Positions 1 through 64,000 of a DNA stretch of 64,000 bases are shown here, in pieces. The first letter of the stretch is position 1; each line of letters starts with the position of its first letter. The stretch covers positions 3,704,470 to 3,768,469 of the forward strand of contig CP054187.1 in the NCBI GenBank assembly GCA_015200345.1, given 5' to 3'. The notes beneath the pieces are model-generated. The model had not been told where the DNA came from and searched no databases. It saw only the letters and a list, made by a program, of their open reading frames with translations. The position numbers were made by a program, and so were the translations under genes. Source of the DNA: Planctomycetia bacterium (GTDB lineage: Bacteria; Planctomycetota; Phycisphaerae; UBA1845; UTPLA1).

Positions 1-600
1 ACGTTCTGGCTCGGCGCGATCCGGGCGTTGGCGCGCGGCCGGAAGTTTGGATCGGACAGGCCTTGGCGGCTGGAGACCGATCGCAAGCGTTACGATCTGG
101 GGGACCCTGTGCAGGTTCGTCTGACGTTGCGCGATGCGTCGATGCGATATCAGTTCGGTGATCTGGGCGTCGTCGTGCGCGATGCGCACGGCGCGGTGGA
201 TCGAGCCGGCCTGCAACTCAAGTTGCCCGGCAGCGGCGTCTGGGAAGGCACGTGGGAGGCATCGGTCGCCGGGACGCTGACGCTCGCGGTCGCGTCGGAT
301 GCCTTCTCCGGCGAGACCGAGCCGCCCAGTTGCTCGATTGAGGTGCAATCGATCGACCTGGAGCGGCGCGAACCTTCCGCGGATCGCCAGATGCTTGCCC
401 GCATCGCCGAGCAAACCGGCGGCCGTGCATTCTGGTCGACCGATGATCTTTCGGAGCTTGCGAAGCTCATTCCGGATCGCAGCATTCAGACGCCCGCGGA
501 CATCGAGACGCCGCTATGGGATACGCGATTGATCGTTCTGGTGCTGACGAGTTTGCTGGCAACCGAATGGATTCTTCGGCGGGCATTGAGCCTTCCGTAA
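1..600 (+). CDS. C-terminal part of a vWA/GATase-like membrane protein (5' truncated)
   Basis: The reading frame is open from the first base, so only the last 199 residues are present. What remains is a beta-rich stretch (about residues 20-110) and then a segment ending in LARIAEQTGGRAFW. That wording is typical of the region after von Willebrand A domains in planctomycete membrane proteins, where the residues sit near 'IAEATGGRYF'. A hydrophobic helix (LIVLVLTSLLATEWILRRA) follows at the extreme C-terminus and would anchor it in the inner membrane with a short basic tail. The next gene starts 6 bp downstream, so they are probably one operon. The family assignment comes from the C-terminal pattern only; the diagnostic N-terminal domains lie outside the window. 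Confidence 0.6.
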   Translation, partial: TFWLGAIRALARGRKFGSDRPWRLETDRKRYDLGDPVQVRLTLRDASMRYQFGDLGVVVRDAHGAVDRAGLQLKLPGSGVWEGTWEASVAGTLTLAVASDAFSGETEPPSCSIEVQSIDLERREPSADRQMLARIAEQTGGRAFWSTDDLSELAKLIPDRSIQTPADIETPLWDTRLIVLVLTSLLATEWILRRALSLP

Positions 601-606
601 CGAGTT

Positions 607-3600
607 ATGGCGATGGGATCGAATCACGTGCCTGGGAACGATCTGCTTGCCCGTCTGGCAGGGGTGCGTCGACGCATTCGGTGGCTTCTGGCGCTGGAGG
701 CCGTCGGGCGAATTCTGCTGGTCAGCGTGTTGTACGCGGTCGTCGTCGCCGGGGCCGACTGGTGGGTGCATTTCCCGGGGTATGCCCGGCTGATTTTTAA
801 TGCGACATTTGTCGTACTGATCGGTCGCTATGCCTGGCGTCGCGTCTATCGTCCGGCCACGGTGCCGATCCATCTCGATCAGATCGCGCTGATACTGCCC
901 GAACTGCCTGGAGAACTGCGCGATCGCTTGGCGGCGAGCGTCGCGTACCTTGACCACGGCGGGGCGGGTTCGTCCGCCCTGTGGCAGACCGTCATTGAAC
1001 AAACGAGCGATTCGCTCGGCCATGCGAGGTTGGCGCGCGGGATTCGACCGGAGCGGGCGCGTCGTTGGATGACGGCGGGCGTGTTGAGCGTGCTTGGGAT
1101 GGCGGCTCTTGCGACGTGGCAGGGTCCGCTGGTGCGGGTGGGCCTCGCACGGTTGACAACTCCACTTGGTGATTCGGCGTGGCCGCGTCGCGTGGAGATC
1201 GTCCCACTGACGGGCGATGCGGTGGTGGCGGTGGGTGAGTCGTTTGAAGTGGCCATGCGGGTGGCGCGGGGCGAAAGCCGACTTCACCGCGTATACCTGA
1301 ATCTGCACCTGCCGTTTGGTCGCATTCAACGCGAAGTGCTTCGCCGCGGAGCGGATGGCGTCTACCGCCGCACCCTGGATGCCATCCGCGCCGACGTGCA
1401 ATACTCGTTCGCCTGCGGCGATCACGATTTGTCTGATTCGCCGTTTACGATCCGTGCCGCGACCCGGCCGGAGGTCGTCGCGCTGAACGCCGAGGTGTCA
1501 CTCCCCTCGTACGCCGGTTCAATCGCACCCGAATTGCAAGCCGACACCGAGGAGGGATTTCATGCAATTCGCGGCGGATCGCTGCGGCTGCGCGCGACCT
1601 GCCATCTCCCGAGTGCCGCGCAACGTTCCAACGCGAGCGTCAAGCTGGAATTGGAGGACGGGCGCACCGTGGAAATGCACCACGGAGAGGAGGCGGAGTG
1701 GACCGCGACCCTGCTCGCGGAGGAATCGACTTCATTCGTTATCGAGCTTCGTGATGGACTGGGGTTGACGCCGCGCGACCGGCGGAGTTATCGACTCTTC
1801 GTCCGAGCGGATCAGCCGCCGTCGGCGCGGATCATTGAGCCGACCGGGGTGCTGGACATCACGCCGCGCGCTGAACTCGACTTGGTCGTTCACGCCGAGG
1901 ACGACGTGGGTTTGACGGGCGTGCTGCTTGCCGCCTCGGTTGAGCGTGTGTCGGCGGAGAGGCAACCTTCCCAGTGGACCGCTGATCTCCTCGCCGAGGG
2001 AGTTGATCTGAAGACGGACGCGATTGCCGGTGCGACATCGATCGCGGAACCGGCGGCGGTCCAGCCAGCCGGTTCGACCGCATCGCCGCGGGAAGTACAA
2101 CGGGCGTATCGCTGGTCGCTGGCGGAACTCAATGTGCAGCCGGGTGATTCGGTCATCTATCACGTCGAATCGCGCGATGCGTTCGTGCAGGACGGTTCGC
2201 CGCGCACGGTGCGCACGCTGCCTCAACGGCTGATTGTTCTCTCGCCACCGGATTTTGCCAAGCGGCTGCGCGACGAATTGCTGACGTCGCAGCGATCGCT
2301 TCGGCGCCTGTTGGCGGACATCGTTTCAATCGAAGGCCGCACGCGCGCATTGGAAGAAGCACAGGCGATATCACGAGCCACAACGCGACCGCTTGCGGCC
2401 GAGCTGCGCCGGGCGCGTCAGTCCGCCGCATTGATCCTGGATCGGCTTCAACTGGTCATCGACCGCGGCTATGCCAATCGGCTGGGTCACGACGATGCCG
2501 TTCAAATGACCCGCCGGGTTCATCAGGAAGTGTCGGAAATCTCGGACGAGTTTCTCGAACTTGCTGCCGTCGCGCTGGAAGCGATTCCGGACGAGCCGGA
2601 GGCATCGACCGCGACGCGTCTGGTCGTCACGGCCCTGGAGATGGAGAGCCGGGCGATCACGGGAATTCATGCGATCCTGGACCGGTTGGCGCGATGGAAT
2701 GACTACGAGGAACTGGTTCGACGTGTGCGCGAATTGCAGGAGCGGCAGGAAGCGCTCATCCGCGTGGTGGCCGAGGCGGCTCGCGCAGCGCAGGACTTGA
2801 GAATTGACACGCTCGGCGGAGCGGGCAGCGGAGCCGAAGGCAACGGCGCGAACGCCCCGCGCGTGTTGGATACCGCGGCGCAAGACCAGCGACAGCTAAG
2901 CGCCGAAGCGACACGCCTGCTGCTAAGCATGAAGGACTTCGGGCGAGAGGTTGAGGGTGTGAAGCCTGCGCGGGTGGCAGCGCTGGAGGCGGCGGCCGAC
3001 CTGGGGTATCGACACAACGTCGTCGGGCGCATGGAAGAAGCCGTGGCGGAGTTGAGCGCGGGCCGCGCCGGGCTGGCGGGCGACGCGCAAGCCGGTGCGG
3101 CCGCCGGATTGCGGGCGATGGTGGCTTTGTTGGAGGACGCACCGCAGCGGGAACTGTCGCTCCTGTCCAAGGCGCTGGCCGACGCGGCGGACCGGTTAAA
3201 GAAAATCATCCTCGCGCAGCGCGACTTGATCGGTCGGACGGAGTCCGCGCAGCCGGAATGGGCGCGCCTGGTCACGCGACAATCGACGCTCGCGCGGACA
3301 ACCAGTGCGTTCTCGGCGGGTATCAAGGTGGCCGACTCGGAATCGGAGACGGTGCGCGAGCACACCGGCAAATCTTCGGAGGAGATGCTGGCCGCGGCGG
3401 ACGGGTTGTCTGCGGGGGATGGGATCCGGGCTCGTACACGTCAGGATGCGGCGCTGGAGCTGCTGGAGACGGCGTTGCGTGTTCTGGAGCGTCGGCAAAG
3501 CGAAGCCGATCAGGCCGCGGCGGAGAAATCGCTGGCGGCGCTGGCCGAGCGATTGATCGCGATTCACCGGGAGCAGGGATTGATTCACACCGATACGCAG

Positions 3601-4176
3601 TGGTTCGCGTCGCGCAGCGCGGACGCGGCCCGCTTGACGCGCGCCGATGTGCTTCGCGCGGGGCAGCTTGTTCTGCGGCAGTCGACGCTGAAGGAACAAC
3701 TGGAGGAAGCGCGGGAAAAGATGGCGGGCAGCATCGTCTTCAATCATGTTGCCGCACGCGTGGCACAGGATATGTCGGAATCGGCCGGATTGCTCGACGC
3801 GCGTGCGTGGGATGGCGCCTTGGCGGTGCAGGAGCGTATACTGGGGGCTCTGCGGCAACTGATCGGCGCCATCGAAACGCTTCCGCGTCCCGATCCGTCG
3901 AAGCAGTTTGCCGATGCGGCCGGCGCGGGGCAGTCCGCCGCGCAGCCGACGATGGAGCGGTTGATCCCGCCGCTGGCGGAATTGAAGGTGTTGCGGTCCA
4001 TGCAACAGGCGCTGCATGAGCAGACGGTGCGCTGGGCAAGCGTGAAGGGGGAGAGCGAAGCCGATTCGCAGCGCCGGCACGAAGCGCTGCGGGCCGTGGG
4101 GACGGGGCAGCGAGAATTGCATGAACTGGCGACCCAATTGATCGAGCAGTCGGCTTCGCAGGGGAGCGCTCCATGA
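607..4176 (+). CDS. Large membrane-anchored coiled-coil protein, DUF4175-like
   Basis: A protein of 1189 residues. The N-terminus carries two hydrophobic helices (about residues 30-75) and another at about 155-175. A large beta-rich extracytoplasmic region (about 190-540) follows, then roughly 600 residues of Ala/Glu/Arg/Leu-rich helix with coiled-coil character. This layout matches the DUF4175 family of long envelope proteins that sit beside vWA/MoxR modules in Planctomycetota; no enzyme motif is visible. The start ATG at 607 lies 6 bp after the upstream stop; a second in-frame ATG at 613 is also possible and neither has a strong Shine-Dalgarno. The stop overlaps the next start as ATGA. The role is probably structural or scaffold in the envelope, by inference from architecture. 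Confidence 0.7.
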   Translation: MAMGSNHVPGNDLLARLAGVRRRIRWLLALEAVGRILLVSVLYAVVVAGADWWVHFPGYARLIFNATFVVLIGRYAWRRVYRPATVPIHLDQIALILPELPGELRDRLAASVAYLDHGGAGSSALWQTVIEQTSDSLGHARLARGIRPERARRWMTAGVLSVLGMAALATWQGPLVRVGLARLTTPLGDSAWPRRVEIVPLTGDAVVAVGESFEVAMRVARGESRLHRVYLNLHLPFGRIQREVLRRGADGVYRRTLDAIRADVQYSFACGDHDLSDSPFTIRAATRPEVVALNAEVSLPSYAGSIAPELQADTEEGFHAIRGGSLRLRATCHLPSAAQRSNASVKLELEDGRTVEMHHGEEAEWTATLLAEESTSFVIELRDGLGLTPRDRRSYRLFVRADQPPSARIIEPTGVLDITPRAELDLVVHAEDDVGLTGVLLAASVERVSAERQPSQWTADLLAEGVDLKTDAIAGATSIAEPAAVQPAGSTASPREVQRAYRWSLAELNVQPGDSVIYHVESRDAFVQDGSPRTVRTLPQRLIVLSPPDFAKRLRDELLTSQRSLRRLLADIVSIEGRTRALEEAQAISRATTRPLAAELRRARQSAALILDRLQLVIDRGYANRLGHDDAVQMTRRVHQEVSEISDEFLELAAVALEAIPDEPEASTATRLVVTALEMESRAITGIHAILDRLARWNDYEELVRRVRELQERQEALIRVVAEAARAAQDLRIDTLGGAGSGAEGNGANAPRVLDTAAQDQRQLSAEATRLLLSMKDFGREVEGVKPARVAALEAAADLGYRHNVVGRMEEAVAELSAGRAGLAGDAQAGAAAGLRAMVALLEDAPQRELSLLSKALADAADRLKKIILAQRDLIGRTESAQPEWARLVTRQSTLARTTSAFSAGIKVADSESETVREHTGKSSEEMLAAADGLSAGDGIRARTRQDAALELLETALRVLERRQSEADQAAAEKSLAALAERLIAIHREQGLIHTDTQWFASRSADAARLTRADVLRAGQLVLRQSTLKEQLEEAREKMAGSIVFNHVAARVAQDMSESAGLLDARAWDGALAVQERILGALRQLIGAIETLPRPDPSKQFADAAGAGQSAAQPTMERLIPPLAELKVLRSMQQALHEQTVRWASVKGESEADSQRRHEALRAVGTGQRELHELATQLIEQSASQGSAP

Positions 4177-4937
4177 CCAGAAAACCGAACGCGAGACTCA
4201 ACGTCATGGCCGGGGCGCGCATGGTCGTGTTTATGGCACTGATTGGGGTGATGGCGGCGGTCGTGTTTGCCGCACAGGAGACCGGGCCGACCCATGCCGG
4301 AGAAGCTTGCTCGACGCCGCCGGCCTCGACCCAGCCGGTTGAGCATGAGAGCCACGCGACACGTGCCCCGGCTGCAACGCAATCATCCCGTGCATCGCGT
4401 GACGAGATGGTGCGGAAGCTGCTCGGCGGGGAATCGACGGTGGTCGATCAAGTCGATCGGATGCTTCAGGACATGGGCGAAGCTACGACGCGCCTCACGG
4501 CGCAGCTCGACGCCGGATCGGAGACCCAGGCGGCCCAGCGCCGGGCACTGGAGGGTCTCGACGTGCTGATTCGCCAGGCTGGAGAAAATCGACGCGCGTC
4601 GCCGCAAACGTCCCGCGTTCGTCCGCGTGGCGAGCGCGACGCGCAGCGCCGACGCACGCCGGATGAGCGGAAGCAAACGAATCAGGGCAAAGGGGGGCAG
4701 GCCCAGCGCGGCGGACCCGGTGCGGCGGGTGGCGCGGGCGAGGATTCGGCGAACAAGAAGGCGGCCAAGGCCGAGATGGTCCGCGGGTGGGGATACCTGC
4801 CTGGCCGGGAGCGTGACGAGGTCATTCAGGGGTTCGACGAAGAGTTCCTCGCGAAGTATCGTGAGCAGATCATGGAGTATTATCGGCGGCTGGCGGAAGC
4901 GGCTTCGGTGCAACCGGTGTCGGGTGAACCACGATGA
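4173..4937 (+). CDS. Putative secreted low-complexity protein
   Basis: A protein of 254 residues that I do not recognise. It starts with a membrane or signal segment (ARMVVFMALIGVMAAVVFAA, about residues 12-31). A Thr/Pro/Ala/Ser-rich spacer follows, then a helical region (about 70-130), a very basic Gln/Arg/Lys/Gly-rich linker (about 135-195) and a compact C-terminal part with GWGYLPGRERDEVIQG and KYREQIMEYYRRLAE. That C-terminal 'WG.LP.R.R..I' pattern is common at the ends of secreted planctomycete proteins encoded beside DUF4175-like genes. Its ATG overlaps the upstream stop (ATGA) and its own stop overlaps the next ATG in the same way, so translation is probably coupled across three genes. 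Confidence 0.65.
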   Translation: MTRKPNARLNVMAGARMVVFMALIGVMAAVVFAAQETGPTHAGEACSTPPASTQPVEHESHATRAPAATQSSRASRDEMVRKLLGGESTVVDQVDRMLQDMGEATTRLTAQLDAGSETQAAQRRALEGLDVLIRQAGENRRASPQTSRVRPRGERDAQRRRTPDERKQTNQGKGGQAQRGGPGAAGGAGEDSANKKAAKAEMVRGWGYLPGRERDEVIQGFDEEFLAKYREQIMEYYRRLAEAASVQPVSGEPR

Positions 4938-5995
4938 AATCGACGCGAGGCATCATGGGGAACGCTGGGATGTCCATTGGAGCGATTCTCCTGCTCCCCG
5001 TTATCGCCACGGCGCAGGCGCCGACGTCGCAACCCGTTGCCACCGCGAAGCGCGCGGGGCGCGTGGATCGGCCGACTGTCGAGCAGGCTGCCGCGATTGA
5101 ACGCGGGTTGAAATGGCTCGCCGAGCAGCAGAAGCCCGACGGCTCCTTTGGCAGCGGGTCACAATACGGGCGCCACGTGGGCATCACGTCGCTGGCGTGC
5201 CTTGCTTTCATGAGCGAGGGGAGCATGCCGGAGCGGGGGCGCTATGCGAAGAATGTCGATTCAGGTCTGGATTTCGTGCTCAAGGCCTGTTCGGAACAAT
5301 CGGGCCTGATCGCGGCGGAGACGTCGTACGGCCCGATGTACGGCCACGGATTCGCGACGCTGTTTCTCGCCGAAGCCTATGGCATGTCGCATCGCGGCGA
5401 CTTGCGCGAGAAGCTTCAAAAAGCCGTCGCGCTGATCGTTCGCACACAAAATGACCAGGGCGGCTGGCGGTATCATCCCGTCAAGGCGGATGCGGACATT
5501 TCCGTGACGATCTGCCAGGTCATGGCGCTGCGCGCGGCGCGCAACGCCGGCATCACCGTCCCGAAAGAAGTGATCGACAAGTCGATCAAGTATGTGCGTG
5601 AGAGCCAGAACCCCGACGGCGGGTTTCGCTACATGCTGGACTCGGCCGGCTCGATGTTCGCGCGGTCGGCCGCAGGCGTGGCGGCGCTGTATTACGCCGG
5701 CATGTACGACGATCCGGTGATCCGCAAGGGACTGGCGTACCTCAAAAAGTTCACGCCGGGTAAGACGGAAGAACAGACCCACTACTACTATGGGCATTAC
5801 TATGCGGTGCAGGCGATGCACGTGGCGGGTGGGGAACATTGGGAGCAATGGTGGCCGGCGATTCGCGACGAGTTGCTCGCCAAGCAGTTGCCCGATGGCT
5901 CGTGGCGCGGCGAGGCGGGCACGGAGTATGGCACGGCGATGGCGCTGATCGTGCTTCAGGTGCCGCGTGGAAACCTACCGATTCTCCAGCGTTAG
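4934..5995 (+). CDS. Secreted prenyltransferase/squalene-cyclase-like alpha-barrel repeat protein
   Basis: A protein of 353 residues with an N-terminal signal peptide (GMSIGAILLLPVIATAQA, cleavage near residue 30). The rest is an alpha/alpha-toroid with at least four QW-type repeats: QKPDGSFG, QNDQGGWRY, QNPDGGFRY and QLPDGSW. This is the terpene cyclase/prenyltransferase repeat fold. It is far shorter than squalene-hopene cyclase (about 630 residues) and the catalytic DxDD motif is not intact (DADIS occurs at the related position), so cyclase activity is unlikely. Related proteins are numerous in Planctomycetota and are usually annotated only by fold. It is ATGA-coupled to the upstream gene, suggesting it acts with the neighbouring envelope proteins, perhaps in ligand binding. 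Confidence 0.75.
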   Translation: MKSTRGIMGNAGMSIGAILLLPVIATAQAPTSQPVATAKRAGRVDRPTVEQAAAIERGLKWLAEQQKPDGSFGSGSQYGRHVGITSLACLAFMSEGSMPERGRYAKNVDSGLDFVLKACSEQSGLIAAETSYGPMYGHGFATLFLAEAYGMSHRGDLREKLQKAVALIVRTQNDQGGWRYHPVKADADISVTICQVMALRAARNAGITVPKEVIDKSIKYVRESQNPDGGFRYMLDSAGSMFARSAAGVAALYYAGMYDDPVIRKGLAYLKKFTPGKTEEQTHYYYGHYYAVQAMHVAGGEHWEQWWPAIRDELLAKQLPDGSWRGEAGTEYGTAMALIVLQVPRGNLPILQR

Positions 5996-6022
5996 GAAAT
6001 GCCTGACGGGGCCGCAGGTGAC

Positions 6023-7270
6023 ATGAGAATGAGGACGCTGATTCAAGACACCAGGCGGCGCCGGTCCGGGCTGGCGGCCTTGATTGCCCTGGGCGCGATG
6101 ACGACCTTGGCGCGCGGCCAATCGGCGACCGTGTATACAATTGACGGCAGATCGCAGACGAACGCCCTGGTGTCTCTTGCGATTCCCGGCGGCGTGACGC
6201 TCGGGCGGGAGGGGGAGCATTCGACGTTCGACTGGAAGGACGTGGACCGGCTCGAACTGAATCCCCGCGGCGAGGCCGTGGCGGGGCCGTGGAGCGTGAC
6301 CTGTTCCGACGGCAGCGTGTTGTTCGGCCGCATCGCGGGCGGTGGCGAAGACGCGGTGCGAATGGAACACGCGGCGCTTGGCGCGCTGTCGATCTCCCTG
6401 GAATACGTTGATTTCATCGACCGGCATGCGGCGCCGGGCGAGGTGATCGAGGCCGGTCGCGGCGACGGCGGGCGTGATCGCGCGGAAGATCGCATAATAT
6501 TGACAAATGGAGACGTTATCAAGGGGTCGATCGCGCGGCTGACAAGCGAAGGCGTGGCGCTTCTGGCCAACGAGCGTGAGCGGCTCGTCGCCTGGAGCGT
6601 GATTCGTCGGGTGAGCCTTGCGGCGTTGCAATCGGGTACCGCGTCAGGAAAGCGCGAAACGTCCGGGGGAATTGCCGAAAGGCCCGGGGCGCTGGTGTGG
6701 TTGGTGGATGGCTCGATGCTTGTGGCGCGGCGAGCAACGTTGCGCGAAGCGTCGGTTCAGGTGGAATCGGCGCTGGGACAGACGATGGCGGCGCCGCGGG
6801 AAGCGGTTCGAACGATCGAGTCGACCGGTGGGCGTCGCGTATGGCTAAGCGAGGTGCCGCGGTCGAGCGCCCGCGCGATTCGTTATTTTGATCACTCGAT
6901 GCCGCCGTCTTTTCCGGTGCCGGGAAACATCGAATCAATCAAGCTGGGCGGCGTCACACATTCGCGCGGTCTGCGGTTTGCAGGGGCGGGTCATCGCTCC
7001 TGGAATTTACAGGGTCAATTTGCATTGCTTCGCGCGAGCCTGGGCATGGAAGACGGGGCGGGACCGCTGGCTGATGCGGACGTGGTGATTCGCGTGGACG
7101 GTCGCCCCGTGATCGAGCATCGCGGCTTGCGGAGCGGCCAGCCGGCCCGGCCGGTGGAAGTCAATCTTGCCGGCGCGAAGGAACTGGAGATCGAGGTCGG
7201 CTTCGGCCGGCGCGGTCCGGTGCAGGATTGCGTCGTGCTGGTCAATCCTGCCTTGATAAAGCCGCAATGA
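6023..7270 (+). CDS. Secreted protein with C-terminal NPCBM-like domain
   Basis: About 415 residues from the ATG at 6023; earlier (5999) and later (6029) in-frame ATGs exist. A signal peptide follows a basic N-terminus (SGLAALIALGAMTTLARGQ). Residues about 30-260 hold repeated beta segments with the pattern 'G..V.L..DGS.L.G', as in planctomycete SHD1/Lsm-like repeats. The C-terminal about 150 residues look like an NPCBM (novel putative carbohydrate-binding module) domain: SIKLGGVTHSRGL, then W.L.G.FALLRASLG and VVIRVDGRPVIE. The gene is 27 bp or less after the preceding stop and ends 29 bp inside the convergent gene. I infer carbohydrate or cell-surface binding; no catalytic motif is seen. 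Confidence 0.7.
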   Translation: MRMRTLIQDTRRRRSGLAALIALGAMTTLARGQSATVYTIDGRSQTNALVSLAIPGGVTLGREGEHSTFDWKDVDRLELNPRGEAVAGPWSVTCSDGSVLFGRIAGGGEDAVRMEHAALGALSISLEYVDFIDRHAAPGEVIEAGRGDGGRDRAEDRIILTNGDVIKGSIARLTSEGVALLANERERLVAWSVIRRVSLAALQSGTASGKRETSGGIAERPGALVWLVDGSMLVARRATLREASVQVESALGQTMAAPREAVRTIESTGGRRVWLSEVPRSSARAIRYFDHSMPPSFPVPGNIESIKLGGVTHSRGLRFAGAGHRSWNLQGQFALLRASLGMEDGAGPLADADVVIRVDGRPVIEHRGLRSGQPARPVEVNLAGAKELEIEVGFGRRGPVQDCVVLVNPALIKPQ

Positions 7271-9752
7271 AGTCTCTGGCCGCGGCGGCGTAGCGTCCGG
7301 CGTCTGGCCGGGCGGCGAGCTGTTCAGCAACCGACTTCGCGGCGGCCGCATCGTGGCTATAATACAAAAGTCGCGCGAGGGCGTAATGGCCGGCCGGGCT
7401 GTTGGCTCGATCCGGCGGGAGCGAGGCGAGCATCGCCTTGGCCGATACGATGTATTGGCGCTGCGCGTGCGACATGGAGATCGCAGCCGGCGGTCCGAGC
7501 AGTTCGATCAAATCGGCGTCTTCCCCGGATTTCAAAGCGAGCCAAACAGCCGCCCAATCCGCGAATCGGCGATGCTCGGTGGTTTCAAGCAGGGCCTCCC
7601 GCTGCGCGCGACACGCCGCGCGATCGCCCCGCACGGCCTGGGCCCAGGCAAGCCAGGCTTGCCGTTCCGGTGCCGCGAATGCGGCAGGCGGCGCCGTATT
7701 CCAAAGCGAGAGCAGATCATCGCCGCGTCCCAGGCCGGCCAGCAGATCGTGCAGGCCGATTCGCGCATCGCGGTCGGCGGGATTCAGGCGGAGCAGCTCA
7801 CGATAGTCGCTCTCCGCCGGGGTGAATTGTCGTTGTGCTGCGAGCAGCGCTGCCCGGTTCAGACGCGGCGCGCGAGCAGAAGGTTCTACGATGATCAGGC
7901 GATCGTAAATCGCCATCGCTTCGGCGGGCTGTCCCAGATTAGTGAGGGCCACGCCGAGGTTCAACAGGGCGGGGCGGTCGTTCGCGTTCAAATCCAGGAT
8001 CTGCCTGCACCGCTTGACGACGGCGGGCCAATCCGCGCGGCGGACGGCGATCATCACGAGTTGATAGATCGCGTCGCGCTGAAACGGGCTGACGGCGACT
8101 GCGCGCTCGTAGCATTGCTGCGCGATCTGAAGGTTGCCGCTCTTGAAGAAATGGAAATCTCCCAACGCCATCAGCACCGGCACGTAGACGGGGTTTTCAT
8201 TTAATACTTTTGAATAAATAGCGGTCGCCTCGGCCTCCTTTCCGACCATTTCCAGGGTTCGCGCGTAGTAATACTGCACGCGCAAGTTGTTCGGCATCCG
8301 GCGCGCGGCCGATTCAAGTTCCCGCTCGGCGGCTGTCCAGTCACGCTGGAAGCGATGGGCGATCCCGGCTTGCAGCGCCAGCCGCGGTGAGTCGGGCCAT
8401 TTTTTGCGTGCCTCGGAAATGACGCAAAGCGCTTCATCGATGCGTTTCTCAAAGATGTACGCTTTGGCCAGCTCCGCGTGCGCGTCAACGTTGTCGGGAT
8501 TGATCGCCACCATGTGCAGGTCCCGCGCGACGGTCGAACGCCACGTTGGCGCGAGCCGCTGATCGGCCAGCAGCCAAACCACTGCGAGGCCGCAAAAGGG
8601 CGTGGCGGCGAGTGCCGGTAACCAGATGGGTCGGCGCTGTGCTCGCAGGAAGTCCAGAAGTTGAATCACCGCGGCCGCGAGCGCCAGATGCAGCCCGACC
8701 ATCGGCAGGTACATGTACCGGTCTGCGGTGAGGAATCGGCGTGCGAACGTCGCCGCGAGAAAGGGCGTCATGAGAATCACAAACGCGACCAACCCGGTGA
8801 AGGCGAGCGGGCACCGGCGCGCGGCGATCCGGATGAGCACCGCCAGGGCTGTCCATTCCAATAGCGCAATGAGCACGGGGATGCTCACAAAGGTGACGTT
8901 CTCCGGCGGTGGCGACCATGCTGCAATGCGAGAAGGCCACAGGAAGTTCTCAAAGTAATAACGGCTCGCGAGCAGCAGGCGCACCGGCGCAGGCGTCGAA
9001 AGCTCTTTCTCTGCAAGTTCGATCATGCCGAGCTTGTCGGTTGTCAGCAGGGCCGCGACCATGCCGGCCCCAGCCAGCACCAGCAGCACGCCATGCAAAA
9101 TCCCGTCACGGCGTGAAAGCCGTCCGTGTCGCCGCCACGCCAGCCAGGCGCCCGCGACTGGAACGGTCGGAATGATCTTGGACAACAGCGAGAGCACCCA
9201 CGCAAGGACGGCCGTCCACGCCGCGCCACGGGACAGAATCCCCGAAGGGCGAAGGCAAGCGATCAAAGTAATCAACGAGAAGAGCGTGCCGAGCAGGATC
9301 ATCCGGCCGCAGATCCATCCGACCGGTTCGATCACATAGGGATGGATGGCGAACAGCAGCGCGGTAATGAATGCGATTCGACGGCAATTCGCGACGAGGC
9401 GGATGAGCCAATGGACGAGCAGCACGTTGATGCCGTGCAGGGCGATGTTGGTGAGCTTGAAGTTGAGCGCGCTGACGGGGAATTGCGCGTCGGGCGTCGG
9501 TGCGGCGAGTGCGTAGTTCGCCATGAACGAGAGCATCGGGATCGGCTGGTACAAATCCTGGTGAACGACGGTTAACAGCGTGGCGGCGTGCTTCCATGAC
9601 GGCCGATTGACCAGTCCGTGCTCGATGATGAAACGCTGGTCGTCGCCGTTAAGAAAATCGCCCTGGCGCGTCGGCAGCACGGCTGTCGCTGCGGCGGCAA
9701 GAAGGATGCAGATGGCCGCCAGATGCGGAACGGTTCTCGCGCGGATCGCCAT
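7242..9752 (-). CDS. TMTC-like polytopic membrane protein with C-terminal TPR repeats
   Basis: A protein of 836 residues from ATG at 9752; a GTG 6 bp upstream is an alternative. The N-terminal half has about 9-11 hydrophobic helices beginning with HLAAICILLAAAATAVL. It carries an early luminal motif FLNGDDQRFI that resembles the acidic first-loop motif of GT-C glycosyltransferases and eukaryotic TMTC proteins. From about residue 425 on it is tetratricopeptide repeats (for example ALLNLGVALTNLGQPAEAMAIYDR and NVDAHAELAKAYIFEKRIDEA). A membrane-bound glycosyltransferase or a complex-assembly role is likely, but the sugar donor cannot be told. Its 3' end overlaps the convergent NPCBM gene by 29 bp. 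Confidence 0.75.
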   Translation of the reverse strand: MAIRARTVPHLAAICILLAAAATAVLPTRQGDFLNGDDQRFIIEHGLVNRPSWKHAATLLTVVHQDLYQPIPMLSFMANYALAAPTPDAQFPVSALNFKLTNIALHGINVLLVHWLIRLVANCRRIAFITALLFAIHPYVIEPVGWICGRMILLGTLFSLITLIACLRPSGILSRGAAWTAVLAWVLSLLSKIIPTVPVAGAWLAWRRHGRLSRRDGILHGVLLVLAGAGMVAALLTTDKLGMIELAEKELSTPAPVRLLLASRYYFENFLWPSRIAAWSPPPENVTFVSIPVLIALLEWTALAVLIRIAARRCPLAFTGLVAFVILMTPFLAATFARRFLTADRYMYLPMVGLHLALAAAVIQLLDFLRAQRRPIWLPALAATPFCGLAVVWLLADQRLAPTWRSTVARDLHMVAINPDNVDAHAELAKAYIFEKRIDEALCVISEARKKWPDSPRLALQAGIAHRFQRDWTAAERELESAARRMPNNLRVQYYYARTLEMVGKEAEATAIYSKVLNENPVYVPVLMALGDFHFFKSGNLQIAQQCYERAVAVSPFQRDAIYQLVMIAVRRADWPAVVKRCRQILDLNANDRPALLNLGVALTNLGQPAEAMAIYDRLIIVEPSARAPRLNRAALLAAQRQFTPAESDYRELLRLNPADRDARIGLHDLLAGLGRGDDLLSLWNTAPPAAFAAPERQAWLAWAQAVRGDRAACRAQREALLETTEHRRFADWAAVWLALKSGEDADLIELLGPPAAISMSHAQRQYIVSAKAMLASLPPDRANSPAGHYALARLLYYSHDAAAAKSVAEQLAARPDAGRYAAAARDFIAALSRQD

Positions 9753-9798
9753 AGGCACTTTCAGAAACTCGGCGTTCGCCGGCCCCGATTCAGGGCCG

Positions 9799-9811
9799 TA
9801 TCATTCGGGGG
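9799..9811 (+). promoter_or_regulatory. Possible -10 element for a leaderless folP transcript
   Basis: TATCAT at 9799-9804 ends 7 bp before the folP ATG at 9812, so transcription would start at or next to the A of the ATG. No purine-rich ribosome-binding site fits between them. The -35 region (around 9775-9781) is poor. Confidence 0.35.
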
Positions 9812-10726
9812 ATGGTCAAAACCCGCAACCCGTTGACTCGGCTCGATACCCATCATGGCTCGCTCGAATTCGGCGGGCGTTGCCGGGTCATGGGCATTCT
9901 AAACGTGACGCCCGACAGCTTCAGCGACGGCGGGCGATTCGTCGATGCGTCGGCGGCTGTGGCCCGGGCGCTGGGGATCGAAGCCGAGGGCGCAGATGTG
10001 CTGGATATCGGCGGGGAATCGACGCGTCCCGGCTCGCTGGGCGTGGAGGCGACAGAACAGGTACGGCGCGTGGTACCGGTTGTCCGCGAGGCGCGGGCGC
10101 GGGGGTTGAGAATTCCGATCTCGATTGATACGCGGAGCGCGAAGGTGGCCGAAGCGGCGTTGGATGTCGGGGCGGACATGGTGAATGACGTGTCAGGCTT
10201 GCGGGACGACCCGGACATGATCGCGCTGGTGCGCGAGCGGGGCGTTCCTTTCATCGTGATGCACATGCAGGGCACACCGGCGACGATGCAGGCGAACCCG
10301 TGCTACCAGGATGTCGTTCGCGAGATCCGCGCGTTCTTCCTGCAACGTGCCGAGGCACTCGATGCCGAGGGCGTGGATACCAGCCGGATGATCGTCGATC
10401 CGGGGATCGGGTTTGGAAAGACAATGGAACACAATGTGGAGCTGGTGCGGCGCGTGGCGGAATTCAAGGCTCCGCAACCGGTTCAATCCAGCGCGGCTGT
10501 TCCGGCGGCGTGGCCGGTACTGATCGGACCTTCGCGGAAGCGATTCATCGGCGAACTCATGTCCGGAAGGTCCGCCGAACAGGCCGGCGTTAAGGACAGC
10601 GACCGGGAAGCCGGAACGGCGGCGGTTGTGGCGTGGTGCGTGCTGGCGGGCGTGGAGATGGTCCGTGTGCACGATGTTCGGACGATGCGCGGCGTCGTCA
10701 CGATGTTGGCGAACACGGGCCGATAA
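9812..10726 (+). CDS. folP: Dihydropteroate synthase
   Basis: Condenses 6-hydroxymethyl-7,8-dihydropterin diphosphate with p-aminobenzoate in folate synthesis (cytoplasm). The 304-residue TIM-barrel shows the family signatures in order: MGILNVTPDSFSDGG (about residue 27), LDIGGESTRPGS, IPISIDTRSAKVAEAAL, VNDVSGLRDDPDM, HMQGTPATMQ, DPGIGFGKTMEHN and VLIGPSRKRFIGEL near the C-terminus, which binds the pterin phosphate. Length is slightly above the usual 270-290 because of a 25-residue N-terminal extension that precedes the conserved core in many homologues. It stands alone, divergent from the TPR membrane protein, with no other folate gene nearby. The start lacks a normal ribosome-binding site. 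Confidence 0.95.
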   Translation: MVKTRNPLTRLDTHHGSLEFGGRCRVMGILNVTPDSFSDGGRFVDASAAVARALGIEAEGADVLDIGGESTRPGSLGVEATEQVRRVVPVVREARARGLRIPISIDTRSAKVAEAALDVGADMVNDVSGLRDDPDMIALVRERGVPFIVMHMQGTPATMQANPCYQDVVREIRAFFLQRAEALDAEGVDTSRMIVDPGIGFGKTMEHNVELVRRVAEFKAPQPVQSSAAVPAAWPVLIGPSRKRFIGELMSGRSAEQAGVKDSDREAGTAAVVAWCVLAGVEMVRVHDVRTMRGVVTMLANTGR

Positions 10727-10867
10727 AGGAGCCAATCGTTCCCGGCGCGTGGAGCCTTCTGATTGCACAATGCCTCGCGCCTCATAACAACCTGCAGATC
10801 AAGGCTGGTGTCGATTGACGCGATGTATGAGGGTGCCGTTTGGCACGATCCATTAAGGGGGAAATCC

Positions 10868-12217
10868 ATGCCATCGACGACGCTCCAGCCGGTCCACGTG
10901 AAACGCAACGAGAAGAACAACGGCGCGTGCCATGCTTCGCCGCGCGTTGAGTCGAAGCCGCCGCACGAGACGCTGCCGACGGGTCATCATCCCAATTTCA
11001 ATCGCATCACGGATGAGCAGTTTACCAAAGCCGCCGAGCACATGAAGCTGGAGAGCGAAATCCAGATGCTGCTCCGCACGCCGTATCGCGAACTGGTCGT
11101 GCAGATCCCCGTACGGATGGACGACGGGCATCTCGAGTTGTTCCACGGCTACCGCGTTCAGCACAACGCCGTGCGCGGGCCGTACAAGGGCGGCCTGCGG
11201 TTTCACCCGGAGGTGGACCTGAACGAGGTTCGCTCTCTGGCCGCGTTGATGACGTGGAAGACGGCGATAGTCGACGTGCCGTTTGGCGGGGCGAAGGGCG
11301 GAATCACCTGCGACCCGACGAAGATGTCGCGGCGCGAGTTGCAGACGTTGACGCGAGGCTTCACGCAGAAGATCGACCTGGCGCTGGGTGTTTATCGCGA
11401 CATCCCCGCGCCGGACGTGAACACGAACGCGCAAGTGATGGCCTGGATCATGGACGAGTATGGCAAGAAGCACGGCTACACGCCCGCCATCGTCACGGGC
11501 AAGCCGGTGAATCTCGGCGGCTCGCTGGGCCGGGAGGAAGCGACGGGTCGCGGCACGATGATCATCACGCGCGAAGTGTGCAAGTCGATGAAGCGCGATC
11601 TTCGCAAGAGCACCTTCGCGATTCAGGGCTTCGGCAACGTCGGCTCGTGGGCCGCGCGGCTGCTCGCCGAACAGGGCGCGCAGATCGTCGCCGTGTCGGA
11701 CGTGAAGGGCGGCATCTTCAAGGAGGGCGGGCTGGACATTCCCGCAGTGGTTGAACACTTCAAGCAGACCGGTTCGGTCGTTGGCTTCAAGGGCGCGAAG
11801 GACCTCACGAACGAAGAGCTGCTCGTGCTGGACGTGGACATTCTGGTTCCGGCGGCGCTGGGTGGCAGCATCGATCATCACAACGCCGAGGCCGTGCAGG
11901 CGGAGATCATCATCGAGGCGGCGAACTCACCCGTGACGCCGCGAGCCGATGAGATTCTCGAGCGGCGGGGCGTGACGGTTGTGCCCGACATTCTCACCAA
12001 TGCGGGCGGCGTGACGGTGTCGTACTTCGAGTGGGTTCAGAATCTCCAGCAGGTGCAGTGGGAACTGGAGCAGGTGAATGCCCAGCTTGAGAAGAAGATG
12101 GTCGCCGCGTGGAACGCCGTCGGCAGCGTCCATCGCGATCAGAAGATTCCGCTGCGCATGGCGGCCTACGTCGTGGCGTTGCAGCGTGTCGCCGAGGCGA
12201 CGCGGCAACGGTGCTGA
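10868..12217 (+). CDS. gdhA: Glu/Leu/Phe/Val dehydrogenase, glutamate dehydrogenase paralogue 1
   Basis: Catalyses reversible NAD(P)-dependent deamination of glutamate to 2-oxoglutarate. The product is 449 residues starting at ATG 10868, which has AAGGGGGAA just upstream; longer in-frame starts lack this. It shows the substrate-binding segment RGPYKGGLRFHP, the catalytic lysine region MTWKTAIVDVPFGGAKGG, PAPDVNTNAQVMAWIMDEY, the TGKP..LGGS.GR motif and the Rossmann dinucleotide motif GFGNVGS. A polar 40-residue N-terminal extension (to about HETLPTG) is absent from the second copy. A strong terminator follows at 12257-12300. Bases 11618-11861, covering the start of the nucleotide-binding domain, are almost identical to the inverted second gdh gene. 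Confidence 0.93.
   Translation: MPSTTLQPVHVKRNEKNNGACHASPRVESKPPHETLPTGHHPNFNRITDEQFTKAAEHMKLESEIQMLLRTPYRELVVQIPVRMDDGHLELFHGYRVQHNAVRGPYKGGLRFHPEVDLNEVRSLAALMTWKTAIVDVPFGGAKGGITCDPTKMSRRELQTLTRGFTQKIDLALGVYRDIPAPDVNTNAQVMAWIMDEYGKKHGYTPAIVTGKPVNLGGSLGREEATGRGTMIITREVCKSMKRDLRKSTFAIQGFGNVGSWAARLLAEQGAQIVAVSDVKGGIFKEGGLDIPAVVEHFKQTGSVVGFKGAKDLTNEELLVLDVDILVPAALGGSIDHHNAEAVQAEIIIEAANSPVTPRADEILERRGVTVVPDILTNAGGVTVSYFEWVQNLQQVQWELEQVNAQLEKKMVAAWNAVGSVHRDQKIPLRMAAYVVALQRVAEATRQRC
11618..11861 (+). repeat. Inverted near-identical tract, copy in gdh paralogue 1
   Basis: This 244-bp segment matches the reverse complement of 18343-18586; I count six mismatches by eye. Flanking sequence on both sides in the two genes is clearly diverged. 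Confidence 0.9.
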
Positions 12218-12240
12218 TTCATTTGATACAATCGTTTTGA

Positions 12241-12328
12241 GAATGTAGAAACGAGCAGGGCGCGGTCTTGTGGAAACATCCCATGCGGCCGCGCCCTTTT
12301 CACATTCTTATTTCTCCATTCTACATTC
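12241..12328. repeat. 10-bp inverted repeat flanking the gdhA terminator
   Basis: GAATGTAGAA (12241-12250) and its exact reverse complement TTCTACATTC (12319-12328) bracket the terminator hairpin. The nested arrangement could form one long stem enclosing the terminator, or be the ends of a small palindromic element. Confidence 0.55.
12257..12300 (+). terminator. Rho-independent terminator after gdhA
   Basis: AGGGCGCGG (12257-12265) pairs with CCGCGCCCT (12289-12297), a perfect 9-bp stem, followed by TTTT ending at 12300. It lies about 40 bp after the gdhA stop. Confidence 0.75.
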
Positions 12329-12372
12329 CGCCGCGTCTGCACGATTGGGCGGAAACGATCGGGTCACCCTAC

Positions 12373-12410
12373 TTGCCCCGTTCGGTCCCGAACCCTTATC
12401 ATCCGCCCCC
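12373..12410 (+). promoter_or_regulatory. Candidate promoter for yifB, leaderless
   Basis: TTGCCC (12373-12378), an 18-bp spacer and TATCAT (12397-12402) end 8 bp before the ATG at 12411. The intervening CCGCCCCC cannot act as a ribosome-binding site, so the mRNA probably begins at the start codon. Confidence 0.45.
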
Positions 12411-13940
12411 ATGCTGGTGCGGCTGCAATCTTTTACACTTGTCGGCATTGAGGCCGTCGCGTGCGAGGTCGAGGTTAACGTCGCTTCGCGCGGGTTCGAA
12501 CACACCGCCATCGTCGGTCTGCCCGACGCCGCGGTGAAAGAGAGCCTCGATCGCGTCCGCACCGTGCTGGAGAATTGCGGCTACCCCAGCCCGGCTCATC
12601 GCACGCTCATCAATCTCGCCCCGGCCGATGTTCGCAAGGAGGGGCCGTCGCTCGACCTGCCGATCGCGCTGGGCCTGCTCTTCGCGGCCGACGGTTCGAT
12701 GCCCGACGCCGCCAGTCATTACATGATCGCGGGCGAGCTGGCGCTGGATGGGCGCTTGCGGCCGATTCGCGGCGGGCTGTCGATGGCCATGCTCGCCAAG
12801 CGCGAGGGGTATCGCGGGGTCATTCTGCCGCGCGACAACGCAAATGAGGCGGCGGTCGTCGACGGCATTGAAGTCATCCCCGCATCGTCGCTGACCGAGG
12901 CTGTAGGGTTCCTGACCGAGCAGTTGCCGATCGAACCGATGGCGGTCGATCTCAACGAGGTGTTCCGCCAGTCGTCGCAGTACGACGTGGATTTTTCCGA
13001 CGTGCGCGGGCAGGACGGCGTGAAACGCGCGGTGACGTTGGCGGCCGCCGGCGGACACAACCTGCTCATGATCGGTCCACCCGGCTCCGGCAAGACGCTC
13101 ATGGCCAAGTGCCTGCCGACGGTTCTGCCGCCGCTCACGCTTGAGGAATCGCTGGAGACGACGCGCATCTGGTCGGCCGCCGGCAAACTTCCGCCCGGCG
13201 CTGCATTGCTTGCGACGCGGCCGGTTCGCACGCCGCATCATTCCGCCAGCGCGCCGGCACTGGTCGGCGGCGGGACGATTCCCCAGCCCGGCGAGGTCTC
13301 GTTTGCGCATCATGGTGTGTTGTTCCTCGACGAGTTTGCGGAGTTTCCGCGGCCCGTGTTGGAGACGCTCCGCCAGCCGCTTGAGGATGGCGCGGTCACG
13401 ATTTCCCGCGCGCACAGTACGATTCGCCTGCCTGCGCAATTCATCCTCGTCGCCGCGATGAATCCCTGCCCCTGCGGCTATCTCGCGGATCCGCGAAGGC
13501 GGTGCAATTGCTCGGTTGTTCAGATTGAAAAGTACCTGTCGCGCATCAGTGGACCGCTGATCGACCGGATTGATATTCATGTGACCGTGCCGGCCGTGCC
13601 GTATCAGGAACTGCGCCACGGCAAGCCCGGTACGACTTCGGCCCAGATGCGCGAGTGGGTCATGTCGGCGCGGCAGCGTCAGCGTGATCGGTTCGGGGCG
13701 GGCACGACGACCCTCAACGCCCGCATGTCGCCGCGCCAGGTTCGACAACATTGCCAACTGGATGCTGACGGTGAACTCGTGCTGAAGCAAAGCATGAGCG
13801 AACTGGGCTTATCCGCCCGCGCGCACGACAAAGTGCTGCGCGTGGCGCGAACCATTGCCGATGTGGAGGGCAGCGAGACCATTCGCGCGGAGTACGTCGC
13901 CGAGGCGGTCCATTTCCGCCAGTTGGATCGGCAGCGGTAG
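12411..13940 (+). CDS. YifB/ComM family Mg-chelatase-like AAA+ ATPase
   Basis: A protein of 509 residues. The start MLVRLQSFTLVGIEA at 12411 matches the conserved family N-terminus; the open frame continues upstream but without homology. The N-terminal domain (about 1-190) has the ribosomal-S5/Lon-like fold (GFEHTAIVGLPDAAVKES, DLPIALGLL). The AAA+ core follows with Walker A MIGPPGSGKTLMAK, Walker B GVLFLDEFAEF and the MNPCPCGYL...CNCS cysteine segment, and then the C-terminal Mg_chelatase_C domain (TIADVEGSETIRAEYVAEAV). In naturally competent bacteria ComM is a hexameric helicase that drives branch migration during integration of transforming DNA. No other competence gene is nearby. Confidence 0.92.
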   Translation: MLVRLQSFTLVGIEAVACEVEVNVASRGFEHTAIVGLPDAAVKESLDRVRTVLENCGYPSPAHRTLINLAPADVRKEGPSLDLPIALGLLFAADGSMPDAASHYMIAGELALDGRLRPIRGGLSMAMLAKREGYRGVILPRDNANEAAVVDGIEVIPASSLTEAVGFLTEQLPIEPMAVDLNEVFRQSSQYDVDFSDVRGQDGVKRAVTLAAAGGHNLLMIGPPGSGKTLMAKCLPTVLPPLTLEESLETTRIWSAAGKLPPGAALLATRPVRTPHHSASAPALVGGGTIPQPGEVSFAHHGVLFLDEFAEFPRPVLETLRQPLEDGAVTISRAHSTIRLPAQFILVAAMNPCPCGYLADPRRRCNCSVVQIEKYLSRISGPLIDRIDIHVTVPAVPYQELRHGKPGTTSAQMREWVMSARQRQRDRFGAGTTTLNARMSPRQVRQHCQLDADGELVLKQSMSELGLSARAHDKVLRVARTIADVEGSETIRAEYVAEAVHFRQLDRQR

Positions 13941-13949
13941 GGCAGTTCA

Positions 13950-13970
13950 GTGCCATGCATAGCATGGCAC
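13950..13970. repeat. 21-bp palindromic hairpin
   Basis: GTGCCATGC (13950-13958), loop ATA, GCATGGCAC (13962-13970): a perfect 9-bp inverted repeat 10 bp after the yifB stop and between convergent genes. There is no T tract on either side. The core GGCATGGC recurs at 13978-13985. It may be a bidirectional transcription end or a small dispersed repeat. Confidence 0.5.
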
Positions 13971-14069
13971 AAGGGGTGGCATGGCCGCAGCGTCTGGCGG
14001 GCATGTTGATTGAGCAATCGCACCGATCATGGTGGAGCCAAGACAATCCCTCGTTTGCTTAAGGATGCG

Positions 14070-14828
14070 CTACCGGGCCGCCGCTTCGGGCTTCATCGGA
14101 GTCAACGTAATATGCTCCGGGGAACTGGCGCCGCCGGAGAGAATGATCGACATCGCTTGCGCGGGGGTCAGATCGGTCTCGACGAGGTTTTCGACCGGAA
14201 CAAACTCCATGTACCCGCTGGTGGGATTGATGGCGGTCGGCAGGTAAACGGTCGCGAGTTTCTGACCCGAGTTACGGTCGGTCGTGAAGCCCGTGACGAA
14301 GCCGATGGCCTGAAGGCCGGGGCTTGGGAACTCGATCAACACGACTTTTTGCGCTTTGGTCGGGCCGTCGCCGACGCCGCTAAGCGAGCCGATGAAGCGT
14401 TTGATGGCGGAATAGATCGTGTCTACCAGCGGGATGCGTCCCAGCAGTTTTTCGAATACTTCGATCAGCCGCCGCCCGACGACGTTCGAGCCGAGCCAGC
14501 CGAGCATGTAAAGCATCAAGACGGTAATGACGACGGCGATGGTGATTTCATACCACGCGGCGTTAGCCGGGTCGATCGCGCGGGGCGAGGCCGATCCGAC
14601 GCCGAACGCACGATAAAGCGTCCAGCTTGACCAGTAGACGAGCTTGACGCCGATCGACAGCGCCGCGTTATAGACGTATCGAATTAGAATCGCCGTGACG
14701 GCCAGCGGCATAATGAGGATGACGCCGGTGATGATGCGTCCTCGGAAGGAGCGCGGGGTCATGCCGGACTTGATGCGTTCACGGACTCCTTTCTGTGGCG
14801 GCGATGTAGTATCGTTGCCGGGTGGCAT
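14070..14828 (-). CDS. DUF502 family integral membrane protein
   Basis: A protein of 252 residues. The start ATG at 14828 has AGGA 8 nt upstream on the minus strand. Two transmembrane helices are seen at about 30-58 (GVILIMPLAVTAILIRYVY) and about 95-120 (YEITIAVVITVLMLYMLGWLG), followed by the DUF502 signature region: LGRIPLVDTIYSAIKRFIGSL, VVLIEFPSPGLQAIGFVTG, VYLPTAINPTSGYMEFVPVE and the C-terminal LTPAQAMSIILSGG. These match DUF502 proteins, which are widespread and uncharacterised. It is divergent from the coiled-coil gene at 15055; a TATAAT on the minus strand at 14912-14917 may be part of its promoter. Confidence 0.9.
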   Translation of the reverse strand: MPPGNDTTSPPQKGVRERIKSGMTPRSFRGRIITGVILIMPLAVTAILIRYVYNAALSIGVKLVYWSSWTLYRAFGVGSASPRAIDPANAAWYEITIAVVITVLMLYMLGWLGSNVVGRRLIEVFEKLLGRIPLVDTIYSAIKRFIGSLSGVGDGPTKAQKVVLIEFPSPGLQAIGFVTGFTTDRNSGQKLATVYLPTAINPTSGYMEFVPVENLVETDLTPAQAMSIILSGGASSPEHITLTPMKPEAAAR

Positions 14829-14911
14829 TCAGATCGTCCTGTTTCGTGAGTCGTTCGGGGCGTGCTGCCGGATCGGTCCGGTTCGCTGGAGCGATTCCGT
14901 CGGCCCGCTGA

Positions 14912-14917
14912 ATTATA
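14912..14917 (-). promoter_or_regulatory. Candidate -10 box of the DUF502 gene
   Basis: On the minus strand the sequence reads GCGTATAATTC, a perfect TATAAT. The -35 region is weak. The same GCGTATAAT context occurs on the plus strand at 63901-63909. Confidence 0.4.
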
Positions 14918-15054
14918 CGCGTGGGAGTATATCGCGCTGCATGGGAATAGGCATCGGCTCGGCCGGAAAACCCAGAAACGCAATTGCGATCAAGACGTTG
15001 ATTGAATAGGATGATGCAACGGCCCCCAAGCCCGATCGGAATGCGAGGCGGAGC

Positions 15055-16956
15055 ATGTCAGGACTGGAGCGCGCGGTCAAATCGGCGCAGCGGCGACTGT
15101 GGCTGAATCGCTGGCTTCGGCTTTGGGGCTGGTCGTTGCTGTGGTGCGCCGGCGCTTGGATGCTACTCATCGTGGCCGATCGGGTATTCGCGCTTCGGAT
15201 TCCCATGAAGTGGGCATCGGGCGTTGCCGGGGGGTTGAGCCTAGTTGTTTCGTGTGCTTGGTTCGCCGCGACGCGGGAGGCGAAGCTGACGGCGGCGCGG
15301 GCGCTGGATGCCGCAGCGGGGCTGCGCGAGCGCGTCTCGACGAGTCTGGCTCTTGATGCCGCCCGTACAGATGTTAATCCGGATGATCCTTTCACCCGCG
15401 CGGTAGTGGCGGACGCCGAAGATCGCCTGGCTGGGATTCGAGCAAGTCGCCTGATTAGCGTGCGCTGGTCGCGGTCGATGACGCTGGGCGCGACGATGGC
15501 GTTGGCGGCGGCGCTGACGCTGCTGCTGCCCGAGTTCGATATTCAGAAAAAGAACGAGAGCCGGGCGCAGGCCGAGGCACGGCTGGCGGCGCTGAACCGA
15601 TTGCGCAACGCCGTGGCAAAGCCGGTGACGGCGATGCAGCAGATTGCCGACAAGCAGGGCGATGAGGCGTTGAAGTCCCAGGTGGCTCAATTGGAGCAGG
15701 CGCTGGAGCGCGATCCGAATGCCGATGCCGAGGTCGTGCGGCGCGAAGCGGCCAAGCAACTGGACAAGCTCCAGGATGCGCTGCGAAAAAAGGCGGAGGA
15801 GGACCGCTTTCGGGCGATGGAAGAGATCAAAAAGCGTCTGAACCGCCTGGGCGCGCCGGAAGATCCGAAGGGCGAGGCCGCGAAGCTGATGGAGCGTCTC
15901 GCGGCGGGCGATTTCGAGTCGGCGCGCGACCAGGCGATACGGTTGCAGGAGGAACTGGCGAAGCGCGCGAAAGACGGCACGTCCGACCCGCAGAAGACGA
16001 AGGCATTGCAGAAACAACTGAACGAGTTGGCGGAGAAGTTGAACAAGGCCGCGGAAGACAAACAGACCGAGCGCGAGATGAAGAACGCCGGTCTTACCAA
16101 GGAGCAAGTGAAGAAAGTCCTCGATACGCTGGCCAAGAAGGATAAACACCAACTTGAGAAACTGGCGCAGGAGCTGGCCGAGCAGTTGAAGAATAAGGGC
16201 ATCACCGAAGATCAGATCAAGATGATGGCGGACAAGGCCCAGCAGCGTCTGCAAGCCGCGCAGCAGTGTAAGAAACTCGGCGACCAGATGAGCGAGGCCG
16301 GCAGGCAATTGGAGCAGGGCGATACGGAGGCGGCGGCGAGCGAGCTGGGCGAAGCCGCGGAGATGCTAAGTGACTTAGAGCAGGTGGAACAGACCATGAA
16401 TGAATTGGACGCGCAGATGTCGCAGTTGGCGGAAGCGCGCGATGAGTTATCCGGAGACGGCGACAACCACGGCGATGGGGAGGGGGACGGCGAAGGCAAC
16501 GGTGAAAGCGGCAAGTGCGGAAGTTGCAATGGCACCGGGTTTCGAAAGGATGGCTCGCTGTGCGGCGGCTGCGAGGGGACCGGCAGTGAGAAGGGCAGCG
16601 GGAGTGGTAAGGGAAGGCTGGGGCGCGGTCACGGATCAGGCCGGCGAAATATTGACAACACGACCGACGTGGATTTTGTGAACAAGAAGGACAAGGGCAA
16701 GCTGACCAAGTCGGGCAAGATCATCGGGCAGCAATTCATTCAAGGCGAGCACCTCAAAGGCAAATCAGACGTCGAGCTGATGGAGGTGTCCCGTGCGGCG
16801 GAGGCGGATGCGGCCGACGCGATCAGCAAGGATCGCATTCCGCGAGCCTATCGCAAGGGCGTGAAGAATTACTTTGATCGACTGGGTCAGGACCTTGGCC
16901 ATCGCGACGCACAACCAACGGGCGCCAGGCCGGGCGAACCCGAGAAGAAACCATGA
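15055..16956 (+). CDS. DUF4175-like coiled-coil membrane protein with DnaJ-type zinc motif
   Basis: A protein of 633 residues; the start ATG at 15055 is preceded by GGCGGAGC. Two transmembrane helices occur near residues 28-45 (SLLWCAGAWMLLIVADRVF) and 53-70, with a third at about 140-160. Residues about 165-465 are an extended charged coiled coil (KKAEEDRFRAMEEIKKRL and similar). An acidic Gly/Asp/Glu linker follows, then two CxxCxGxG motifs, CGSCNGTG and CGGCEGTG, spaced as in the zinc-binding cysteine-rich domain of DnaJ but with only two of the four repeats. The C-terminus is basic and ends with GVKNYFDRLG, typical of this planctomycete family. It resembles the 607-4176 protein in layout but stands apart from it. 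Function unknown. Confidence 0.7.
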   Translation: MSGLERAVKSAQRRLWLNRWLRLWGWSLLWCAGAWMLLIVADRVFALRIPMKWASGVAGGLSLVVSCAWFAATREAKLTAARALDAAAGLRERVSTSLALDAARTDVNPDDPFTRAVVADAEDRLAGIRASRLISVRWSRSMTLGATMALAAALTLLLPEFDIQKKNESRAQAEARLAALNRLRNAVAKPVTAMQQIADKQGDEALKSQVAQLEQALERDPNADAEVVRREAAKQLDKLQDALRKKAEEDRFRAMEEIKKRLNRLGAPEDPKGEAAKLMERLAAGDFESARDQAIRLQEELAKRAKDGTSDPQKTKALQKQLNELAEKLNKAAEDKQTEREMKNAGLTKEQVKKVLDTLAKKDKHQLEKLAQELAEQLKNKGITEDQIKMMADKAQQRLQAAQQCKKLGDQMSEAGRQLEQGDTEAAASELGEAAEMLSDLEQVEQTMNELDAQMSQLAEARDELSGDGDNHGDGEGDGEGNGESGKCGSCNGTGFRKDGSLCGGCEGTGSEKGSGSGKGRLGRGHGSGRRNIDNTTDVDFVNKKDKGKLTKSGKIIGQQFIQGEHLKGKSDVELMEVSRAAEADAADAISKDRIPRAYRKGVKNYFDRLGQDLGHRDAQPTGARPGEPEKKP

Positions 16957-17063
16957 GGACAGGCCGCTGGTTGCATTGCGTAGCTTCCAGCGAACGTCAG
17001 CAAGAGTCAGTCACATCTGATTGAATCACGAGAATACTGCTTGTCGGTCGAAGGACGCGCATC

Positions 17064-17984
17064 ATGGCCGGATTGAATGGATTGCGCGTTTGGGTTCCGG
17101 GAGGAACGGGATTATTGGGCACGCCGCTGGTGCGCCGATTACGCGAAAGCGGGGCTGGTGTCCGCGCGGACGGCGCCGCAACGTGCGACATCACACGCGC
17201 GGAACAGGTCGGTACGGTCGCGGAGGAGTTTGCACCTCACGTCGTGATCAACGGCGCGGCGTTTACACAAGTCGATGCGTGTGAATCGCGCGAGGCCGAG
17301 GCGATGGCGGTCAATGCCGATGGAGCGGGGCACGTCGCCGCGACGTCGCGCAGGATCGGGGCGCGGCTCATTCACATTTCGACTGACTACGTCTTCGCGG
17401 ACCCGTCCGATTCACCGGGTGACGCGAGGCCGCATCGGGCGCGGCGGGTGGACGACGTGACCGGACCGCCGGAAGCGCTCTGTGCCTACGGGCGGACAAA
17501 ACTGGCGGGTGAACAGCGCGTGTTGCAGGCGCATCCGGAAGCGTTGATTGTACGGACGGCGTGGTTGTACGGGCACGACGGGCCGGGCTTTCCGCAGGCG
17601 ATTCTCCGCCAGGCGCGGGCCGGCGGGCCGCTGCGAGTCGTCAACGATCAGACGGGGTCGCCGACGTATTCGGAAGACCTGGCGGATGCGCTGGTTCGGT
17701 TGGTTGTCGCAGGCGTGGATCACGGGCATCGCGTATTACATGTCACGAATGCCGGCGCCTGCACATGGTGGCTGTTTGCGCGAACGGTGATTGATTTGGC
17801 GGGGTTGGAGGCGACGGTGGAGCCCATCACGTCGGCGCAGGCAGGTCGTGCGGCGCGGCGGCCAAGTTGGAGCGTGCTGGACAACAGCGTGTACCAGCAG
17901 ATCACAGCTCATCGCATGCGTGATTGGCGCGATGCGGTCGTGGCGTTCATGAAGAGAGAAGCCGACGCGCGACGTCCGGTCTAG
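17064..17984 (+). CDS. rfbD: dTDP-4-dehydrorhamnose reductase family protein (RmlD-like)
   Basis: A short-chain dehydrogenase-like enzyme of 306 residues; the start ATG at 17064 has GAAGGA 8 nt upstream. The N-terminal Rossmann motif is VPGGTGLLGTPLVRRL. Further signatures are VVINGAAFTQVDACE, ISTDYVFADP, the catalytic YGRTKLAGEQ (Tyr-x3-Lys) and VRTAWLYGHDGPGFPQAIL, with VNDQTGSPTYSEDLADALV downstream. These are RmlD signatures: NADPH-dependent reduction of dTDP-4-keto-rhamnose to dTDP-rhamnose. The other rml genes are not nearby, so the substrate is inferred; MAT2B-like members share the fold. The stop overlaps the convergent gdh stop in CTAG. Confidence 0.85.
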   Translation: MAGLNGLRVWVPGGTGLLGTPLVRRLRESGAGVRADGAATCDITRAEQVGTVAEEFAPHVVINGAAFTQVDACESREAEAMAVNADGAGHVAATSRRIGARLIHISTDYVFADPSDSPGDARPHRARRVDDVTGPPEALCAYGRTKLAGEQRVLQAHPEALIVRTAWLYGHDGPGFPQAILRQARAGGPLRVVNDQTGSPTYSEDLADALVRLVVAGVDHGHRVLHVTNAGACTWWLFARTVIDLAGLEATVEPITSAQAGRAARRPSWSVLDNSVYQQITAHRMRDWRDAVVAFMKREADARRPV

Positions 17985-19225
17985 ACCCAGCCGCGGAGCT
18001 TGCAGGCCTCGGCCACTCGAGCGACGCTGACCATGTAAGCAGCCAGCCGCATGTGAACCTTGGCCTGCTCGCGCGTCTTCCACACGGCGTTGAAGGCGTC
18101 GGTCATGTGGCGATCGAGCTGCGAGCAGACGGCCTCCAGCGACCAGTAGTAGTTGTAGGTGTTCTGAACCTGTTCGAGGTAGCTGACGGTCACGCCGCCG
18201 GCGTTGGCCATGAAGTCGGGCAAGACCAGGATGCCCTTCTTGTGCAGGATGGCATCGGCGTCGGGGGTCGTCGGACCGTTGGCCAGCTCGCAGATCAGCT
18301 TGGCCTTGATGTTGTTGGCGTTGGCGCCGGTGATGACGCACTCCAGCGCCGCCGGAACCAGAATGTCCACGTCCAGCACGAGCAGCTCTTCGTTCGTGAG
18401 GTCCTTCGCGCCCTTGAAGCCGATGACCGAGCCGGTCTGCTTGAAGTGTTCAACCACTGCGGGAATGTCCAGCCCGCCCTCCTTGAAGATGCCGCCCTTC
18501 ACGTCCGACACGGCGACGATCTTCGCGCCCTGTTCGGCGAGCAGCCGCGCGGCACACGAGCCAACGTTGCCGAAGCCCTGAATCGCGTACGTGGCCTTGG
18601 AAGGATCGAGGCTGATCTTGGCGGCCGCCTCGCGGACGGTGTAGATGCCGCCTCGCGCGGTGGCGTTGCCGCGGCCTTCGGAGCCGCCCAGCGGGAGGGG
18701 CTTGCCGGTGATGACACCGGGATGGCTGTGTCCGACGATGGTTTCGTATTCATCCATCATCCAGGCCATGATTTGCGGGGTGGTGTTGACGTCGGGCGCG
18801 GGCACGTCTTTGTGAACGCCCAATTCGCCGGCGACGGCGCGGATGTAGGCGCGGGCGAGGCGCTCCTTTTCGGTCTCGGAAAGCTCATTCGGGTTGCAGA
18901 TGATGCCGCCCTTGCCGCCGCCGAGGGGGATGTTGACCACGGCGCACTTCCAGGTCATCCAGGCCGCGAGGGCGCGAATCGTGTCGATGGTCTCATCGGG
19001 GTGCCAGCGGATGCCGCCCTTGGTCGGGCCGCGCGCGGCGTTGTACTGCACACGGTAGGCATGAAAGACACGCGTCTTGCCGGTGTCCATCTTGACGGGC
19101 AGCGTGAAGTGAAACTCCTTCATCGGCCAGCGGAGCAGTTCGTGCGTCGCGGTGTCGAGTCCGAGCTTGGCGGCGGCTTCGTCGAGTTGCTGCTGGGCGA
19201 TCTTGAACGGGTTCATCTCGGCCAT
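17981..19225 (-). CDS. Glu/Leu/Phe/Val dehydrogenase, glutamate dehydrogenase paralogue 2
   Basis: A protein of 414 residues; the start ATG at 19225 follows AAGGAG by 9 nt. It has all the dehydrogenase motifs: ARGPTKGGIRWHP, the catalytic Lys in MTWKCAVVNIPLGGGKGG, APDVNTTPQIMAWMMDEYE, TGKPLPLGGSEGR and the Rossmann motif GFGNVGSCAARLLAE. Outside the tract at 18343-18586 it differs extensively from the gene at 10868 (VAGELGVHKD versus LALGVYRD, LICELANGPT versus IIEAANSPV). Inside the tract the DNA is nearly identical. It lacks the N-terminal extension of copy 1. Whether it prefers glutamate or a branched amino acid, or NAD versus NADP, cannot be read reliably. Confidence 0.92.
   Translation of the reverse strand: MAEMNPFKIAQQQLDEAAAKLGLDTATHELLRWPMKEFHFTLPVKMDTGKTRVFHAYRVQYNAARGPTKGGIRWHPDETIDTIRALAAWMTWKCAVVNIPLGGGKGGIICNPNELSETEKERLARAYIRAVAGELGVHKDVPAPDVNTTPQIMAWMMDEYETIVGHSHPGVITGKPLPLGGSEGRGNATARGGIYTVREAAAKISLDPSKATYAIQGFGNVGSCAARLLAEQGAKIVAVSDVKGGIFKEGGLDIPAVVEHFKQTGSVIGFKGAKDLTNEELLVLDVDILVPAALECVITGANANNIKAKLICELANGPTTPDADAILHKKGILVLPDFMANAGGVTVSYLEQVQNTYNYYWSLEAVCSQLDRHMTDAFNAVWKTREQAKVHMRLAAYMVSVARVAEACKLRGWV
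18343..18586 (-). repeat. Inverted near-identical tract, copy in gdh paralogue 2
   Basis: Partner of 11618-11861 in the opposite orientation, about 6.5 kb away. The pair could support gene conversion or inversion of the intervening DNA. Confidence 0.9.
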
Positions 19226-19598
19226 GGTTGAATGCTCCTTGCGTAGCGGCTTGACTCGAAGGGCCAAATGCTAACGCGGCCGAGCGATCACGACAAACCG
19301 GTCCACACAAGCGCGAACCCGGCGCGGACCGCGTGGGTCGGCCCTTCGCAGAATACCGATCTTGCAATCTGTGTGCCGCCGCGCCGACGCTGGAAGGACT
19401 AAGCGGTACCGCAGAATGATTCATAGGGTGTGGTACCCGCCCCAGCGGGTGAACCACAGGCGAGACGCCTGTGCCACAGGTGAAGACTCATTACGGCTTC
19501 ACTTAGCCTGCATGACGGATCGGGACATGAGAATAGGATCGACGGCCCGAAGGCGTGATCAGAATGAGGATTGTTCGATGCGATCCGCGACGCCGGAA
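19226..19598. other. Non-coding gap with hairpins
   Basis: A 373-bp stretch between the gdh paralogue 2 start and the end of the cyclic-nucleotide-binding-domain gene. I see no credible gene or RNA gene. It holds two overlapping hairpins at 19430-19473 (listed separately). The promoter of the gdh gene should lie in 19226-19330, but no convincing hexamer pair stands out. Confidence 0.6.
19430..19473. repeat. Two overlapping, mutually exclusive hairpins
   Basis: Hairpin 1: GTGGT/ACCAC (19430-19434, 19453-19457) enclosing CCCGC/GCGGG (19436-19440, 19445-19449). Hairpin 2: CACAGGCG (19455-19462), loop AGA, CGCCTGTG (19466-19473). The arms share bases 19455-19457. The look is that of a dispersed intergenic palindromic repeat; only one copy is in the window. 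Confidence 0.5.
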
Positions 19599-20051
19599 TC
19601 AGCGGTTGGAACCGGTCAGGGACTCGATCAACGATTGCTCTTTCTCAATCAAGGTGCGCAGGGCCTCGCGGAAAATGCGCTGGGAGAGGAACGGGTCGCC
19701 CAGCAGAATTCGGCGGAAAGCCGGGGCCGGCCACTCCAGGATCACGGACTTTTCCGCAGCCCGGACCGAGGCGGAACGCGGGATTCCGCACAAGACCGCC
19801 AATTCTCCAACGATCGCGCCGGGATCCGTGAATTTCAGACTCATGTCCTTGCCGTCGCGCTGGACGAAGACTTCCAGACGGCCGTCCAGCACGAGCAGGG
19901 CGCATTCCGCGGCATCCTTCTCCTTGAAGACGACCTCACCGGGATTCAATTCACGAATCTGGCCGGCCTGGAGAATCGCCTGCGCCCCGTGCGGCGTGAA
20001 GCCCGCAAAGAGCGGGAACCGGGTGATGGCGACATCGTATGCGTGAGACAT
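19599..20051 (-). CDS. Stand-alone cyclic-nucleotide-binding domain protein
   Basis: About 150 residues. ATG 20051 has AGGA 8 nt upstream; ATG 20075 is a less well placed alternative. The whole protein is one CAP/cNMP-binding beta-barrel: FPLFAGFTPHGAQAILQAG, ELNPGEVVFKEKDAAECALLVLDGRLEVFV, then FTDPGAIVGELAVLCGIPRSASVRAAEKSVIL, which fits the phosphate-binding cassette (GELA..x..RSASV), and a C-terminal helix. There is no helix-turn-helix, kinase or channel part, so it is a sensor without its own output. It follows the 207-residue secreted protein gene on the same strand within about 40 bp, so they are likely co-transcribed. Confidence 0.85.
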   Translation of the reverse strand: MSHAYDVAITRFPLFAGFTPHGAQAILQAGQIRELNPGEVVFKEKDAAECALLVLDGRLEVFVQRDGKDMSLKFTDPGAIVGELAVLCGIPRSASVRAAEKSVILEWPAPAFRRILLGDPFLSQRIFREALRTLIEKEQSLIESLTGSNR

Positions 20052-20089
20052 GTGCGCGATCCTGGTGCCACTCATGAGGCACGTTCGGG

Positions 20090-20713
20090 TTATTTGAGAT
20101 TTCCCAGATTCGGCTGGGTCAGCAGCTTCTGCACCAGCAGGTAATTGACGCCATGGTACGCGGTCATCTCGCCGCTGACGAGGAAGACAATGGGCTTGGT
20201 CGCGCCGGAGGTAACGATTTCCATGTCTTCGAGGAGTCGATTCGGCAGCAGGCGGACGGGCGGTTCAACCGGCCCTTGCCCGCGGCTTTCGAACGAGAAG
20301 GTGTAGTAATCTCCTTCGCGCGTGAGGCGACCGGGGCGGTCCACGATGCGATACCCATCGGGGTAGAGTTTGGGCACCAGCGCGCCGACCGCGTTGACCG
20401 GCAGGGCCGTCGGGTCAATGGCCGAGGTGCGATCCTGACCGGGCCGCGACGGCAGAATAACGGGCCGGGGCGTATCGCCGGAATCGCGCGACAGCTCGCG
20501 AAGAATCTCCGCCGCGCTGGGTTCGCGACGCGGCTCGGCCTCGTCATCCGTTTGACGCGAGGCCCCTGCGGCAGCGGCGGCCGGCTGCGAAGCGGCGGGT
20601 TTTCCTGATGTATCGGGCGCGGTCTGCGCGAGAAGCGGCCACGCCAATGCGAGCATCGCGGAACAGGCCCCTGCCGCAACGCAACAACGATCCATTGATG
20701 CGAAAGACTTCAT
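20090..20713 (-). CDS. Putative secreted protein of unknown function
   Basis: A protein of 207 residues from ATG 20713 (MKSFASMDRCC); the frame is open further upstream but without a signal sequence. A signal peptide (VAAGACSAMLALAWPLLAQ) is followed by a Ala/Ser/Gln/Pro-rich linker to about residue 70. A conserved-looking C-terminal domain has VPKLYPDGYRIVDRPGRL, YYTFSFESRGQG and PVRLLPNRLLEDME, and ends with VSGEMTAYHGVNYLLVQKLL. This C-terminal 'G..L.P.G..I..R.GR...' pattern recurs in planctomycete secreted proteins of unknown role. It precedes the cNMP-binding gene on the same strand. Confidence 0.65.
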   Translation of the reverse strand: MKSFASMDRCCVAAGACSAMLALAWPLLAQTAPDTSGKPAASQPAAAAAGASRQTDDEAEPRREPSAAEILRELSRDSGDTPRPVILPSRPGQDRTSAIDPTALPVNAVGALVPKLYPDGYRIVDRPGRLTREGDYYTFSFESRGQGPVEPPVRLLPNRLLEDMEIVTSGATKPIVFLVSGEMTAYHGVNYLLVQKLLTQPNLGNLK

Positions 20714-20819
20714 GGTGTTGATCTCCAGGTCGCAGTGCCTTCCGTGGCATGCCGCCGGGATTATACCTCCTAGCATCCCGCGCGAATCGGCGCGGCGCGT
20801 GGGCGCTTCGTCCCGGCTG

Positions 20820-23135
20820 TCAGGGCGCCAGCAGCGCACGGAGTTGTTCGGCGTCGCTGGTTGGCGCCTTGCAAGTGAAGTTCCGACAGACAAAAGCCGC
20901 TGCGCCGGTCGGCGGCGGCTGCTTGCCGGCAAGCAAGGGGATGCGTTTCGCCAAATCGGCTGCATCGGGAGCATCCACGTAGATTCGCGCGAAAACGACG
21001 TTGGGCACGTACGTCCGCCACGCTGTTTCGATCAATTTGTCGAGGTTCGCGGCGTCTGCCGAGGCGGCGACGAAGGCCAACTCGCGCGGGCGACGGTGAT
21101 AAAAATCGATTGCGGAGAGCATCCGTTCGGAGCGAAACGGCGTTTCGTCCAGATGTTTGCTGAACGCGCGAATCATCCGCTCGGCTTCTTCGTGGAGGTC
21201 TTTGCGATCCAGCAGCACCGCCAGGCGCAGCAGATTCATGAGTTGCACCGAGTTGCCGGACGGAGTCGCGCCGTCGTTGTTGTCCTTCGCTCGAACGATC
21301 AGTTTCTCGCCATCAACGGGCGTGTAGTAGTACGCACCGTGGTCCGCATCGCGGAAGTACCGCGCCAGATCGTCGTTCAGCTTTTCCGCGTGATCCAGCC
21401 ATCTCGTATCAAAGGTGGTCTCATACAGGTTCAGCATCGCTTCGATCAAACAGGCGTGATCGTCGAGGTAGGCATGCGTATGCGCCTTGCCGGCGCGGTA
21501 CGTTCGCAGCAGGCGGCCTTCGCGGACCATCCGGGTCATCACAAAGGTCGCCGCCTTCTCCGCCGAGACGCGATAGCGGTCATCACCAAGAATCCGAGCC
21601 CCGCGGGCCATGCTCGCGATCATCATGCCGTTCCAGCCCGACAGCACCTTGTCATCCAGATGCGGCTTGACGCGCTTCTCTCGCGCGGCGAAGAGCGTCG
21701 CACGCGCCGTGTTCAGGCGTTTTTCCGCTTCGCCGATCTCCAGACCGTGCAGCTTCGCGACGGTCTCCAGGGGACGCTGGATGTTCAGAATGTTCACGCC
21801 TTCCCAGTTGCCGTCCTTCGTCACGTCGTAGTAATCGCAGAACAGGGCGGCGTCGCTTCCGAGCAGGGCCTTTACTTCGTCCAGGGTCCAAACGTAGAAC
21901 CGGCCCTCGTGCCCCTCGCTGTCGGCGTCGCGCGTGGAGTAGTACCCGCCTTCGGGGCTTTGCAGGTCGGCGATGACGTAATCGAGCGTCTCGCGCGCGA
22001 CGCGCCCATACAGCGGCTTGCCGGTCAATTGAAACGCTTTGAGATAAATGTCGCTTACCAGCGCCTGATCGTACAGCATCTTCTCAAAATGCGGCACGAG
22101 CCAGTCCACGTCGGTGCTGTAGCGTGCGAACCCGCCACCGAGTTGATCGTAGATTCCGCCGTGCGCCATCTTCTCAAGCGTCAACTCAACGGCGGCGAGC
22201 ATGCGCGCGTCCGGCTCCGCCCGGCTGCCGTCGCGTGACTCCTGCGAGGCGTGATAAACACGCAGCATGAGGTCCATCGCCATCGCCGGCGGGAACTTGT
22301 TCGTGCCGCCGCCGCTCATGCCGCCCTTGACCGGGTCAAAGGCCTTTGTCAGAAAGACCGCGGATCGCTGGACGACTTCCCAGGGGACCAGTTCCTGTCC
22401 TTGCGCGACAGTTGTCAACTGCTGCACCGCCTGCGTCAACTGGTCCGCCTGATCCAATGCCTTTTCACGCTGGTTCTTCCAGATGTCGGCGAGGAACTCC
22501 AGCACACGCTTGAAGCCGGGCCGGCCGTAGCGATCATCGGGCGGGAAATACGTTCCGGCGTAGAAGGGCTTGAGATCGGGCGTCAGCCAGACCGACATGG
22601 GCCAGCCGCCCGAGCGGGTCAGCGCCTGCGTGGCCATCATGTAGATGTCGTCAAGGTCGGGGCGTTCCTCGCGGTCGACTTTGATCGGCACGAAATGCGC
22701 GTTGAGGAACGCGGCGATCTCCTCGTTCTCGAAACTCTCGCGCTCCATGACATGGCACCAATGGCACGCGGAATAACCGATGGACAGGAAGATGGGCTTG
22801 TCTTCGCGTCGCGCCTTGTCCAGCGCTTCGGTTCCCCATTCGTACCAATCGACGGGGTTGTATGCGTGTTGCAGCAGGTACGGGCTGGTGGCGCGGGCGA
22901 GGCGATTGGGCTTGCGCGAAGAGGTCGAGGTCGTCATGCGGGCGTCCTGTTGAGGGGGTGAGATCGTGCCGGTATTGCTCACAGCCGGCGCGCGGTTGAG
23001 TCCTTGCCGGGCGATTTCATCGGATTCGTAGGCGGCATTGCAACCGACGACCAGCAGCACGGTCAACCTGGCAACCCGGAGTATTGCAACATGCCGGTTG
23101 CGCGGCAGCGTGATGGTTGATTGCGTATGAAACAT
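20820..23135 (-). CDS. DUF255 thioredoxin-like protein (YyaL family), probable lipoprotein
   Basis: A protein of 771 residues from ATG 23135. A hydrophobic stretch ends in the lipobox-like LLVVGC about 30 residues in, suggesting an N-terminal lipid anchor; a start at 22937 ([11 protein letters not shown]) would give a cytoplasmic form. The thioredoxin-like DUF255 domain begins with [25 protein letters not shown] and has the redox motif [12 protein letters not shown]. An alpha/alpha-barrel resembling glycosidase or N-acylglucosamine epimerase folds follows, with [31 protein letters not shown] and [15 protein letters not shown]. The family is conserved from bacteria to human SPATA20, and its substrate is unknown. 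A candidate structured RNA lies directly upstream. Confidence 0.9.
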
Positions 23136-23194
23136 TCCGGGAGTATAGGGCGAATGCCCCAAAAGAGCCGATTGCGCAAACCATCGAACCAGGG

Positions 23195-23425
23195 GCACAA
23201 ACGCAAGCGTCACGCTTGCGTAGTTGAGCCAAATAAGGTGGCCCAGTCGCCCAAACGGTGAGTTCAGACGACCGGGCCAGAGGGTGGAGTGGGATCTGTT
23301 AAAGCCGGACTGCTTACGCGTCCGGGTTTGTTCTGGTTCGTTCGGGTCTCAACCTATTAGACCCGATTGGTTCACCAAGGTTAGATCGCTTTTCCGCGAT
23401 CCTTCTGTTCTGCTTGGTGAAACGT
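23195..23425 (-). ncRNA. Candidate structured RNA between sppA and the DUF255 gene
   Basis: No gene lies in this 230-bp part of the sppA/DUF255 gap, but it holds consecutive inverted repeats. These are TTCACCAAG/CTTGGTGAA (23371-23379, 23413-23421) enclosing GATCGC/GCGATC (23384-23389, 23396-23401); CGGGTCT/AGACCCG (23343-23349, 23359-23365); CCGGAC/GTCCGG (23305-23310, 23320-23325); and TGGCCC/GGGCCA with GTCG/CGAC inside (23239-23249, 23269-23279). On the minus strand a 9-bp hairpin ACGCAAGCG/CGCTTGCGT (23201-23221) comes last and could be a terminator, with a weak T run after it. I do not recognise a known RNA family. It could equally be the 3' UTR of sppA or the leader of the DUF255 gene. 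Confidence 0.35.
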
Positions 23426-23441
23426 TCTGCCGCGTCGGGCT

Positions 23442-25325
23442 TCACTTCGACAGCGTCGTGAAACTCGGTCCAATGAGTAATACTCCGTCCTGCGACAGAA
23501 GTTCCATGTGGATCAGAAAATCTTCCACGGCCCGGGCCTTGATGGGGTCAAGGCGACGGATTGCTTCCAGACCGGCCGCCATCGCGGGCAACCGTGCGTA
23601 ACGCGAGAGCGCCTGAACGCCCGTTCGAACGGCCGCGCCAGTGTGGATGAACTCATGGTCCTTGTCCTTCCCGCCGCCAAACGCTTCCGCGAAAATGTCG
23701 GCGAGGTTCTTGGGCTTCGGGAAGACTTTCAATTCGTAATCGCTTTCGATATCCGCCTCGCTCGCGGTGTAGCGAATCGCATCGGCGAAACCGCCGAGCC
23801 GATCGACGAGGCCGATCTCAATTGCCTGTTCGCCTGTATAGACTCGTCCGCCCGCAAGGCTCTCCAGGTCACCCTTGATGCGGTCGCCGCGGCCCTGCGT
23901 GACGCGATCTTTGAACTCGCCGTAAATGCGATTCATGAAGCCGCTCATCACCTTGTGTTCCTCCTCGGTGAATTTGCGATTGGTGTTCATGATGTCGGCG
24001 TGCTTGCCGCGCTTGTATTCGTGACCGGTGACGCCGACCCAGTCCCACAGGCCCTTGGTCACCAATTTGCCGCCGACGACGCCGATGGAACCGGTGATGG
24101 TCGAAGGCTGCGCAAAAATCGTGTCCGCCTGCGTGGCGACGTAATACCCGCCGCTGCCGGCCACGTTGCCCATTGAGCAAATGAACGGCCGACCGCTCTT
24201 CTTAAATCGCATCGTGGCTTCGGCGATGATTTCGCTGGCAATGGCCGATCCGCCGGGCGAGTCGACGCGCAGGATGAGGGCCTTCACGTTTTTATCCGCC
24301 GCGGCCTCGGCGATGGCTTTGCGTATCGTGTCGGAGCCGGCGTTGGAGGGCGGGCCTCCGAACATGCCCGGTTCGCTTTCGCCCTGCGTGATCGGTCCTT
24401 CGACGTACACGACGGCAATGGCGGGCTTCTGGGATTCTTCCTTGGGTTTCATGACCTGGGCAAAGAAGCCCCAGATGGCGAACGGGTTCTCAAGATCAAG
24501 CTCCGGACCCTTCTTGCGGCCGTAGTCGAAGGCGACTTTCGCATTCTTGCCGTATTTCTTGCGAACGGCCTTGACGAAGTCCTCGCGGAACATCAAGTCA
24601 TCGACAAGGCCGGCTTCCTTCGCTTCGGCGGGCGACAGGATGGCTTTGTCGATCAATTGATCGAGTTCGTCGATTTCGATCTTGCGGCTCTTGCAGATCT
24701 CGCTCTTGAGGGTGGCGAAGATCGAATCGATCAATCGATTGGTCTGCTCTTCCGCCGGTTTGCTCGGTCCTTCGAGGTAGAACGGCTCGCCAGCGGACTT
24801 GTAGTCACCGCAGTGGATGATGTCGGCTTGCACACCGATCTTGTCCATCATGCGCTTGAAATAAAGCCCTTCCGAGTACATGCCGGCCAGCTCGACCACG
24901 CCGCGCGGCATCAGCACCAGCTTGCTGGCTGCCGACGCCAGCATCAGCCTGCCCATGCCGAGTGTCTCGGTGAAAACCCAAACGTCCTTGTCGGCGGCCC
25001 GCAGCGCTTCAATCTGCGTACGCAGTTCCTGAATTTGGGCGATCCCCAGTGCCGCGTTCTCCATGTCGAGGATGACGGCTTTCACCTTGTCGTCCGTTCG
25101 GGCCTTTTTGAACTTCGCCAACAAATCGAACATGTTGGTCGGCGCCTTGCCGCCAAACAGTTCGCCCAGTCCGGCGAGTTGTTCGGGTTGCTCGGAGATC
25201 TGCCCGGCGACCTTAAAATAGGCAACGATGCTCTTGCCATCCTGCGCGCGGGCGGTCTGCGTGAACGCCGGCCCAAGCAGCGATGCGGACAAGATCAGTG
25301 CGAGATTTCGAAACGTGCTTCGCAT
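23442..25325 (-). CDS. sppA: Signal peptide peptidase SppA, 67-kDa (long) type
   Basis: A membrane-associated serine protease that degrades released signal peptides. The product is 627 residues from ATG 25325 (MRSTFRNLALILSASLLG), with GGAG 9 nt upstream; the signal or anchor segment ends near ARAQ. As in the E. coli long form it has two peptidase S49 repeats. The N-terminal repeat carries the presumed catalytic lysine in CGDYKSAGEPF. The C-terminal repeat carries the nucleophile serine in NVAGSGGYYVATQADTIFA, followed by STITGSIGVVGGK. Its C-terminal about 60 residues (LKVFPKPKNLADIF and onward) complete a normal length. The gene is monocistronic or followed by the structured intergenic region. 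Confidence 0.93.
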   Translation of the reverse strand: MRSTFRNLALILSASLLGPAFTQTARAQDGKSIVAYFKVAGQISEQPEQLAGLGELFGGKAPTNMFDLLAKFKKARTDDKVKAVILDMENAALGIAQIQELRTQIEALRAADKDVWVFTETLGMGRLMLASAASKLVLMPRGVVELAGMYSEGLYFKRMMDKIGVQADIIHCGDYKSAGEPFYLEGPSKPAEEQTNRLIDSIFATLKSEICKSRKIEIDELDQLIDKAILSPAEAKEAGLVDDLMFREDFVKAVRKKYGKNAKVAFDYGRKKGPELDLENPFAIWGFFAQVMKPKEESQKPAIAVVYVEGPITQGESEPGMFGGPPSNAGSDTIRKAIAEAAADKNVKALILRVDSPGGSAIASEIIAEATMRFKKSGRPFICSMGNVAGSGGYYVATQADTIFAQPSTITGSIGVVGGKLVTKGLWDWVGVTGHEYKRGKHADIMNTNRKFTEEEHKVMSGFMNRIYGEFKDRVTQGRGDRIKGDLESLAGGRVYTGEQAIEIGLVDRLGGFADAIRYTASEADIESDYELKVFPKPKNLADIFAEAFGGGKDKDHEFIHTGAAVRTGVQALSRYARLPAMAAGLEAIRRLDPIKARAVEDFLIHMELLSQDGVLLIGPSFTTLSK

Positions 25326-25503
25326 GGTTTGAGGCTCCACATCAAAAGTGAGTTGTTCCGGGCCGGCCGAATATTCACCACCGCTCAACGCGGCCGATGG
25401 CCCGCCGGATGTTTGACCGTCTCCCATCCCAAGCCGTAGAACGAAAATGCCCGGCGCGACTCACGCCGCCGCTTGACAGGCAAAAATCTCCCGCTCGCGG
25501 GGT

Positions 25504-25950
25504 TCAATCCACCTGTTCGGACCGTGCCGAGCGCTCGTCCACGCGCTTGGAATGGCCGGTCTGGATGCCGCCGAATCCCTTGATCGATGGCATGTCTTCG
25601 GGCTTTTCGTCCGGGTGATAAGCGAAAACCTCCACGCGGACGACCTCATCAAATGGCAGGGTGACCACAAAGGCACCGACCTTGTAGGCATCGTCGGCGG
25701 GGGCACATTCGAAAGAGAGTGAGCTGGTCGTGGATGAAATGATGAGTTCCTTCAATTCATACGAGAAGCCGTCGCGCAGATAGAGAATCGACCGCGCCTC
25801 CAGCTTTTCGAGGAACGCGGCGGCCGCCTTGTCGCGTTCGAGGTCCTCGTTCTTCAGTTTTGGAAAATGCGACCGGACGCAGCGGCGTTTGGCCTCGGCG
25901 ATGCGGTTCTGGTAAGCGCCGCCGAACCACCAGTCGTAATCAAAAATCAT
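25504..25950 (-). CDS. Hypothetical protein
   Basis: A protein of 148 residues that I do not recognise. ATG 25950 is chosen because GGGGGT lies 5-10 nt upstream; an ATG 12 nt earlier is less well placed. It is soluble with no signal peptide. The N-terminus is aromatic (MIFDYDWWFGGAYQNRI). A helical part with a basic/acidic mix follows (CVRSHFPKLKNEDLERDKAAAAFLEKLE), and then beta segments (SLSFECAPADDAYKVGAFVVTLPFDEVVRVEVFAY). It lies divergently from queG and upstream of sppA on the same strand, 178 bp apart. Confidence 0.65.
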   Translation of the reverse strand: MIFDYDWWFGGAYQNRIAEAKRRCVRSHFPKLKNEDLERDKAAAAFLEKLEARSILYLRDGFSYELKELIISSTTSSLSFECAPADDAYKVGAFVVTLPFDEVVRVEVFAYHPDEKPEDMPSIKGFGGIQTGHSKRVDERSARSEQVD

Positions 25951-26002
25951 GGCAACCCCCATTATGGGCGCGTGTGTTCACGTAGCGTTGCGGATTGTCG
26001 CG

Positions 26003-26015
26003 TACAATCAGGCGA
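26003..26015 (+). promoter_or_regulatory. Possible -10 element for leaderless queG
   Basis: TACAAT (26003-26008, in the context GCGTACAAT) ends 7 bp before the ATG at 26016. No clear -35 and no ribosome-binding site are visible. Confidence 0.35.
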
Positions 26016-27005
26016 ATGTCAAACGCACTTCCAAGCTTGGCGGCGTCGGCGCGCGCTGCGATGGTACGAGACCTCGCGGCGCAGCTGGGTCTCGACGCCT
26101 GCGGCATCGGTCCGGCGGCGCCGATTCCGCGCGGAGAGTATCTGCGCACGTGGCTTGCCTCCGGCCGCGCGGGGACGATGCATTACTTGAACCGCCACGT
26201 CGGATCGCGCGAGGACGTGCGCGTCTGGTTGCCATGGGCGCGAAGCGTGATCGTGACGGCCTTGAACTATCGCCAGCCGTTGCCTGCGCCCTCGCCGCCG
26301 ATCGGCGGCGCGCCGCGTGGTCGGGTGGCGATGTATGCCTGGGGCGAGGATTACCACGTCGTCATGAAGGACAAGCTGGGGGCGCTGGCCGAGCGATTGC
26401 AGGCAGCGTTGGGTCATCCGTTTCAATTCAAGGTATGCGTCGATACGTCTGCGGTGACGGAGCGCGAACTGGCCGCGATGGCGGGGGTGGGCTGGATTGG
26501 TAAAAATACGCTCATATTAAACGCATCGCTGGGTTCTTATTTTGTGCTGGGAGAGCTGTTCACTGATCTGGAGCTGCCGATCGACGGGCCGCAGGCGGAC
26601 CACTGCGGCAGTTGCACGCGGTGCCTCGACGCCTGTCCGACCGGTGCGTTTCCCGTGGCCTACGAACTGGACGCGAGCCGCTGCATCTCGTACCTGACGA
26701 TCGAGCATCGCGGCGAGATCGATCCGGAATTGACCGCGGTCATGGGAGACTGGGTCTTCGGTTGCGACGTGTGCCAGGAGGTCTGCCCGTTCAACCAGCG
26801 TTCGCCCGAGACGCGCGAGCCGCGCCTGATCGGGACGCTCGATTCCGCCCGGCCGCGGCTGGGAGACCTGGCCCGGTGGAACGGGCCGACGCACCGGCGT
26901 GCGACCGCCGGCAAGGCAACGGCCCGCGCGACGCCGGCGACGTGGCGGCGCAACGCACGGATCGCACTGGAGAACATCGTGCGCCGCGCGGAGGACTCGC
27001 GATGA
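26016..27005 (+). CDS. queG: Epoxyqueuosine reductase
   Basis: The cobalamin-dependent last step of queuosine tRNA modification, reducing epoxyqueuosine to queuosine in the cytoplasm. The product is 329 residues from ATG 26016 (MSNALPS). Motifs in order: LGLDACGIGPA, the N-terminal DUF1730 region with RSVIVTALNYRQP, VDTSAVTERELAAMAGVGWIGKNTLIL (putative general-acid Asp in VDTSA), and two [4Fe-4S] sites, CGSCTRCLDACPTGAF and CDVCQEVCPFN. It is somewhat shorter than E. coli QueG (379) and the HEAT-like C-terminal part is reduced to about 45 residues, as in several non-proteobacterial enzymes. Other queuosine genes are not in the window. Confidence 0.93.
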   Translation: MSNALPSLAASARAAMVRDLAAQLGLDACGIGPAAPIPRGEYLRTWLASGRAGTMHYLNRHVGSREDVRVWLPWARSVIVTALNYRQPLPAPSPPIGGAPRGRVAMYAWGEDYHVVMKDKLGALAERLQAALGHPFQFKVCVDTSAVTERELAAMAGVGWIGKNTLILNASLGSYFVLGELFTDLELPIDGPQADHCGSCTRCLDACPTGAFPVAYELDASRCISYLTIEHRGEIDPELTAVMGDWVFGCDVCQEVCPFNQRSPETREPRLIGTLDSARPRLGDLARWNGPTHRRATAGKATARATPATWRRNARIALENIVRRAEDSR

Positions 27006-27018
27006 CGCAAAATCGCTC

Positions 27019-28713
27019 TTAATCACGTGCGTACACGCGCCGACCTCCGACAAACGTCTGATTCACGCGAACGACGCGGATCGCCGCGGCGCGGATCGCC
27101 AGGACGTCGGCATCCAGGATCACGAAATCCGCCAGTGCGCCGGGGCGGATCACCCCCAGCTTTTCGCGGTCGCCCGAAGCCTGGGCCGCGCCGGTCGTAT
27201 ACGCGCGAAGCGCCTGCTCACTGGTGATGTTCTGCTCGGGGACGAAGGTCTGGTCGTTCAAGGTCCGGCCTGTTACCGCGGCGTGAATTCCTTCCATCGG
27301 ATTGAGCGAAACCACCGGCCAGTCGCTCCCGAACGCCACCACCGCGCCCGCATCGATGAGCGAACGAAACGCGTAGCTCGTCCGGCAACGCTCGATGCCA
27401 ATAGCACCGAGCGCGTAGCGCCCGTCGTCGGCCTTGTGCAACGGCTGCATCGACGCGACGACGCCCAGCGTTGCGAAGCGTTCGATGTCATCGGGCAACA
27501 AATGCTGGGCGTGTTCGATTCGCAAAGGAACCCTGTGCGCGCCCGACTGCGATTCGTTGCTTCTGCGAACCTGTTCGTACGTGTCCAGCACAATGCGGTT
27601 GGCCTGGTCGCCGATGGCGTGAATCGCCGGCGACAAGTCCGCCTCCACGGCAGCGCGACACATCTCGGTCAGATGTCCCGCATCGGGCTGATCCTTTCCG
27701 CTCGCATACATCACTTCACGAAGCACGCCGTGATGGTCCGGCTGGTCGACGTACGGCTCGGCCATGAAAGCCGTGCGCGAACCAAGCGAGCCGTCCATGA
27801 ATTGTTTGAATCCGCAGATACGCAACCAGTCGTCGCTCCGTGTGCGGCGGACCTTGCCGATCAGCGGCCGCCAATCCGACTCGCTCACGTATTGGCGCAC
27901 ACGCAGCGTCATGCGGTTCGCTTTGCGCGCGCGGTCGAGTACGGCGTATTCGTTCCAGGGCGACATCGTGTGAACCGCCGTGATGCCGTGGGAATTCGCA
28001 TGGTGCATGGCGGCTGCCAGCGCCGTGTCCAGCTCGCCGGCCGAAGGCGTTGGCACATGACGCGACACCAGCTCGATCGCCGATTCCTTGAGAATCCCGG
28101 TCGGCTCGCCACTCTTTGGATCGCGCTCGATCAGCCCGCCGGGCGGGTCGGGCGGGCCTTCGGCCGTGATGCCGGCGAGTTTCAGGGCGGCGCTGTTCGC
28201 CAGCGCGCCGTGGCCATCCATTCGATGAAGGAGCGTCGGCCGATCGCCGGTGACCGGGTCGATCCATGACTTGTTGGGTTGCGTCGGGTCGGGCCAGCTT
28301 TCGGTAGACCAGCGCCCGCCGAGAATCCATCGACCGGTGGGAGTCGCCTTGGCGCGTGCCGCGACGCGTTCGATGAAAACCGCGCGATCAGGCACGTCAC
28401 GAAGATTCAATCGCGTCAGTTGCAAACCGCCGGAGATCAGGTGCAGGTGGGCGTCGATCAGACCGGGGACGATGCGAGCCTGTTGCGCGTCGATGACCTG
28501 GGTGTGCCGACCGATGCGCGACGGATCGGGCATTTCGCTGCCGACGTAGACAAACTCGTCCCCTCGGACAGCCAGGACACTTGCTTCGGGCTGGTCGGGA
28601 TTGCCGGTCCAAATGGCTGCATTGTGCACGATAAGATCGTACTCCCGCGCGCCGCCGGAGCAGCCCGCGATCAGCCCGCACAGGGCGACACTTAAACAAA
28701 ACCATCGATGCAC
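27019..28713 (-). CDS. Amidohydrolase family lipoprotein (YtcJ-like)
   Basis: A protein of 564 residues. It starts with a lipoprotein signal ([13 protein letters not shown]), so it is likely tethered to the outer face of a membrane. Amidohydrolase (metallo-dependent hydrolase, YtcJ/amidohydro_3) motifs are clear: AHLHLISGG (metal HxH), [77 protein letters not shown] and [11 protein letters not shown]. These enzymes hydrolyse amide-like C-N bonds of unknown substrates. It ends 13 bp from the convergent queG and is 11 bp downstream of the 237-residue lipoprotein gene on the same strand, so the three minus-strand genes to 30363 probably form one operon. Confidence 0.9.
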
Positions 28714-28724
28714 GGCGAGGCTCC

Positions 28725-29438
28725 TTAATTGCTCGCATTCGCTGACGCCGGGTCCGCTGCGGTGGCCGGCTCGAGAGCAAGGGTCCTTGCACGGGTCCGT
28801 TTCATTTCATTCAGCGCACGGAAGACGGCCCGGCGATCCTCCTGTGCGGTAAAGGACCCGCGTAATCGGCACGGCCCGAACAGATCGTTGGCATCCGTGA
28901 CGTCCTTTGCGCGAAGCAGGCTGCCCGATTCGATCCGACCGACCAGCGGTTTACCCGGCCGGGGCGGTTGAAAATAGACAAACCCAGCGCCTTCGTAGGT
29001 CAAGACGCCGCTCGGCGTCACGAGGTGGTAGGTAATCGCCGCGTTGGTTTGAGTCGATTCCGCATGAGTCCGCCCCGGGTAAGGCACCCAGAAGACCTCG
29101 ACGTGAACCAGTTGCGACGTCCAGCCGGAAGCATGGCTGGAGCCGGGCCTGGCGTCGGTTTCCGCTTGGCGGCCTTCGACCCAGACCGGCGGCATCTCCA
29201 TGACGATGAGCCAGTTCCCGTGCGCGTCGCGACAGTAATGGCTGCGGTCAAAAGTCTCCGCATAGCGGACCGGTTCCTCAACCCGTTTGAACGACAGGAT
29301 TTCAATGCGAGTCGGAGTCGTGCTGCAACCGTAGAGCCCCAGGCACAATGCCAATGCACGGACCAGGCGGCCGGAAGGCGCGAGACCGCAATCGACCCGA
29401 TCACGTCCGGCCTGGCCATGGCGCAGGCGATCAGGCAT
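28725..29438 (-). CDS. Putative lipoprotein, unknown function
   Basis: A protein of 237 residues from ATG 29438, which overlaps the upstream amidohydrolase stop by 8 bp. A lipobox follows a basic N-terminus (ALALCLGLYGC), so it is a probable lipoprotein. The mature part contains VEEPVRYAETFDRSHYCRDA, WLIVMEMPPVWVE, VEVFWVPYPGRTHAESTQTNAAITY and GVLTYEGAGFVYF. That pattern is found in planctomycete lipoproteins of unknown role. It shows no catalytic motif that I recognise. It is flanked by two amidohydrolases in one operon, but its role in their pathway is not evident. Confidence 0.65.
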   Translation of the reverse strand: MPDRLRHGQAGRDRVDCGLAPSGRLVRALALCLGLYGCSTTPTRIEILSFKRVEEPVRYAETFDRSHYCRDAHGNWLIVMEMPPVWVEGRQAETDARPGSSHASGWTSQLVHVEVFWVPYPGRTHAESTQTNAAITYHLVTPSGVLTYEGAGFVYFQPPRPGKPLVGRIESGSLLRAKDVTDANDLFGPCRLRGSFTAQEDRRAVFRALNEMKRTRARTLALEPATAADPASANASN

Positions 29439-30363
29439 CGTGGCCGTCCAGCAATCCGTTGTCAGGGGAGCGCGCGAGGCCGGGGGCGGCATGCTCGATG
29501 CCAAGCAGTCCGAGGGCGTCGCGCTCCACGATTCCGACGAGTGCGGCGCGAGGAATCGTGGGCAGGTTCGTACCGATGACGAGTTGGTTGAGCCGATAGA
29601 GCGATTCGATGGCGCTTTTCGCCGAGGTGAAGGGGAAATCACTGCCAAAGAGCAGTTTGTCGATCACACCGTACTGAAAGGCCGACAACAGGGCGTTGTA
29701 GGCGTGCCAAGAGCGGTGCAGCAGGCCGCTGATGTCCGCGAAGACATTGGGATGCTTGCCCAGAAGCACGATGGTCTCTTCCACCCACGGGTACCCCAGA
29801 TGAGCGATGACGATCTTCAGCTGCGGCAGATCGCGGGCCACTTCGTCGACCAGCGACGGCCGGGCGAACTCCATCTTGCCTGCCGACGAGAAGTGAACAC
29901 CTTGGTGAAACAATACCGGCATCCCCAGCCGCGCCGCTTCGGCAAAGACCTGCATTGCGCGGCTGTCGGCCGGGTGAAAGTCTTGCGCGGCCGGTGACAC
30001 GGTGACGGCTTTCAGCCCGAATTGCTGGTTGGCCGAAGCGAGGTCTTCCATCGCCTCGGAGAGGTTGGTCGGGTCGATGCCGACCGCGCCGATGAGCTTT
30101 TCCGGGTGTTCGCGGACGTACCGTGAGATGAGGCTTAGCGGAACCTCGGCGCCGAGGTAACGGCTTTTGAAACCCAGCACGAAGGATTTATCAACCGGGT
30201 CGCTCGCCGAAAAGTGGCGGGCGATCGACGCATCGGGAAGGGGGGCGTTGTTGCCACCCAAGCCGGCCGCGGCAGCGCGAGTGGCCCGCGCTTCGAGGGC
30301 CGCCTTGGCCATACCCAGTTGCTCCGGTGATTCCCAGACGTGTGTGTGGCAGTCGATAATCAT
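29431..30363 (-). CDS. Amidohydrolase 2 family protein (TIM-barrel metal hydrolase)
   Basis: A protein of 310 residues from ATG 30363. The family hallmarks are MIIDCHTHVWES (metal HxH at the very N-terminus), a barrel with AVGIDPTNLSEAMEDL and GLKAVTVSPAAQDFHP, MPVLFHQGVHF (third metal His region), IVIAHLGYPWVEE, and LLFGSDFPFTS (catalytic Asp). Amidohydrolase 2 members include decarboxylases and lactonases acting on cyclic or aromatic acids; the substrate here is unknown. It overlaps the downstream lipoprotein gene by 8 bp. The open frame extends 23 residues upstream to 30432, but the conserved start is 30363. Confidence 0.85.
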   Translation of the reverse strand: MIIDCHTHVWESPEQLGMAKAALEARATRAAAAGLGGNNAPLPDASIARHFSASDPVDKSFVLGFKSRYLGAEVPLSLISRYVREHPEKLIGAVGIDPTNLSEAMEDLASANQQFGLKAVTVSPAAQDFHPADSRAMQVFAEAARLGMPVLFHQGVHFSSAGKMEFARPSLVDEVARDLPQLKIVIAHLGYPWVEETIVLLGKHPNVFADISGLLHRSWHAYNALLSAFQYGVIDKLLFGSDFPFTSAKSAIESLYRLNQLVIGTNLPTIPRAALVGIVERDALGLLGIEHAAPGLARSPDNGLLDGHDA

Positions 30364-30853
30364 ATCGGGGTACGGATCCTGTGTGCTTGACTCGAGCCGC
30401 AGCAGTTTCACCCGGTATGCAGGAGAATTCAAGCGCGGGTGAATCGGTCTGTTTGGTGGCGGATGCCCTGTGGCGGCATTTGACGGCGCGATACCGCTCT
30501 GGAACGTGTGCGTTGTTTCCCGCGATCCCGGGCGGAAATGGGCGCAGCCGGGCTGCGCCGCATCGTCCCCGAAAGATCGGAATTGAGAACGAACGCATGC
30601 GATCGCGCGTCAACGCAGCCCGGCGGAGCTTGTTTGCCGCTCGTTTTCCGGACGACTGTCGGAGTTCCACGCCCTGGGCACGGTGGTTGCATCACGTCCT
30701 TGCGATGCGATGGACGGCGTCGGTTGGCTGCGCGGCTCATGCGAGCATCGCGAATCAGCCGAGCGGAGTTGACGACCTCGATGAGGTCGTTGGCGGCTGT
30801 CGGGGGCGCGCCGAGATCCATCGCCCAAGCCGGCTTGCATGAGGAGTAGGACC
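30364..30853. other. Non-coding divergent gap with hairpins
   Basis: A 490-bp gap between divergent genes. Several open frames cross it but none has a ribosome-binding site, codon pattern or homology I can support. It contains two perfect 8-bp hairpins: GGCGCAGC/GCTGCGCC (30541-30548, 30552-30559) and ACGACCTC/GAGGTCGT (30772-30779, 30783-30790). Neither has a T tract. The gap may hide promoters, a small RNA or a decayed gene. Confidence 0.5.
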
Positions 30854-31042
30854 ATGATGATTGAATTGAGCCGGGAAGACCTGGCGATCCTGAAAACGTT
30901 GGTCAAGGAACGCATAAACGAGTTGGGGCCGGAGATTCGCCACACGCGTACACCGGAATTCCACGACGATCTCAAGAGCCTGCGGACCACCCTGCGCCGC
31001 CTCTATGAACAACTGGAATCCGCAGCCGTCGCGAAGGTGTGA
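30854..31042 (+). CDS. Small conserved-looking protein of 62 residues
   Basis: The start ATG at 30854 (a second ATG follows at once) is preceded by GAGGAGTAGGA, an excellent ribosome-binding site. The protein is all-helical and charged: IELSREDLAILKTLVKERI, LGPEIRHTRTPEFHDDLKSL, RTTLRRLYEQLES. Small proteins with this pattern (a 'L...L...EI.RT....F...L' helical pair) are common in diverse bacteria with no assigned role; dimeric coiled-coil packing is likely. It lies alone on the plus strand, convergent with the MATE gene 25 bp away. Confidence 0.7.
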   Translation: MMIELSREDLAILKTLVKERINELGPEIRHTRTPEFHDDLKSLRTTLRRLYEQLESAAVAKV

Positions 31043-31067
31043 TGCCGCGGTATGGGTTTCAACGGAA

Positions 31068-32597
31068 TCAGACCTGAATGCGTTTCCAGCGGCCGAGGCG
31101 AAACCGCAGCGACATCAGCACGGCACGGCTGACGATATCACCGAACATGCCCAACCAGGCGCCCAGCAGGCCGCCCCGGAATACGATTCCGCCGAGATAG
31201 GCCAGCGGCACGCGCACCAGGGCCATCGAGAGAGCGGTGTAGAGCATCGGCGACCGCGAATCGCCGGCTCCGCGCAATGCCCCCACGTACACAATCAGAA
31301 ACGCAAGCGGAATTTGCACGCATGCCAGTCCGCGCAGCGCGGGCACGCCGCAAGCCCAAACACGCGGGTCATCGGAGAGAATTCGAAACAGCGGCTCGGC
31401 CGCGAAATAGAACAACAGCCCGTTGAACGCAAGCAAGCAGGCCGCTTGCCGGGCGGCCTCGCGCGCAGCCAGTGCGGCGCGGTCGGGCTGGTTCGCGCCG
31501 AGGTTTTGTCCGACCAGTGCGGCGGCGGCGACGCCGTAGGCGTTCGCGGGCAGGTAGCTAAGCGATTCGATCCGAATGCCGACGATGTGCGCGGCGTAGA
31601 GCACGGCCACAGGGAACTCCGACGGAACGCGCGTGACGATCATCATGAACACGAAATGGCCGGAGAAAGTCACCAGCCCATCTCCGGCCGCGGGCACGCC
31701 GATTTTCAGAATCCGCCGGATCAGCTGCGAATCCGGTCGCATAAACGACGGTCGTAGCTGCAACGCGGCGCGCAGCACATTTCGGCTGGTTTTCGCAGCG
31801 TATTCGCCTGAAGCAGAACCGCCGCCGGATCGTGCCAGCAGGGCGATCATCCAGATCGCACCGCACCATCGCGCCGCGACGGTCCCCCAGGCGATGCCGT
31901 CGACGCCGAAGGCGGGAATCGGCCCCCAACCCAGGGCCAGAATCCAGGTCAGCGTGATGTTGATCACGTTCACACCGCCCAGCACGACCAGTGGGGTGCG
32001 CGTGTCGCCCGCGCCGCGCAGACAGGCTGCCAGCGCCAGGGAAATCGCGGCCCCCGTCAATCCCAGCGCGTCGATCCGCATGAATCGCACGGAGATGCTG
32101 TTGGCTGCGCCGTGCATGTTCAACAACGCCGCGAAACCCGGAGCCGTGGAGAGAACACACAACGTACCCGCCATCCCCATCGCCACGGCGAGCGCAAACG
32201 CCTGATTGGTCGCATGACGTGCTTCGTTGAAGTTTCGCGCGCCGGTTGCCCGCGCGACGATGGCTGTCGCACCGGTATCAGCCATCCAGAACAGCATCGT
32301 CATGAGCCAACTGATGTAGCCTGCGATGCCGATGGCGTTGGTGGCTTCGGCGGAGATGCGACCGGCGATGAGCGCGTCGTTCCAAGTGACGGCTGCATTG
32401 AGCAGTTGTTCACCCAGAACGGGCAGCGCCAGCGCAAACACGGCGGGTCGAATCGGCCCGCCAAGAAGCAGGGATGAGGCGGATTCGGTTGAAACCGGCG
32501 GAAATTCTGCGAAACATTCGCTCGATTCGGCATCGGGCACGATCGACGCCGCAGGCGCTTGCGGGGCGGATGGCGGGTTGGTCGATGGAGATGGCAT
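31068..32597 (-). CDS. MATE family multidrug/cation efflux transporter
   Basis: A protein of 509 residues with about 12 transmembrane helices in two related halves. It exports organic cations or drugs in exchange for H+ or Na+ in the inner membrane. The N-terminal about 45 residues are polar and Pro/Ser/Glu-rich before ILLGGPIRPAVFALALPVLGEQLL-like helix 1 (here LLLGGPIRPAVFALALPVLG). Typical MATE features follow: MLFWMADTGATAIVARATGA, AACLRGAGDTRTPL, and in the second half AAAALVGQNLGANQPDRAA and GALRGAGDSRSPMLYTAL. The repeated LRGAGD motif marks the pseudo-twofold symmetry of the family. It is monocistronic as far as I can see. Confidence 0.92.
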   Translation of the reverse strand: MPSPSTNPPSAPQAPAASIVPDAESSECFAEFPPVSTESASSLLLGGPIRPAVFALALPVLGEQLLNAAVTWNDALIAGRISAEATNAIGIAGYISWLMTMLFWMADTGATAIVARATGARNFNEARHATNQAFALAVAMGMAGTLCVLSTAPGFAALLNMHGAANSISVRFMRIDALGLTGAAISLALAACLRGAGDTRTPLVVLGGVNVINITLTWILALGWGPIPAFGVDGIAWGTVAARWCGAIWMIALLARSGGGSASGEYAAKTSRNVLRAALQLRPSFMRPDSQLIRRILKIGVPAAGDGLVTFSGHFVFMMIVTRVPSEFPVAVLYAAHIVGIRIESLSYLPANAYGVAAAALVGQNLGANQPDRAALAAREAARQAACLLAFNGLLFYFAAEPLFRILSDDPRVWACGVPALRGLACVQIPLAFLIVYVGALRGAGDSRSPMLYTALSMALVRVPLAYLGGIVFRGGLLGAWLGMFGDIVSRAVLMSLRFRLGRWKRIQV

Positions 32598-32664
32598 CCG
32601 TGCGTCGAGTTCCTGCGGGCCGGAGCAGCGATTCGGATACGGTCGCCGGATTCAGGGTGCCGAC

Positions 32665-34152
32665 TTACGAGTGACTTGCCGGATCCAGCTTACGCGTCGC
32701 AGGGCGCGAGGTCGGAACGGATCGACTCGTCGGCTGGTGCCGCGGCTGCGGCGTCGGCGTACGTTTGACCTTGACGGGGGCGGGGCCGTCGCCTCCGGTC
32801 GAGATCACTCCAGGCCCCGAGCGCGAGCTGCGCAGATCACGCGCGCCGGGTGGCACGCGGCTCTCGTTGGACCGATTAGGCTGCGTCGCCGGGGGCGGCG
32901 TTTGCTTCAGTTGGTCGAGGATTTGTTTTTCGGCGTCCGTCAGCTTGGGTAGGACTTTGCCGCCGACCAGGGGCGGTCTCGCCGGCGGTCCGGCAAGCGT
33001 GCGGATTTTCAACACTTGCGTCGTCGCTTGGCGGATCTGCATTTTTCCCGTCGTTTGCGATTCCACATCGGCTACGAGGCTGATTTCCTTTCGCAGCGAG
33101 ACCTGGATGGGTCGATTGCGGGTGAGGTCATACTCGATGGTTCCCGAATAGGCCCCCTTGTCCAGGCGAAAGTCCTTGGTCTGCTTGCGGGGCGGACGCG
33201 GGTACGCGATCGGGCGAGTCGTCGCAGGCTGGGTCGCGGCCGGATGCGGCGGTGCCGGCTGCGACGTGGTCGGCGGCATGACCTGCGCAGGTTGCGTCGT
33301 CGGCTGGCTGGCAGGATTCAGCACGACCGGCGATACGGTCGGCTCGGGTTCGGCAATCGGCTCGAGTTTCAAGTCGGACGTCAGATCGATCAGGGCGATG
33401 TCGCGGCCTTCGACCTGGCGAACAGACCGGAGGGTGCAGCGCGTGGTGATTTGGATTGCGCCGACGTTTGTCTGCGGCTCGCTCGTGGCGACGGTCCACG
33501 TGTCACCCACCCGCTTCGGTTCTTTGGGAAACCAGGACGCTGCGAGCGCTTCAAGCATGACTTTCATGTTCGGCGCCGTCAGCGTGCTGCGCTCGATGGT
33601 CTTTCCCATCGATCCGCGCCGCGGGATCGGGCAGGTCAGCGGGGCCGGCGTCAGGGTGATGTTGTGAATGCCGCCGGTTTCCGGCAACAGGAGGAAGGCG
33701 GTCTTGGAGCCGGCGATGGCCTCCAGCTCCCGCATCGAGGCGGGCGGAAAGAGGTGCCGGTGCGAGTCGTACACTTCTTCCTCTTTCATGCTCTGCTCGC
33801 GCGCTTCATACCGGTCGCATTCCCAGACGAGGCTAAGCATCCCGCTGCCGGGCATGGCCAGAGGCTGCGAGGTCGGGGAGTTGGCCCGCTGTGTGATTGT
33901 TCGGCGATCTTTGAGGGTGGCGGTGTAAGTGAGGAGCGGGGCAACCCCGCCGCTGTCGCGAAACTCCGACTCGATTTCGTAGTAAACCGTCTCGGCAGGG
34001 TCGAATCGCAGCGAGAACGTGTACGCGGGCGCGTCGTTCTGCGGCGAATCCGCATCGGCGGATTCGAGCGACAGCATCGGAGCGAGTCCGCTCAACAGGA
34101 CGAGCGCGGTCATCGCCGCGGGAATCCATCGGCGAAGAATCGCGATCGGCAT
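32665..34152 (-). CDS. Secreted protein with Pro/Thr/Gln-rich linkers, DUF6263-like
   Basis: A protein of 495 residues from ATG 34152 (MPIAILRRWIP), with a signal peptide (AAMTALVLLSGLAPMLSL). A beta-rich domain (about 45-230) includes YTFSLRFDPAETVYYEIES, TLKDRRTITQR and WFPKEPKRVGDTWTV. A linker of repeated Pro/Thr/Gln/Ala (about 245-320) follows, then a second beta segment (GAYSGTIEYDLTRNRPIQVSLRKEI) and a Pro/Arg/Ser-rich disordered C-terminus. The 'KRVGDTW' motif is shared with DUF6263-type lipoproteins that have a lipoprotein-localisation-like fold, but the match is loose. It lies downstream of rplU on the same strand (122 bp apart). Confidence 0.6.
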   Translation of the reverse strand: MPIAILRRWIPAAMTALVLLSGLAPMLSLESADADSPQNDAPAYTFSLRFDPAETVYYEIESEFRDSGGVAPLLTYTATLKDRRTITQRANSPTSQPLAMPGSGMLSLVWECDRYEAREQSMKEEEVYDSHRHLFPPASMRELEAIAGSKTAFLLLPETGGIHNITLTPAPLTCPIPRRGSMGKTIERSTLTAPNMKVMLEALAASWFPKEPKRVGDTWTVATSEPQTNVGAIQITTRCTLRSVRQVEGRDIALIDLTSDLKLEPIAEPEPTVSPVVLNPASQPTTQPAQVMPPTTSQPAPPHPAATQPATTRPIAYPRPPRKQTKDFRLDKGAYSGTIEYDLTRNRPIQVSLRKEISLVADVESQTTGKMQIRQATTQVLKIRTLAGPPARPPLVGGKVLPKLTDAEKQILDQLKQTPPPATQPNRSNESRVPPGARDLRSSRSGPGVISTGGDGPAPVKVKRTPTPQPRHQPTSRSVPTSRPATRKLDPASHS

Positions 34153-34274
34153 CACGGCTGGCCTCGGTCGGGTCGATCGTGTCACAACGACTCAATCGCT
34201 GTCGCAACGATCACACATGAAACGCGCGGCATGGGATCTGTTGATCTTTGTACGCCGGAACTCTGCCCGGCCGG

Positions 34275-34589
34275 TCATTCGGCGATTTTCTCGATCTTGA
34301 CCTGAAGCAGGTTTTGACGATGGCCCTTGTGCAGCTTGTAGCCCTTGCGGCGGCGAAACTTCACGATCTCCAGCTTGGGCCCGCGAACGGCCTTCATCAG
34401 CGTGGCGGATACTTTCGCACCGGCGACCCATGGCGTGCCGATTCTGCTCTTGGCGCCGTCGCCCAGCATCAGCACTCGATCGAATTCAATGGACTTCGCG
34501 CCGGCCGGCAGTTCGCGCGTCTCGACGAAGAGCGTGTCGCCCTTTTCAACTCGGTATTGCTTGCCGCCGTCCTCGATGATGGCATACAT
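34275..34589 (-). CDS. rplU: 50S ribosomal protein L21
   Basis: A protein of 104 residues with the L21 start MYAIIEDGGKQYRVEKGDTL, then VLMLGDGAKSRIGTPWV, VSATLMKAVRGPKLEIVKFRRRKGY and the terminal HKGHRQNLLQVKIEKI. Length and motifs are normal. ATG 34589 is the conserved start; the frame extends upstream without homology. L21 binds 23S rRNA domain IV/II near L20. Unusually, L27 (rpmA), almost always next to L21, does not follow; the next gene on this strand is a secreted protein. Confidence 0.95.
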   Translation of the reverse strand: MYAIIEDGGKQYRVEKGDTLFVETRELPAGAKSIEFDRVLMLGDGAKSRIGTPWVAGAKVSATLMKAVRGPKLEIVKFRRRKGYKLHKGHRQNLLQVKIEKIAE

Positions 34590-34741
34590 GGTGTTCTTCG
34601 GCTCCCGTTTGCAAAGGCAGTCTGTGTGCGTCGTTCGATCGGTCGAAGCATCCCAGTATCGGGGAAACGGCTTCACTCGGCAAGGGGTCGGCAAGCTACC
34701 AATGGGACCATCGGCGGCCTGCCGGACTTTGCGTACGCGAT

Positions 34742-34782
34742 TAAAATCATGTAATTAAGCGGGTTACGAAAGGGGATCATTC
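34742..34782 (+). promoter_or_regulatory. Candidate -10 and RBS of the rhomboid gene
   Basis: TAAAAT (34742-34747, five of six matches to TATAAT) lies in an AT-rich patch. AAGGGG follows a few nt before TTG 34783, giving a leader of about 29 nt. The -35 is weak. Confidence 0.35.
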
Positions 34783-36006
34783 TTGTTATTGCTCCTGCCG
34801 ATCAAAACTCATTCCGAAGTGCGACGCTGGCCGTGGGCCAACCACGCATTGATCATCGCCAACATCGCCTTGTATGTCATTGTGCTGGCGATGGGGTCCA
34901 TGGCGCGGTCGGGGCAGGGCGCCGGCGCCGATCTGCGAGAGAGCTGGATGCTGGTGCCCGGCGATTTGCGCCTGGTCTCGTTCTTTTCGTATCAGTTCAT
35001 CCATGGCGACCTCTGGCATCTTGGCGGCAATCTGCTCTTCCTCTGGTTGTTCGGAAACAGCGTGAACGACAAGATGGGGAACATCGCGTATTTGCTTTTT
35101 TACCTCGCCTGCGGCGTATTCGCCGGCGTGGGGTTTGTTCTCACGAGCGACAATCCGTGCCTCGGTTCAAGCGGCGCGATCGCTGGTGTGACCACGGCTT
35201 ACCTCGTTCTGTTCCCGCGGGCCGTCGTGACGGTCTTCTACTGGCTCTTCTTCACGATTGGCGCCGTGCACGTCCAGGCGATGCTGCTCATCGGTCTGAA
35301 GATCATCCTTTGGGACAATATCCTGTCACCGCAGCTACAACACCGGGGCGAAGCGATTCAAGTCGCGTATTCCGCGCACCTTGCCGGCTACTTCTTTGGG
35401 TTCGTCGTGACGCTGGTCATGCTTCTGGTGCGCGCGCTTCCGCGCGATCAATATGACATCCTGGCGCTGATCCGACGGCACTACCAGCGCAAGCAGTTCA
35501 AGATCGCCATGGCCGATCCGGCGGCGCGGGCCCGGGCACAGTTCGGACGCGTTGCCCGGCCGATCAGCGCCGACCGCGTCGATTTGGCGACGCCCGCCCC
35601 GATGAGCGAGGCGGCCCGTCTACGGGCTGATATCGCGGACCTGCTGGCGCAGCGCAATTACGTCGGCGCGGCCGATCGCTATGAGCAACTGGTGGTTCAT
35701 GAACCGGAAACGTGCCTGCCGCGACGACAAATGCTGGAAGTGGCCAATCAACTCATGACGTTGCAGCGCCATCCACAGGCGGCCCGGGCTTACGAGCAAT
35801 TTCTCAAGACCTATCCATCCGATTCCGAGACGACGCAAATCAAGCTCCTGCTCGGCATCATTTACGCCAAGTATCTCGAACAACACGAGGCGGCGGTGCA
35901 CTACCTCCGGGATTGTCTGGAACGGCTGACCAACCGCGACCAGGTCGAACAGGCACAACACTGGCTCAACGCGAGCTGCACGGCGCTGGGCCGTCCGATG
36001 GAGTAG
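34783..36006 (+). CDS. Rhomboid-family intramembrane serine protease with C-terminal helical repeats
   Basis: A protein of 407 residues beginning at TTG 34783, supported by AAGGGG upstream and by the fit of the N-terminus (LLLLPIKTHSEVRRWPWANHALI). The rhomboid core (about 20-225) has the HGDLWHLGGNLLFLWLFGNSV segment with conserved Asn, the catalytic Ser in LGSSGAIAGVT (GxSG) and the catalytic His in AYSAHLAGYFFGF. It cleaves transmembrane substrates within the bilayer. Residues about 280-407 form TPR-like helices (DLLAQRNYVGAADRYEQLV, RHPQAARAYEQFL), absent from classical rhomboids. The gene is divergent from rplU. Confidence 0.88.
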   Translation: MLLLLPIKTHSEVRRWPWANHALIIANIALYVIVLAMGSMARSGQGAGADLRESWMLVPGDLRLVSFFSYQFIHGDLWHLGGNLLFLWLFGNSVNDKMGNIAYLLFYLACGVFAGVGFVLTSDNPCLGSSGAIAGVTTAYLVLFPRAVVTVFYWLFFTIGAVHVQAMLLIGLKIILWDNILSPQLQHRGEAIQVAYSAHLAGYFFGFVVTLVMLLVRALPRDQYDILALIRRHYQRKQFKIAMADPAARARAQFGRVARPISADRVDLATPAPMSEAARLRADIADLLAQRNYVGAADRYEQLVVHEPETCLPRRQMLEVANQLMTLQRHPQAARAYEQFLKTYPSDSETTQIKLLLGIIYAKYLEQHEAAVHYLRDCLERLTNRDQVEQAQHWLNASCTALGRPME

Positions 36007-36106
36007 ACGTCGCGTCGGCGGGGTGTCGAGGATACAATCGATCGTTCCGCGTGCGACGCAGGCGTCGTTGCCGGCAGGTCCGGGGTCGCGTTTTTCGGGA
36101 GCCGCC

Positions 36107-36676
36107 ATGAGCGATTCGCTTCGATCAAACGGCCCGTACTCTCTGATTCCCGCCGCGTTGATGTTGTATTTTGGCTGGATGGTGCTGACGCCCTGGCAAC
36201 ATCCGGATTCGTTTTTGCAAACCACGGGGAACATCCTGTGTTGGACCCTTCGCCTCGGCGGGATCGGCATGGGGCTGGTGGCCCTGTTGTACTTCGCGGG
36301 CCTGCCGGCGGCGAGGCCTATTGAGACGGTTGTATCGAGCTTGTCCGGGTTGCTGATGATCTTCGGCGGGGGCTATGGCGTCGTCGGCTCCGGCGGCGGC
36401 AACGTGCAGGCGATCCTGTACGTCGTGTTCGGTCTGATGTTTCTGCGCGAGGCACGGCAGGCGTGGCGCATGCATCAGGCGGCCCAGGCCGCAGGCACTG
36501 CGGATTCGACGGCTGCGGCCGCGCGACCGGTTTCGTCGGCTTTCGCGGAAGCGCCCCATCCGGCCGGCATTCGTCCCGCCCCGCTGGCCGATGCCGACCG
36601 AAATCCGCCGCCCGAGGGCTACCTCGACGCATTGGCCAGGGAAGACGGCAAACCACCGACGGCATCGTACGAATGA
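36107..36676 (+). CDS. Small multi-pass membrane protein of unknown function
   Basis: A protein of 189 residues from ATG 36107 (MSDSLRSNGPYSLIPAALML). It has three to four hydrophobic helices in the first 115 residues: YSLIPAALMLYFGWMVL, LGGIGMGLVALLYFAGLPA, VVSSLSGLLMIFGGGYGVVG and VQAILYVVFGLMFLREARQA. The cytoplasmic tail is Ala/Pro-rich (about 125-189) and ends PPPEGYLDALARE. No family is recognised. The stop overlaps the start of the E1-like gene (ATGA), so the two are translationally coupled. Confidence 0.65.
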   Translation: MSDSLRSNGPYSLIPAALMLYFGWMVLTPWQHPDSFLQTTGNILCWTLRLGGIGMGLVALLYFAGLPAARPIETVVSSLSGLLMIFGGGYGVVGSGGGNVQAILYVVFGLMFLREARQAWRMHQAAQAAGTADSTAAAARPVSSAFAEAPHPAGIRPAPLADADRNPPPEGYLDALAREDGKPPTASYE

Positions 36677-37734
36677 GTCACGACTCGACCCATCGCGCCA
36701 CGGATTGGCGGCAAAGTCGCTATTCGCGACAGGTCCTGCTGCCGCAAATCGGACCCGCCGGGCAGGAGCGCCTTCGTGCCGCGAATGTGACGCTAATCGG
36801 CTGCGGCGCGCTGGGCACGGTGCTGGCCGATCAGTTGGTGCGCGCGGGCGTCGGGCGCCTGCGCCTCGTCGATCGCGATTACGTCGAATTAAACAATCTC
36901 CAGCGTCAGGTATTGTTCGACGAGTCCGATGTGGCGACCGGGTCGCCCAAGGCCGTCGCCGCCGCGCAGCGCCTCGCCGCGGTCAATTCCGATGTTGCGA
37001 TTGAGCCGATCATCGCGGATGCCTGCGCGACAAACATCGAACAATTCGTTGAAGGGGCGGACGTGCTGCTGGACGGGACGGACAATTTCGAGACGCGTTT
37101 CCTGATCAACGATGTCGCCGTCAAGCACGGGATCCCGTGGGTCTACGGCGCGTGCGTCGGCATCGAAGGGATGATCATGCCGATCCTCCCGCGGCAGACG
37201 CCGTGTCTTCGGTGCATCTGGGATCAGCCGCCGCCGCCGGGCATGAACCCGACGTGCGATACGGCTGGCGTGCTGGGTCCGCTGGTGCATCTTGTGGCGT
37301 CGCGCCAGGCGATCGAGGCGATCAAGATTCTCACCGGCGCGCTCGGCGAAGTGAGACGCTGCTTGATTCAGATCAACGCATGGACCGGCGCGATGGATTG
37401 CTTCGATATGCAAGGTGCGTACGAACCGGGGCGGTGCACCTGCTGCGGCCGAGGGCAATACGAGTACCTCGCCGCGGGCGGCGCGCGCACGGCGACCTTG
37501 TGCGGCCGGGATGCGGTGCAGATTCCCGGAAGCAGATCGGGGGTCGATCTGGACGCGGTGGCGCGGCGGATAGCCGGTGCGGCAAAGTCGCCGCCTTGTT
37601 TGAACCGATATTTACTACGCTTCGATGTGGATCGCTTTACGGTGACGCTGTTCCGCGACGGGCGCGCGATCATCAAGGGGACCGGTGATCCGAATGAAGC
37701 CAGGACGGTTTATGCGAAATACATCGGGCAATAG
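36673..37734 (+). CDS. MoeB/ThiF-family E1-like adenylyltransferase
   Basis: ThiF/MoeB enzymes adenylate the C-terminal Gly of small sulfur-carrier proteins (ThiS, MoaD) for thiamine or molybdopterin synthesis. The 353-residue protein starts at ATG 36673, overlapping the preceding stop. Motifs are RYSRQVLLPQIGPAGQERL, the nucleotide-binding IGCGALGTVLADQLVRAGVG, RDYVELNNLQRQVLFDESD (Arg contact), GTDNFETRFLINDVAV, IPWVYGACVGIEGM, and MNPTCDTAGVLGPLV, which matches the ThiF/MoeB active-site Cys region. Zinc CxxC pairs occur (CLRC and CTCC). A C-terminal about 90-residue extension precedes the end. The ubiquitin-like partner is not encoded nearby, so the pathway is undecided. Confidence 0.88.
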   Translation: MSHDSTHRATDWRQSRYSRQVLLPQIGPAGQERLRAANVTLIGCGALGTVLADQLVRAGVGRLRLVDRDYVELNNLQRQVLFDESDVATGSPKAVAAAQRLAAVNSDVAIEPIIADACATNIEQFVEGADVLLDGTDNFETRFLINDVAVKHGIPWVYGACVGIEGMIMPILPRQTPCLRCIWDQPPPPGMNPTCDTAGVLGPLVHLVASRQAIEAIKILTGALGEVRRCLIQINAWTGAMDCFDMQGAYEPGRCTCCGRGQYEYLAAGGARTATLCGRDAVQIPGSRSGVDLDAVARRIAGAAKSPPCLNRYLLRFDVDRFTVTLFRDGRAIIKGTGDPNEARTVYAKYIGQ

Positions 37735-38104
37735 TCGGAGTGGACGCCGCGCGTGGATCGGCGCGGCGGCGCTGGCGGGGTGTCTCATTGGTGGCACCGG
37801 CTGCCAGGAGCTGGTCCACATGGGCCAGATCAGCGATCGGCAATCCGCCTGGTCGGTCAACGATGTCCTGATCGAACAGCAGCAGAGCGACGGCTCGTGG
37901 AAGCAACTGGGGCGCACCGACGGCAACGGCCGCTGGTGGATCATCAAGGACAAGTTTTCCGGTGGGGGCAAGGTTCGCCTGTCCAAACCGGGGTATTACA
38001 GCATCACGATGCCCGAGGCAGAATTCCTGCAACAGAACAACCTGTTGATGATTCCGTCAGGCGAGGCGGAAATGGGCGACGATTACGGAACCGGAAACCG
38101 ATAA
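37712..38104 (+). CDS. Putative lipoprotein
   Basis: A protein of 130 residues from ATG 37712 (MRNTSGNSRSGRRAW); an ATG at 37694 and a GTG at 37685 are in frame too. The start lies 23 bp inside the end of the E1-like gene in another frame. The signal is hydrophobic with a lipobox-like end (GCLIGGTGC). The mature part resembles a small beta domain: QSAWSVNDVLIEQQQSDGSWKQLGRTDGNGRW and KVRLSKPGYYSITMPEAEF. That pattern suggests a carboxypeptidase-regulatory-like or PEGA-type beta-sandwich, but this is a weak guess. Confidence 0.6.
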   Translation: MRNTSGNSRSGRRAWIGAAALAGCLIGGTGCQELVHMGQISDRQSAWSVNDVLIEQQQSDGSWKQLGRTDGNGRWWIIKDKFSGGGKVRLSKPGYYSITMPEAEFLQQNNLLMIPSGEAEMGDDYGTGNR

Positions 38105-38156
38105 GGGAATGAAGTCGCCGTAATCGTTCCGTTCGGATCGATCGCCGGATGCACGC

Positions 38157-38336
38157 ATGATGGACGCACCGCTTCTTGGAGCCACGATCGTCATGTGCCT
38201 GGGTGGGGTGGTGTTTCTCCGTATCCTGGCGCGCGGCCGGGAATTGGCACGCCGCGAGCTGGAGTTCAAAAAGATGCAGGAAGAAATACAAAACGCATTT
38301 CAAGCAAGGGGAGCGGCTCCGCCTCCGATCGTATGA
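38157..38336 (+). CDS. Small single-pass membrane protein of 59 residues
   Basis: ATG 38157 is followed at once by a second ATG (38160). The translation begins MMDAPLLGATIVMCLGGVVF, a single hydrophobic helix, then basic RILARGRELARREL, a helical EFKKMQEEIQNAFQA and the end PPPIV. It looks like a real small membrane protein with a cytoplasmic amphipathic helix. It lies 52 bp after the lipoprotein gene on the same strand. No strong ribosome-binding site is seen, so I rate it as probable only. Confidence 0.5.
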   Translation: MMDAPLLGATIVMCLGGVVFLRILARGRELARRELEFKKMQEEIQNAFQARGAAPPPIV

Positions 38337-38439
38337 ATCACTCGATCGGGGTTTGCTTTGCCGGATCGGGGATTCGTCGCTGCGACACAGCGCGGGCGGG
38401 CTGGTACATGCCCAGCAAATCTTCGCTGCTATGTAGTAC

Positions 38440-38510
38440 GATTGGCATCAGTTTAACATAACGTTATTGTTTTCAGATGGTTAACAATTTCTGCATCATG
38501 CAGGCCATTG
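38440..38510. promoter_or_regulatory. AT-rich island with palindromes upstream of 38586
   Basis: Between the small membrane protein and 38586 the DNA becomes AT-rich, unlike the rest of the window. ATAACGTTAT (38458-38467) is a perfect 10-bp palindrome, GTTTAAC and GGTTAAC occur on either side of it, and CTGCA/TGCAG (38491-38495, 38499-38503) form a hairpin. It is a possible promoter plus operator for the following gene. Confidence 0.35.
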
Positions 38511-38585
38511 GCGATCATCAGCAGAGAGCATAAGATTGAATAGGCTGCCGGTTTTGAGGGGGCGGCCGCTCACACGAGGTCGGGC

Positions 38586-39641
38586 ATGTCTGAAGCACCC
38601 ACCAGGCTGGACAACATACGGCGTGCAGCGCGATTCGGGCGATGGCTGGCGGTCGTCGGGCTGGCGTCGATGGGCATCGCCGGGCTCTACCTCGCCTCGT
38701 GGGCGGAGGTTGACACCTTTCTGCGTACGGTGCTGATGGTTGGCGTGGCGTCGATGGTGTTTCTCCTGGCGGCGGCGTTTATTTTCGCCTGGGACTTGAT
38801 CGATCTGTTGTTCAAGGTCGAGGCCAACAGTTTTCGATCGTACGATATTCTGCGGGACGTTCATGCCACGATGGCGTCACATGACCGGTTGCTGCAATCC
38901 ATCGCCGAGAACGCGCCGTTGTCGGACGTCGCCCGCTCGATCAAGCATCGCGAATACGAACGAAACGCCCTGCGGCTGGCCATCAACGAGGAAATCATCC
39001 GGGGCGATCACGAAGCGGCTTATGCGCTGCTGGATCAGTTGGAGCAGCGGCATGGCTATCGCAACGAGGCCGAGCGCCTGCGTCGCGACGTGGATCAGTC
39101 CCGGGATCGCGAGCGCAATGAGAAACTTCAGGAAGCCGTCCGGCACGTCGAGGACCTGATCGGTCACCTTCAATGGGATCGGGCTCGTCGCGAGATGGAC
39201 CGGCTCCTGGCGGAGCATCGCAACGATCCGACGGTGGCGGAACTGCCCAAGCTCTTTGCGCGGCGGCGCAACGAGCACAAGCGCCGCCTGCTGAAAGAAT
39301 GGGATGAATCGGTCCAGCGGAACGAAGTCGATCGCGGTCTAGCCATTCTCAAGGAGTTGGACCAGTTCCTGACGCCGAATGAGGCGGCTGCGTTGGAGGA
39401 AAGTGCACGCGGCGTCTTCCGGGCGCGGTTACACAATCTTGGCGTGCAGTTTTCGCTGGCGGTCACGGAACAGAATTGGAAGGGAGCGCTCGAGGCCGGA
39501 CAGCAAATCATCGACGAGTTTCCCAATACTCGCATGGCCCGGGAGGTGCGCGAGCACATGGTTGTCCTGTCGCGTCGTGCGGCGGAGAACGGCGGGATGG
39601 AACCGTCCGGAGTTCCCGTCGAGACGGCTTCGCAAGGATAG
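38586..39641 (+). CDS. Membrane-anchored helical protein of unknown function
   Basis: A protein of 351 residues; GAGG 7 nt before ATG 38586 supports the start. Two transmembrane helices near the N-terminus (about 19-40, WLAVVGLASMGIAGLYLAS; about 48-70, VLMVGVASMVFLLAAAFIFAW) form a hairpin. A long charged helical region follows (HREYERNALRLAINEEIIRGD, LLDQLEQRHGYRNEAERLRRD). A repeat-like C-terminal half (KGALEAGQQIIDEFPNTRMAREVREHM) resembles outer-membrane-lipoprotein or TPR-type helical repeats. No enzymatic motif. The AT-rich island just upstream may hold its promoter. Confidence 0.65.
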   Translation: MSEAPTRLDNIRRAARFGRWLAVVGLASMGIAGLYLASWAEVDTFLRTVLMVGVASMVFLLAAAFIFAWDLIDLLFKVEANSFRSYDILRDVHATMASHDRLLQSIAENAPLSDVARSIKHREYERNALRLAINEEIIRGDHEAAYALLDQLEQRHGYRNEAERLRRDVDQSRDRERNEKLQEAVRHVEDLIGHLQWDRARREMDRLLAEHRNDPTVAELPKLFARRRNEHKRRLLKEWDESVQRNEVDRGLAILKELDQFLTPNEAAALEESARGVFRARLHNLGVQFSLAVTEQNWKGALEAGQQIIDEFPNTRMAREVREHMVVLSRRAAENGGMEPSGVPVETASQG

Positions 39642-39769
39642 TCGTGGCGAAAGACGATATACGGTAAGCTCCGTACGGAACTTACAACGCGAGCCGTGAC
39701 CCGGCGTGTGCTTCCAGGAGCGGTCGAGTGCATGCGGGTGATCGAAGGATCGGCTCGAGGAGATCAGGG

Positions 39770-41095
39770 ATGATGAAGGCGAATCGAATCACCGCGCGGC
39801 GTGGAGTACCAGCATCCATCTTAGTTGCTTCGTTGAGTCTGATGTCGCTGGGTCCTGGTTTGACGGGCTGCACCACCGACGGCTATCCGCTGGACAACAC
39901 CTATCACTACCAGGGCAAGGCGCCCTCGGCGGCGCCCCCGCCGTCGACGTTCCGTTATCGCTATCCCGACGTGCCGCCGGTGCTCGATGCCGAAGGGTTG
40001 AAGCGGCTGGTGTCTCAATATCGTCATCACGTCGTGTTGATCGACTTCTGGGCGTCGTGGAACCAGCGCAATCGGGAAGAGATGCAGATGCTTTCGCGTT
40101 TGCAGGAGGACCTGGCCGACGAGGGGTTCCAGGTGATTGCCTGCTGTTTCGACCCGCCGGAGAAGTGGGGCAACGTGATCGTGCCGATGCTGCACGGCGG
40201 CAACGCGAATTTTCCATGCGTCGTGATACCGGAATCCAACCGCGCGGCGATTCGGGAATGGCTGCATCCGCAGTGGACGTACGACATTCCCGCGCGATTC
40301 GTGATCAGCCGCACCGGCAAGATCGTGAGCTTTGGTTTCTCCGATACGCCGCTTTCTGCCATTGAGCAGCAGACACGCGACCTTGTGCGACACGGGTTGA
40401 TGGCTTCGCCCGGAGGCATTACGGATGGCCGCGTCGCACAGGTGGCGAGGGTTCCGGACAGCGGTCTGCGAGCCAAGATCATCAATGTGAAGACCGGATC
40501 GTACGAATCCATCGCCGAGGTGACGGCCGGTCCGGGTGATTCTCGAAAGCTGGCCGACGCGATGGCCGCGCAAATCGCGCAGCGAATCGACCGTGGAGAG
40601 AATCCTCGGATCGGCGTGCTGCCGTTCCCCACGGGGATGGGCCGTCGCGAGGCGGATGCGCTCGGTGTTCTGACGGCGGATTACCTGGTCGAAGCGTTGC
40701 AGAAGCAGGGATTCTTTGACTTCATCAAGCCGGCGCAGACGCAGAAGCTGCTGCAGCAGGCAAGCCTGACGCCGACGTCGATCGAATATGATCCGGGCAG
40801 CGTGAAGGGGGCGATCCAGTGCGACTACCTCGTCGTGGGCTGGTTGCGCGAGTCGGGATCGGCATCGGGCGAACAACCGGCGCAGCGTGCGAAGGGCGCC
40901 GAATCAACCGGCGTGGAGGAAACGCCGGTTCGGCCGGCATCGGCGGGGCTGGAACGCGAGCCGAGCCGTGATCGATTTGACGAGCCGGACGAAGGCGCGG
41001 AGTTGGAAACGATGGAATCCATACCGACGAAAAAGGCGGCCAGCGCCCGCAAGCCCGCCCGGGGCGAGTCGGAGTATGAGGAAGACGTGCCTTGA
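39770..41095 (+). CDS. Lipoprotein with inactive thioredoxin fold plus FlgO/CsgG-like domain
   Basis: A protein of 441 residues from ATG 39770 (AGGAG upstream). The lipobox-like segment LGPGLTGC gives a lipid anchor. Residues about 60-190 look like a TlpA/thioredoxin domain: HHVVLIDFWASWNQRNREEM (here WxxWxxR replaces the WCxxC redox site), VIACCFDPPEKW and PARFVISRTGKIVSFG. Residues about 260-370 resemble the FlgO/LpoB/CsgG beta-alpha fold: LADAMAAQIAQRI, RIGVLPFPTG, ADALGVLTADYLVEALQKQGFFDFI, QCDYLVVGWL. The C-terminus is acidic and low-complexity. It therefore probably binds rather than oxidises; target unknown. Confidence 0.65.
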   Translation: MMKANRITARRGVPASILVASLSLMSLGPGLTGCTTDGYPLDNTYHYQGKAPSAAPPPSTFRYRYPDVPPVLDAEGLKRLVSQYRHHVVLIDFWASWNQRNREEMQMLSRLQEDLADEGFQVIACCFDPPEKWGNVIVPMLHGGNANFPCVVIPESNRAAIREWLHPQWTYDIPARFVISRTGKIVSFGFSDTPLSAIEQQTRDLVRHGLMASPGGITDGRVAQVARVPDSGLRAKIINVKTGSYESIAEVTAGPGDSRKLADAMAAQIAQRIDRGENPRIGVLPFPTGMGRREADALGVLTADYLVEALQKQGFFDFIKPAQTQKLLQQASLTPTSIEYDPGSVKGAIQCDYLVVGWLRESGSASGEQPAQRAKGAESTGVEETPVRPASAGLEREPSRDRFDEPDEGAELETMESIPTKKAASARKPARGESEYEEDVP

Positions 41096-41110
41096 CGGCC
41101 CGAGCGTGTA

Positions 41111-41503
41111 TCAGCCGATTTTCAGCAGTTCCACATCGAATACAAGTGTAGCGTTTGGCGGGATGACGCCGCCGGCGCCGGCCGCGCCGTAGCCCAGGTC
41201 GGGCGGGATGATGAGCATGCGCCGGCCGCCGACCTTCATGGAGCCGACGCCCTCGGTCCATCCGGAAATGACCTGGTTCAATCCGAAGGCGGCAGGCTGG
41301 CCGCGATCGCGCGAGGAGTCGAACTTCTTCCCGTCGGGCAGCCAGCCGGTGTAATGCACCGTGACCTTGTCAGTCGGCTTCGGAGAGGGACCGGTGCCCT
41401 CGGTCACATCGATGTGGCACAGGCCGGTCCGGCTGGTCTGCGCCTTGGAGAGATCGGCGCCCTTGGATAGGGCGAAGGCCCTGGCTTGTTCCAGTGCGTT
41501 CAT
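41111..41503 (-). CDS. FKBP-type peptidyl-prolyl cis-trans isomerase
   Basis: A protein of 130 residues from ATG 41503, with AAAGGA 5 nt upstream (minus strand). Only the FKBP domain is present, about residues 25-130: [38 protein letters not shown], then [47 protein letters not shown]. The FK506-binding residues Tyr, Phe, Asp, Trp and Tyr are in their places. It has no signal peptide, so it is likely cytoplasmic. The C-terminal domain of the next gene on the same strand is clearly related, indicating tandem duplication. The pair is 30 bp apart. Confidence 0.92.
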
Positions 41504-41533
41504 GCGGCGTCCTTTCAACGACCCGGCGGGCCG

Positions 41534-42652
41534 TTACTTGACGATGTCCAGCAATTCCATTTCGAAGACAAGGGTCGCATTGGCTGGAATGGCCGGCGGC
41601 ATGCCCCGCGCGCCGTAGCCCAGTTCCGGCGGAATCAGGAACATCCGCTTGCCGCCGACCTTCATGGTTTGCAGCCCCTCGGTCCATCCCTTGATGAACT
41701 GATTCACGGGGTGAACCAACGGCTCGCCCTGATCGCGCGTGGAGTAGAACTTCTTGCCGTCGACCAACCAGCCTGTGCAATGGACCTTGACGCGATCCGT
41801 GACGGCCGGCGTCGCGCCCGTGCCGACCTGCACGTCGTACATCCACAGGCCCGATGCGGTCTTCGTCCCTTTGTCCGGGTCGCCGCCTTGCTTTCGCACG
41901 ACGTTCATGCCGTCGTCCCAGGCCTTCTTCGCCGCCTCCTCGAGGCGCTTCGCTTCCTGCTCCTCGGCCAGCCGTTCCTTGGCGATCTCGGCTTTTATTT
42001 CGTCATCCTTGGGATTGAGGCGGGTGGCCTTGGTGATGATGATCGGCTCGACCGGCACGTTCTGGTGGCCGGCCATATCCTGCACCGGGACGCCCTTGAT
42101 GCGATCGACCACGTCCATGCCCTTGATGACCTTGCCGAAGACGGCATAGGCGGCGCCGTCGCGTGGCATGTTCAGGGCGTCATTATCGACGACGTTGATG
42201 AAAAACTGTGACGTGGCGGAGTCGGCCTGGCCGCCGAGACGCGCCATGGCGATGGTCCCGCGTTTGTTGGTGAGGCCATTGCGCCATTCGTTCTTAATTC
42301 CGGCGCGAGTGGTTTTCTGCTTCATGTCTTTTTCAAAGCCGCCGCCCTGGATCATGAAGCCGTTTATGACCCGGTGGAAGATCGTGCCGTTGTAGAAGTC
42401 GCTCTCGACGTAGTCGAGGAAGTTCTGTGTGGAGATCGGTGCGTGGAAGCGATCCAGTTCGAGGTAGATATCGCCCATCGTCGTGGAAAGTTTCACGTAG
42501 TCGCGATCGGCGATTTTCACTTTGTCTTCTCCGGCGGGGGTTGAAGCGGCGTCCGCGGGCTTCTTGTCGTCGGCCATGGCGCAGGCGCTGAAAATCAAGA
42601 CGAGGGAAAGCCCCAGAACGCGTACAAGCGGTGCAGCGGTCATTCGAAACAC
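41534..42652 (-). CDS. Secreted cyclophilin-FKBP fusion peptidyl-prolyl isomerase
   Basis: A protein of 372 residues. The N-terminal signal (VRVLGLSLVLIFSACAM) suggests export, possibly as a lipoprotein. Residues about 50-215 are a cyclophilin-type isomerase (MGDIYLELDRFHAPISTQNFLDYV, FYNGTIFHRVINGFMIQGG, TIAMARLGGQADSATSQFFINV and AYAVFGKVIKGMDVVDRI). A charged Ala/Glu/Lys helical linker (about 215-260) follows, then an FKBP domain (about 265-372: GTGATPAVTDRVKVHCTGWLVDGKKF, FIKGWTEGLQTMKVGGKRM, PPAIPANATLVFEMELLDI). Two unrelated isomerase folds in one periplasmic chain is uncommon. It probably acts as a folding factor for secreted proteins. Confidence 0.9.
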   Translation of the reverse strand: MFRMTAAPLVRVLGLSLVLIFSACAMADDKKPADAASTPAGEDKVKIADRDYVKLSTTMGDIYLELDRFHAPISTQNFLDYVESDFYNGTIFHRVINGFMIQGGGFEKDMKQKTTRAGIKNEWRNGLTNKRGTIAMARLGGQADSATSQFFINVVDNDALNMPRDGAAYAVFGKVIKGMDVVDRIKGVPVQDMAGHQNVPVEPIIITKATRLNPKDDEIKAEIAKERLAEEQEAKRLEEAAKKAWDDGMNVVRKQGGDPDKGTKTASGLWMYDVQVGTGATPAVTDRVKVHCTGWLVDGKKFYSTRDQGEPLVHPVNQFIKGWTEGLQTMKVGGKRMFLIPPELGYGARGMPPAIPANATLVFEMELLDIVK

Positions 42653-42769
42653 TCACATGGGAGATCGCCGCGCCGACCGGTCAAGAACGCCTCGACGTTG
42701 CAGCGCAGCCTGTGGGGGAGAATAATCGCGTACGCGGCAGGGGTCAAGAATCGCGCGGATGACGCGGTT

Positions 42770-44041
42770 CTAAACCGCGCCGGCGCAAAGCGAATTGCGA
42801 AGGACCGGCGCGGGAGAATCGCTTTGTCGCGCGATGGCGACGCGCGGCGCGACGTGGACCGGGCCGCCGGAAAGGGACTCCCCGTCGATGATCAGGCGCG
42901 CCGCATGCGTGTCGAATACGGCGTAGTGCGAGCCGGTTGCCTCACGCACGTGCAAGCCGATGGCGTACGCGCCGGGGACGACGTTCGCGAGGAACTCGTA
43001 GCAAACGTGATGCGACTCGCCGGGCTGCGCGGGTGGCGCCACGGCGTTCAGGCGCGTGCTGCTCGTTTCAAACACCACCGCCTGGTCGTCGAGGCGAATC
43101 AGCGACAGACCGTAGGAAGGCCGGAGCATTTCCATCGAGTACGCGACATCAAATTCAAACCGCAGGGCCTCACCGGGATGGAAGACAGCCGAATCGCCCG
43201 GCTCGATTCCGTTCAGGCGCAGGTTGCGAACCCGCGCGCCCGCGCCCGGAGCCGCGGCATGGGGCGTCGTTTCGCCGGAGACTTCCCAGTAATGGCCGAC
43301 GGCGCGGACGGCCGGTCCGATGAACGCGGGGCGGCCGTGCGACAGGACCATGGCGCGATGACAGAATCGCTGCACCGCGCCGAGATCGTGTGAGACGAAG
43401 ACAATCGCGACGCCATGGCGGAGAAACTCGCGCATCTTGTCCATGCAGCGCGCTCGGAAGGCGCGATCACCCACCGACAGCACCTCGTCGACCAGGAGCA
43501 CCTGCGGCTCGACGTGCGCCGCGACGGCAAACCCCAGCCGCGCGTGCATGCCGCTGCTGTAGCGTTTCACGGGTGTGTCGAGGAACTCGCCGATCCCGGC
43601 GAACGCTACAATGTCGTCGAACCGAGCTGCCGTCTCGCGGCGCGACAGGCCGAGGATGCTCGCGTTCAGGTAGATGTTCTCGCGGCCGGTCAGGTCGCCG
43701 TGAAAGCCCGCGCCCAGTTCGATCAGCGCGGAGACCCGACCGGTGATATCAATCTCGCCGCGCGTCGGCGGCATGATGCCGGCGAGCAGCTTCAGCAGCG
43801 TGCTCTTGCCCGCGCCGTTCGGGCCGATGATGCCGAAGGCCTCGCCGGGGTTCACTTCAAACGAGACGTCGTCCACGGCCCAGAAATCGTGCCGGGACTC
43901 ACCGGATGCGCGGCCCGTTGCATCGGTTGGATGGCGACGGAATCGTCGGAGCGATCGCGCCAGCACATCGCGCAGGGAATCCATCGCTTCGCCGCGGCGA
44001 AATCGCTTGCTGACGTGCTGGACACGGACGGCGGCGGTCAT
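42770..44041 (-). CDS. Wzt-type ABC transporter ATPase for polysaccharide export
   Basis: A protein of 423 residues. The ABC domain (about 1-250) has Walker [20 protein letters not shown], the polysaccharide-subfamily signature [24 protein letters not shown] signature [13 protein letters not shown], Walker [13 protein letters not shown] and switch VSHD. The C-terminal about 150 residues are a separate beta-sandwich resembling the Wzt_C carbohydrate-binding domain that recognises the modified non-reducing end of O-antigen in E. coli O9a. The permease partner (Wzm) and glycosyltransferases are missing here, so it is an orphan ATPase. It is divergent from fusA, with a 250-bp gap. Confidence 0.9.
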
Positions 44042-44234
44042 GTGAGCGCGGATTCCTCCCTGTCGGTGCTTCGCTATTGTTGGTATCGGCTGGGTTCAGG
44101 CGGCGGGTCCATCGATCGCGCCGGGCGGTGCATGTGGGCGGGATCGTCGCAGACGGGTTGGCAACGCAGCGGCTCCTGGCGGCCAAGCGGATTCGATTTG
44201 CATGCGCCATCGGCTCCTGGGTGGCCGCTCCTGT

Positions 44235-44263
44235 TTGCGCAGCGCTGTGCGACCGAGTATAGT
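44235..44263 (+). promoter_or_regulatory. Candidate fusA promoter
   Basis: TTGCGC (44235-44240), 17-bp spacer and TATAGT (44258-44263). Predicted start near 44270, about 24 nt before TTG 44294. Confidence 0.45.
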
Positions 44264-44293
44264 GCCCCGTTTGATCGAAACGGATGGTGCCCT

Positions 44294-46408
44294 TTGAGCG
44301 GGAAGTCATCGGAGGAAGGCCGTACCAGCGATTCGCGCCTGGCGAAGGTGCGGAACATCGGGATCGCCGCGCACATCGACGCGGGCAAGACGACGACGAC
44401 CGAGCGCGTGCTGTACTACGCGGGGCGGACGCACAAGATCGGCGAGGTCGACGACGGCACGACGACGACCGATTTCGACGAGCAGGAGCAACAGCGCGGG
44501 ATTACCATCTTCAGCGCGGCGGTGACGCTTTCGTGGCGCGATCACTCGATCAATCTGATTGATACGCCGGGCCACGTCGATTTCACCGCCGAGGTGGAGC
44601 GCAGCCTGCGCGTGCTGGATGGCGCGGTCGTGGTGTTTGATTCGAAGGAAGGCGTCGAGGCCCAGTCGGAGACGGTGTGGCGACAGGCGTCGAAATACAA
44701 GGTTCCGCGGATTTGTTTTTTGAACAAAATGGACAAAATCGGGGCGGACTTCTTCGCCTCGGTGACGTCCATCGCCGAGCGGCTTGATTCGCATCCGATC
44801 CCCGTGCAGATTCCCATTGGGGCAGAGGGGACGTTTTCAGGCATCGTTGATCTCGTTGAAATGAAGGCCTATCGCTTCACGGGGCAGCAGGGCGCGACGG
44901 TCGAGGCGTTTGAGATTCCCTGCGAACTGCTCGACGAAGCAAAGCAATGGCGGCACAACCTTGAAGAGAAAGCCGCCGAGCTGGACGACGACGTGATGCA
45001 CAAGTATCTCGAAGGCCAACCGCTTGATCCGGCTGAGATTCGCGCTGCCCTGCGCAAGGGCACGCTGGCCCTGAAGGCCAACCCGATCTTCTGCGGCTCG
45101 TCGCTCAAGAACATGGGCGTTCAGAAGATGCTCGACGGCGTGGTGGATTATCTGCCCTCGCCGCTGGATCGGCCGCCGGTGGAGGGCTTCGTCTCGCTGA
45201 AAGATCACGCGATCATTCATCGTTCGGCTCGGCGCGACGAGCCGATGAGCGCGCTGGTGTTCAAGATTGTCGCCGAGAAGCCGATGGACCTTTACTACGT
45301 TCGGGTCTACTCCGGCGTGTTCAAGGGCGGCTCGCGCGTCTTCAATGCGAACACCGGCGAGAAAGAAAACGTCAGCCGCATGTTCCGCATGTTCGCCAAG
45401 CGGCGCGAGCAGATCGACGAAGCCGGCCCGGGTGATATCGTCGCGGTGGTGGGGCTGAAAAGCGCGTTGACGGGCCACACGCTCTGCGAGCCGCGTGATC
45501 CGATCGTGCTGGAGCGCATCGAATTTCCCACGCCGGTCATCAGCGTATCGGTCGAACCGAAGAACACGAAGGACAAGGAACTGCTGCTCGAAACGCTCGG
45601 CAAGATGGCGCGGCAGGACCCGACGTTCAAGCACTTTTACAACCCCGAAACGGGTCAGACGCTGATCTCCGGCATGGGCGAGCTGCACCTCGAAGTGCTG
45701 ACGTACAAACTGGAGAAGGACTTCAAGGTGCCGGTGCGCGTGGGGCAGCCGCTGGTGGCCTATCGCGAGGCGATCACGAAGCGCGCCGAGGCCGAGGGGC
45801 GGTTCATCCGTCAGACGGGTGGTCATGGGCAATACGCCGTCGTGAAGCTGCGCGTCGAGCCGTTCACGCCGGCCAAGGGCGGCGAGCAGTTTGAGTTTTT
45901 CAACGAGATCGGCGGAGGCAAGATCAAGTATGAGTATGTGCAGGCCGTGGAGCGCGGTGTGCGCGACTGCCTGCCGATGGGCGTGCTGGCGGGGTACGAG
46001 ATCCTGAACGTGCGGGCGACGCTGCTCGACGGCCAGGAGCACGAGGTGGACAGCTCGGAGCTGGCGTTTGAAAGCGCCGGGCGGCTGGCCTTTGAAGAAG
46101 CCTGTCGAAATGCAGGCCCGGTGATGCTCGAACCGATCATGCGATTAATCGTGACGGTGCCGGATGATTACTTCGGCCCGGTCAGCGGCGACCTGTCGGC
46201 GCGGCGCGGGATCATCGAAGACACGGAAATCCGCGGGCGCGACCGTGTGATTCACGCGCGCGTGCCGCTGGCGGAGATGTTCCAGTATTCGACGCGCGTG
46301 CGCACGCTCACGCAGGGGCGGGCAAGCTGGTCGATGGAGCCGCTGACCTACGAAGCCATGCCGGAAAATTTGCAAAACGAGCTGTTGCGCAAACACGGGT
46401 ACGTTTAG
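44294..46408 (+). CDS. fusA: Translation elongation factor G
   Basis: A GTPase catalysing ribosomal translocation. I place the start at TTG 44294, giving 704 residues, the usual EF-G length, and lying right after the predicted promoter; GTG 44348 is the only other plausible choice and would cut into the domain. Motifs: G1 [19 protein letters not shown]2 EQQRGITI, G3 DTPGHVDF, G4 NKMDK, then domain II ([16 protein letters not shown]), domain III ([12 protein letters not shown]), domain IV ([31 protein letters not shown]) and domain V ([15 protein letters not shown]). It directly precedes the S10 operon, but rpsL, rpsG and tuf are absent here. Confidence 0.95.
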
Positions 46409-46612
46409 ACCGAGTCGCCTCGGTTAGTTGCTGGAACGTCAAATAAAGCAGGGCAGGCATCGCACGGCTGCACAGAGTGCACGGCCGGCGGGTTGGAGCT
46501 TTTTTGGATGCCGTGCGTCGTAGACCTCGGTCCCGGAATCGCCATAACTTATTGCCGTAAATGTACTTGCGACACGGTGCAATGGGCTTCGCATAATCAG
46601 GCATCATGGTTG

Positions 46613-46640
46613 TTGACAACGTTGGGAAGATGATTACCAT
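46613..46640 (+). promoter_or_regulatory. Candidate promoter of the S10 operon
   Basis: A perfect TTGACA (46613-46618), 16-bp spacer and TACCAT (46635-46640, four of six matches to TATAAT). It lies about 65 bp before the rpsJ start. The rest of the 297-bp fusA-rpsJ gap shows no gene. Confidence 0.55.
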
Positions 46641-46705
46641 TGCTGGGCTACGTTACGCAGAAACGGCGTAACCGGGTCTGTTGGCAGCACGAAGAAGGAC
46701 AAGCG

Positions 46706-47014
46706 GTGGCGTTAGACAAGATTCGAATTCGAATGGAAGCGTACGATCACAGCGCGCTGGATATCTCGGCGCGCGAGATTGTGGACCACGCCAAGCGGAC
46801 CAATGCACGCGTTCGCGGGCCGATTCCATTGCCGACTCGCATCGAGCGCTACACGGTGCTCCGCAGTCCGCACGTGGACAAGAAGTCTCGCGAGCAGTTC
46901 GAGATGCGCACGCACAAGCGCGTGATCGACATCTTCGAGCCGACCGCGCGGACGGTAGAAGCTTTGAACCGGCTTGTGGTGCCGGCGGGCGTTTTTGTGA
47001 AGATCAAAGCTTAG
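46706..47014 (+). CDS. rpsJ: 30S ribosomal protein S10
   Basis: A protein of 102 residues from GTG 46706 ([19 protein letters not shown]); AAGAAGGA lies upstream with good spacing. The frame extends upstream but without conservation. Motifs are [37 protein letters not shown] (in two parts: [14 protein letters not shown] and [19 protein letters not shown]) and the end [10 protein letters not shown]. In transcription S10 is also NusE, partner of NusB and NusG. First gene of the S10 operon. Confidence 0.96.
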
Positions 47015-47167
47015 ACACGAACCGGCGATGTCGTCTGTCGCCCGTTCCTCTGTTTTGATCCATTCAAAGACCCTTTTTGATTAGCGTACGCGTGAGCCTT
47101 TATCGCGCGTGAAGAAGTCGCATGGATCGCCGGACCGGTGAGGTCTCGGCGCAGGTGGAAGTGCCTT

Positions 47168-47818
47168 ATGAGAGCCGCCATCCTTGGCAAAAAAATCGGC
47201 ATGACCCGCATCTTCGACGAGGCGGGGGCATCGGTCCCCGTCACGATCGTGCAGGCCGGGCCTTGTCCCATTCTTCAAGTGAAGAAGTTGGAGATTGACG
47301 GCTACGAAGCCGTGCAGCTGGGTTACGAACAGGTCAAGCCCAGCCGCGCGACGCTGCCGCAGATCGGGCATGCAAGCAAGGCCGCCTCGAAGCCGCAGCG
47401 CTTCGTTCGGGAGATTCGCCTGACCGAAGCGACCGACAAGAACCCGGGCGATGTGGTGACGGTCGAACTCTTCGCCGAGCAGGAGATCAAGTTCGTGGAC
47501 GTCGTCGGCACGTCGATCGGCAAGGGGTTTCAGGGTGTCATGAAGCGGCACCACTTTGCCGGCCAGGAAGCCTCGCACGGCGTCGAGCGCAAGCACCGAT
47601 CGGCCGGCGGCATCGGCGCGCAGGGCAATCGTGGGTTCGGCCGCTGCGTGAAGAAGGGCAAGAAGATGGCCGGCCACATGGGCCACGAGCGATGCACGGT
47701 CCGCAACCAGCGCCTCGTTTCGATCGACAAGGATCGAAACCTGCTGTTGATCAAAGGCGCGGTACCGGGCCCGAAGGGTGGATACGTTCTGGTTTGTAAG
47801 GCGAAGACAAAGGGATAG
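47168..47818 (+). CDS. rplC: 50S ribosomal protein L3
   Basis: A protein of 216 residues, start MRAAILGKKIGMTRIFDEAG at 47168. Motifs: QVKKLEIDGYEAVQLGYE, VDVVGTSIGKGFQGVMKRHHFAG, SHGVERKHRSAGGIGAQG and MAGHMGHERCTVRNQRLVSI. The asparagine/glutamine region near the peptidyl transferase centre (IGAQGNRGFGRCVKKGKKM) is conserved. It lies 153 bp after rpsJ, an unusually large gap within this operon. A terminator-like hairpin follows it. Confidence 0.96.
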   Translation: MRAAILGKKIGMTRIFDEAGASVPVTIVQAGPCPILQVKKLEIDGYEAVQLGYEQVKPSRATLPQIGHASKAASKPQRFVREIRLTEATDKNPGDVVTVELFAEQEIKFVDVVGTSIGKGFQGVMKRHHFAGQEASHGVERKHRSAGGIGAQGNRGFGRCVKKGKKMAGHMGHERCTVRNQRLVSIDKDRNLLLIKGAVPGPKGGYVLVCKAKTKG

Positions 47819-47842
47819 CACGACGGGTCGCAGGCGGCATCC

Positions 47843-47861
47843 GGCCGCGGCGGCCTTTTTT
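47843..47861 (+). terminator. Terminator/attenuator-like hairpin inside the S10 operon
   Basis: GGCCG (47843-47847), loop CGG (47848-47850), CGGCC (47851-47855), then six T residues (47856-47861): a short but classical rho-independent terminator between rplC and rplD. No new promoter with good hexamers is evident before rplD. Confidence 0.55.
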
Positions 47862-47922
47862 GTTTGAGGGAAGACGCGGCCGAGCGGGCGCGAATGGGAC
47901 GCGCGATTGAGACGGTAAGGAC

Positions 47923-48570
47923 ATGATTGAGATACCAGTCTTCAACATGAAGGGCGAGCAGGTCGGCATCGAGAAGCTGGACCCGGCGGTGCTGGGCGGC
48001 CGCGTGCGGACCGCGCTGCTCAAGCAGGCGGTCGTGGCGTATCGCAACAACCAGCGGCAAGGCACGGTTCAGACGCGCAGCCGCGGCATGGTCGACGGCT
48101 CGACGCGGAAGCTGTACCGCCAGAAGGGGACGGGCAACGCCCGCGCGGGCAACGTTCGCACGCCGGTACGGGTCGGTGGCGGCCATGCCTTTGCGAAAAT
48201 CAATCGCGATTTCTCGCAGAAGCTGCCGCAGCAGATGCGACAGCTCGCCCGGAACAGCGCGGTGCTGGCCAAGGCCAAAAGCGGCGCGGCGGTGATCCTG
48301 AAGGATCTGAAGCTGACCGCCCCGAAGACCAAGCAGATGGCCGGGATGTTGAAGGCGATCAAGGCGGATCGCGGCGCGTTGCTGGCCGTGACGACGGAAG
48401 ATCCGAACGTGCGTCTCTCGTCGCGGAACATTCCGAACTTCGGCGTGAAGCTGGTGTGGGATGCGAATGCGTATGACATATTGCGTGCGCGGATGCTGAT
48501 CTTCACGCCCGAGGCGTTTGGCGCGATTACGAAAGACCCGCGAACGGCGGGCCGACCGGCGAGGGCATAG
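47923..48570 (+). CDS. rplD: 50S ribosomal protein L4
   Basis: A protein of 215 residues; AAGGA precedes ATG 47923. Motifs: IPVFNMKGEQVGIEKLDPAV, then the extended loop TRSRGMVDGSTRKLYRQKGTGNARAGNVRTPVRVGGG (shown as TRSRGMVDGSTRKLYRQKG and RTPVRVGGGHAF) that reaches the exit tunnel. The end has VRLSSRNIPNFGVKLVWDAN and AYDILRARMLIFT. L4 is the autoregulator of the S10 operon in E. coli, binding its mRNA leader; the hairpin just before this gene could be related. C-terminal 25 residues are basic. Confidence 0.96.
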   Translation: MIEIPVFNMKGEQVGIEKLDPAVLGGRVRTALLKQAVVAYRNNQRQGTVQTRSRGMVDGSTRKLYRQKGTGNARAGNVRTPVRVGGGHAFAKINRDFSQKLPQQMRQLARNSAVLAKAKSGAAVILKDLKLTAPKTKQMAGMLKAIKADRGALLAVTTEDPNVRLSSRNIPNFGVKLVWDANAYDILRARMLIFTPEAFGAITKDPRTAGRPARA

Positions 48571-48577
48571 GTGAAGC

Positions 48578-48889
48578 ATGGATATCTATCAGATCATCAA
48601 GCGACCGCTGGTCACCGAGAAGGGCATGCACCAGACGAAGCTTTCGCACGCGGCGACGCGAACGCGTCCCGGTCGCGGCGGCTCGTACACGTTTGAGGTT
48701 CACCCCGAGGCGAACAAACAGGAGATTCGCGCGGCGGTGGAGAAGATCTACAACGTGAAGGTGTCGAGCGTTCGCACGAGCAACCATCCCGGCAAGCGCC
48801 GGCGGTACAAGTTCAAGATGGGTCTGACGCGGCATTGGAAGAAGGCGGTCGTCGTGCTGGATGCGAACTCGCACATCGACCTGTTCTAA
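48578..48889 (+). CDS. rplW: 50S ribosomal protein L23
   Basis: A protein of 103 residues, 7 bp after rplD. Start MDIYQIIKRPLVTEKGMHQT; then SYTFEVHPEANKQEIRAAVEKIYNVKVSSVRTSN and the basic tail KRRRYKFKMGLTRHWKKAVVVLD. There is an insertion of basic residues (LSHAATRTRPGRGG) after strand 1 compared with E. coli. L23 is at the tunnel exit and docks trigger factor and SRP. Confidence 0.95.
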   Translation: MDIYQIIKRPLVTEKGMHQTKLSHAATRTRPGRGGSYTFEVHPEANKQEIRAAVEKIYNVKVSSVRTSNHPGKRRRYKFKMGLTRHWKKAVVVLDANSHIDLF

Positions 48890-48922
48890 ACACGGCGCAA
48901 CGAGAACGAAGGCGAACGAGCC

Positions 48923-49792
48923 ATGGGCGTAAAGATCTACAAGAAGACGACGGCCGGTCGGCGGCAGAGCAGCGTCAACGATTTCGCGGAGTTGACCGAC
49001 AAGCGCCTGCGCCCGGTGAAGTCGCTGCTTCGTCCGCTGGTCAAGACCGGCGGGCGTAACAACCAGGGTTTCACGACCTCGCGGTTCCGCGGCGGCGGCG
49101 CCAAGCGGATGTACCGCGTGATCGACTTCAAGCGCAACAAGGACGGCGTCCCGGCGTCGGTCCAGGCGATTGAGTACGATCCGAATCGAAATTGTTTCAT
49201 CGCCCGGTTGAAGTACCCCGACGGCGAGCTTCGCTACATCCTCGCGCCGAACGGCCTGATGGCCGGTGACACGGTGATGAGTGGCCCGGAGGCCGAGCCG
49301 AAACTGGGCAACTGCCTGCCGTTGAAGGTCATGCCGGTCGGCATGGACATTCACAACATCGAGATGGTCGCGGGTCAAGGCGGCAAGTTGGTGCGCACGG
49401 CCGGCGGGGTGGCGCGGCTGGCGGCGCGTGAGGGAGGCTGGGCGACGATCATTTTGCCAAGCGGCGAAATGCGCCAGGTTCGCGCGGAATGTCGCGCGAC
49501 GGTCGGGCAGCTCGGCAATCTCGACTTCAAGAACATCATTCTCGGCAAGGCCGGCCGGAAACGGCATCTGGGCCGGCGGCCGCACAATCGCGGCACGTCC
49601 ATGAACCCGGTGGCGCACCCGCTGGGTGGCGGCGAGGGGCGCAGCGGCGGCGGTCGGCATCCATGCAGCCCGACGGGCAAGCTGGCCAAGGGCGGCCGGA
49701 CGCGGAACCCGCGCAAGAATTCGAATCGTCGCATTCTGCGTCGGCGCAAGAGCCGCCGGTACGGCCAGGTGTCGCTGAAGCGGCGCAAGTGA
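48923..49792 (+). CDS. rplB: 50S ribosomal protein L2
   Basis: A protein of 289 residues, slightly longer than the usual 275. Motifs in order: [14 protein letters not shown], the [22 protein letters not shown] region, [70 protein letters not shown] and the C-terminal [18 protein letters not shown] with the conserved His next to the peptidyl transferase centre. The operon position between L23 and S19 is canonical. Confidence 0.96.
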
Positions 49793-49821
49793 GAAGAAGC
49801 TGAAGGAGTGACGAGGACAGC

Positions 49822-50109
49822 ATGGGACGCAGCCTGAAAAAAGGACCGTACGTCGATCCCCGCCTCTTCGAGAAGGTGGAGCGGGCGATCCGCGAAAACA
49901 GCCACGAGCCGATCAAGACGTGGGCGCGGCGCTGCACGATTCCGCCGGAGTTTGTCGGTCGGACGTTCGACGTGCACAACGGCAAGCAGTTCAAGAAGGT
50001 GTTCGTGACCGAAGACATGGTCGGCCACAAATTGGGCGAGTTTTCCCCGACGCGTACGTGGCGAGGCCATTCGAAGAAGGCGGCCGGCGAAGCGGCCCCG
50101 GCGAAGTGA
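49822..50109 (+). CDS. rpsS: 30S ribosomal protein S19
   Basis: A protein of 95 residues, start [20 protein letters not shown]. Motifs [32 protein letters not shown] and [19 protein letters not shown] match the family. It forms the head of the 30S with S13 and S14. Confidence 0.96.
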
Positions 50110-50128
50110 TCGCGCGGAGTAGTAAGAC

Positions 50129-50470
50129 ATGGCACTGTTTACATCCAAACACCGATTCGCCCGGATCAGCCCGCGCAAGGCGCGTCTGGTGACCGAGCTG
50201 ATCGCCGGGCGTCACGTGAATGAGGCGCTGGATCTGCTGAAGTTTACCAACAAGCGCGCGAGCGTCCTGGTGGACAAAGTGCTTCGCGCAGCGATGGCCG
50301 ACGCCGACGAGAAGGAAGCCGACGTGCGGCGGTTGTTCGTTCACGAGGCGCGGGTCGATGGCGGACCGATCATCAAGCGTTTCCAGCCGAAGGATCGCGG
50401 TCGGGCGCATTCGATTCACAAGCGAACCAGTCACATCGTGGTGACGGTCGGCGAAGGACCGAGGGGCTAA
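50129..50470 (+). CDS. rplV: 50S ribosomal protein L22
   Basis: A protein of 113 residues. Motifs FARISPRKARLVTELIAGRHVNEALDLL, FTNKRASVLVDKVLRAAM, and the loop to the tunnel RFQPKDRGRAHSIHKRTSHIVVTV are normal. It lies 19 bp after rpsS and 7 bp before rpsC. Confidence 0.95.
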   Translation: MALFTSKHRFARISPRKARLVTELIAGRHVNEALDLLKFTNKRASVLVDKVLRAAMADADEKEADVRRLFVHEARVDGGPIIKRFQPKDRGRAHSIHKRTSHIVVTVGEGPRG

Positions 50471-50477
50471 AGGCAAC

Positions 50478-51278
50478 ATGGGACAGAAAACGCATCCAAT
50501 CGGATTCCGAGTCGGCGTCACCGAAGACTGGCGGTCGCGCTGGTACGCGCCGAAGGCGGCCTACGCCGAGTTTCTGATCGAGGACCAGCGCATTCGGAAG
50601 CTCATCGATGAGAAGCTGAACCGCACGCCGCCCTTTGCGGGTTGCGCCAAGGTGGAGATCGAGCGGACGCGCAACGAGGTGAAGGTCGTACTGCACACGG
50701 CGCGGCCGGGCATGGTCATCGGTCCGAGGGGGGCCGAGGTGGACAAGCTCCGCGAGGCGGTGGAGGACCTGATCGATCGCAAGGTGAGCGTCAACATCGT
50801 CGAGATCAAGAATCCCGATTTGAACGCCCAGTTGATCGCTCAGGACATCTGCGAGCAGCTCAAGCGCCGCGCCTCATTCCGCCGGGCCATGAAGCAGCGC
50901 TGCGAGCAGGCGATCGGCGCCGGCGCGCTGGGCGTCAAAGTCATCTGCAAGGGGCGGCTGGGCGGCGCGGAGATGTCGCGGATGGAAACGCAGAAGATCG
51001 GCTCGATTCCGCTCCAGACGCTGGACGCCCACGTGGACTACGGCTTCGCGACGGCGTTTACGACGTATGGCGCGATCGGCGTGCGGGTCTGGCTCTACAA
51101 GGGTCAATATGGCGAGGAAGTCGACGCCGCGTCGGCCGTCGAGGGCGGATCGGCGACGGCGCCGCGCGGTCGACGGGCGCGCGCGTTGCGTCAGCAAAGT
51201 GGACCGCCCGGCGTGGCATCGGCGCCGGATTCGGCGCCGTCGGGCAGTGACGGCACGAACGCGAGCCAGGAAAGTTAA
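50478..51278 (+). CDS. rpsC: 30S ribosomal protein S3
   Basis: A protein of 266 residues, longer than the E. coli 233. Start MGQKTHPIGFRVGVTEDWRS; KH domain with VEIERTRNEVKVVLHTARPGMVIGPRGAEVDKL; C-terminal domain RMETQKIGSIPLQTLDAHVDYGFA and TYGAIGVRVWLYKG. A low-complexity Ala/Ser/Gly/Arg tail (about 215-266) follows. S3 is in the 30S head at the mRNA entry. Confidence 0.95.
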   Translation: MGQKTHPIGFRVGVTEDWRSRWYAPKAAYAEFLIEDQRIRKLIDEKLNRTPPFAGCAKVEIERTRNEVKVVLHTARPGMVIGPRGAEVDKLREAVEDLIDRKVSVNIVEIKNPDLNAQLIAQDICEQLKRRASFRRAMKQRCEQAIGAGALGVKVICKGRLGGAEMSRMETQKIGSIPLQTLDAHVDYGFATAFTTYGAIGVRVWLYKGQYGEEVDAASAVEGGSATAPRGRRARALRQQSGPPGVASAPDSAPSGSDGTNASQES

Positions 51279-51297
51279 TACGAGGGAGTGAGCAGTC

Positions 51298-51717
51298 ATG
51301 GCGTTGATGCCGTCGAGAGTGAAGTATCGCAAGCACCAGCGTGGAAAGGTGCGCGGCAATGCCACCCGCGGCAACACCGTCTCGTACGGCGAGTTCGGGT
51401 TGCAGACGCTGGAGGGCGGCTGGATCAGCGGTCGGCAGATCGAGGCGGGACGCATGTGCGCGTCGCACTTTTTGCAGCGGCAGGGTCGTGTGTTCATTCG
51501 CATCTTTCCGCATAAGAGCGTGTCGAGCAAGCCGTTGGAGACGCGCATGGGCAAGGGCAAGGGCGAGCCGGATTACTGGGTCGCGGTGGTCAAGCCCGGC
51601 ACGGTGTTGTTTGAGATTGGCGGCGTGGATGAGACGGTGGCGCGGCAGGCGTTGGGTGGGGTGGCCCACAAGATGCCGATGCGGTGCCGGTTCGTGAAGC
51701 GGCGACACGGAATTTGA
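51298..51717 (+). CDS. rplP: 50S ribosomal protein L16
   Basis: A protein of 139 residues, start MALMPSRVKYRKHQRGKVRG. Motifs VSYGEFGLQTLEGGWISGRQIEAGR, FIRIFPHKSVSSKPLETRMG and GKGEPDYWVAVVKPGTVLFE (with HKMPMRCRFVKR at the end) are complete. Binds near the A-site and L25/L27 region of 23S rRNA. Confidence 0.95.
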   Translation: MALMPSRVKYRKHQRGKVRGNATRGNTVSYGEFGLQTLEGGWISGRQIEAGRMCASHFLQRQGRVFIRIFPHKSVSSKPLETRMGKGKGEPDYWVAVVKPGTVLFEIGGVDETVARQALGGVAHKMPMRCRFVKRRHGI

Positions 51718-51757
51718 AGAGAGCGAGTCCGGCGCTGGGCGCCGGGGAGCAAGGGCG

Positions 51758-52024
51758 ATGAAGGTAACGGATATCCGCGAGTTGAAGACCGACGAGCTTC
51801 ATAACGAGCTGGACCGTCTGCGTCGGCACCTGTTTGACTTGCGCAGCCAGCGCGTGACGGAGAAGCTGGAAGATCCGACGCAACTGGCCAAGACCAAGAA
51901 GGACATCGCGCGCCTGCTGACGGTGTTGAATGAGCGTGGCGAGAAGGACGTCGAGCAGAAGCAGATGAAGCTGGAGTCGACCGGCGGCAGCCGGAGCGCG
52001 AAGGCGACGGCCAAGAAGGCATAG
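51758..52024 (+). CDS. rpmC: 50S ribosomal protein L29
   Basis: A protein of 88 residues, longer than the usual about 65 because of a C-terminal basic extension (KQMKLESTGGSRSAKATAKK). The core MKVTDIRELKTDELHNELD and RRHLFDLRSQRVTEKLEDPTQLAKTKKDIARLLTVLNE matches the family helical hairpin. It lies near L23 at the tunnel exit. Confidence 0.93.
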   Translation: MKVTDIRELKTDELHNELDRLRRHLFDLRSQRVTEKLEDPTQLAKTKKDIARLLTVLNERGEKDVEQKQMKLESTGGSRSAKATAKKA

Positions 52025-52066
52025 CGAGCAAACCGGCACGTGCGAATCGTGCCAATGGGTAGAACG

Positions 52067-52366
52067 ATGGCAGCAATGGACACGATGACGACATCCGGTG
52101 CGACGGCACGCAAAGGCCGGCGCACGAAGATAGCGGTGGTCGAGAGCGACCGGGGCGACAAGACGCTGCGGGTGCGCATCGATCGCCTGGTGAAGCATGC
52201 GAAGTACGGCAAGTATCAGCGTCGTCGGAGCGTGCTGCACGTTCACGACGAGAAGAACGAGGCGAAGGCGGGCGACGTGGTCGAGATCATGGAATGCCGG
52301 CCGATCAGCAAGACGAAATCGTGGCGATTGCTGCGCGTGGTGCGCAAGGCGATACAGGTGTCGTAA
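52067..52366 (+). CDS. rpsQ: 30S ribosomal protein S17
   Basis: A protein of about 99 residues from ATG 52067 ([17 protein letters not shown]); GTG 52040 and ATG 52055 are in-frame alternatives. The core [35 protein letters not shown], then [31 protein letters not shown], fits S17. The N-terminal extension before the core is not conserved. The stop TAA shares one base with the rplN ATG. Confidence 0.93.
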
Positions 52367-52779
52367 TGATCCAGGCAGAGAGCGTAGTGGACATCGCGGA
52401 CAACACGGGCGCCAAGCGGGCGTTGGTGATCCGCGTATTGGGCGGCTCGACGGCGCGGGGTTCGTTCACGCGGCGCACGGCGTCGGTCGGGGACATCGTG
52501 GTGTGTGCCGTGAAGAAGGCGCTGCCCAACAGTGATTACCTCATGGGTTCGACGCGCAAGGAGCGCGGCGCCCGGCGCAAGGTGAAGGCCGTGGTCGTGC
52601 GGACCAAGAAGCAGGTTCGCCGGCCCGATGGCAGCTACGTGAAGTTCGACAGCAACGCGGCGGTGATCATCGACGACGAGCGCAATCCGAAGGGAACGCG
52701 CATCTTCGGCGCCGTGGCCCGCGAGCTGCGCGAAAAGGGATTCATGAAGATCGTCTCGCTCGCGAGCGAAGTGGTTTGA
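52366..52779 (+). CDS. rplN: 50S ribosomal protein L14
   Basis: A protein of 137 residues from ATG 52366 ([20 protein letters not shown]), overlapping the rpsQ stop by one base. The insert [39 protein letters not shown] (here [20 protein letters not shown]) is the family hallmark. Somewhat longer than E. coli's 123 because of an insertion at [20 protein letters not shown]. Confidence 0.95.
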
Positions 52780-52825
52780 CACGCTGGGGCCGCCGGCGGC
52801 GGCGCTGACAAGGGACGGAACAACG

Positions 52826-53179
52826 ATGGCAGCGAAGATTCGCAAGAACGACCTGGTGGAAGTCATCGCCGGGGACCACAAGGGCGAGCAGGGGCGCGTG
52901 CTCCGCGTCGACCCGAAGAACGACCGCGTCTTCATCGAAGGCGTGAACCTGGTCTATCGCCACCTTCGACCCAGCCGCACCAATCCGCAGGGCGGACGCA
53001 TCCGCAAGGAAGCGGCGATTCACGTGTCGAACGTCTTGCCGGTGGATCCGAAGACGGGCCGCCGGTCACGCGTTCGGTTCGATGTGCAACGGGATTCCGC
53101 TGGCAAGGTGCTGTCGCGCAAGCGCGTGACGCGAAGCGGCACGGTGCTGGAAGAGGCGAAGGCGACGGCGACGAAGTAA
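52826..53179 (+). CDS. rplX: 50S ribosomal protein L24
   Basis: A protein of 117 residues. KOW motif IRKNDLVEVIAGDHKGEQGRVLRVDPKNDRVFIEGVNLVYRH and the typical PSRTNPQGGRIRKEAAIHVSNV follow. C-terminal strand RVRFDVQRDSAGKVLSRKRV is normal. It is an assembly-initiator protein of the 50S. Confidence 0.95.
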   Translation: MAAKIRKNDLVEVIAGDHKGEQGRVLRVDPKNDRVFIEGVNLVYRHLRPSRTNPQGGRIRKEAAIHVSNVLPVDPKTGRRSRVRFDVQRDSAGKVLSRKRVTRSGTVLEEAKATATK

Positions 53180-53272
53180 CCATCGGCAACGCGGCGTGAA
53201 GTGAATCGCCGCTCTGGAAGAATCAGGAAGAATGCGGTCGCGGCGGACGCGGCCCGGTTTGGAAGACGAGAC

Positions 53273-53836
53273 ATGGCACGGTTGCAGGAACGGTACAAAA
53301 AAGAGGTGCTTCCGGCGCTCCAGAAGGAGCTGAACCGGACGAACGTTCTGTCGATCCCGCGACTGGAGAAAATCGTGGTGTCGATGGGCGTCGGCAAGGC
53401 GACCCAGGAGAAGAAGCGGCTGGACGCGGCGGCGAAGGAGCTTGCGCAGATCACCGGTCAGAAGCCGGTGCTGTGCGCGGCGCGCAAGAGCGTTTCGAAC
53501 TTCAAGCTGCGCGAGGGCCTTCTGATCGGCGCGAAGGTGACGTTGCGCGGCAAGCGCATGTACGAGTTTCTCGATCGGCTGATTTGCGTGGCGATTCCGC
53601 GTATTCGCGACTTCCGCGGATTGGACCCGCGCAGCTTCGACGGCCGTGGCAATTTCAGCATGGGCCTGACCGAACAAACGGTCTTCCCCGAGGTCGACGC
53701 GGACAAGGTCGAGTTTCAGCAGGGAATGAACATCACGTTCGTGACGTCGGCCCGGAACGACAACGAGTGCCGGCGGTTTCTGACGTTGATGGGCATGCCG
53801 TTCCGGAAAGACGAAAAGACGGGCACGAATAATTAA
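53273..53836 (+). CDS. rplE: 50S ribosomal protein L5
   Basis: A protein of 187 residues from ATG 53273 ([20 protein letters not shown]); the frame extends upstream as non-conserved sequence. Motifs: [61 protein letters not shown] and [29 protein letters not shown]. Binds 5S rRNA and contacts the P-site tRNA. Confidence 0.96.
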
Positions 53837-53847
53837 GGACGGCGGAC

Positions 53848-54033
53848 ATGGCGAGAAAGTGCTGGCGGATCAAGGCGAAGGCGAAGCCCAAGTTCAAGGT
53901 TCGGGCGTACACGCGTTGCGAAGTGTGCGGGCGGTCTCGCGCGGTGTACAAGAAGTTCAAGTTGTGCCGATTGTGTTTTCGCAACATGGCATTGGAAGGC
54001 AAGATCCCCGGCGTGCGCAAGGCGAGCTGGTAA
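53848..54033 (+). CDS. rpsN: 30S ribosomal protein S14, zinc-binding type Z
   Basis: A protein of 61 residues, the short zinc form. CEVC and CRLC at about residues 24-27 and 40-43 give the four zinc cysteines, and [10 protein letters not shown]-like end (here [10 protein letters not shown]) is family-typical. E. coli uses the longer zinc-free form, so this is the ancestral type. 11 bp after rplE. Confidence 0.96.
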
Positions 54034-54108
54034 ACCGACCACGAAATGAACCGGACAGCCGCATGTTGACGGCCGCCGCGGTGAATGAAACGAGAACGAG
54101 GCAGATGC

Positions 54109-54504
54109 ATGTGGAGTGATCCGTTAGCAGACCTGTTGAGCCGGATTCGCAACGGCGTTCGGAACCGGACAAAGCAGATCATGGTTCCGTTCAGCAGCGT
54201 GAAGCTGGCCGTTTGCGAGGTGCTGAAGCAGGAAGGCTTCATCGAAGGCGCCGAGAAGATCGACGACGGCAAGCAGGGTGCGTTGCGCATCACGCTGAAG
54301 TACGGTCCGCGCGGCGAACAGGTGATCAATTTCGTGAAGCGTGAGAGCAAGGCGGGTTGCCGCAAGTACGTCTCGGTCGATGAGATTCCTCGGGTGCTGA
54401 ACGGCATGGGCATCGCGATTGTATCGACGAGCCAGGGCATGATGTCGGACCGGCAGTGCCGGGAGAAGAAGGTCGGCGGCGAACTGGTTTGCACGGTGTA
54501 TTGA
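54109..54504 (+). CDS. rpsH: 30S ribosomal protein S8
   Basis: A protein of 131 residues from ATG 54109 (MWSDPLADLLSRIRNGVRN). Core VPFSSVKLAVCEVLKQEGFI, ISKPG-region variant VKRESKAGCRKYVSVDEIPRVLNGMGIAIVSTSQG, and the end REKKVGGELVCTVY are normal. In E. coli S8 represses the spc operon by binding its mRNA near L5. Confidence 0.95.
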   Translation: MWSDPLADLLSRIRNGVRNRTKQIMVPFSSVKLAVCEVLKQEGFIEGAEKIDDGKQGALRITLKYGPRGEQVINFVKRESKAGCRKYVSVDEIPRVLNGMGIAIVSTSQGMMSDRQCREKKVGGELVCTVY

Positions 54505-54557
54505 TTGGTTGGTTGATTCGCTCGGCGACCGGACGCGCCGCGATAGAGGACAGGACG

Positions 54558-55136
54558 ATGTCACGAGTAGGAAAAAAGCCGATTGCACTGCCGAGCGGCG
54601 TGAAGCCGACGATCCAGGGCGATCAGATCAGCGTGACCGGACCGAAAGGCACGCTTTCGTTTCGCCATGCGCGCGGCGTGAAGGTAGCGCACGATGCCGG
54701 CGCCAATGTGCTCGTCGTCACGCGCGAGGGCGACAGTGCCCAGCATCGCGCGCTGCACGGTACGACCCGCGCGCTGCTTCAGAACATGGTGGTGGGCGTG
54801 AGCACCGGTTACGAACAAAAGATGGAAATCTACGGCACCGGATACAGCTGTGCGGTGCAGGGGCAGACGCTCGAGTTGAACGTGGGCTATTCGCACCCGA
54901 TCAAGGTGCCGATTCCCGCGGGTGTGAAGGTCGCGATCGAGGTCGCCCAGACCAAGGGCGACGAGACACCGGCCAAGCTGACGATTACCGGCATCGATAA
55001 GCAGGTGGTCGGCACGGTCGCGCGGGCGGTGAAAGACGCGCGGCATCCCGAGCCGTACAAGGGCAAGGGTGTTCGCTATCTTGGTGAGCAGATTCGACGC
55101 AAGGCCGGCAAGGCGTTTGCCGGAACCGGCGCGTAA
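54558..55136 (+). CDS. rplF: 50S ribosomal protein L6
   Basis: A protein of 192 residues from ATG 54558 ([19 protein letters not shown]). Motifs [57 protein letters not shown] and the C-terminal [25 protein letters not shown]. Two repeated domains as usual. ATG is preceded by AGGAC. Confidence 0.96.
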
Positions 55137-55159
55137 GCAGGCGATGGGTTGGTGATGCA

Positions 55160-55528
55160 ATGAAGAAACTGAAACTCAAACAGGCGCGTCATGATCGCCG
55201 CAAGCGGCGGGTTCGCGCGAACCTGCTGGGCACGCCCCAGCGCCCGCGGCTGACGGTTTTCCGCAGTTTGGCGAATATCAGCGCGCAGCTCGTGGACGAC
55301 TTGAGCGGCCGAACGCTCTGTGCGGCTTCGACGGTCGACAAGGCGCTCGCCGAACAAGTGAAGTACGGCGGCAACTGCAAGGCCGCTGCGCTGGTCGGCC
55401 AGGTGATTGCCGAGCGCGCGAGGATGAAAGGGATCAAACAGGTGGCGTTCGATCGGAACGGCCGCCCGTATCACGGTCGCGTGAAAGCGCTGGCCGAGGC
55501 GGCGCGCAAGAGCGGTCTGGAGTTTTAA
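55160..55528 (+). CDS. rplR: 50S ribosomal protein L18
   Basis: A protein of 122 residues. Motifs [44 protein letters not shown], and [28 protein letters not shown] match the L18 family, which brings 5S rRNA into the 50S subunit. (The first motif begins [13 protein letters not shown].). Confidence 0.95.
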
Positions 55529-55549
55529 GGAAAGACGGAAGAGTCAAGC

Positions 55550-56068
55550 ATGGCGATTCGCAGACGACAACAACAACAACCGCGCGACGAGCAATCTGGT
55601 CCGTCGTATGACGACAACGTGGTGAAGGTCTACCGTTGCGCGAAAGTGGTCAAGGGCGGTCGGCGATTCAGCTTTGCCGCGCTGGTGGTGGTGGGCGATC
55701 GCAATCGCCGCGTCGGTTTCGGCTACGGCAAGGCCAACGAAGTGCCCAACGCCGTGGAGAAGGGCCGCAAGGCTGCGACGCGCGCGATGCGACAGGTGCC
55801 GTTAAGCGGCTCGACCATTCCGCACGAAGTCATCGGGCGCTTTGGTTCCAGCCGCGTGAAGCTGCTTCCGGCATCGGAAGGAACCGGCGTCATCGCCGGC
55901 GCGAGCGTCCGCGCGGTGCTGGAGCTTGCCGGCGTGAAGGACTGCCTGACCAAGGCCTACGGTTCGAGCAGCCCGAAGAACCTGGTCAAGGCCACGATGA
56001 ACGCGCTGCTGACGCTGCGCGATCGAGCGACGGTTGAGAAATTACGCGGCGTGACGCTGTCGGCCTGA
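55550..56068 (+). CDS. rpsE: 30S ribosomal protein S5
   Basis: A protein of 172 residues. N-terminal polar tail with a Gln run (RRQQQQPRDEQ), then VVKVYRCAKVVKGGRRFSFAALVVVGD (dsRNA-binding domain) and VGFGYGKANEVPNAVEKGRKAA, GSSRVKLLPASEGTGVIAGASVRAVLELAGVKDCLTK. Normal core. It is followed directly by rplO; the L30 gene usually between them is absent. Confidence 0.95.
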   Translation: MAIRRRQQQQPRDEQSGPSYDDNVVKVYRCAKVVKGGRRFSFAALVVVGDRNRRVGFGYGKANEVPNAVEKGRKAATRAMRQVPLSGSTIPHEVIGRFGSSRVKLLPASEGTGVIAGASVRAVLELAGVKDCLTKAYGSSSPKNLVKATMNALLTLRDRATVEKLRGVTLSA

Positions 56069-56113
56069 TGGCCCGAATGAAAAAGACCGCCTAGCGAGAC
56101 GGGAACGGCGACT

Positions 56114-56722
56114 ATGAACATCACAGAGATCACCAAGAAAGCCGGCGCCAAGCCGCCGCGAAAGCGGGTCGGTCGCGGCGAAGGCAGCGGCTGGGGCAAG
56201 ACGGCCGGCCACGGCCACAAGGGGCAGAATGCGCGCTCGGGCGGGAGCAAGGAGCGCGGTCTGTTGAGCGAGGGCGGCGTGTTTCCGTTGTTTCGGCGGA
56301 TTCCCAAGGTGGGGTTCAACAACAAGAACTTCGCCGTGCGATACCAGGTCGTGAATGTGTCGGATTTGGACGAGCGATTTGACAACGGCGCGCACGTCAC
56401 GGCGGCGACCCTTTGGGAGGCCGGTCTGGTACGCGATGCCAAGGCGCCGGTCAAGGTGCTGGGCGATGGCGCGATAAGGAAGAAGTTGACCGTCGAGGCG
56501 GAGCGTTTCAGCGCAGAAGCCGCGAAGAAAATCGAGTCGGCCGGCGGCAAGGTGACGCGTCTGGGCCCGCAACCGAAGAAGAAATTTGTCAAGCGTCCGG
56601 CGGCGGCCGGGAAGGCTTCGACTGAGGGCGAGCGCGACGATGCGAAGCCCGCCAAGGAACCAACAAGCAAGGATGGGAAAGGCAAGAGCGCGGCGCAAGG
56701 GGACGGGGGTAAATCGGCCTGA
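56114..56722 (+). CDS. rplO: 50S ribosomal protein L15 with long C-terminal tail
   Basis: A protein of 202 residues versus 144 in E. coli. The core (about 1-150): KPPRKRVGRGEGSGWGKTAGHGHKGQNARSGG, PLFRRIPKVGFNNKNFAVRY and, near residue 110, LGDGAIRKKLTVEAERFSAEAAKKIESAGG. The tail (about 155-202) is a Lys/Ala/Gly/Ser low-complexity extension. Immediately upstream of secY, 94 bp apart. Confidence 0.94.
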   Translation: MNITEITKKAGAKPPRKRVGRGEGSGWGKTAGHGHKGQNARSGGSKERGLLSEGGVFPLFRRIPKVGFNNKNFAVRYQVVNVSDLDERFDNGAHVTAATLWEAGLVRDAKAPVKVLGDGAIRKKLTVEAERFSAEAAKKIESAGGKVTRLGPQPKKKFVKRPAAAGKASTEGERDDAKPAKEPTSKDGKGKSAAQGDGGKSA

Positions 56723-56816
56723 TTAGGCTGGGCTGCGTCGGTGTCGGCGCGGCGATGGGGCGGTGAAACGATGCGGTCACGGCGGAGCGGTGTCCGCGGA
56801 AGGACGCGAGAGCGCG

Positions 56817-58208
56817 ATGTTTAAGGCTTTTTTGAACATCTTCAAGGTGAAGGACCTGCGGAACAAGATTCTGTTCACGCTGGGGCTCCTTGCCGCCTAT
56901 CGGATCGGTTTCTATGTGCCGCTGCCTGGTGTGGATCAGGAGCAACTGACGCGTCATTTTCAGAACATGGGCGGCGATGGCGGCGGCATGCAGCAGTTGA
57001 CGGAGTACTTCGCCCTGTTCAGCGGCGGCAGTCTTCAGCAAAGCACGATCTTCGGCCTGGGCATCATGCCGTACATTTCGGCGTCGATCATCTTCCAGCT
57101 TCTTGGCACGGTCATCCCGGCTCTGGAGAAGCTGCGGAAGGAAGGTGAGGCCGGAAGGAAGAAGTTGCAGGAATACACGCGTTACGCGACCGTAGGGATT
57201 TGCATCATTCAGGGTGCCTTCTGGCTGCGCTACATGCAGGCGTCGCGCCTCGTGTTCGCCGAGTACGCTGATATCAGCGCGAGCTTTACCCCGACGGTGT
57301 GCTTCTGGCTGATCGGCATCACGGCAATGACCGCGGGCACGTTGTTCCTGATGTGGCTTGGTGAGCAGATCGACGAGTACGGCATCGGCAACGGGGTGAG
57401 TCTCATCATCATGTCCGGTATTCTCGCTCGGATGCCGACGGCGATTCTCGAAGTGGCGCAGAACTCCTCGATGGAGGTCGGCGGCACGGCGCAGTTCGGC
57501 CCCGCCAAGATCGTCTTCCTGCTTCTCGCGTTTGTCGGCGTTGTCGCCGGATCGATCCTGATCACGCAGGCCCAGCGTCGCATTCCGATTCAGCAGGCCA
57601 AGCAGACGCGCGGTCGTCGCGTGTGGGGCGGTCAGCGGCACTACCTGCCGTTGCGCGTCAATCATGGCGGCGTCATGCCGATCATTTTCGCCAGCAGCTT
57701 GCTCATCTTTCCGCACCTGATCCTGGACTGGCTGGCCAACATGTTCCCGACGAGCGGTTTTCTGAACATGTTGTCATCCGAGTTCCGCCGTTCGGGTTTT
57801 CTGTACGTGTTGAGTTACATCGTCCTGGTGTACTTCTTCGCGTATTTCTGGACGACGGTTCAGTTCCAGCCCAAGGAGATGGCGAATCAGCTCCGCGATT
57901 ACGGCAGTTTTATTCCGGGTCTTCGGCCGGGCAAACGGACGGCGGATTACCTCGAAACCGTGATGACGCGGATCACCTACGTCGGCGCGGGTTTCCTTGC
58001 TGCGATCGCGATTATTCCCCAGGTGGCTGCCGCGGCGATGGAGATTCCCATGGGCGTCGCATCGTTTCTCGGCGGCACCGGATTGCTGATTGTGGTCAGC
58101 GTCGGTCTGGACCTCGTGCAACGGATCGAGGCCAATCTGATCATGCGGAATTATGGCGGCTTCCTCGATGAATCGGGCGGAACACGAATCAAGGGAGCTT
58201 ACGCGTGA
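56817..58208 (+). CDS. secY: Preprotein translocase subunit SecY
   Basis: The channel-forming subunit of the Sec translocon, 463 residues from ATG 56817 (MFKAFLNIFKVKDLRNKIL). About ten transmembrane helices are visible. Motifs: AYRIGFYVPLPGVD, FGLGIMPYISASIIFQLL, GNGVSLIIMSGILARMP, a cytoplasmic loop QRRIPIQQAKQTRGRR, RVNHGGVMPIIFASSLL, and PGKRTADYLETVMTRITYVGAGFLAAIA. The stop overlaps the adk start (GTGA), so translation is coupled. Confidence 0.95.
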   Translation: MFKAFLNIFKVKDLRNKILFTLGLLAAYRIGFYVPLPGVDQEQLTRHFQNMGGDGGGMQQLTEYFALFSGGSLQQSTIFGLGIMPYISASIIFQLLGTVIPALEKLRKEGEAGRKKLQEYTRYATVGICIIQGAFWLRYMQASRLVFAEYADISASFTPTVCFWLIGITAMTAGTLFLMWLGEQIDEYGIGNGVSLIIMSGILARMPTAILEVAQNSSMEVGGTAQFGPAKIVFLLLAFVGVVAGSILITQAQRRIPIQQAKQTRGRRVWGGQRHYLPLRVNHGGVMPIIFASSLLIFPHLILDWLANMFPTSGFLNMLSSEFRRSGFLYVLSYIVLVYFFAYFWTTVQFQPKEMANQLRDYGSFIPGLRPGKRTADYLETVMTRITYVGAGFLAAIAIIPQVAAAAMEIPMGVASFLGGTGLLIVVSVGLDLVQRIEANLIMRNYGGFLDESGGTRIKGAYA

Positions 58209-58852
58209 ACCTGATCCTGCTGGGGCCGCCGGGCGCCGGAAAGGGCACCCAGGCGGTGAAGATCTCCGAGGCGTTCAATCTTGTGCATCTGTCCAGTGGA
58301 GACATCCTCCGGGCCGAGCGCAAGAACCAGACGGAGCTTGGCAGGCGGGCGCAGGAGTATATGGATAAAGGCGTGCTGGTGCCGGACGACCTGATACTCT
58401 CGATGATGATCGGTCAGATCGGGCGAATTGAAACCGGCCGAGGCTTTTTGCTGGATGGGTTTCCTCGCACGCTGGCGCAGGCAGAGGGGCTTGACCAGCG
58501 GCTGGAGACAGCCGGGAGACGAATTGACCGCGTGGTGAACATCGTGCTATCCGACGAGATCGTGACGAAGCGCCTCACCGGGCGTTGGTCCTGTCCGCAG
58601 GATGGCCGGGTTTATCACGAGATGTTTTCGCCGCCGCGAGCGGCCGGTGTATGTGATGCGTGCGGGGCGCCTTTGACGCGGCGGAAGGATGATGAGCCGA
58701 CGGTGGTGGCCCAGCGGCTTCGGACGTATCACGAGGAGACGCGTCCGCTGGAAGCCTATTATTCCCGTCGCGGCCTGATGGTGAACGTGGACGGCTCGGC
58801 GGAAGTGAGCGCGGTGACGGACGCGATCCGGAAGGTTTGTCAGGCGGCATGA
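58205..58852 (+). CDS. adk: Adenylate kinase
   Basis: Interconverts ATP + AMP and 2 ADP. A protein of 215 residues from GTG 58205, overlapping the secY stop. P-loop LILLGPPGAGKGTQAVKI, AMP-binding HLSSGDILRAERK and LLDGFPRTLAQAEGL, LID zinc cysteines in CPQDGRVYHEMF...CDACGAPL, then QRLRTYHEETRPLEAYYSRRG. This is the long, zinc-containing (type A) form. Confidence 0.95.
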   Translation: MNLILLGPPGAGKGTQAVKISEAFNLVHLSSGDILRAERKNQTELGRRAQEYMDKGVLVPDDLILSMMIGQIGRIETGRGFLLDGFPRTLAQAEGLDQRLETAGRRIDRVVNIVLSDEIVTKRLTGRWSCPQDGRVYHEMFSPPRAAGVCDACGAPLTRRKDDEPTVVAQRLRTYHEETRPLEAYYSRRGLMVNVDGSAEVSAVTDAIRKVCQAA

Positions 58853-58902
58853 GAGAAGGGCTGGCACAACATCCGGAGCGCACGGCGCGGGCAGGCTCGA
58901 GT

Positions 58903-59682
58903 ATGGCAGTCCTGAAGAGCCCGCGCGAGATTGAGTTGATGCGCGCGGCCGGTCGCGTGGTGTATCAGGTTTTGCAGCGGATGCGCGAGATCGTGCGCCC
59001 TGGCATCCGCACCGAGGTGCTGGGCGCCGAGGCGGATAAGCTGATCGCGGAAGCCGGCGGCACGGCATTGTTTCGCGGCGTGAAGACGCCGGCGACGAAG
59101 TTTCCGTTTCCGTCGGCGGTTTGCGTGAGCGTGAACGAAGAAGTGGTCCACGGGATTCCGGGGCCGCGTGTGTTGAAAGAAGGCGACGTCGTCAGCATTG
59201 ATTGCGGCGTGCGCATGAAAGGTTACTGCGGCGATTCGGCGACGACGTTGCCGGTCGGCCGCATTCATCCCGACGTGCAGCGTCTGCTGGACGTCACGTC
59301 GGGCGCGCTGGATCTGGCGATTCGTGAGATGCGGCCGGGCCGCATGTGGAGCGAGGTTGCCGGCGCGATGCAGCATTATGTCGAGTCTGCGGGCTTCTCG
59401 GTGGTTCGGGAGTTCGTCGGGCACGGCATCGGTCAGGGTATGCACGAGGAGCCGAAGGTTCCGAACTACACCGACCGCAAGCAGCGCAAGACGGACTTCC
59501 GGCTGGAGCCGGGATTGGTGTTGGCGGTGGAGCCGATGGTGAACATGGGATCGGCCGAAGTTCGTGCGGGGGATTCGACGGGCTGGCCGCAGGTGACGAA
59601 GGATGGTCGCTGGTCGGCCCATTTTGAACACACGGTGGCGGTGACGCCAACGGGTGTGGACGTGTTGACGGACGGTCGATGA
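58903..59682 (+). CDS. map: Methionine aminopeptidase, type I
   Basis: Removes initiator Met. A protein of 259 residues from ATG 58903 ([20 protein letters not shown]), the family start; an ATG at 58849 overlapping the adk stop as ATGA would add 18 non-conserved residues. Metal ligands: Asp in [19 protein letters not shown] (two), His in [19 protein letters not shown], Glu in EPMVNMG and the last Glu in HFEHTVAVT. Here the spc-operon order skips infA. Confidence 0.95.
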
Positions 59683-59719
59683 CGGTCGTCCAGGGCGCGA
59701 ACGCGCCGGAGGAAGTGCG

Positions 59720-59836
59720 ATGAAAGTACGTAGTAGTGTTCGGCGCATTTGCGAGAATTGCAAGTTGATCAAGCGCAAGGGCGTGATCCGGGTGATCTGT
59801 TCGTCCAATCCGCGTCACAAGCAGAGGCAGGGTTAA
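59720..59836 (+). CDS. rpmJ: 50S ribosomal protein L36
   Basis: A protein of 38 residues, start [20 protein letters not shown], then [17 protein letters not shown]. The zinc ligands are CxxC, one further Cys and one His (C-C-C-H pattern). GGAAG precedes the ATG. In the alpha-operon region 37 bp before rpsM. Confidence 0.95.
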
Positions 59837-59873
59837 GACGGCGGGCCGGCGCGCCCCTTGAAGGAGTCACAAT

Positions 59874-60260
59874 ATGCCGCGTATTGCAGGCGTGGACATT
59901 CCGAATGAGAAGCGAGTTGAGATCGCGCTTCAATACATCCATGGGATCGGGCCGCACCTGTCCCGAGTGATCCTGAAGGAGGCGGGGATCTCCCCGGATG
60001 TCCGCGCGAAGAACCTGACGGAAGACGAAATCAGCCGCATCGCCGGCATCATCGATCGCAACTATGTGGTGGAGGGTCAGCTCAAGCGCCAGGTGTCGCA
60101 GAACATCGCGCGGTTGAAGGACATCCAGTGCTACCGGGGTCTGCGTCATCGGCGCGGCTTGCCGGTGCGAGGTCAGCGTACGCGGACGAACGCACGGACG
60201 CGCAAGGGTCCGAAGAAGACGGTCGCCGGGAAGAAGGGCGTGAAGGAACTGCGCAGCTAG
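59874..60260 (+). CDS. rpsM: 30S ribosomal protein S13
   Basis: A protein of 128 residues; AAGGAG precedes ATG 59874. Motifs [50 protein letters not shown]-type region (here [19 protein letters not shown]), and [36 protein letters not shown] (in parts). Normal. Confidence 0.95.
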
Positions 60261-60329
60261 GGCTGCGACGAAACGATCGGCGCCGGTGGTTTAAATCGAC
60301 CGGCCGCCTGAACGAGGAGTACGACGAGC

Positions 60330-60716
60330 GTGGCAAAAGCAGCAGGCGCAAAGAAGAAGACGCGGCGAAACGTCGCGCGAGGCATCGCGCACGTGAAGGC
60401 GTCTTTCAATAATACGACCGTGACGATCACCGACACCAACGGTGAAGTGCTGTGTTGGCAATCGGCGGGGACGGTGGGTTTCAAAGGCACGCGCAAGAGC
60501 ACGCCGTTCGCGGCGCAGCGTGCGGGGGAGCAAGCCGCCTCGGCGGCGCGCAAGTTCGGCCTCTCGGAGATTGAAGTCCGCGTGAAGGGTCCGGGCAGCG
60601 GGCGGGAGTCCGCGATCTCCGGCCTGCAATCAGGCGGCCTGCGGATTTTGAGCATCGAAGACGTGACGCCGCTACCGCACAACGGGTGCCGACCGGCGCG
60701 CAAGCGGCGCGTGTAA
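60330..60716 (+). CDS. rpsK: 30S ribosomal protein S11
   Basis: A protein of 128 residues beginning at GTG 60330 ([18 protein letters not shown]). Motifs [60 protein letters not shown] and [16 protein letters not shown]. Family-typical length and end. Confidence 0.95.
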
Positions 60717-60733
60717 CCAGAAGGGTTGTTTGA

Positions 60734-61369
60734 ATGGGAAGATACATCGGACCAGTATGTCGGCTTTGTCGGCGCGAGGGCATCAAGCTGATGCTCAAAG
60801 GTTCTCGGTGCGAAAGCGCCAAGTGCCCGATGGAGAAGCAGGGTCGCAACATGCCGCCGGGCCAGGCGAAGGCGTTTCGCCGCGGCCAGGGGAGCGAGTA
60901 CGGCAAGCGCCTGCGTGAGACGCAGAAAGTCAAGCGGTACTACGGCCTCTTTGATACACAGTTCCGCCGGTACTTTGAACGGGCCGCGCACACTGCCGAG
61001 AACACCGGCACGGCGCTGCTGACGATGCTGGAGCGCCGGCTGGATAACGTCGTGACCAAGCTGGGCTTTGCGCCGTCGCGGCGAGCCGCGCGGATATCGA
61101 TCGGTCACGGGCATTTTTCCGTGAACGGTCATTGTGTGAACAAGCCGGGCTATCTCGTGCGTCCCGGTGACAAGATCACGGTCAACAAGCGTGAAGCGAG
61201 CAAGAAGATGGTCAAGCACTGGGTGGACTTGGATCCGAATCGCCCGGTGCAGGGATGGCTGAAGCTGGATGGCGGGCAGTTGGAGGGGCAGGTGGTCGCC
61301 ATGCCGGGTCGCGAGGACGTGCAGATTCCCGTTGAAGAGCAGTTGATCGTGGAGTTCTGCAACCGATGA
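60734..61369 (+). CDS. rpsD: 30S ribosomal protein S4
   Basis: A protein of 211 residues. Start MGRYIGPVCRLCRREGIKLM, with a cysteine cluster (CRLC, CESAKC) that suggests the zinc-binding form. S4 RNA-binding domain LERRLDNVVTKLGFAPSRRAARISIGHGHFSVNGHCVNKPGYLVRPGD. In E. coli S4 autoregulates the alpha operon. Its stop overlaps the upstream in-frame extension of rpoA (ATGA). Confidence 0.95.
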   Translation: MGRYIGPVCRLCRREGIKLMLKGSRCESAKCPMEKQGRNMPPGQAKAFRRGQGSEYGKRLRETQKVKRYYGLFDTQFRRYFERAAHTAENTGTALLTMLERRLDNVVTKLGFAPSRRAARISIGHGHFSVNGHCVNKPGYLVRPGDKITVNKREASKKMVKHWVDLDPNRPVQGWLKLDGGQLEGQVVAMPGREDVQIPVEEQLIVEFCNR

Positions 61370-61494
61370 TCGCGTCCGAGGAAAAGCTGAAAATACCGGC
61401 CGAGCCGAGCTTGTCCTTAGGCATCGAGCCGAACGAATACGTGGGCGCTTCGGCGTCAGAAGGAACGTCACGCCGTTCCCGGGAGGTCAGAGCG

Positions 61495-62670
61495 ATGCGA
61501 ATTAGGTGGCGAGGTTTGGAGTTGCCGACCCGTGTGGTGCGGGATGACGCGACCAGCACGCCGACGTATGGGCGGTTTTTGATTGAGCCGTTTGAGCGCG
61601 GTTTCGGCACAACGGTGGGGAACAGTCTGCGCCGCATCCTCTTGAGCAGCCTGGAGGGTGCCGCGGTGACGCATGTCCGGATCAAGGGCGCGGACCATGA
61701 GTTCATGTCGCTACCGGGCGTTCTGGAAGACGTCACCAACATCATTTTGAACGTGAAGTCGCTCATCGTTCGTTTGAGCGGTGAGACGCCCAAGGCGATG
61801 CGCGTTTGTGTGAAGGGCCAGGCCAAGACGATGACGCCGATCCGGGCTGATCAGATCGTCTGTGATCCTGCAATTGAGATCATCAACAAGGACCAGCTTC
61901 TTTGCACGTTGACGGACGCGACTGAATTCGACATGGAAATGACCGTCGCGCACGGGCGCAGCTATGCGACGGCAGACGACAACAAGCAGGGTGAGGATCA
62001 GGTCATCGGGATCATCCCGGTCGATTCGGTTTTCAGCCCGGTGAATCGCGTTCGCTATCGGGTGGAAGACACGCGCGTCGGCCAGCGCACGAACTATGAT
62101 CGACTCGTGCTGGAAATCTGGACCAACGGCACGATCACGCCGGAGATGGCGCTGGTCGAAGCCGCCAAGATTCTCCGCAAGCATCTCAATCCGTTCGTCC
62201 AGTACTTTGAGTTGGGCAGCGGTCTGGCCATTGAGACGGCCGATGGACAGGGCGATGCGGCGTCGAGCGCGCCGGACGAGGGCATCCTGGCGATGCCGAT
62301 ATCGCGGCTGGAGCTGTCGGTCCGGTCGAGCAATTGTCTCGCGTCGGCGCAAATCGCGACGATTGGCGAATTGGTGCAGATGGACGAGAGCAGCCTGCTG
62401 AAGCTGCGAAGCTTCGGGAAGACCTCGCTGAACGAAGTGAAGCGCAAGCTGGCGGAGCACGGCCTATCACTCAAGGACGCTCAACCGATAGATGAGAGTG
62501 GCGAGCTGGACGACCACCGGGGCGGCGAAGGCGTGCAGTCGTCGTCTGGGATGCTGGGCGGGTTGGATTCCGGTTCGATGCCGGCGTCGGGCGCTTTGGA
62601 TTCCATGAGCGGGCATTATTCACCGCCGTCGGGAGATCCGGCCGCCAGTAACCCGGGGTTCAACGGTTGA
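61495..62670 (+). CDS. rpoA: DNA-directed RNA polymerase subunit alpha
   Basis: A protein of 391 residues from ATG 61495 (MRIRWRGLELPTRVVRDD), preceded by GGGAGGTC at 6-13 nt. This N-terminus is the one used in Planctomycetota. An in-frame ATG at 61366 overlaps the rpsD stop and would add 43 residues without known homology. N-terminal dimerisation domain: YGRFLIEPFERGFGTTVGNSLRRILLSSLEG, GVLEDVTNIILNVKSL. C-terminal domain: SRLELSVRSSNCLASAQIATIGELVQMDESSLLKLRSFGKTSLNEVKRKLAEHGLSL. A Ser/Gly-rich tail follows (about 345-391). Confidence 0.96.
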   Translation: MRIRWRGLELPTRVVRDDATSTPTYGRFLIEPFERGFGTTVGNSLRRILLSSLEGAAVTHVRIKGADHEFMSLPGVLEDVTNIILNVKSLIVRLSGETPKAMRVCVKGQAKTMTPIRADQIVCDPAIEIINKDQLLCTLTDATEFDMEMTVAHGRSYATADDNKQGEDQVIGIIPVDSVFSPVNRVRYRVEDTRVGQRTNYDRLVLEIWTNGTITPEMALVEAAKILRKHLNPFVQYFELGSGLAIETADGQGDAASSAPDEGILAMPISRLELSVRSSNCLASAQIATIGELVQMDESSLLKLRSFGKTSLNEVKRKLAEHGLSLKDAQPIDESGELDDHRGGEGVQSSSGMLGGLDSGSMPASGALDSMSGHYSPPSGDPAASNPGFNG

Positions 62671-62733
62671 CGGGGTTGTTTTCGATCGACCGGCGCGCGG
62701 CGCAAACAGACGAAGCAGTGAAGGTAAGACACC

Positions 62734-63405
62734 ATGCGACACAAGAAATCCGGACGACACCTGGCCCGCACGACGGCGCATCATCTGGCCATGCGGCGTA
62801 ATATGGCCCAGAGTTTGTTTCAGTACGGTCAAATTGAAACGACGCTGATCAAGGCGAAGGAAGTTCGGCCGTTCGTTGAGCGGCTGATTACCCTCGCGCG
62901 GCGCAACACGCTGGCAAGCCGCCAGCGGATCCTGTCGATGCTGAACGATCGCGCCTGTATTCTTCCAGAACAGCAGGAGGCCTACGAGGCAATGAGCTAC
63001 GCCGATCGCGAGCGCGTTCTTCGCGCTCGTACCGGCCGGCGTCATCGAACCGGGGCCGTCCCGGCCAGCTACAACAAGAATAAGTTTACGTTTGTCGCCA
63101 CGTCGGTGGTGCACCGGCTGGTGACGGATATCGCCCCGAAGTTCGCCGATCGCCCGGGTGGCTATACGCGGATTGTCCGGTTGGCCAAGCGGCGCGTCGG
63201 CGACGGCACCGATCTCGCCCTGCTCCAGTTGGTCGGGTTTGACGATCAGAAGCCCAGCGACTTGAAGAAGGTGGTCGGCAGTCGCCGCCGGAAGACTGCG
63301 GAGCGGAAGCGCGCGCTGGAGGGCAAGCGCACCAAGCCGGTCAAGGCCAGCGTGAAGGCCGTCTCGGCGTCGCCGGCGAGTGACGCCGGCAAGTCGACTG
63401 AATGA
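62734..63405 (+). CDS. rplQ: 50S ribosomal protein L17 with long C-terminal extension
   Basis: A protein of 223 residues against 127 in E. coli. Start MRHKKSGRHLARTTAHHLAM; core MAQSLFQYGQIETTLIKAKEVRPFVERLITLARR, followed by an insertion (about 65-120: SMLNDRACILPEQQEAYE..., TGRRHRTGAVPASYNKNKF), then VHRLVTDIAPKFADRPGGYTRIVRLAKRRVGDGTDLALLQLVG and a basic tail (about 180-223). Extended L17 forms are known in other phyla. Ends the alpha operon. Confidence 0.93.
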   Translation: MRHKKSGRHLARTTAHHLAMRRNMAQSLFQYGQIETTLIKAKEVRPFVERLITLARRNTLASRQRILSMLNDRACILPEQQEAYEAMSYADRERVLRARTGRRHRTGAVPASYNKNKFTFVATSVVHRLVTDIAPKFADRPGGYTRIVRLAKRRVGDGTDLALLQLVGFDDQKPSDLKKVVGSRRRKTAERKRALEGKRTKPVKASVKAVSASPASDAGKSTE

Positions 63406-63433
63406 CGCGATTTTGACATGCTCGGGGCCGTCC

Positions 63434-63853
63434 ATGTCCGGTCCATGCATATTTTGCAAGATCACCGAGGGAGTGATTCCTTCCCGGCGGATCTATTCCG
63501 ATGAGCATTGCACCGCCTTTCTGGACATTGCTCCGCTGGCTCCGGGGCATACGCTGGTTGTTCCGCGCCAGCATGTCACCAACCTGCTGGATTGTTCCGC
63601 GGACGCGCTGGCCGCAGTGACGCGAGCGTTGCCGCGCCTCGCGACGGCTCTGGTTGCCGCGACGGGGGCGACGGGTTTGAATCTCCTTCAGAATAGCGGC
63701 GCCAGCAGCGGGCAGGTGGTCATGCATCTGCATTTTCACCTGATTCCGCGCCGCGACGGTGACGGTCTTGGCTATCGGTGGAACGCCGGCAGCTACGCGC
63801 CCGGCGAGGCGGAATCGTTGCAAGATCTCCTGATCAAGCAACTCCAATCGTAA
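63434..63853 (+). CDS. HIT family protein (histidine triad)
   Basis: A protein of 139 residues from ATG 63434 (MSGPCIFCKITEGVIPSRRI). The CIFC N-terminal zinc-type motif, LDIAPLAPGHTLVVPRQHV and GLNLLQNSGASSGQVVMHLHFHLIPRR give the HIT/Hint-type nucleotide-binding fold with the HLHFH triad. Hydrolyses adenosine phosphoramidate-like or dinucleoside substrates; exact substrate undetermined. It is 28 bp after rplQ, so may belong to the same transcript. Confidence 0.93.
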   Translation: MSGPCIFCKITEGVIPSRRIYSDEHCTAFLDIAPLAPGHTLVVPRQHVTNLLDCSADALAAVTRALPRLATALVAATGATGLNLLQNSGASSGQVVMHLHFHLIPRRDGDGLGYRWNAGSYAPGEAESLQDLLIKQLQS

Positions 63854-63903
63854 GTCAGCCGCAGTTCGCAGTTCGCGTGCTGTCGCGCGTGCGCGGGGTC
63901 GCG

Positions 63904-63909
63904 TATAAT
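63904..63909 (+). promoter_or_regulatory. Candidate -10 box upstream of the last partial gene
   Basis: Perfect TATAAT in the context GCGTATAATC, 50 bp before ATG 63959. The -35 region is weak. It suggests a new transcription unit starts here. Confidence 0.4.
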
Positions 63910-63958
63910 CGCCGCGCGAAGCCGTTGAGGGCCGCAACGCGCGGGAGGTAAAGGCGTG

Positions 63959-64000
63959 ATGAATGACGTGCGACGCGAGCAGGGAGGATCCGGCCGGAGG
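63959..64000 (+). CDS. Start of a gene cut off by the window end
   Basis: ATG 63959 (or GTG 63956) follows GGGAGGTAA by 6-8 nt and a TATAAT box 50 bp away. Only 14 codons are present (MNDVRREQGGSGRR), so the product cannot be identified. Confidence 0.45.
   Translation, partial: MNDVRREQGGSGRR

Follow-up and report, generated by a model that had tools for sequence, protein, structure and literature searches.

What is the densely self-complementary stretch between sppA and the DUF255 gene of this planctomycete, and to which of the two genes does it belong? The question was addressed in a window of 64,000 nucleotides (G000:C1:3704470-3768469), located inside a 3.88-Mb single-contig genome. The relatives of the window, retrieved by DNA pattern, are Planctomycetota/Phycisphaerae MAGs. 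Positions given below are those of the window unless a contig is named.

Layout and folding of the locus

On the minus strand, sppA (23442-25325; Peptidase_S49, PF01343, E 2.2e-66) is followed by the flagged region and then by the DUF255 gene (20820-23135; Thioredox_DsbH, PF03190, E 1.9e-79). The sppA reading frame is open to 25427, and its probable start, judged by the N-terminus and a Shine-Dalgarno sequence, is ATG 25325; the DUF255 gene probably starts at ATG 23135, where the translation has a lipoprotein-like N-terminus. As read from the sequence, the flagged region is the predicted 3' UTR of sppA and ends in a terminator-like hairpin. Beyond the element, immediately before the DUF255 ATG, is a promoter-like TATACT stretch. 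Just ahead of that stretch, at 23153-23192 (minus strand; L002-L005), a small dispersed palindrome, CGATTGCTTGCGCAATCGGCTCTTTG, is present in degenerate form; about ten good copies of it were seen in 1.2 Mb of the window genome, mostly outside called genes.

The first-pass annotation had described at least four inverted repeats in the region, one of them nested, and all were located by an inverted-repeat search. In the direction of sppA transcription, hairpin 1 (9 bp; arms 23371-23379/23413-23421), which is not kept in the sister genome G001, encloses the nested 6-bp hairpin (23384-23401); both were also found in the fold. Hairpin 2 (arms 23342-23349/23359-23366) is conserved in the genus only, being shared with G001. 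Hairpin 3 (arms 23301-23310/23320-23329), directly upstream of an unpaired linker, is likewise shared with G001 only, where a C-G pair is replaced in compensatory fashion by G-C (GGAC/GTCC versus GGAG/CTCC); most relatives have a different hairpin at this position. The 12-mer CCCACUCCACCC then occupies 23293-23282 (G000:C1:3727751-3727762), and 2 nt past it starts hairpin P1 (18 bp counting G-U; arms 23239-23256/23262-23279), followed by the tail CCUUAUUUGG (23229-23238). Last comes a perfect hairpin of 9-10 bp (arms 23201-23210/23212-23221). This last hairpin had been proposed as the terminator, an assignment that did not hold, as it has no U tract and is missing from G001; the likely terminator is P1 (23279-23239).

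The minus strand of the region (23441-23195) folds to -99.9 kcal/mol, below all 200 dinucleotide shuffles (-73.5 +/- 4.8 kcal/mol; z -5.53), and the plus strand has a z of -2.8 against its shuffles. For the genome background, 1.2 Mb of the window genome was sampled for intergenic regions 180-420 nt long, and of the 90 taken 1.1% (about 1 in 90) reach z <= -5.5. With the repeats found, this z-score and a background of about 1%, the observation of an unusually dense structured region is sound. It had been assigned to no recognised family, and this too was borne out: Rfam 15, searched at the gathering cut-off with the window and eight relative loci, gave no match, and at E <= 10 the element region gave chance-level matches only.

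Conservation of the element downstream of sppA

The family considered here comprises 17 genomes of uncultured planctomycetes of Phycisphaerae type, with the window genome as G000. A DNA search of the window genome and 60 relatives returned single matches in 13 genomes, all within this family and all downstream of sppA. A covariance model gave one strong match per genome in 13/17 family genomes and none outside the family among 298 genomes of the class. SppA-like matches, weak ones counted, occur in 17/17 family genomes; the 12-mer is absent from the sppA 3' UTR of G003, G010 and G012, and no close sppA orthologue was found in G004. A search of the genome-contig collection for close relatives of SppA confirmed none.

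The aligned core consists of an invariant 12-mer, CCCACTCCACCC, which had been overlooked in the first-pass annotation, followed within 1-2 nt by the long hairpin P1. All 12 positions are invariant in the 13 genomes while both flanks vary. P1 covaries: 11 of its 17 consensus pairs are changed on both sides and 94% of cells pair, a result equalled by 0/500 shuffles, and sliding the partner arm abolishes the signal. The earlier suggestion of a structured RNA is thus supported, with its place in the sppA 3' UTR. The hairpin array is conserved in part, with P1 and the preceding 12-mer kept family-wide and hairpins 2 and 3 kept only with G001.

In the 13 genomes the 12-mer begins 51-246 nt past the sppA stop codon, with a mean predicted unpaired probability of 0.87 versus 0.42 for its flanks. 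In most copies the predicted fold places it between an upstream hairpin and the terminator. The sppA copy has the make-up of an intrinsic terminator, with an 18-bp stem and a following tail at the 3' end of a gene; the tail is weak in the window, and the U-containing tails of the 13 sppA copies are often longer. The position between stop codon and terminator, found in all 13 genomes, is that of a 3' UTR-derived sRNA, and an invariant, predicted unpaired stretch of 12 nt exceeds the 8-10 conserved single-stranded nucleotides looked for in a seed.

The region had also been proposed as a leader controlling the DUF255 gene, and DUF255 is indeed the gene that follows in both the window and G001. 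Synteny contradicts this proposal: elsewhere in the family DUF255 is mostly separated from the element by other genes, and no DUF255 match turned up in the part of G002 that was retrieved. Since DUF255 is adjacent in the genus of the window but not in most of the family, the element belongs to sppA. The promoter-like TATACT also speaks against a leader or attenuator, a role that we regard as scarcely credible.

Recurrence of the 12-mer at other genes

Weak covariance-model matches contained the same 12-mer beside hairpins of different sequence. In the 17 family genomes a pattern search found the exact 12-mer 66 times and its reversed form once; this control probably understates the background because 14 of the 66 copies lie in unrelated ORFs, where they may be due to chance. 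When one mismatch was allowed, 352 copies were added, versus 346 for the control, and hence no excess. In the rest of the class, one repeat in G069 aside, the exact word and its control occur at about equal frequency. By neighbourhood, the 66 copies fall into three recurrent contexts, all sense to the host gene: sppA (13), a PDZ-domain gene (11) and an M56/BlaR1-like peptidase gene (10). Another 17 or so copies, intergenic and lineage-specific, were found, several of them before strong hairpins with U tracts. Scattered copies follow Secretin_N, PAP2 and LolA/RseB-like genes, and a few lie between divergent genes (L142, L151). In the clear cases 0-3 nt separate the 12-mer from the following hairpin, whose sequence is free, and the hairpins of the sppA, PDZ and M56 loci are unrelated in sequence.

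The PDZ-domain gene, last in an operon that also encodes an ECF sigma factor and a small protein resembling an anti-sigma factor, is present in 17/17 family genomes. Its 3' UTR carries the exact 12-mer in 11 genomes and a one-mismatch form, changed at position 1 or 12, in four (G000, G001, G007 and G008), so that the copy of the window's own genome is of the latter kind; the 3' UTRs of G004 and G010 were examined and have none. The mean predicted unpaired probability of the 12-mer is 0.72 here, versus about 0.4 for the flanks. In some genomes the adjacent hairpin is also the terminator; several other PDZ copies have a separate terminator further downstream, and the hairpin beside the 12-mer is therefore not always a terminator.

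In the M56/BlaR1-like peptidase gene, which adjoins a BlaI-like repressor gene, the 12-mer lies inside the reading frame and is read as P-T-P-P. The exact word is found in 10 of 14 orthologues, that of G001 has GAGACUCCACCC with the hairpin, and the word is absent from the orthologues examined in G005, G009 and G010. The hairpin covaries in this context as well (14/18 pairs with two-sided changes; 0/500 shuffles as high), and the 12-mer is again predicted to be unpaired (mean 0.82 versus about 0.4 for the flanks). There is no terminator, and the ORF continues past the copy. A copy with an M56-related hairpin was found in G004 (L168, motif at 2501-2512 on its minus strand), apparently non-coding, about 150-200 nt after an ORF that we take, from its translation, to be ECF-sigma-like and before a BNR-repeat gene. 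The covarying hairpin and this apparently non-coding relative mean that codon constraint alone cannot account for the M56 copy, and coding constraint as its sole cause was rejected.

Two other explanations were weighed against this distribution. One is that the element is an ordinary sppA 3' end, in which the hairpin terminates transcription and the C-rich stretch helps to release the transcript, for instance by loading Rho. Rho prefers C-rich, G-free RNA, the 12-mer is of this C-rich kind, and the U-containing tails of the 13 sppA copies fit a terminator; yet Rho needs no exact 12-mer, whereas here 12 positions are fixed without enrichment of one-mismatch copies, and the M56 copy sits within a coding sequence that continues. 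This explanation is considered unlikely. The other is that the word acts as DNA, for example as a site for a transcription factor or a nucleoid protein, as its exactness and the few copies between divergent genes would allow. The 12-mer is, however, always sense to its host in the three conserved contexts, where it stands beside covarying RNA hairpins, and its distance to the promoter is not fixed, which leaves a DNA site very improbable.

Search for pairing targets

Complements of the 12-mer (7-, 8- and 9-mers) were sought around 895 start codons, drawn from 31% of the window genome (1.2 Mb), and were not enriched there, with 15 7-mers against 19 expected. An exactly complementary RNA partner is not expected, since G012 has a single exact copy, at the PDZ site.

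Pairing of the 3' UTR with the Shine-Dalgarno sequence of the same gene was rejected as a general rule. The sppA starts of the window (25325) and of L020, L021, L024, L025 and L026 carry GTGGAG, GGTGGA or GGTGGAG, and in about half of the motif-bearing genomes the sppA start has 6-7 nt complementary to its own 3' UTR 12-mer. The same complementarity is found in roughly 10% of starts with a Shine-Dalgarno sequence, and the excess at sppA was noticed after the fact. At PDZ and M56 starts complementarity to the 12-mer is generally absent, or weak.

Proposed function

The 12-mer would be a recognition segment that works as RNA. This reading draws on the single strong covariance-model match per genome in 13/17 genomes, each downstream of sppA; on the 12/12 invariance, the covarying sppA and M56 hairpins and the 66 copies versus 1 without a one-mismatch excess; and on the sense orientation in three orthologous contexts, the predicted unpaired state and the membrane or stress-related hosts. 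The membrane-stress theme is suggested by the names of the host genes, namely S49, PDZ after ECF sigma, BlaR1/M56, Secretin_N, PAP2 and LolA/RseB-like. Most likely, the 12-mer is either the recognition segment of a 3'-end sRNA or the site of a putative trans-acting factor, in an envelope-stress regulon.

The tentatively preferred possibility, to which we give somewhat less than even weight, is that sppA and PDZ mRNAs yield stable 3'-end RNAs whose 12-mer pairs with other RNAs as part of a membrane-stress response. Decay or processing of these mRNAs would leave a stable RNA of roughly 100 nt, made up of the upstream hairpin, the unpaired CCCACUCCACCC and the terminator. Base-pairing of its 12-mer with other RNAs would then form a non-coding arm of the response, and the M56 copy might be a further source of the recognition segment, or a decoy. 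The 3' UTR anatomy and the resemblance to known 3'-end sRNAs favour this scheme, and to that extent the earlier proposal of a 3' UTR-derived sRNA stands. Its other side fared less well, in that complementary sites are not enriched at start codons; the M56 copy without a terminator and the separate PDZ terminators also speak against it.

A protein-binding site would account for the data behind the sRNA scheme as well. The 12-mer with its hairpin may instead be a cis site on sppA, PDZ and M56 mRNAs, recognised by a putative trans-acting factor, either an RNA-binding protein or an RNA, which controls how stable the mRNA is or how it is translated; the element would then be the target and not the regulator. 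The identical word in 3' UTRs and within a coding sequence, placed just before hairpins of free sequence, fits such a site, and the lack of enriched complements at the 895 starts suits a site better than a seed, although a perfectly complementary RNA as the factor is made unlikely by the G012 case. A cis site of this kind is possible but short of probable, and the two readings are nearly level. The corresponding broader proposal, held with slightly less confidence, is a family-specific regulon in which one putative trans-acting factor would read an exact unpaired 12-nt word docked on a hairpin of free sequence. This would couple SppA with an ECF-sigma/PDZ operon and with a sensor protease of the BlaR1 type, one of the sites being kept in coding sequence.

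The sRNA scheme can be compared with several known systems. According to a review of 3'-end sRNAs, sequence downstream of a stop codon that is conserved for no evident reason may mark a seed (PMC9438474). The sRNAs that mRNA processing releases from 3' UTRs (CpxQ from cpxP, SdhX, NarS), and MicL, which is transcribed from an internal promoter, resemble the sppA element in their position from stop codon to intrinsic terminator, in a short invariant unpaired segment by a stable hairpin and in stress-related parent mRNAs (PMC9438474). The present element differs in that one identical 12-mer recurs in several unrelated parent mRNAs, once within a coding sequence; it has no sequence relation to these RNAs and no Rfam match, comes from another phylum and is known from sequence alone. 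LhrC of Listeria comprises multicopy sRNAs with redundant CU-rich sites that are induced by envelope stress (PMC4132741), and the likeness is that a shared C-rich motif is present several times per genome. The LhrC copies are, however, related sRNA genes, in contrast to the 12-mer, which is carried by mRNAs and stands beside hairpins that show no relation from one locus to the next; for the 12-mer, pairing with start regions is not supported.

In the icaR mRNA of Staphylococcus aureus, a UCCCC motif in the 3' UTR pairs with the Shine-Dalgarno sequence of the same mRNA. The likeness lies in a C-rich 3' UTR motif able to pair with a GGAG-type ribosome site; the difference is that such start complementarity is confined to about half of the motif-bearing sppA genomes and is generally lacking in PDZ and M56.

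The ingredients of the arrangement are thus familiar, and one exact word apparently common to unrelated 3' UTRs and a coding sequence, each with its own hairpin, was not found described in the literature searched. In the open-access literature searched, the 12-mer string matched only four papers, all of them non-bacterial in subject judging by their titles. Little post-transcriptional regulation has been described so far in planctomycetes, and a survey of the PVC group lists 8 annotated sRNA families in total (PMC9029176). Comparative evidence alone has here led to an RNA word fixed at 12/12 positions, to two contexts with covarying hairpins and to a small set of genes for membrane proteolysis and stress that share the word, which makes a putative factor and regulon directly searchable. 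The copy kept in coding sequence would be a useful case of constraint on codons at the RNA level.

Other occurrences of the 12-mer

The 41 copies in G069, from another family of the order, were rejected as copies of the element because they form the arms of a dispersed repeat, GGGTGGGGTGG...CCCACTCCACCC (e.g. L192, L196, L210), to which the element is unrelated; some of the copies are in tandem, 21 bp apart. A match in Myxococcota (L225) was also rejected, with neither the hairpin nor sppA nearby. In G009 a second match of 17 nt, CCCACTCCACCCTTGGC (L065/L140; G009:C3:510503), has a short hairpin only and is antisense to neighbouring ORFs which, from reading their sequence, we take to be hemerythrin-like and CBS-domain-like. 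In G015 the complement GGGTGGAGTGGG of the motif at 2501-2512 of L189 falls, probably by chance, on the codons for the Walker A motif (KGGVGK) in a ParA-like gene.
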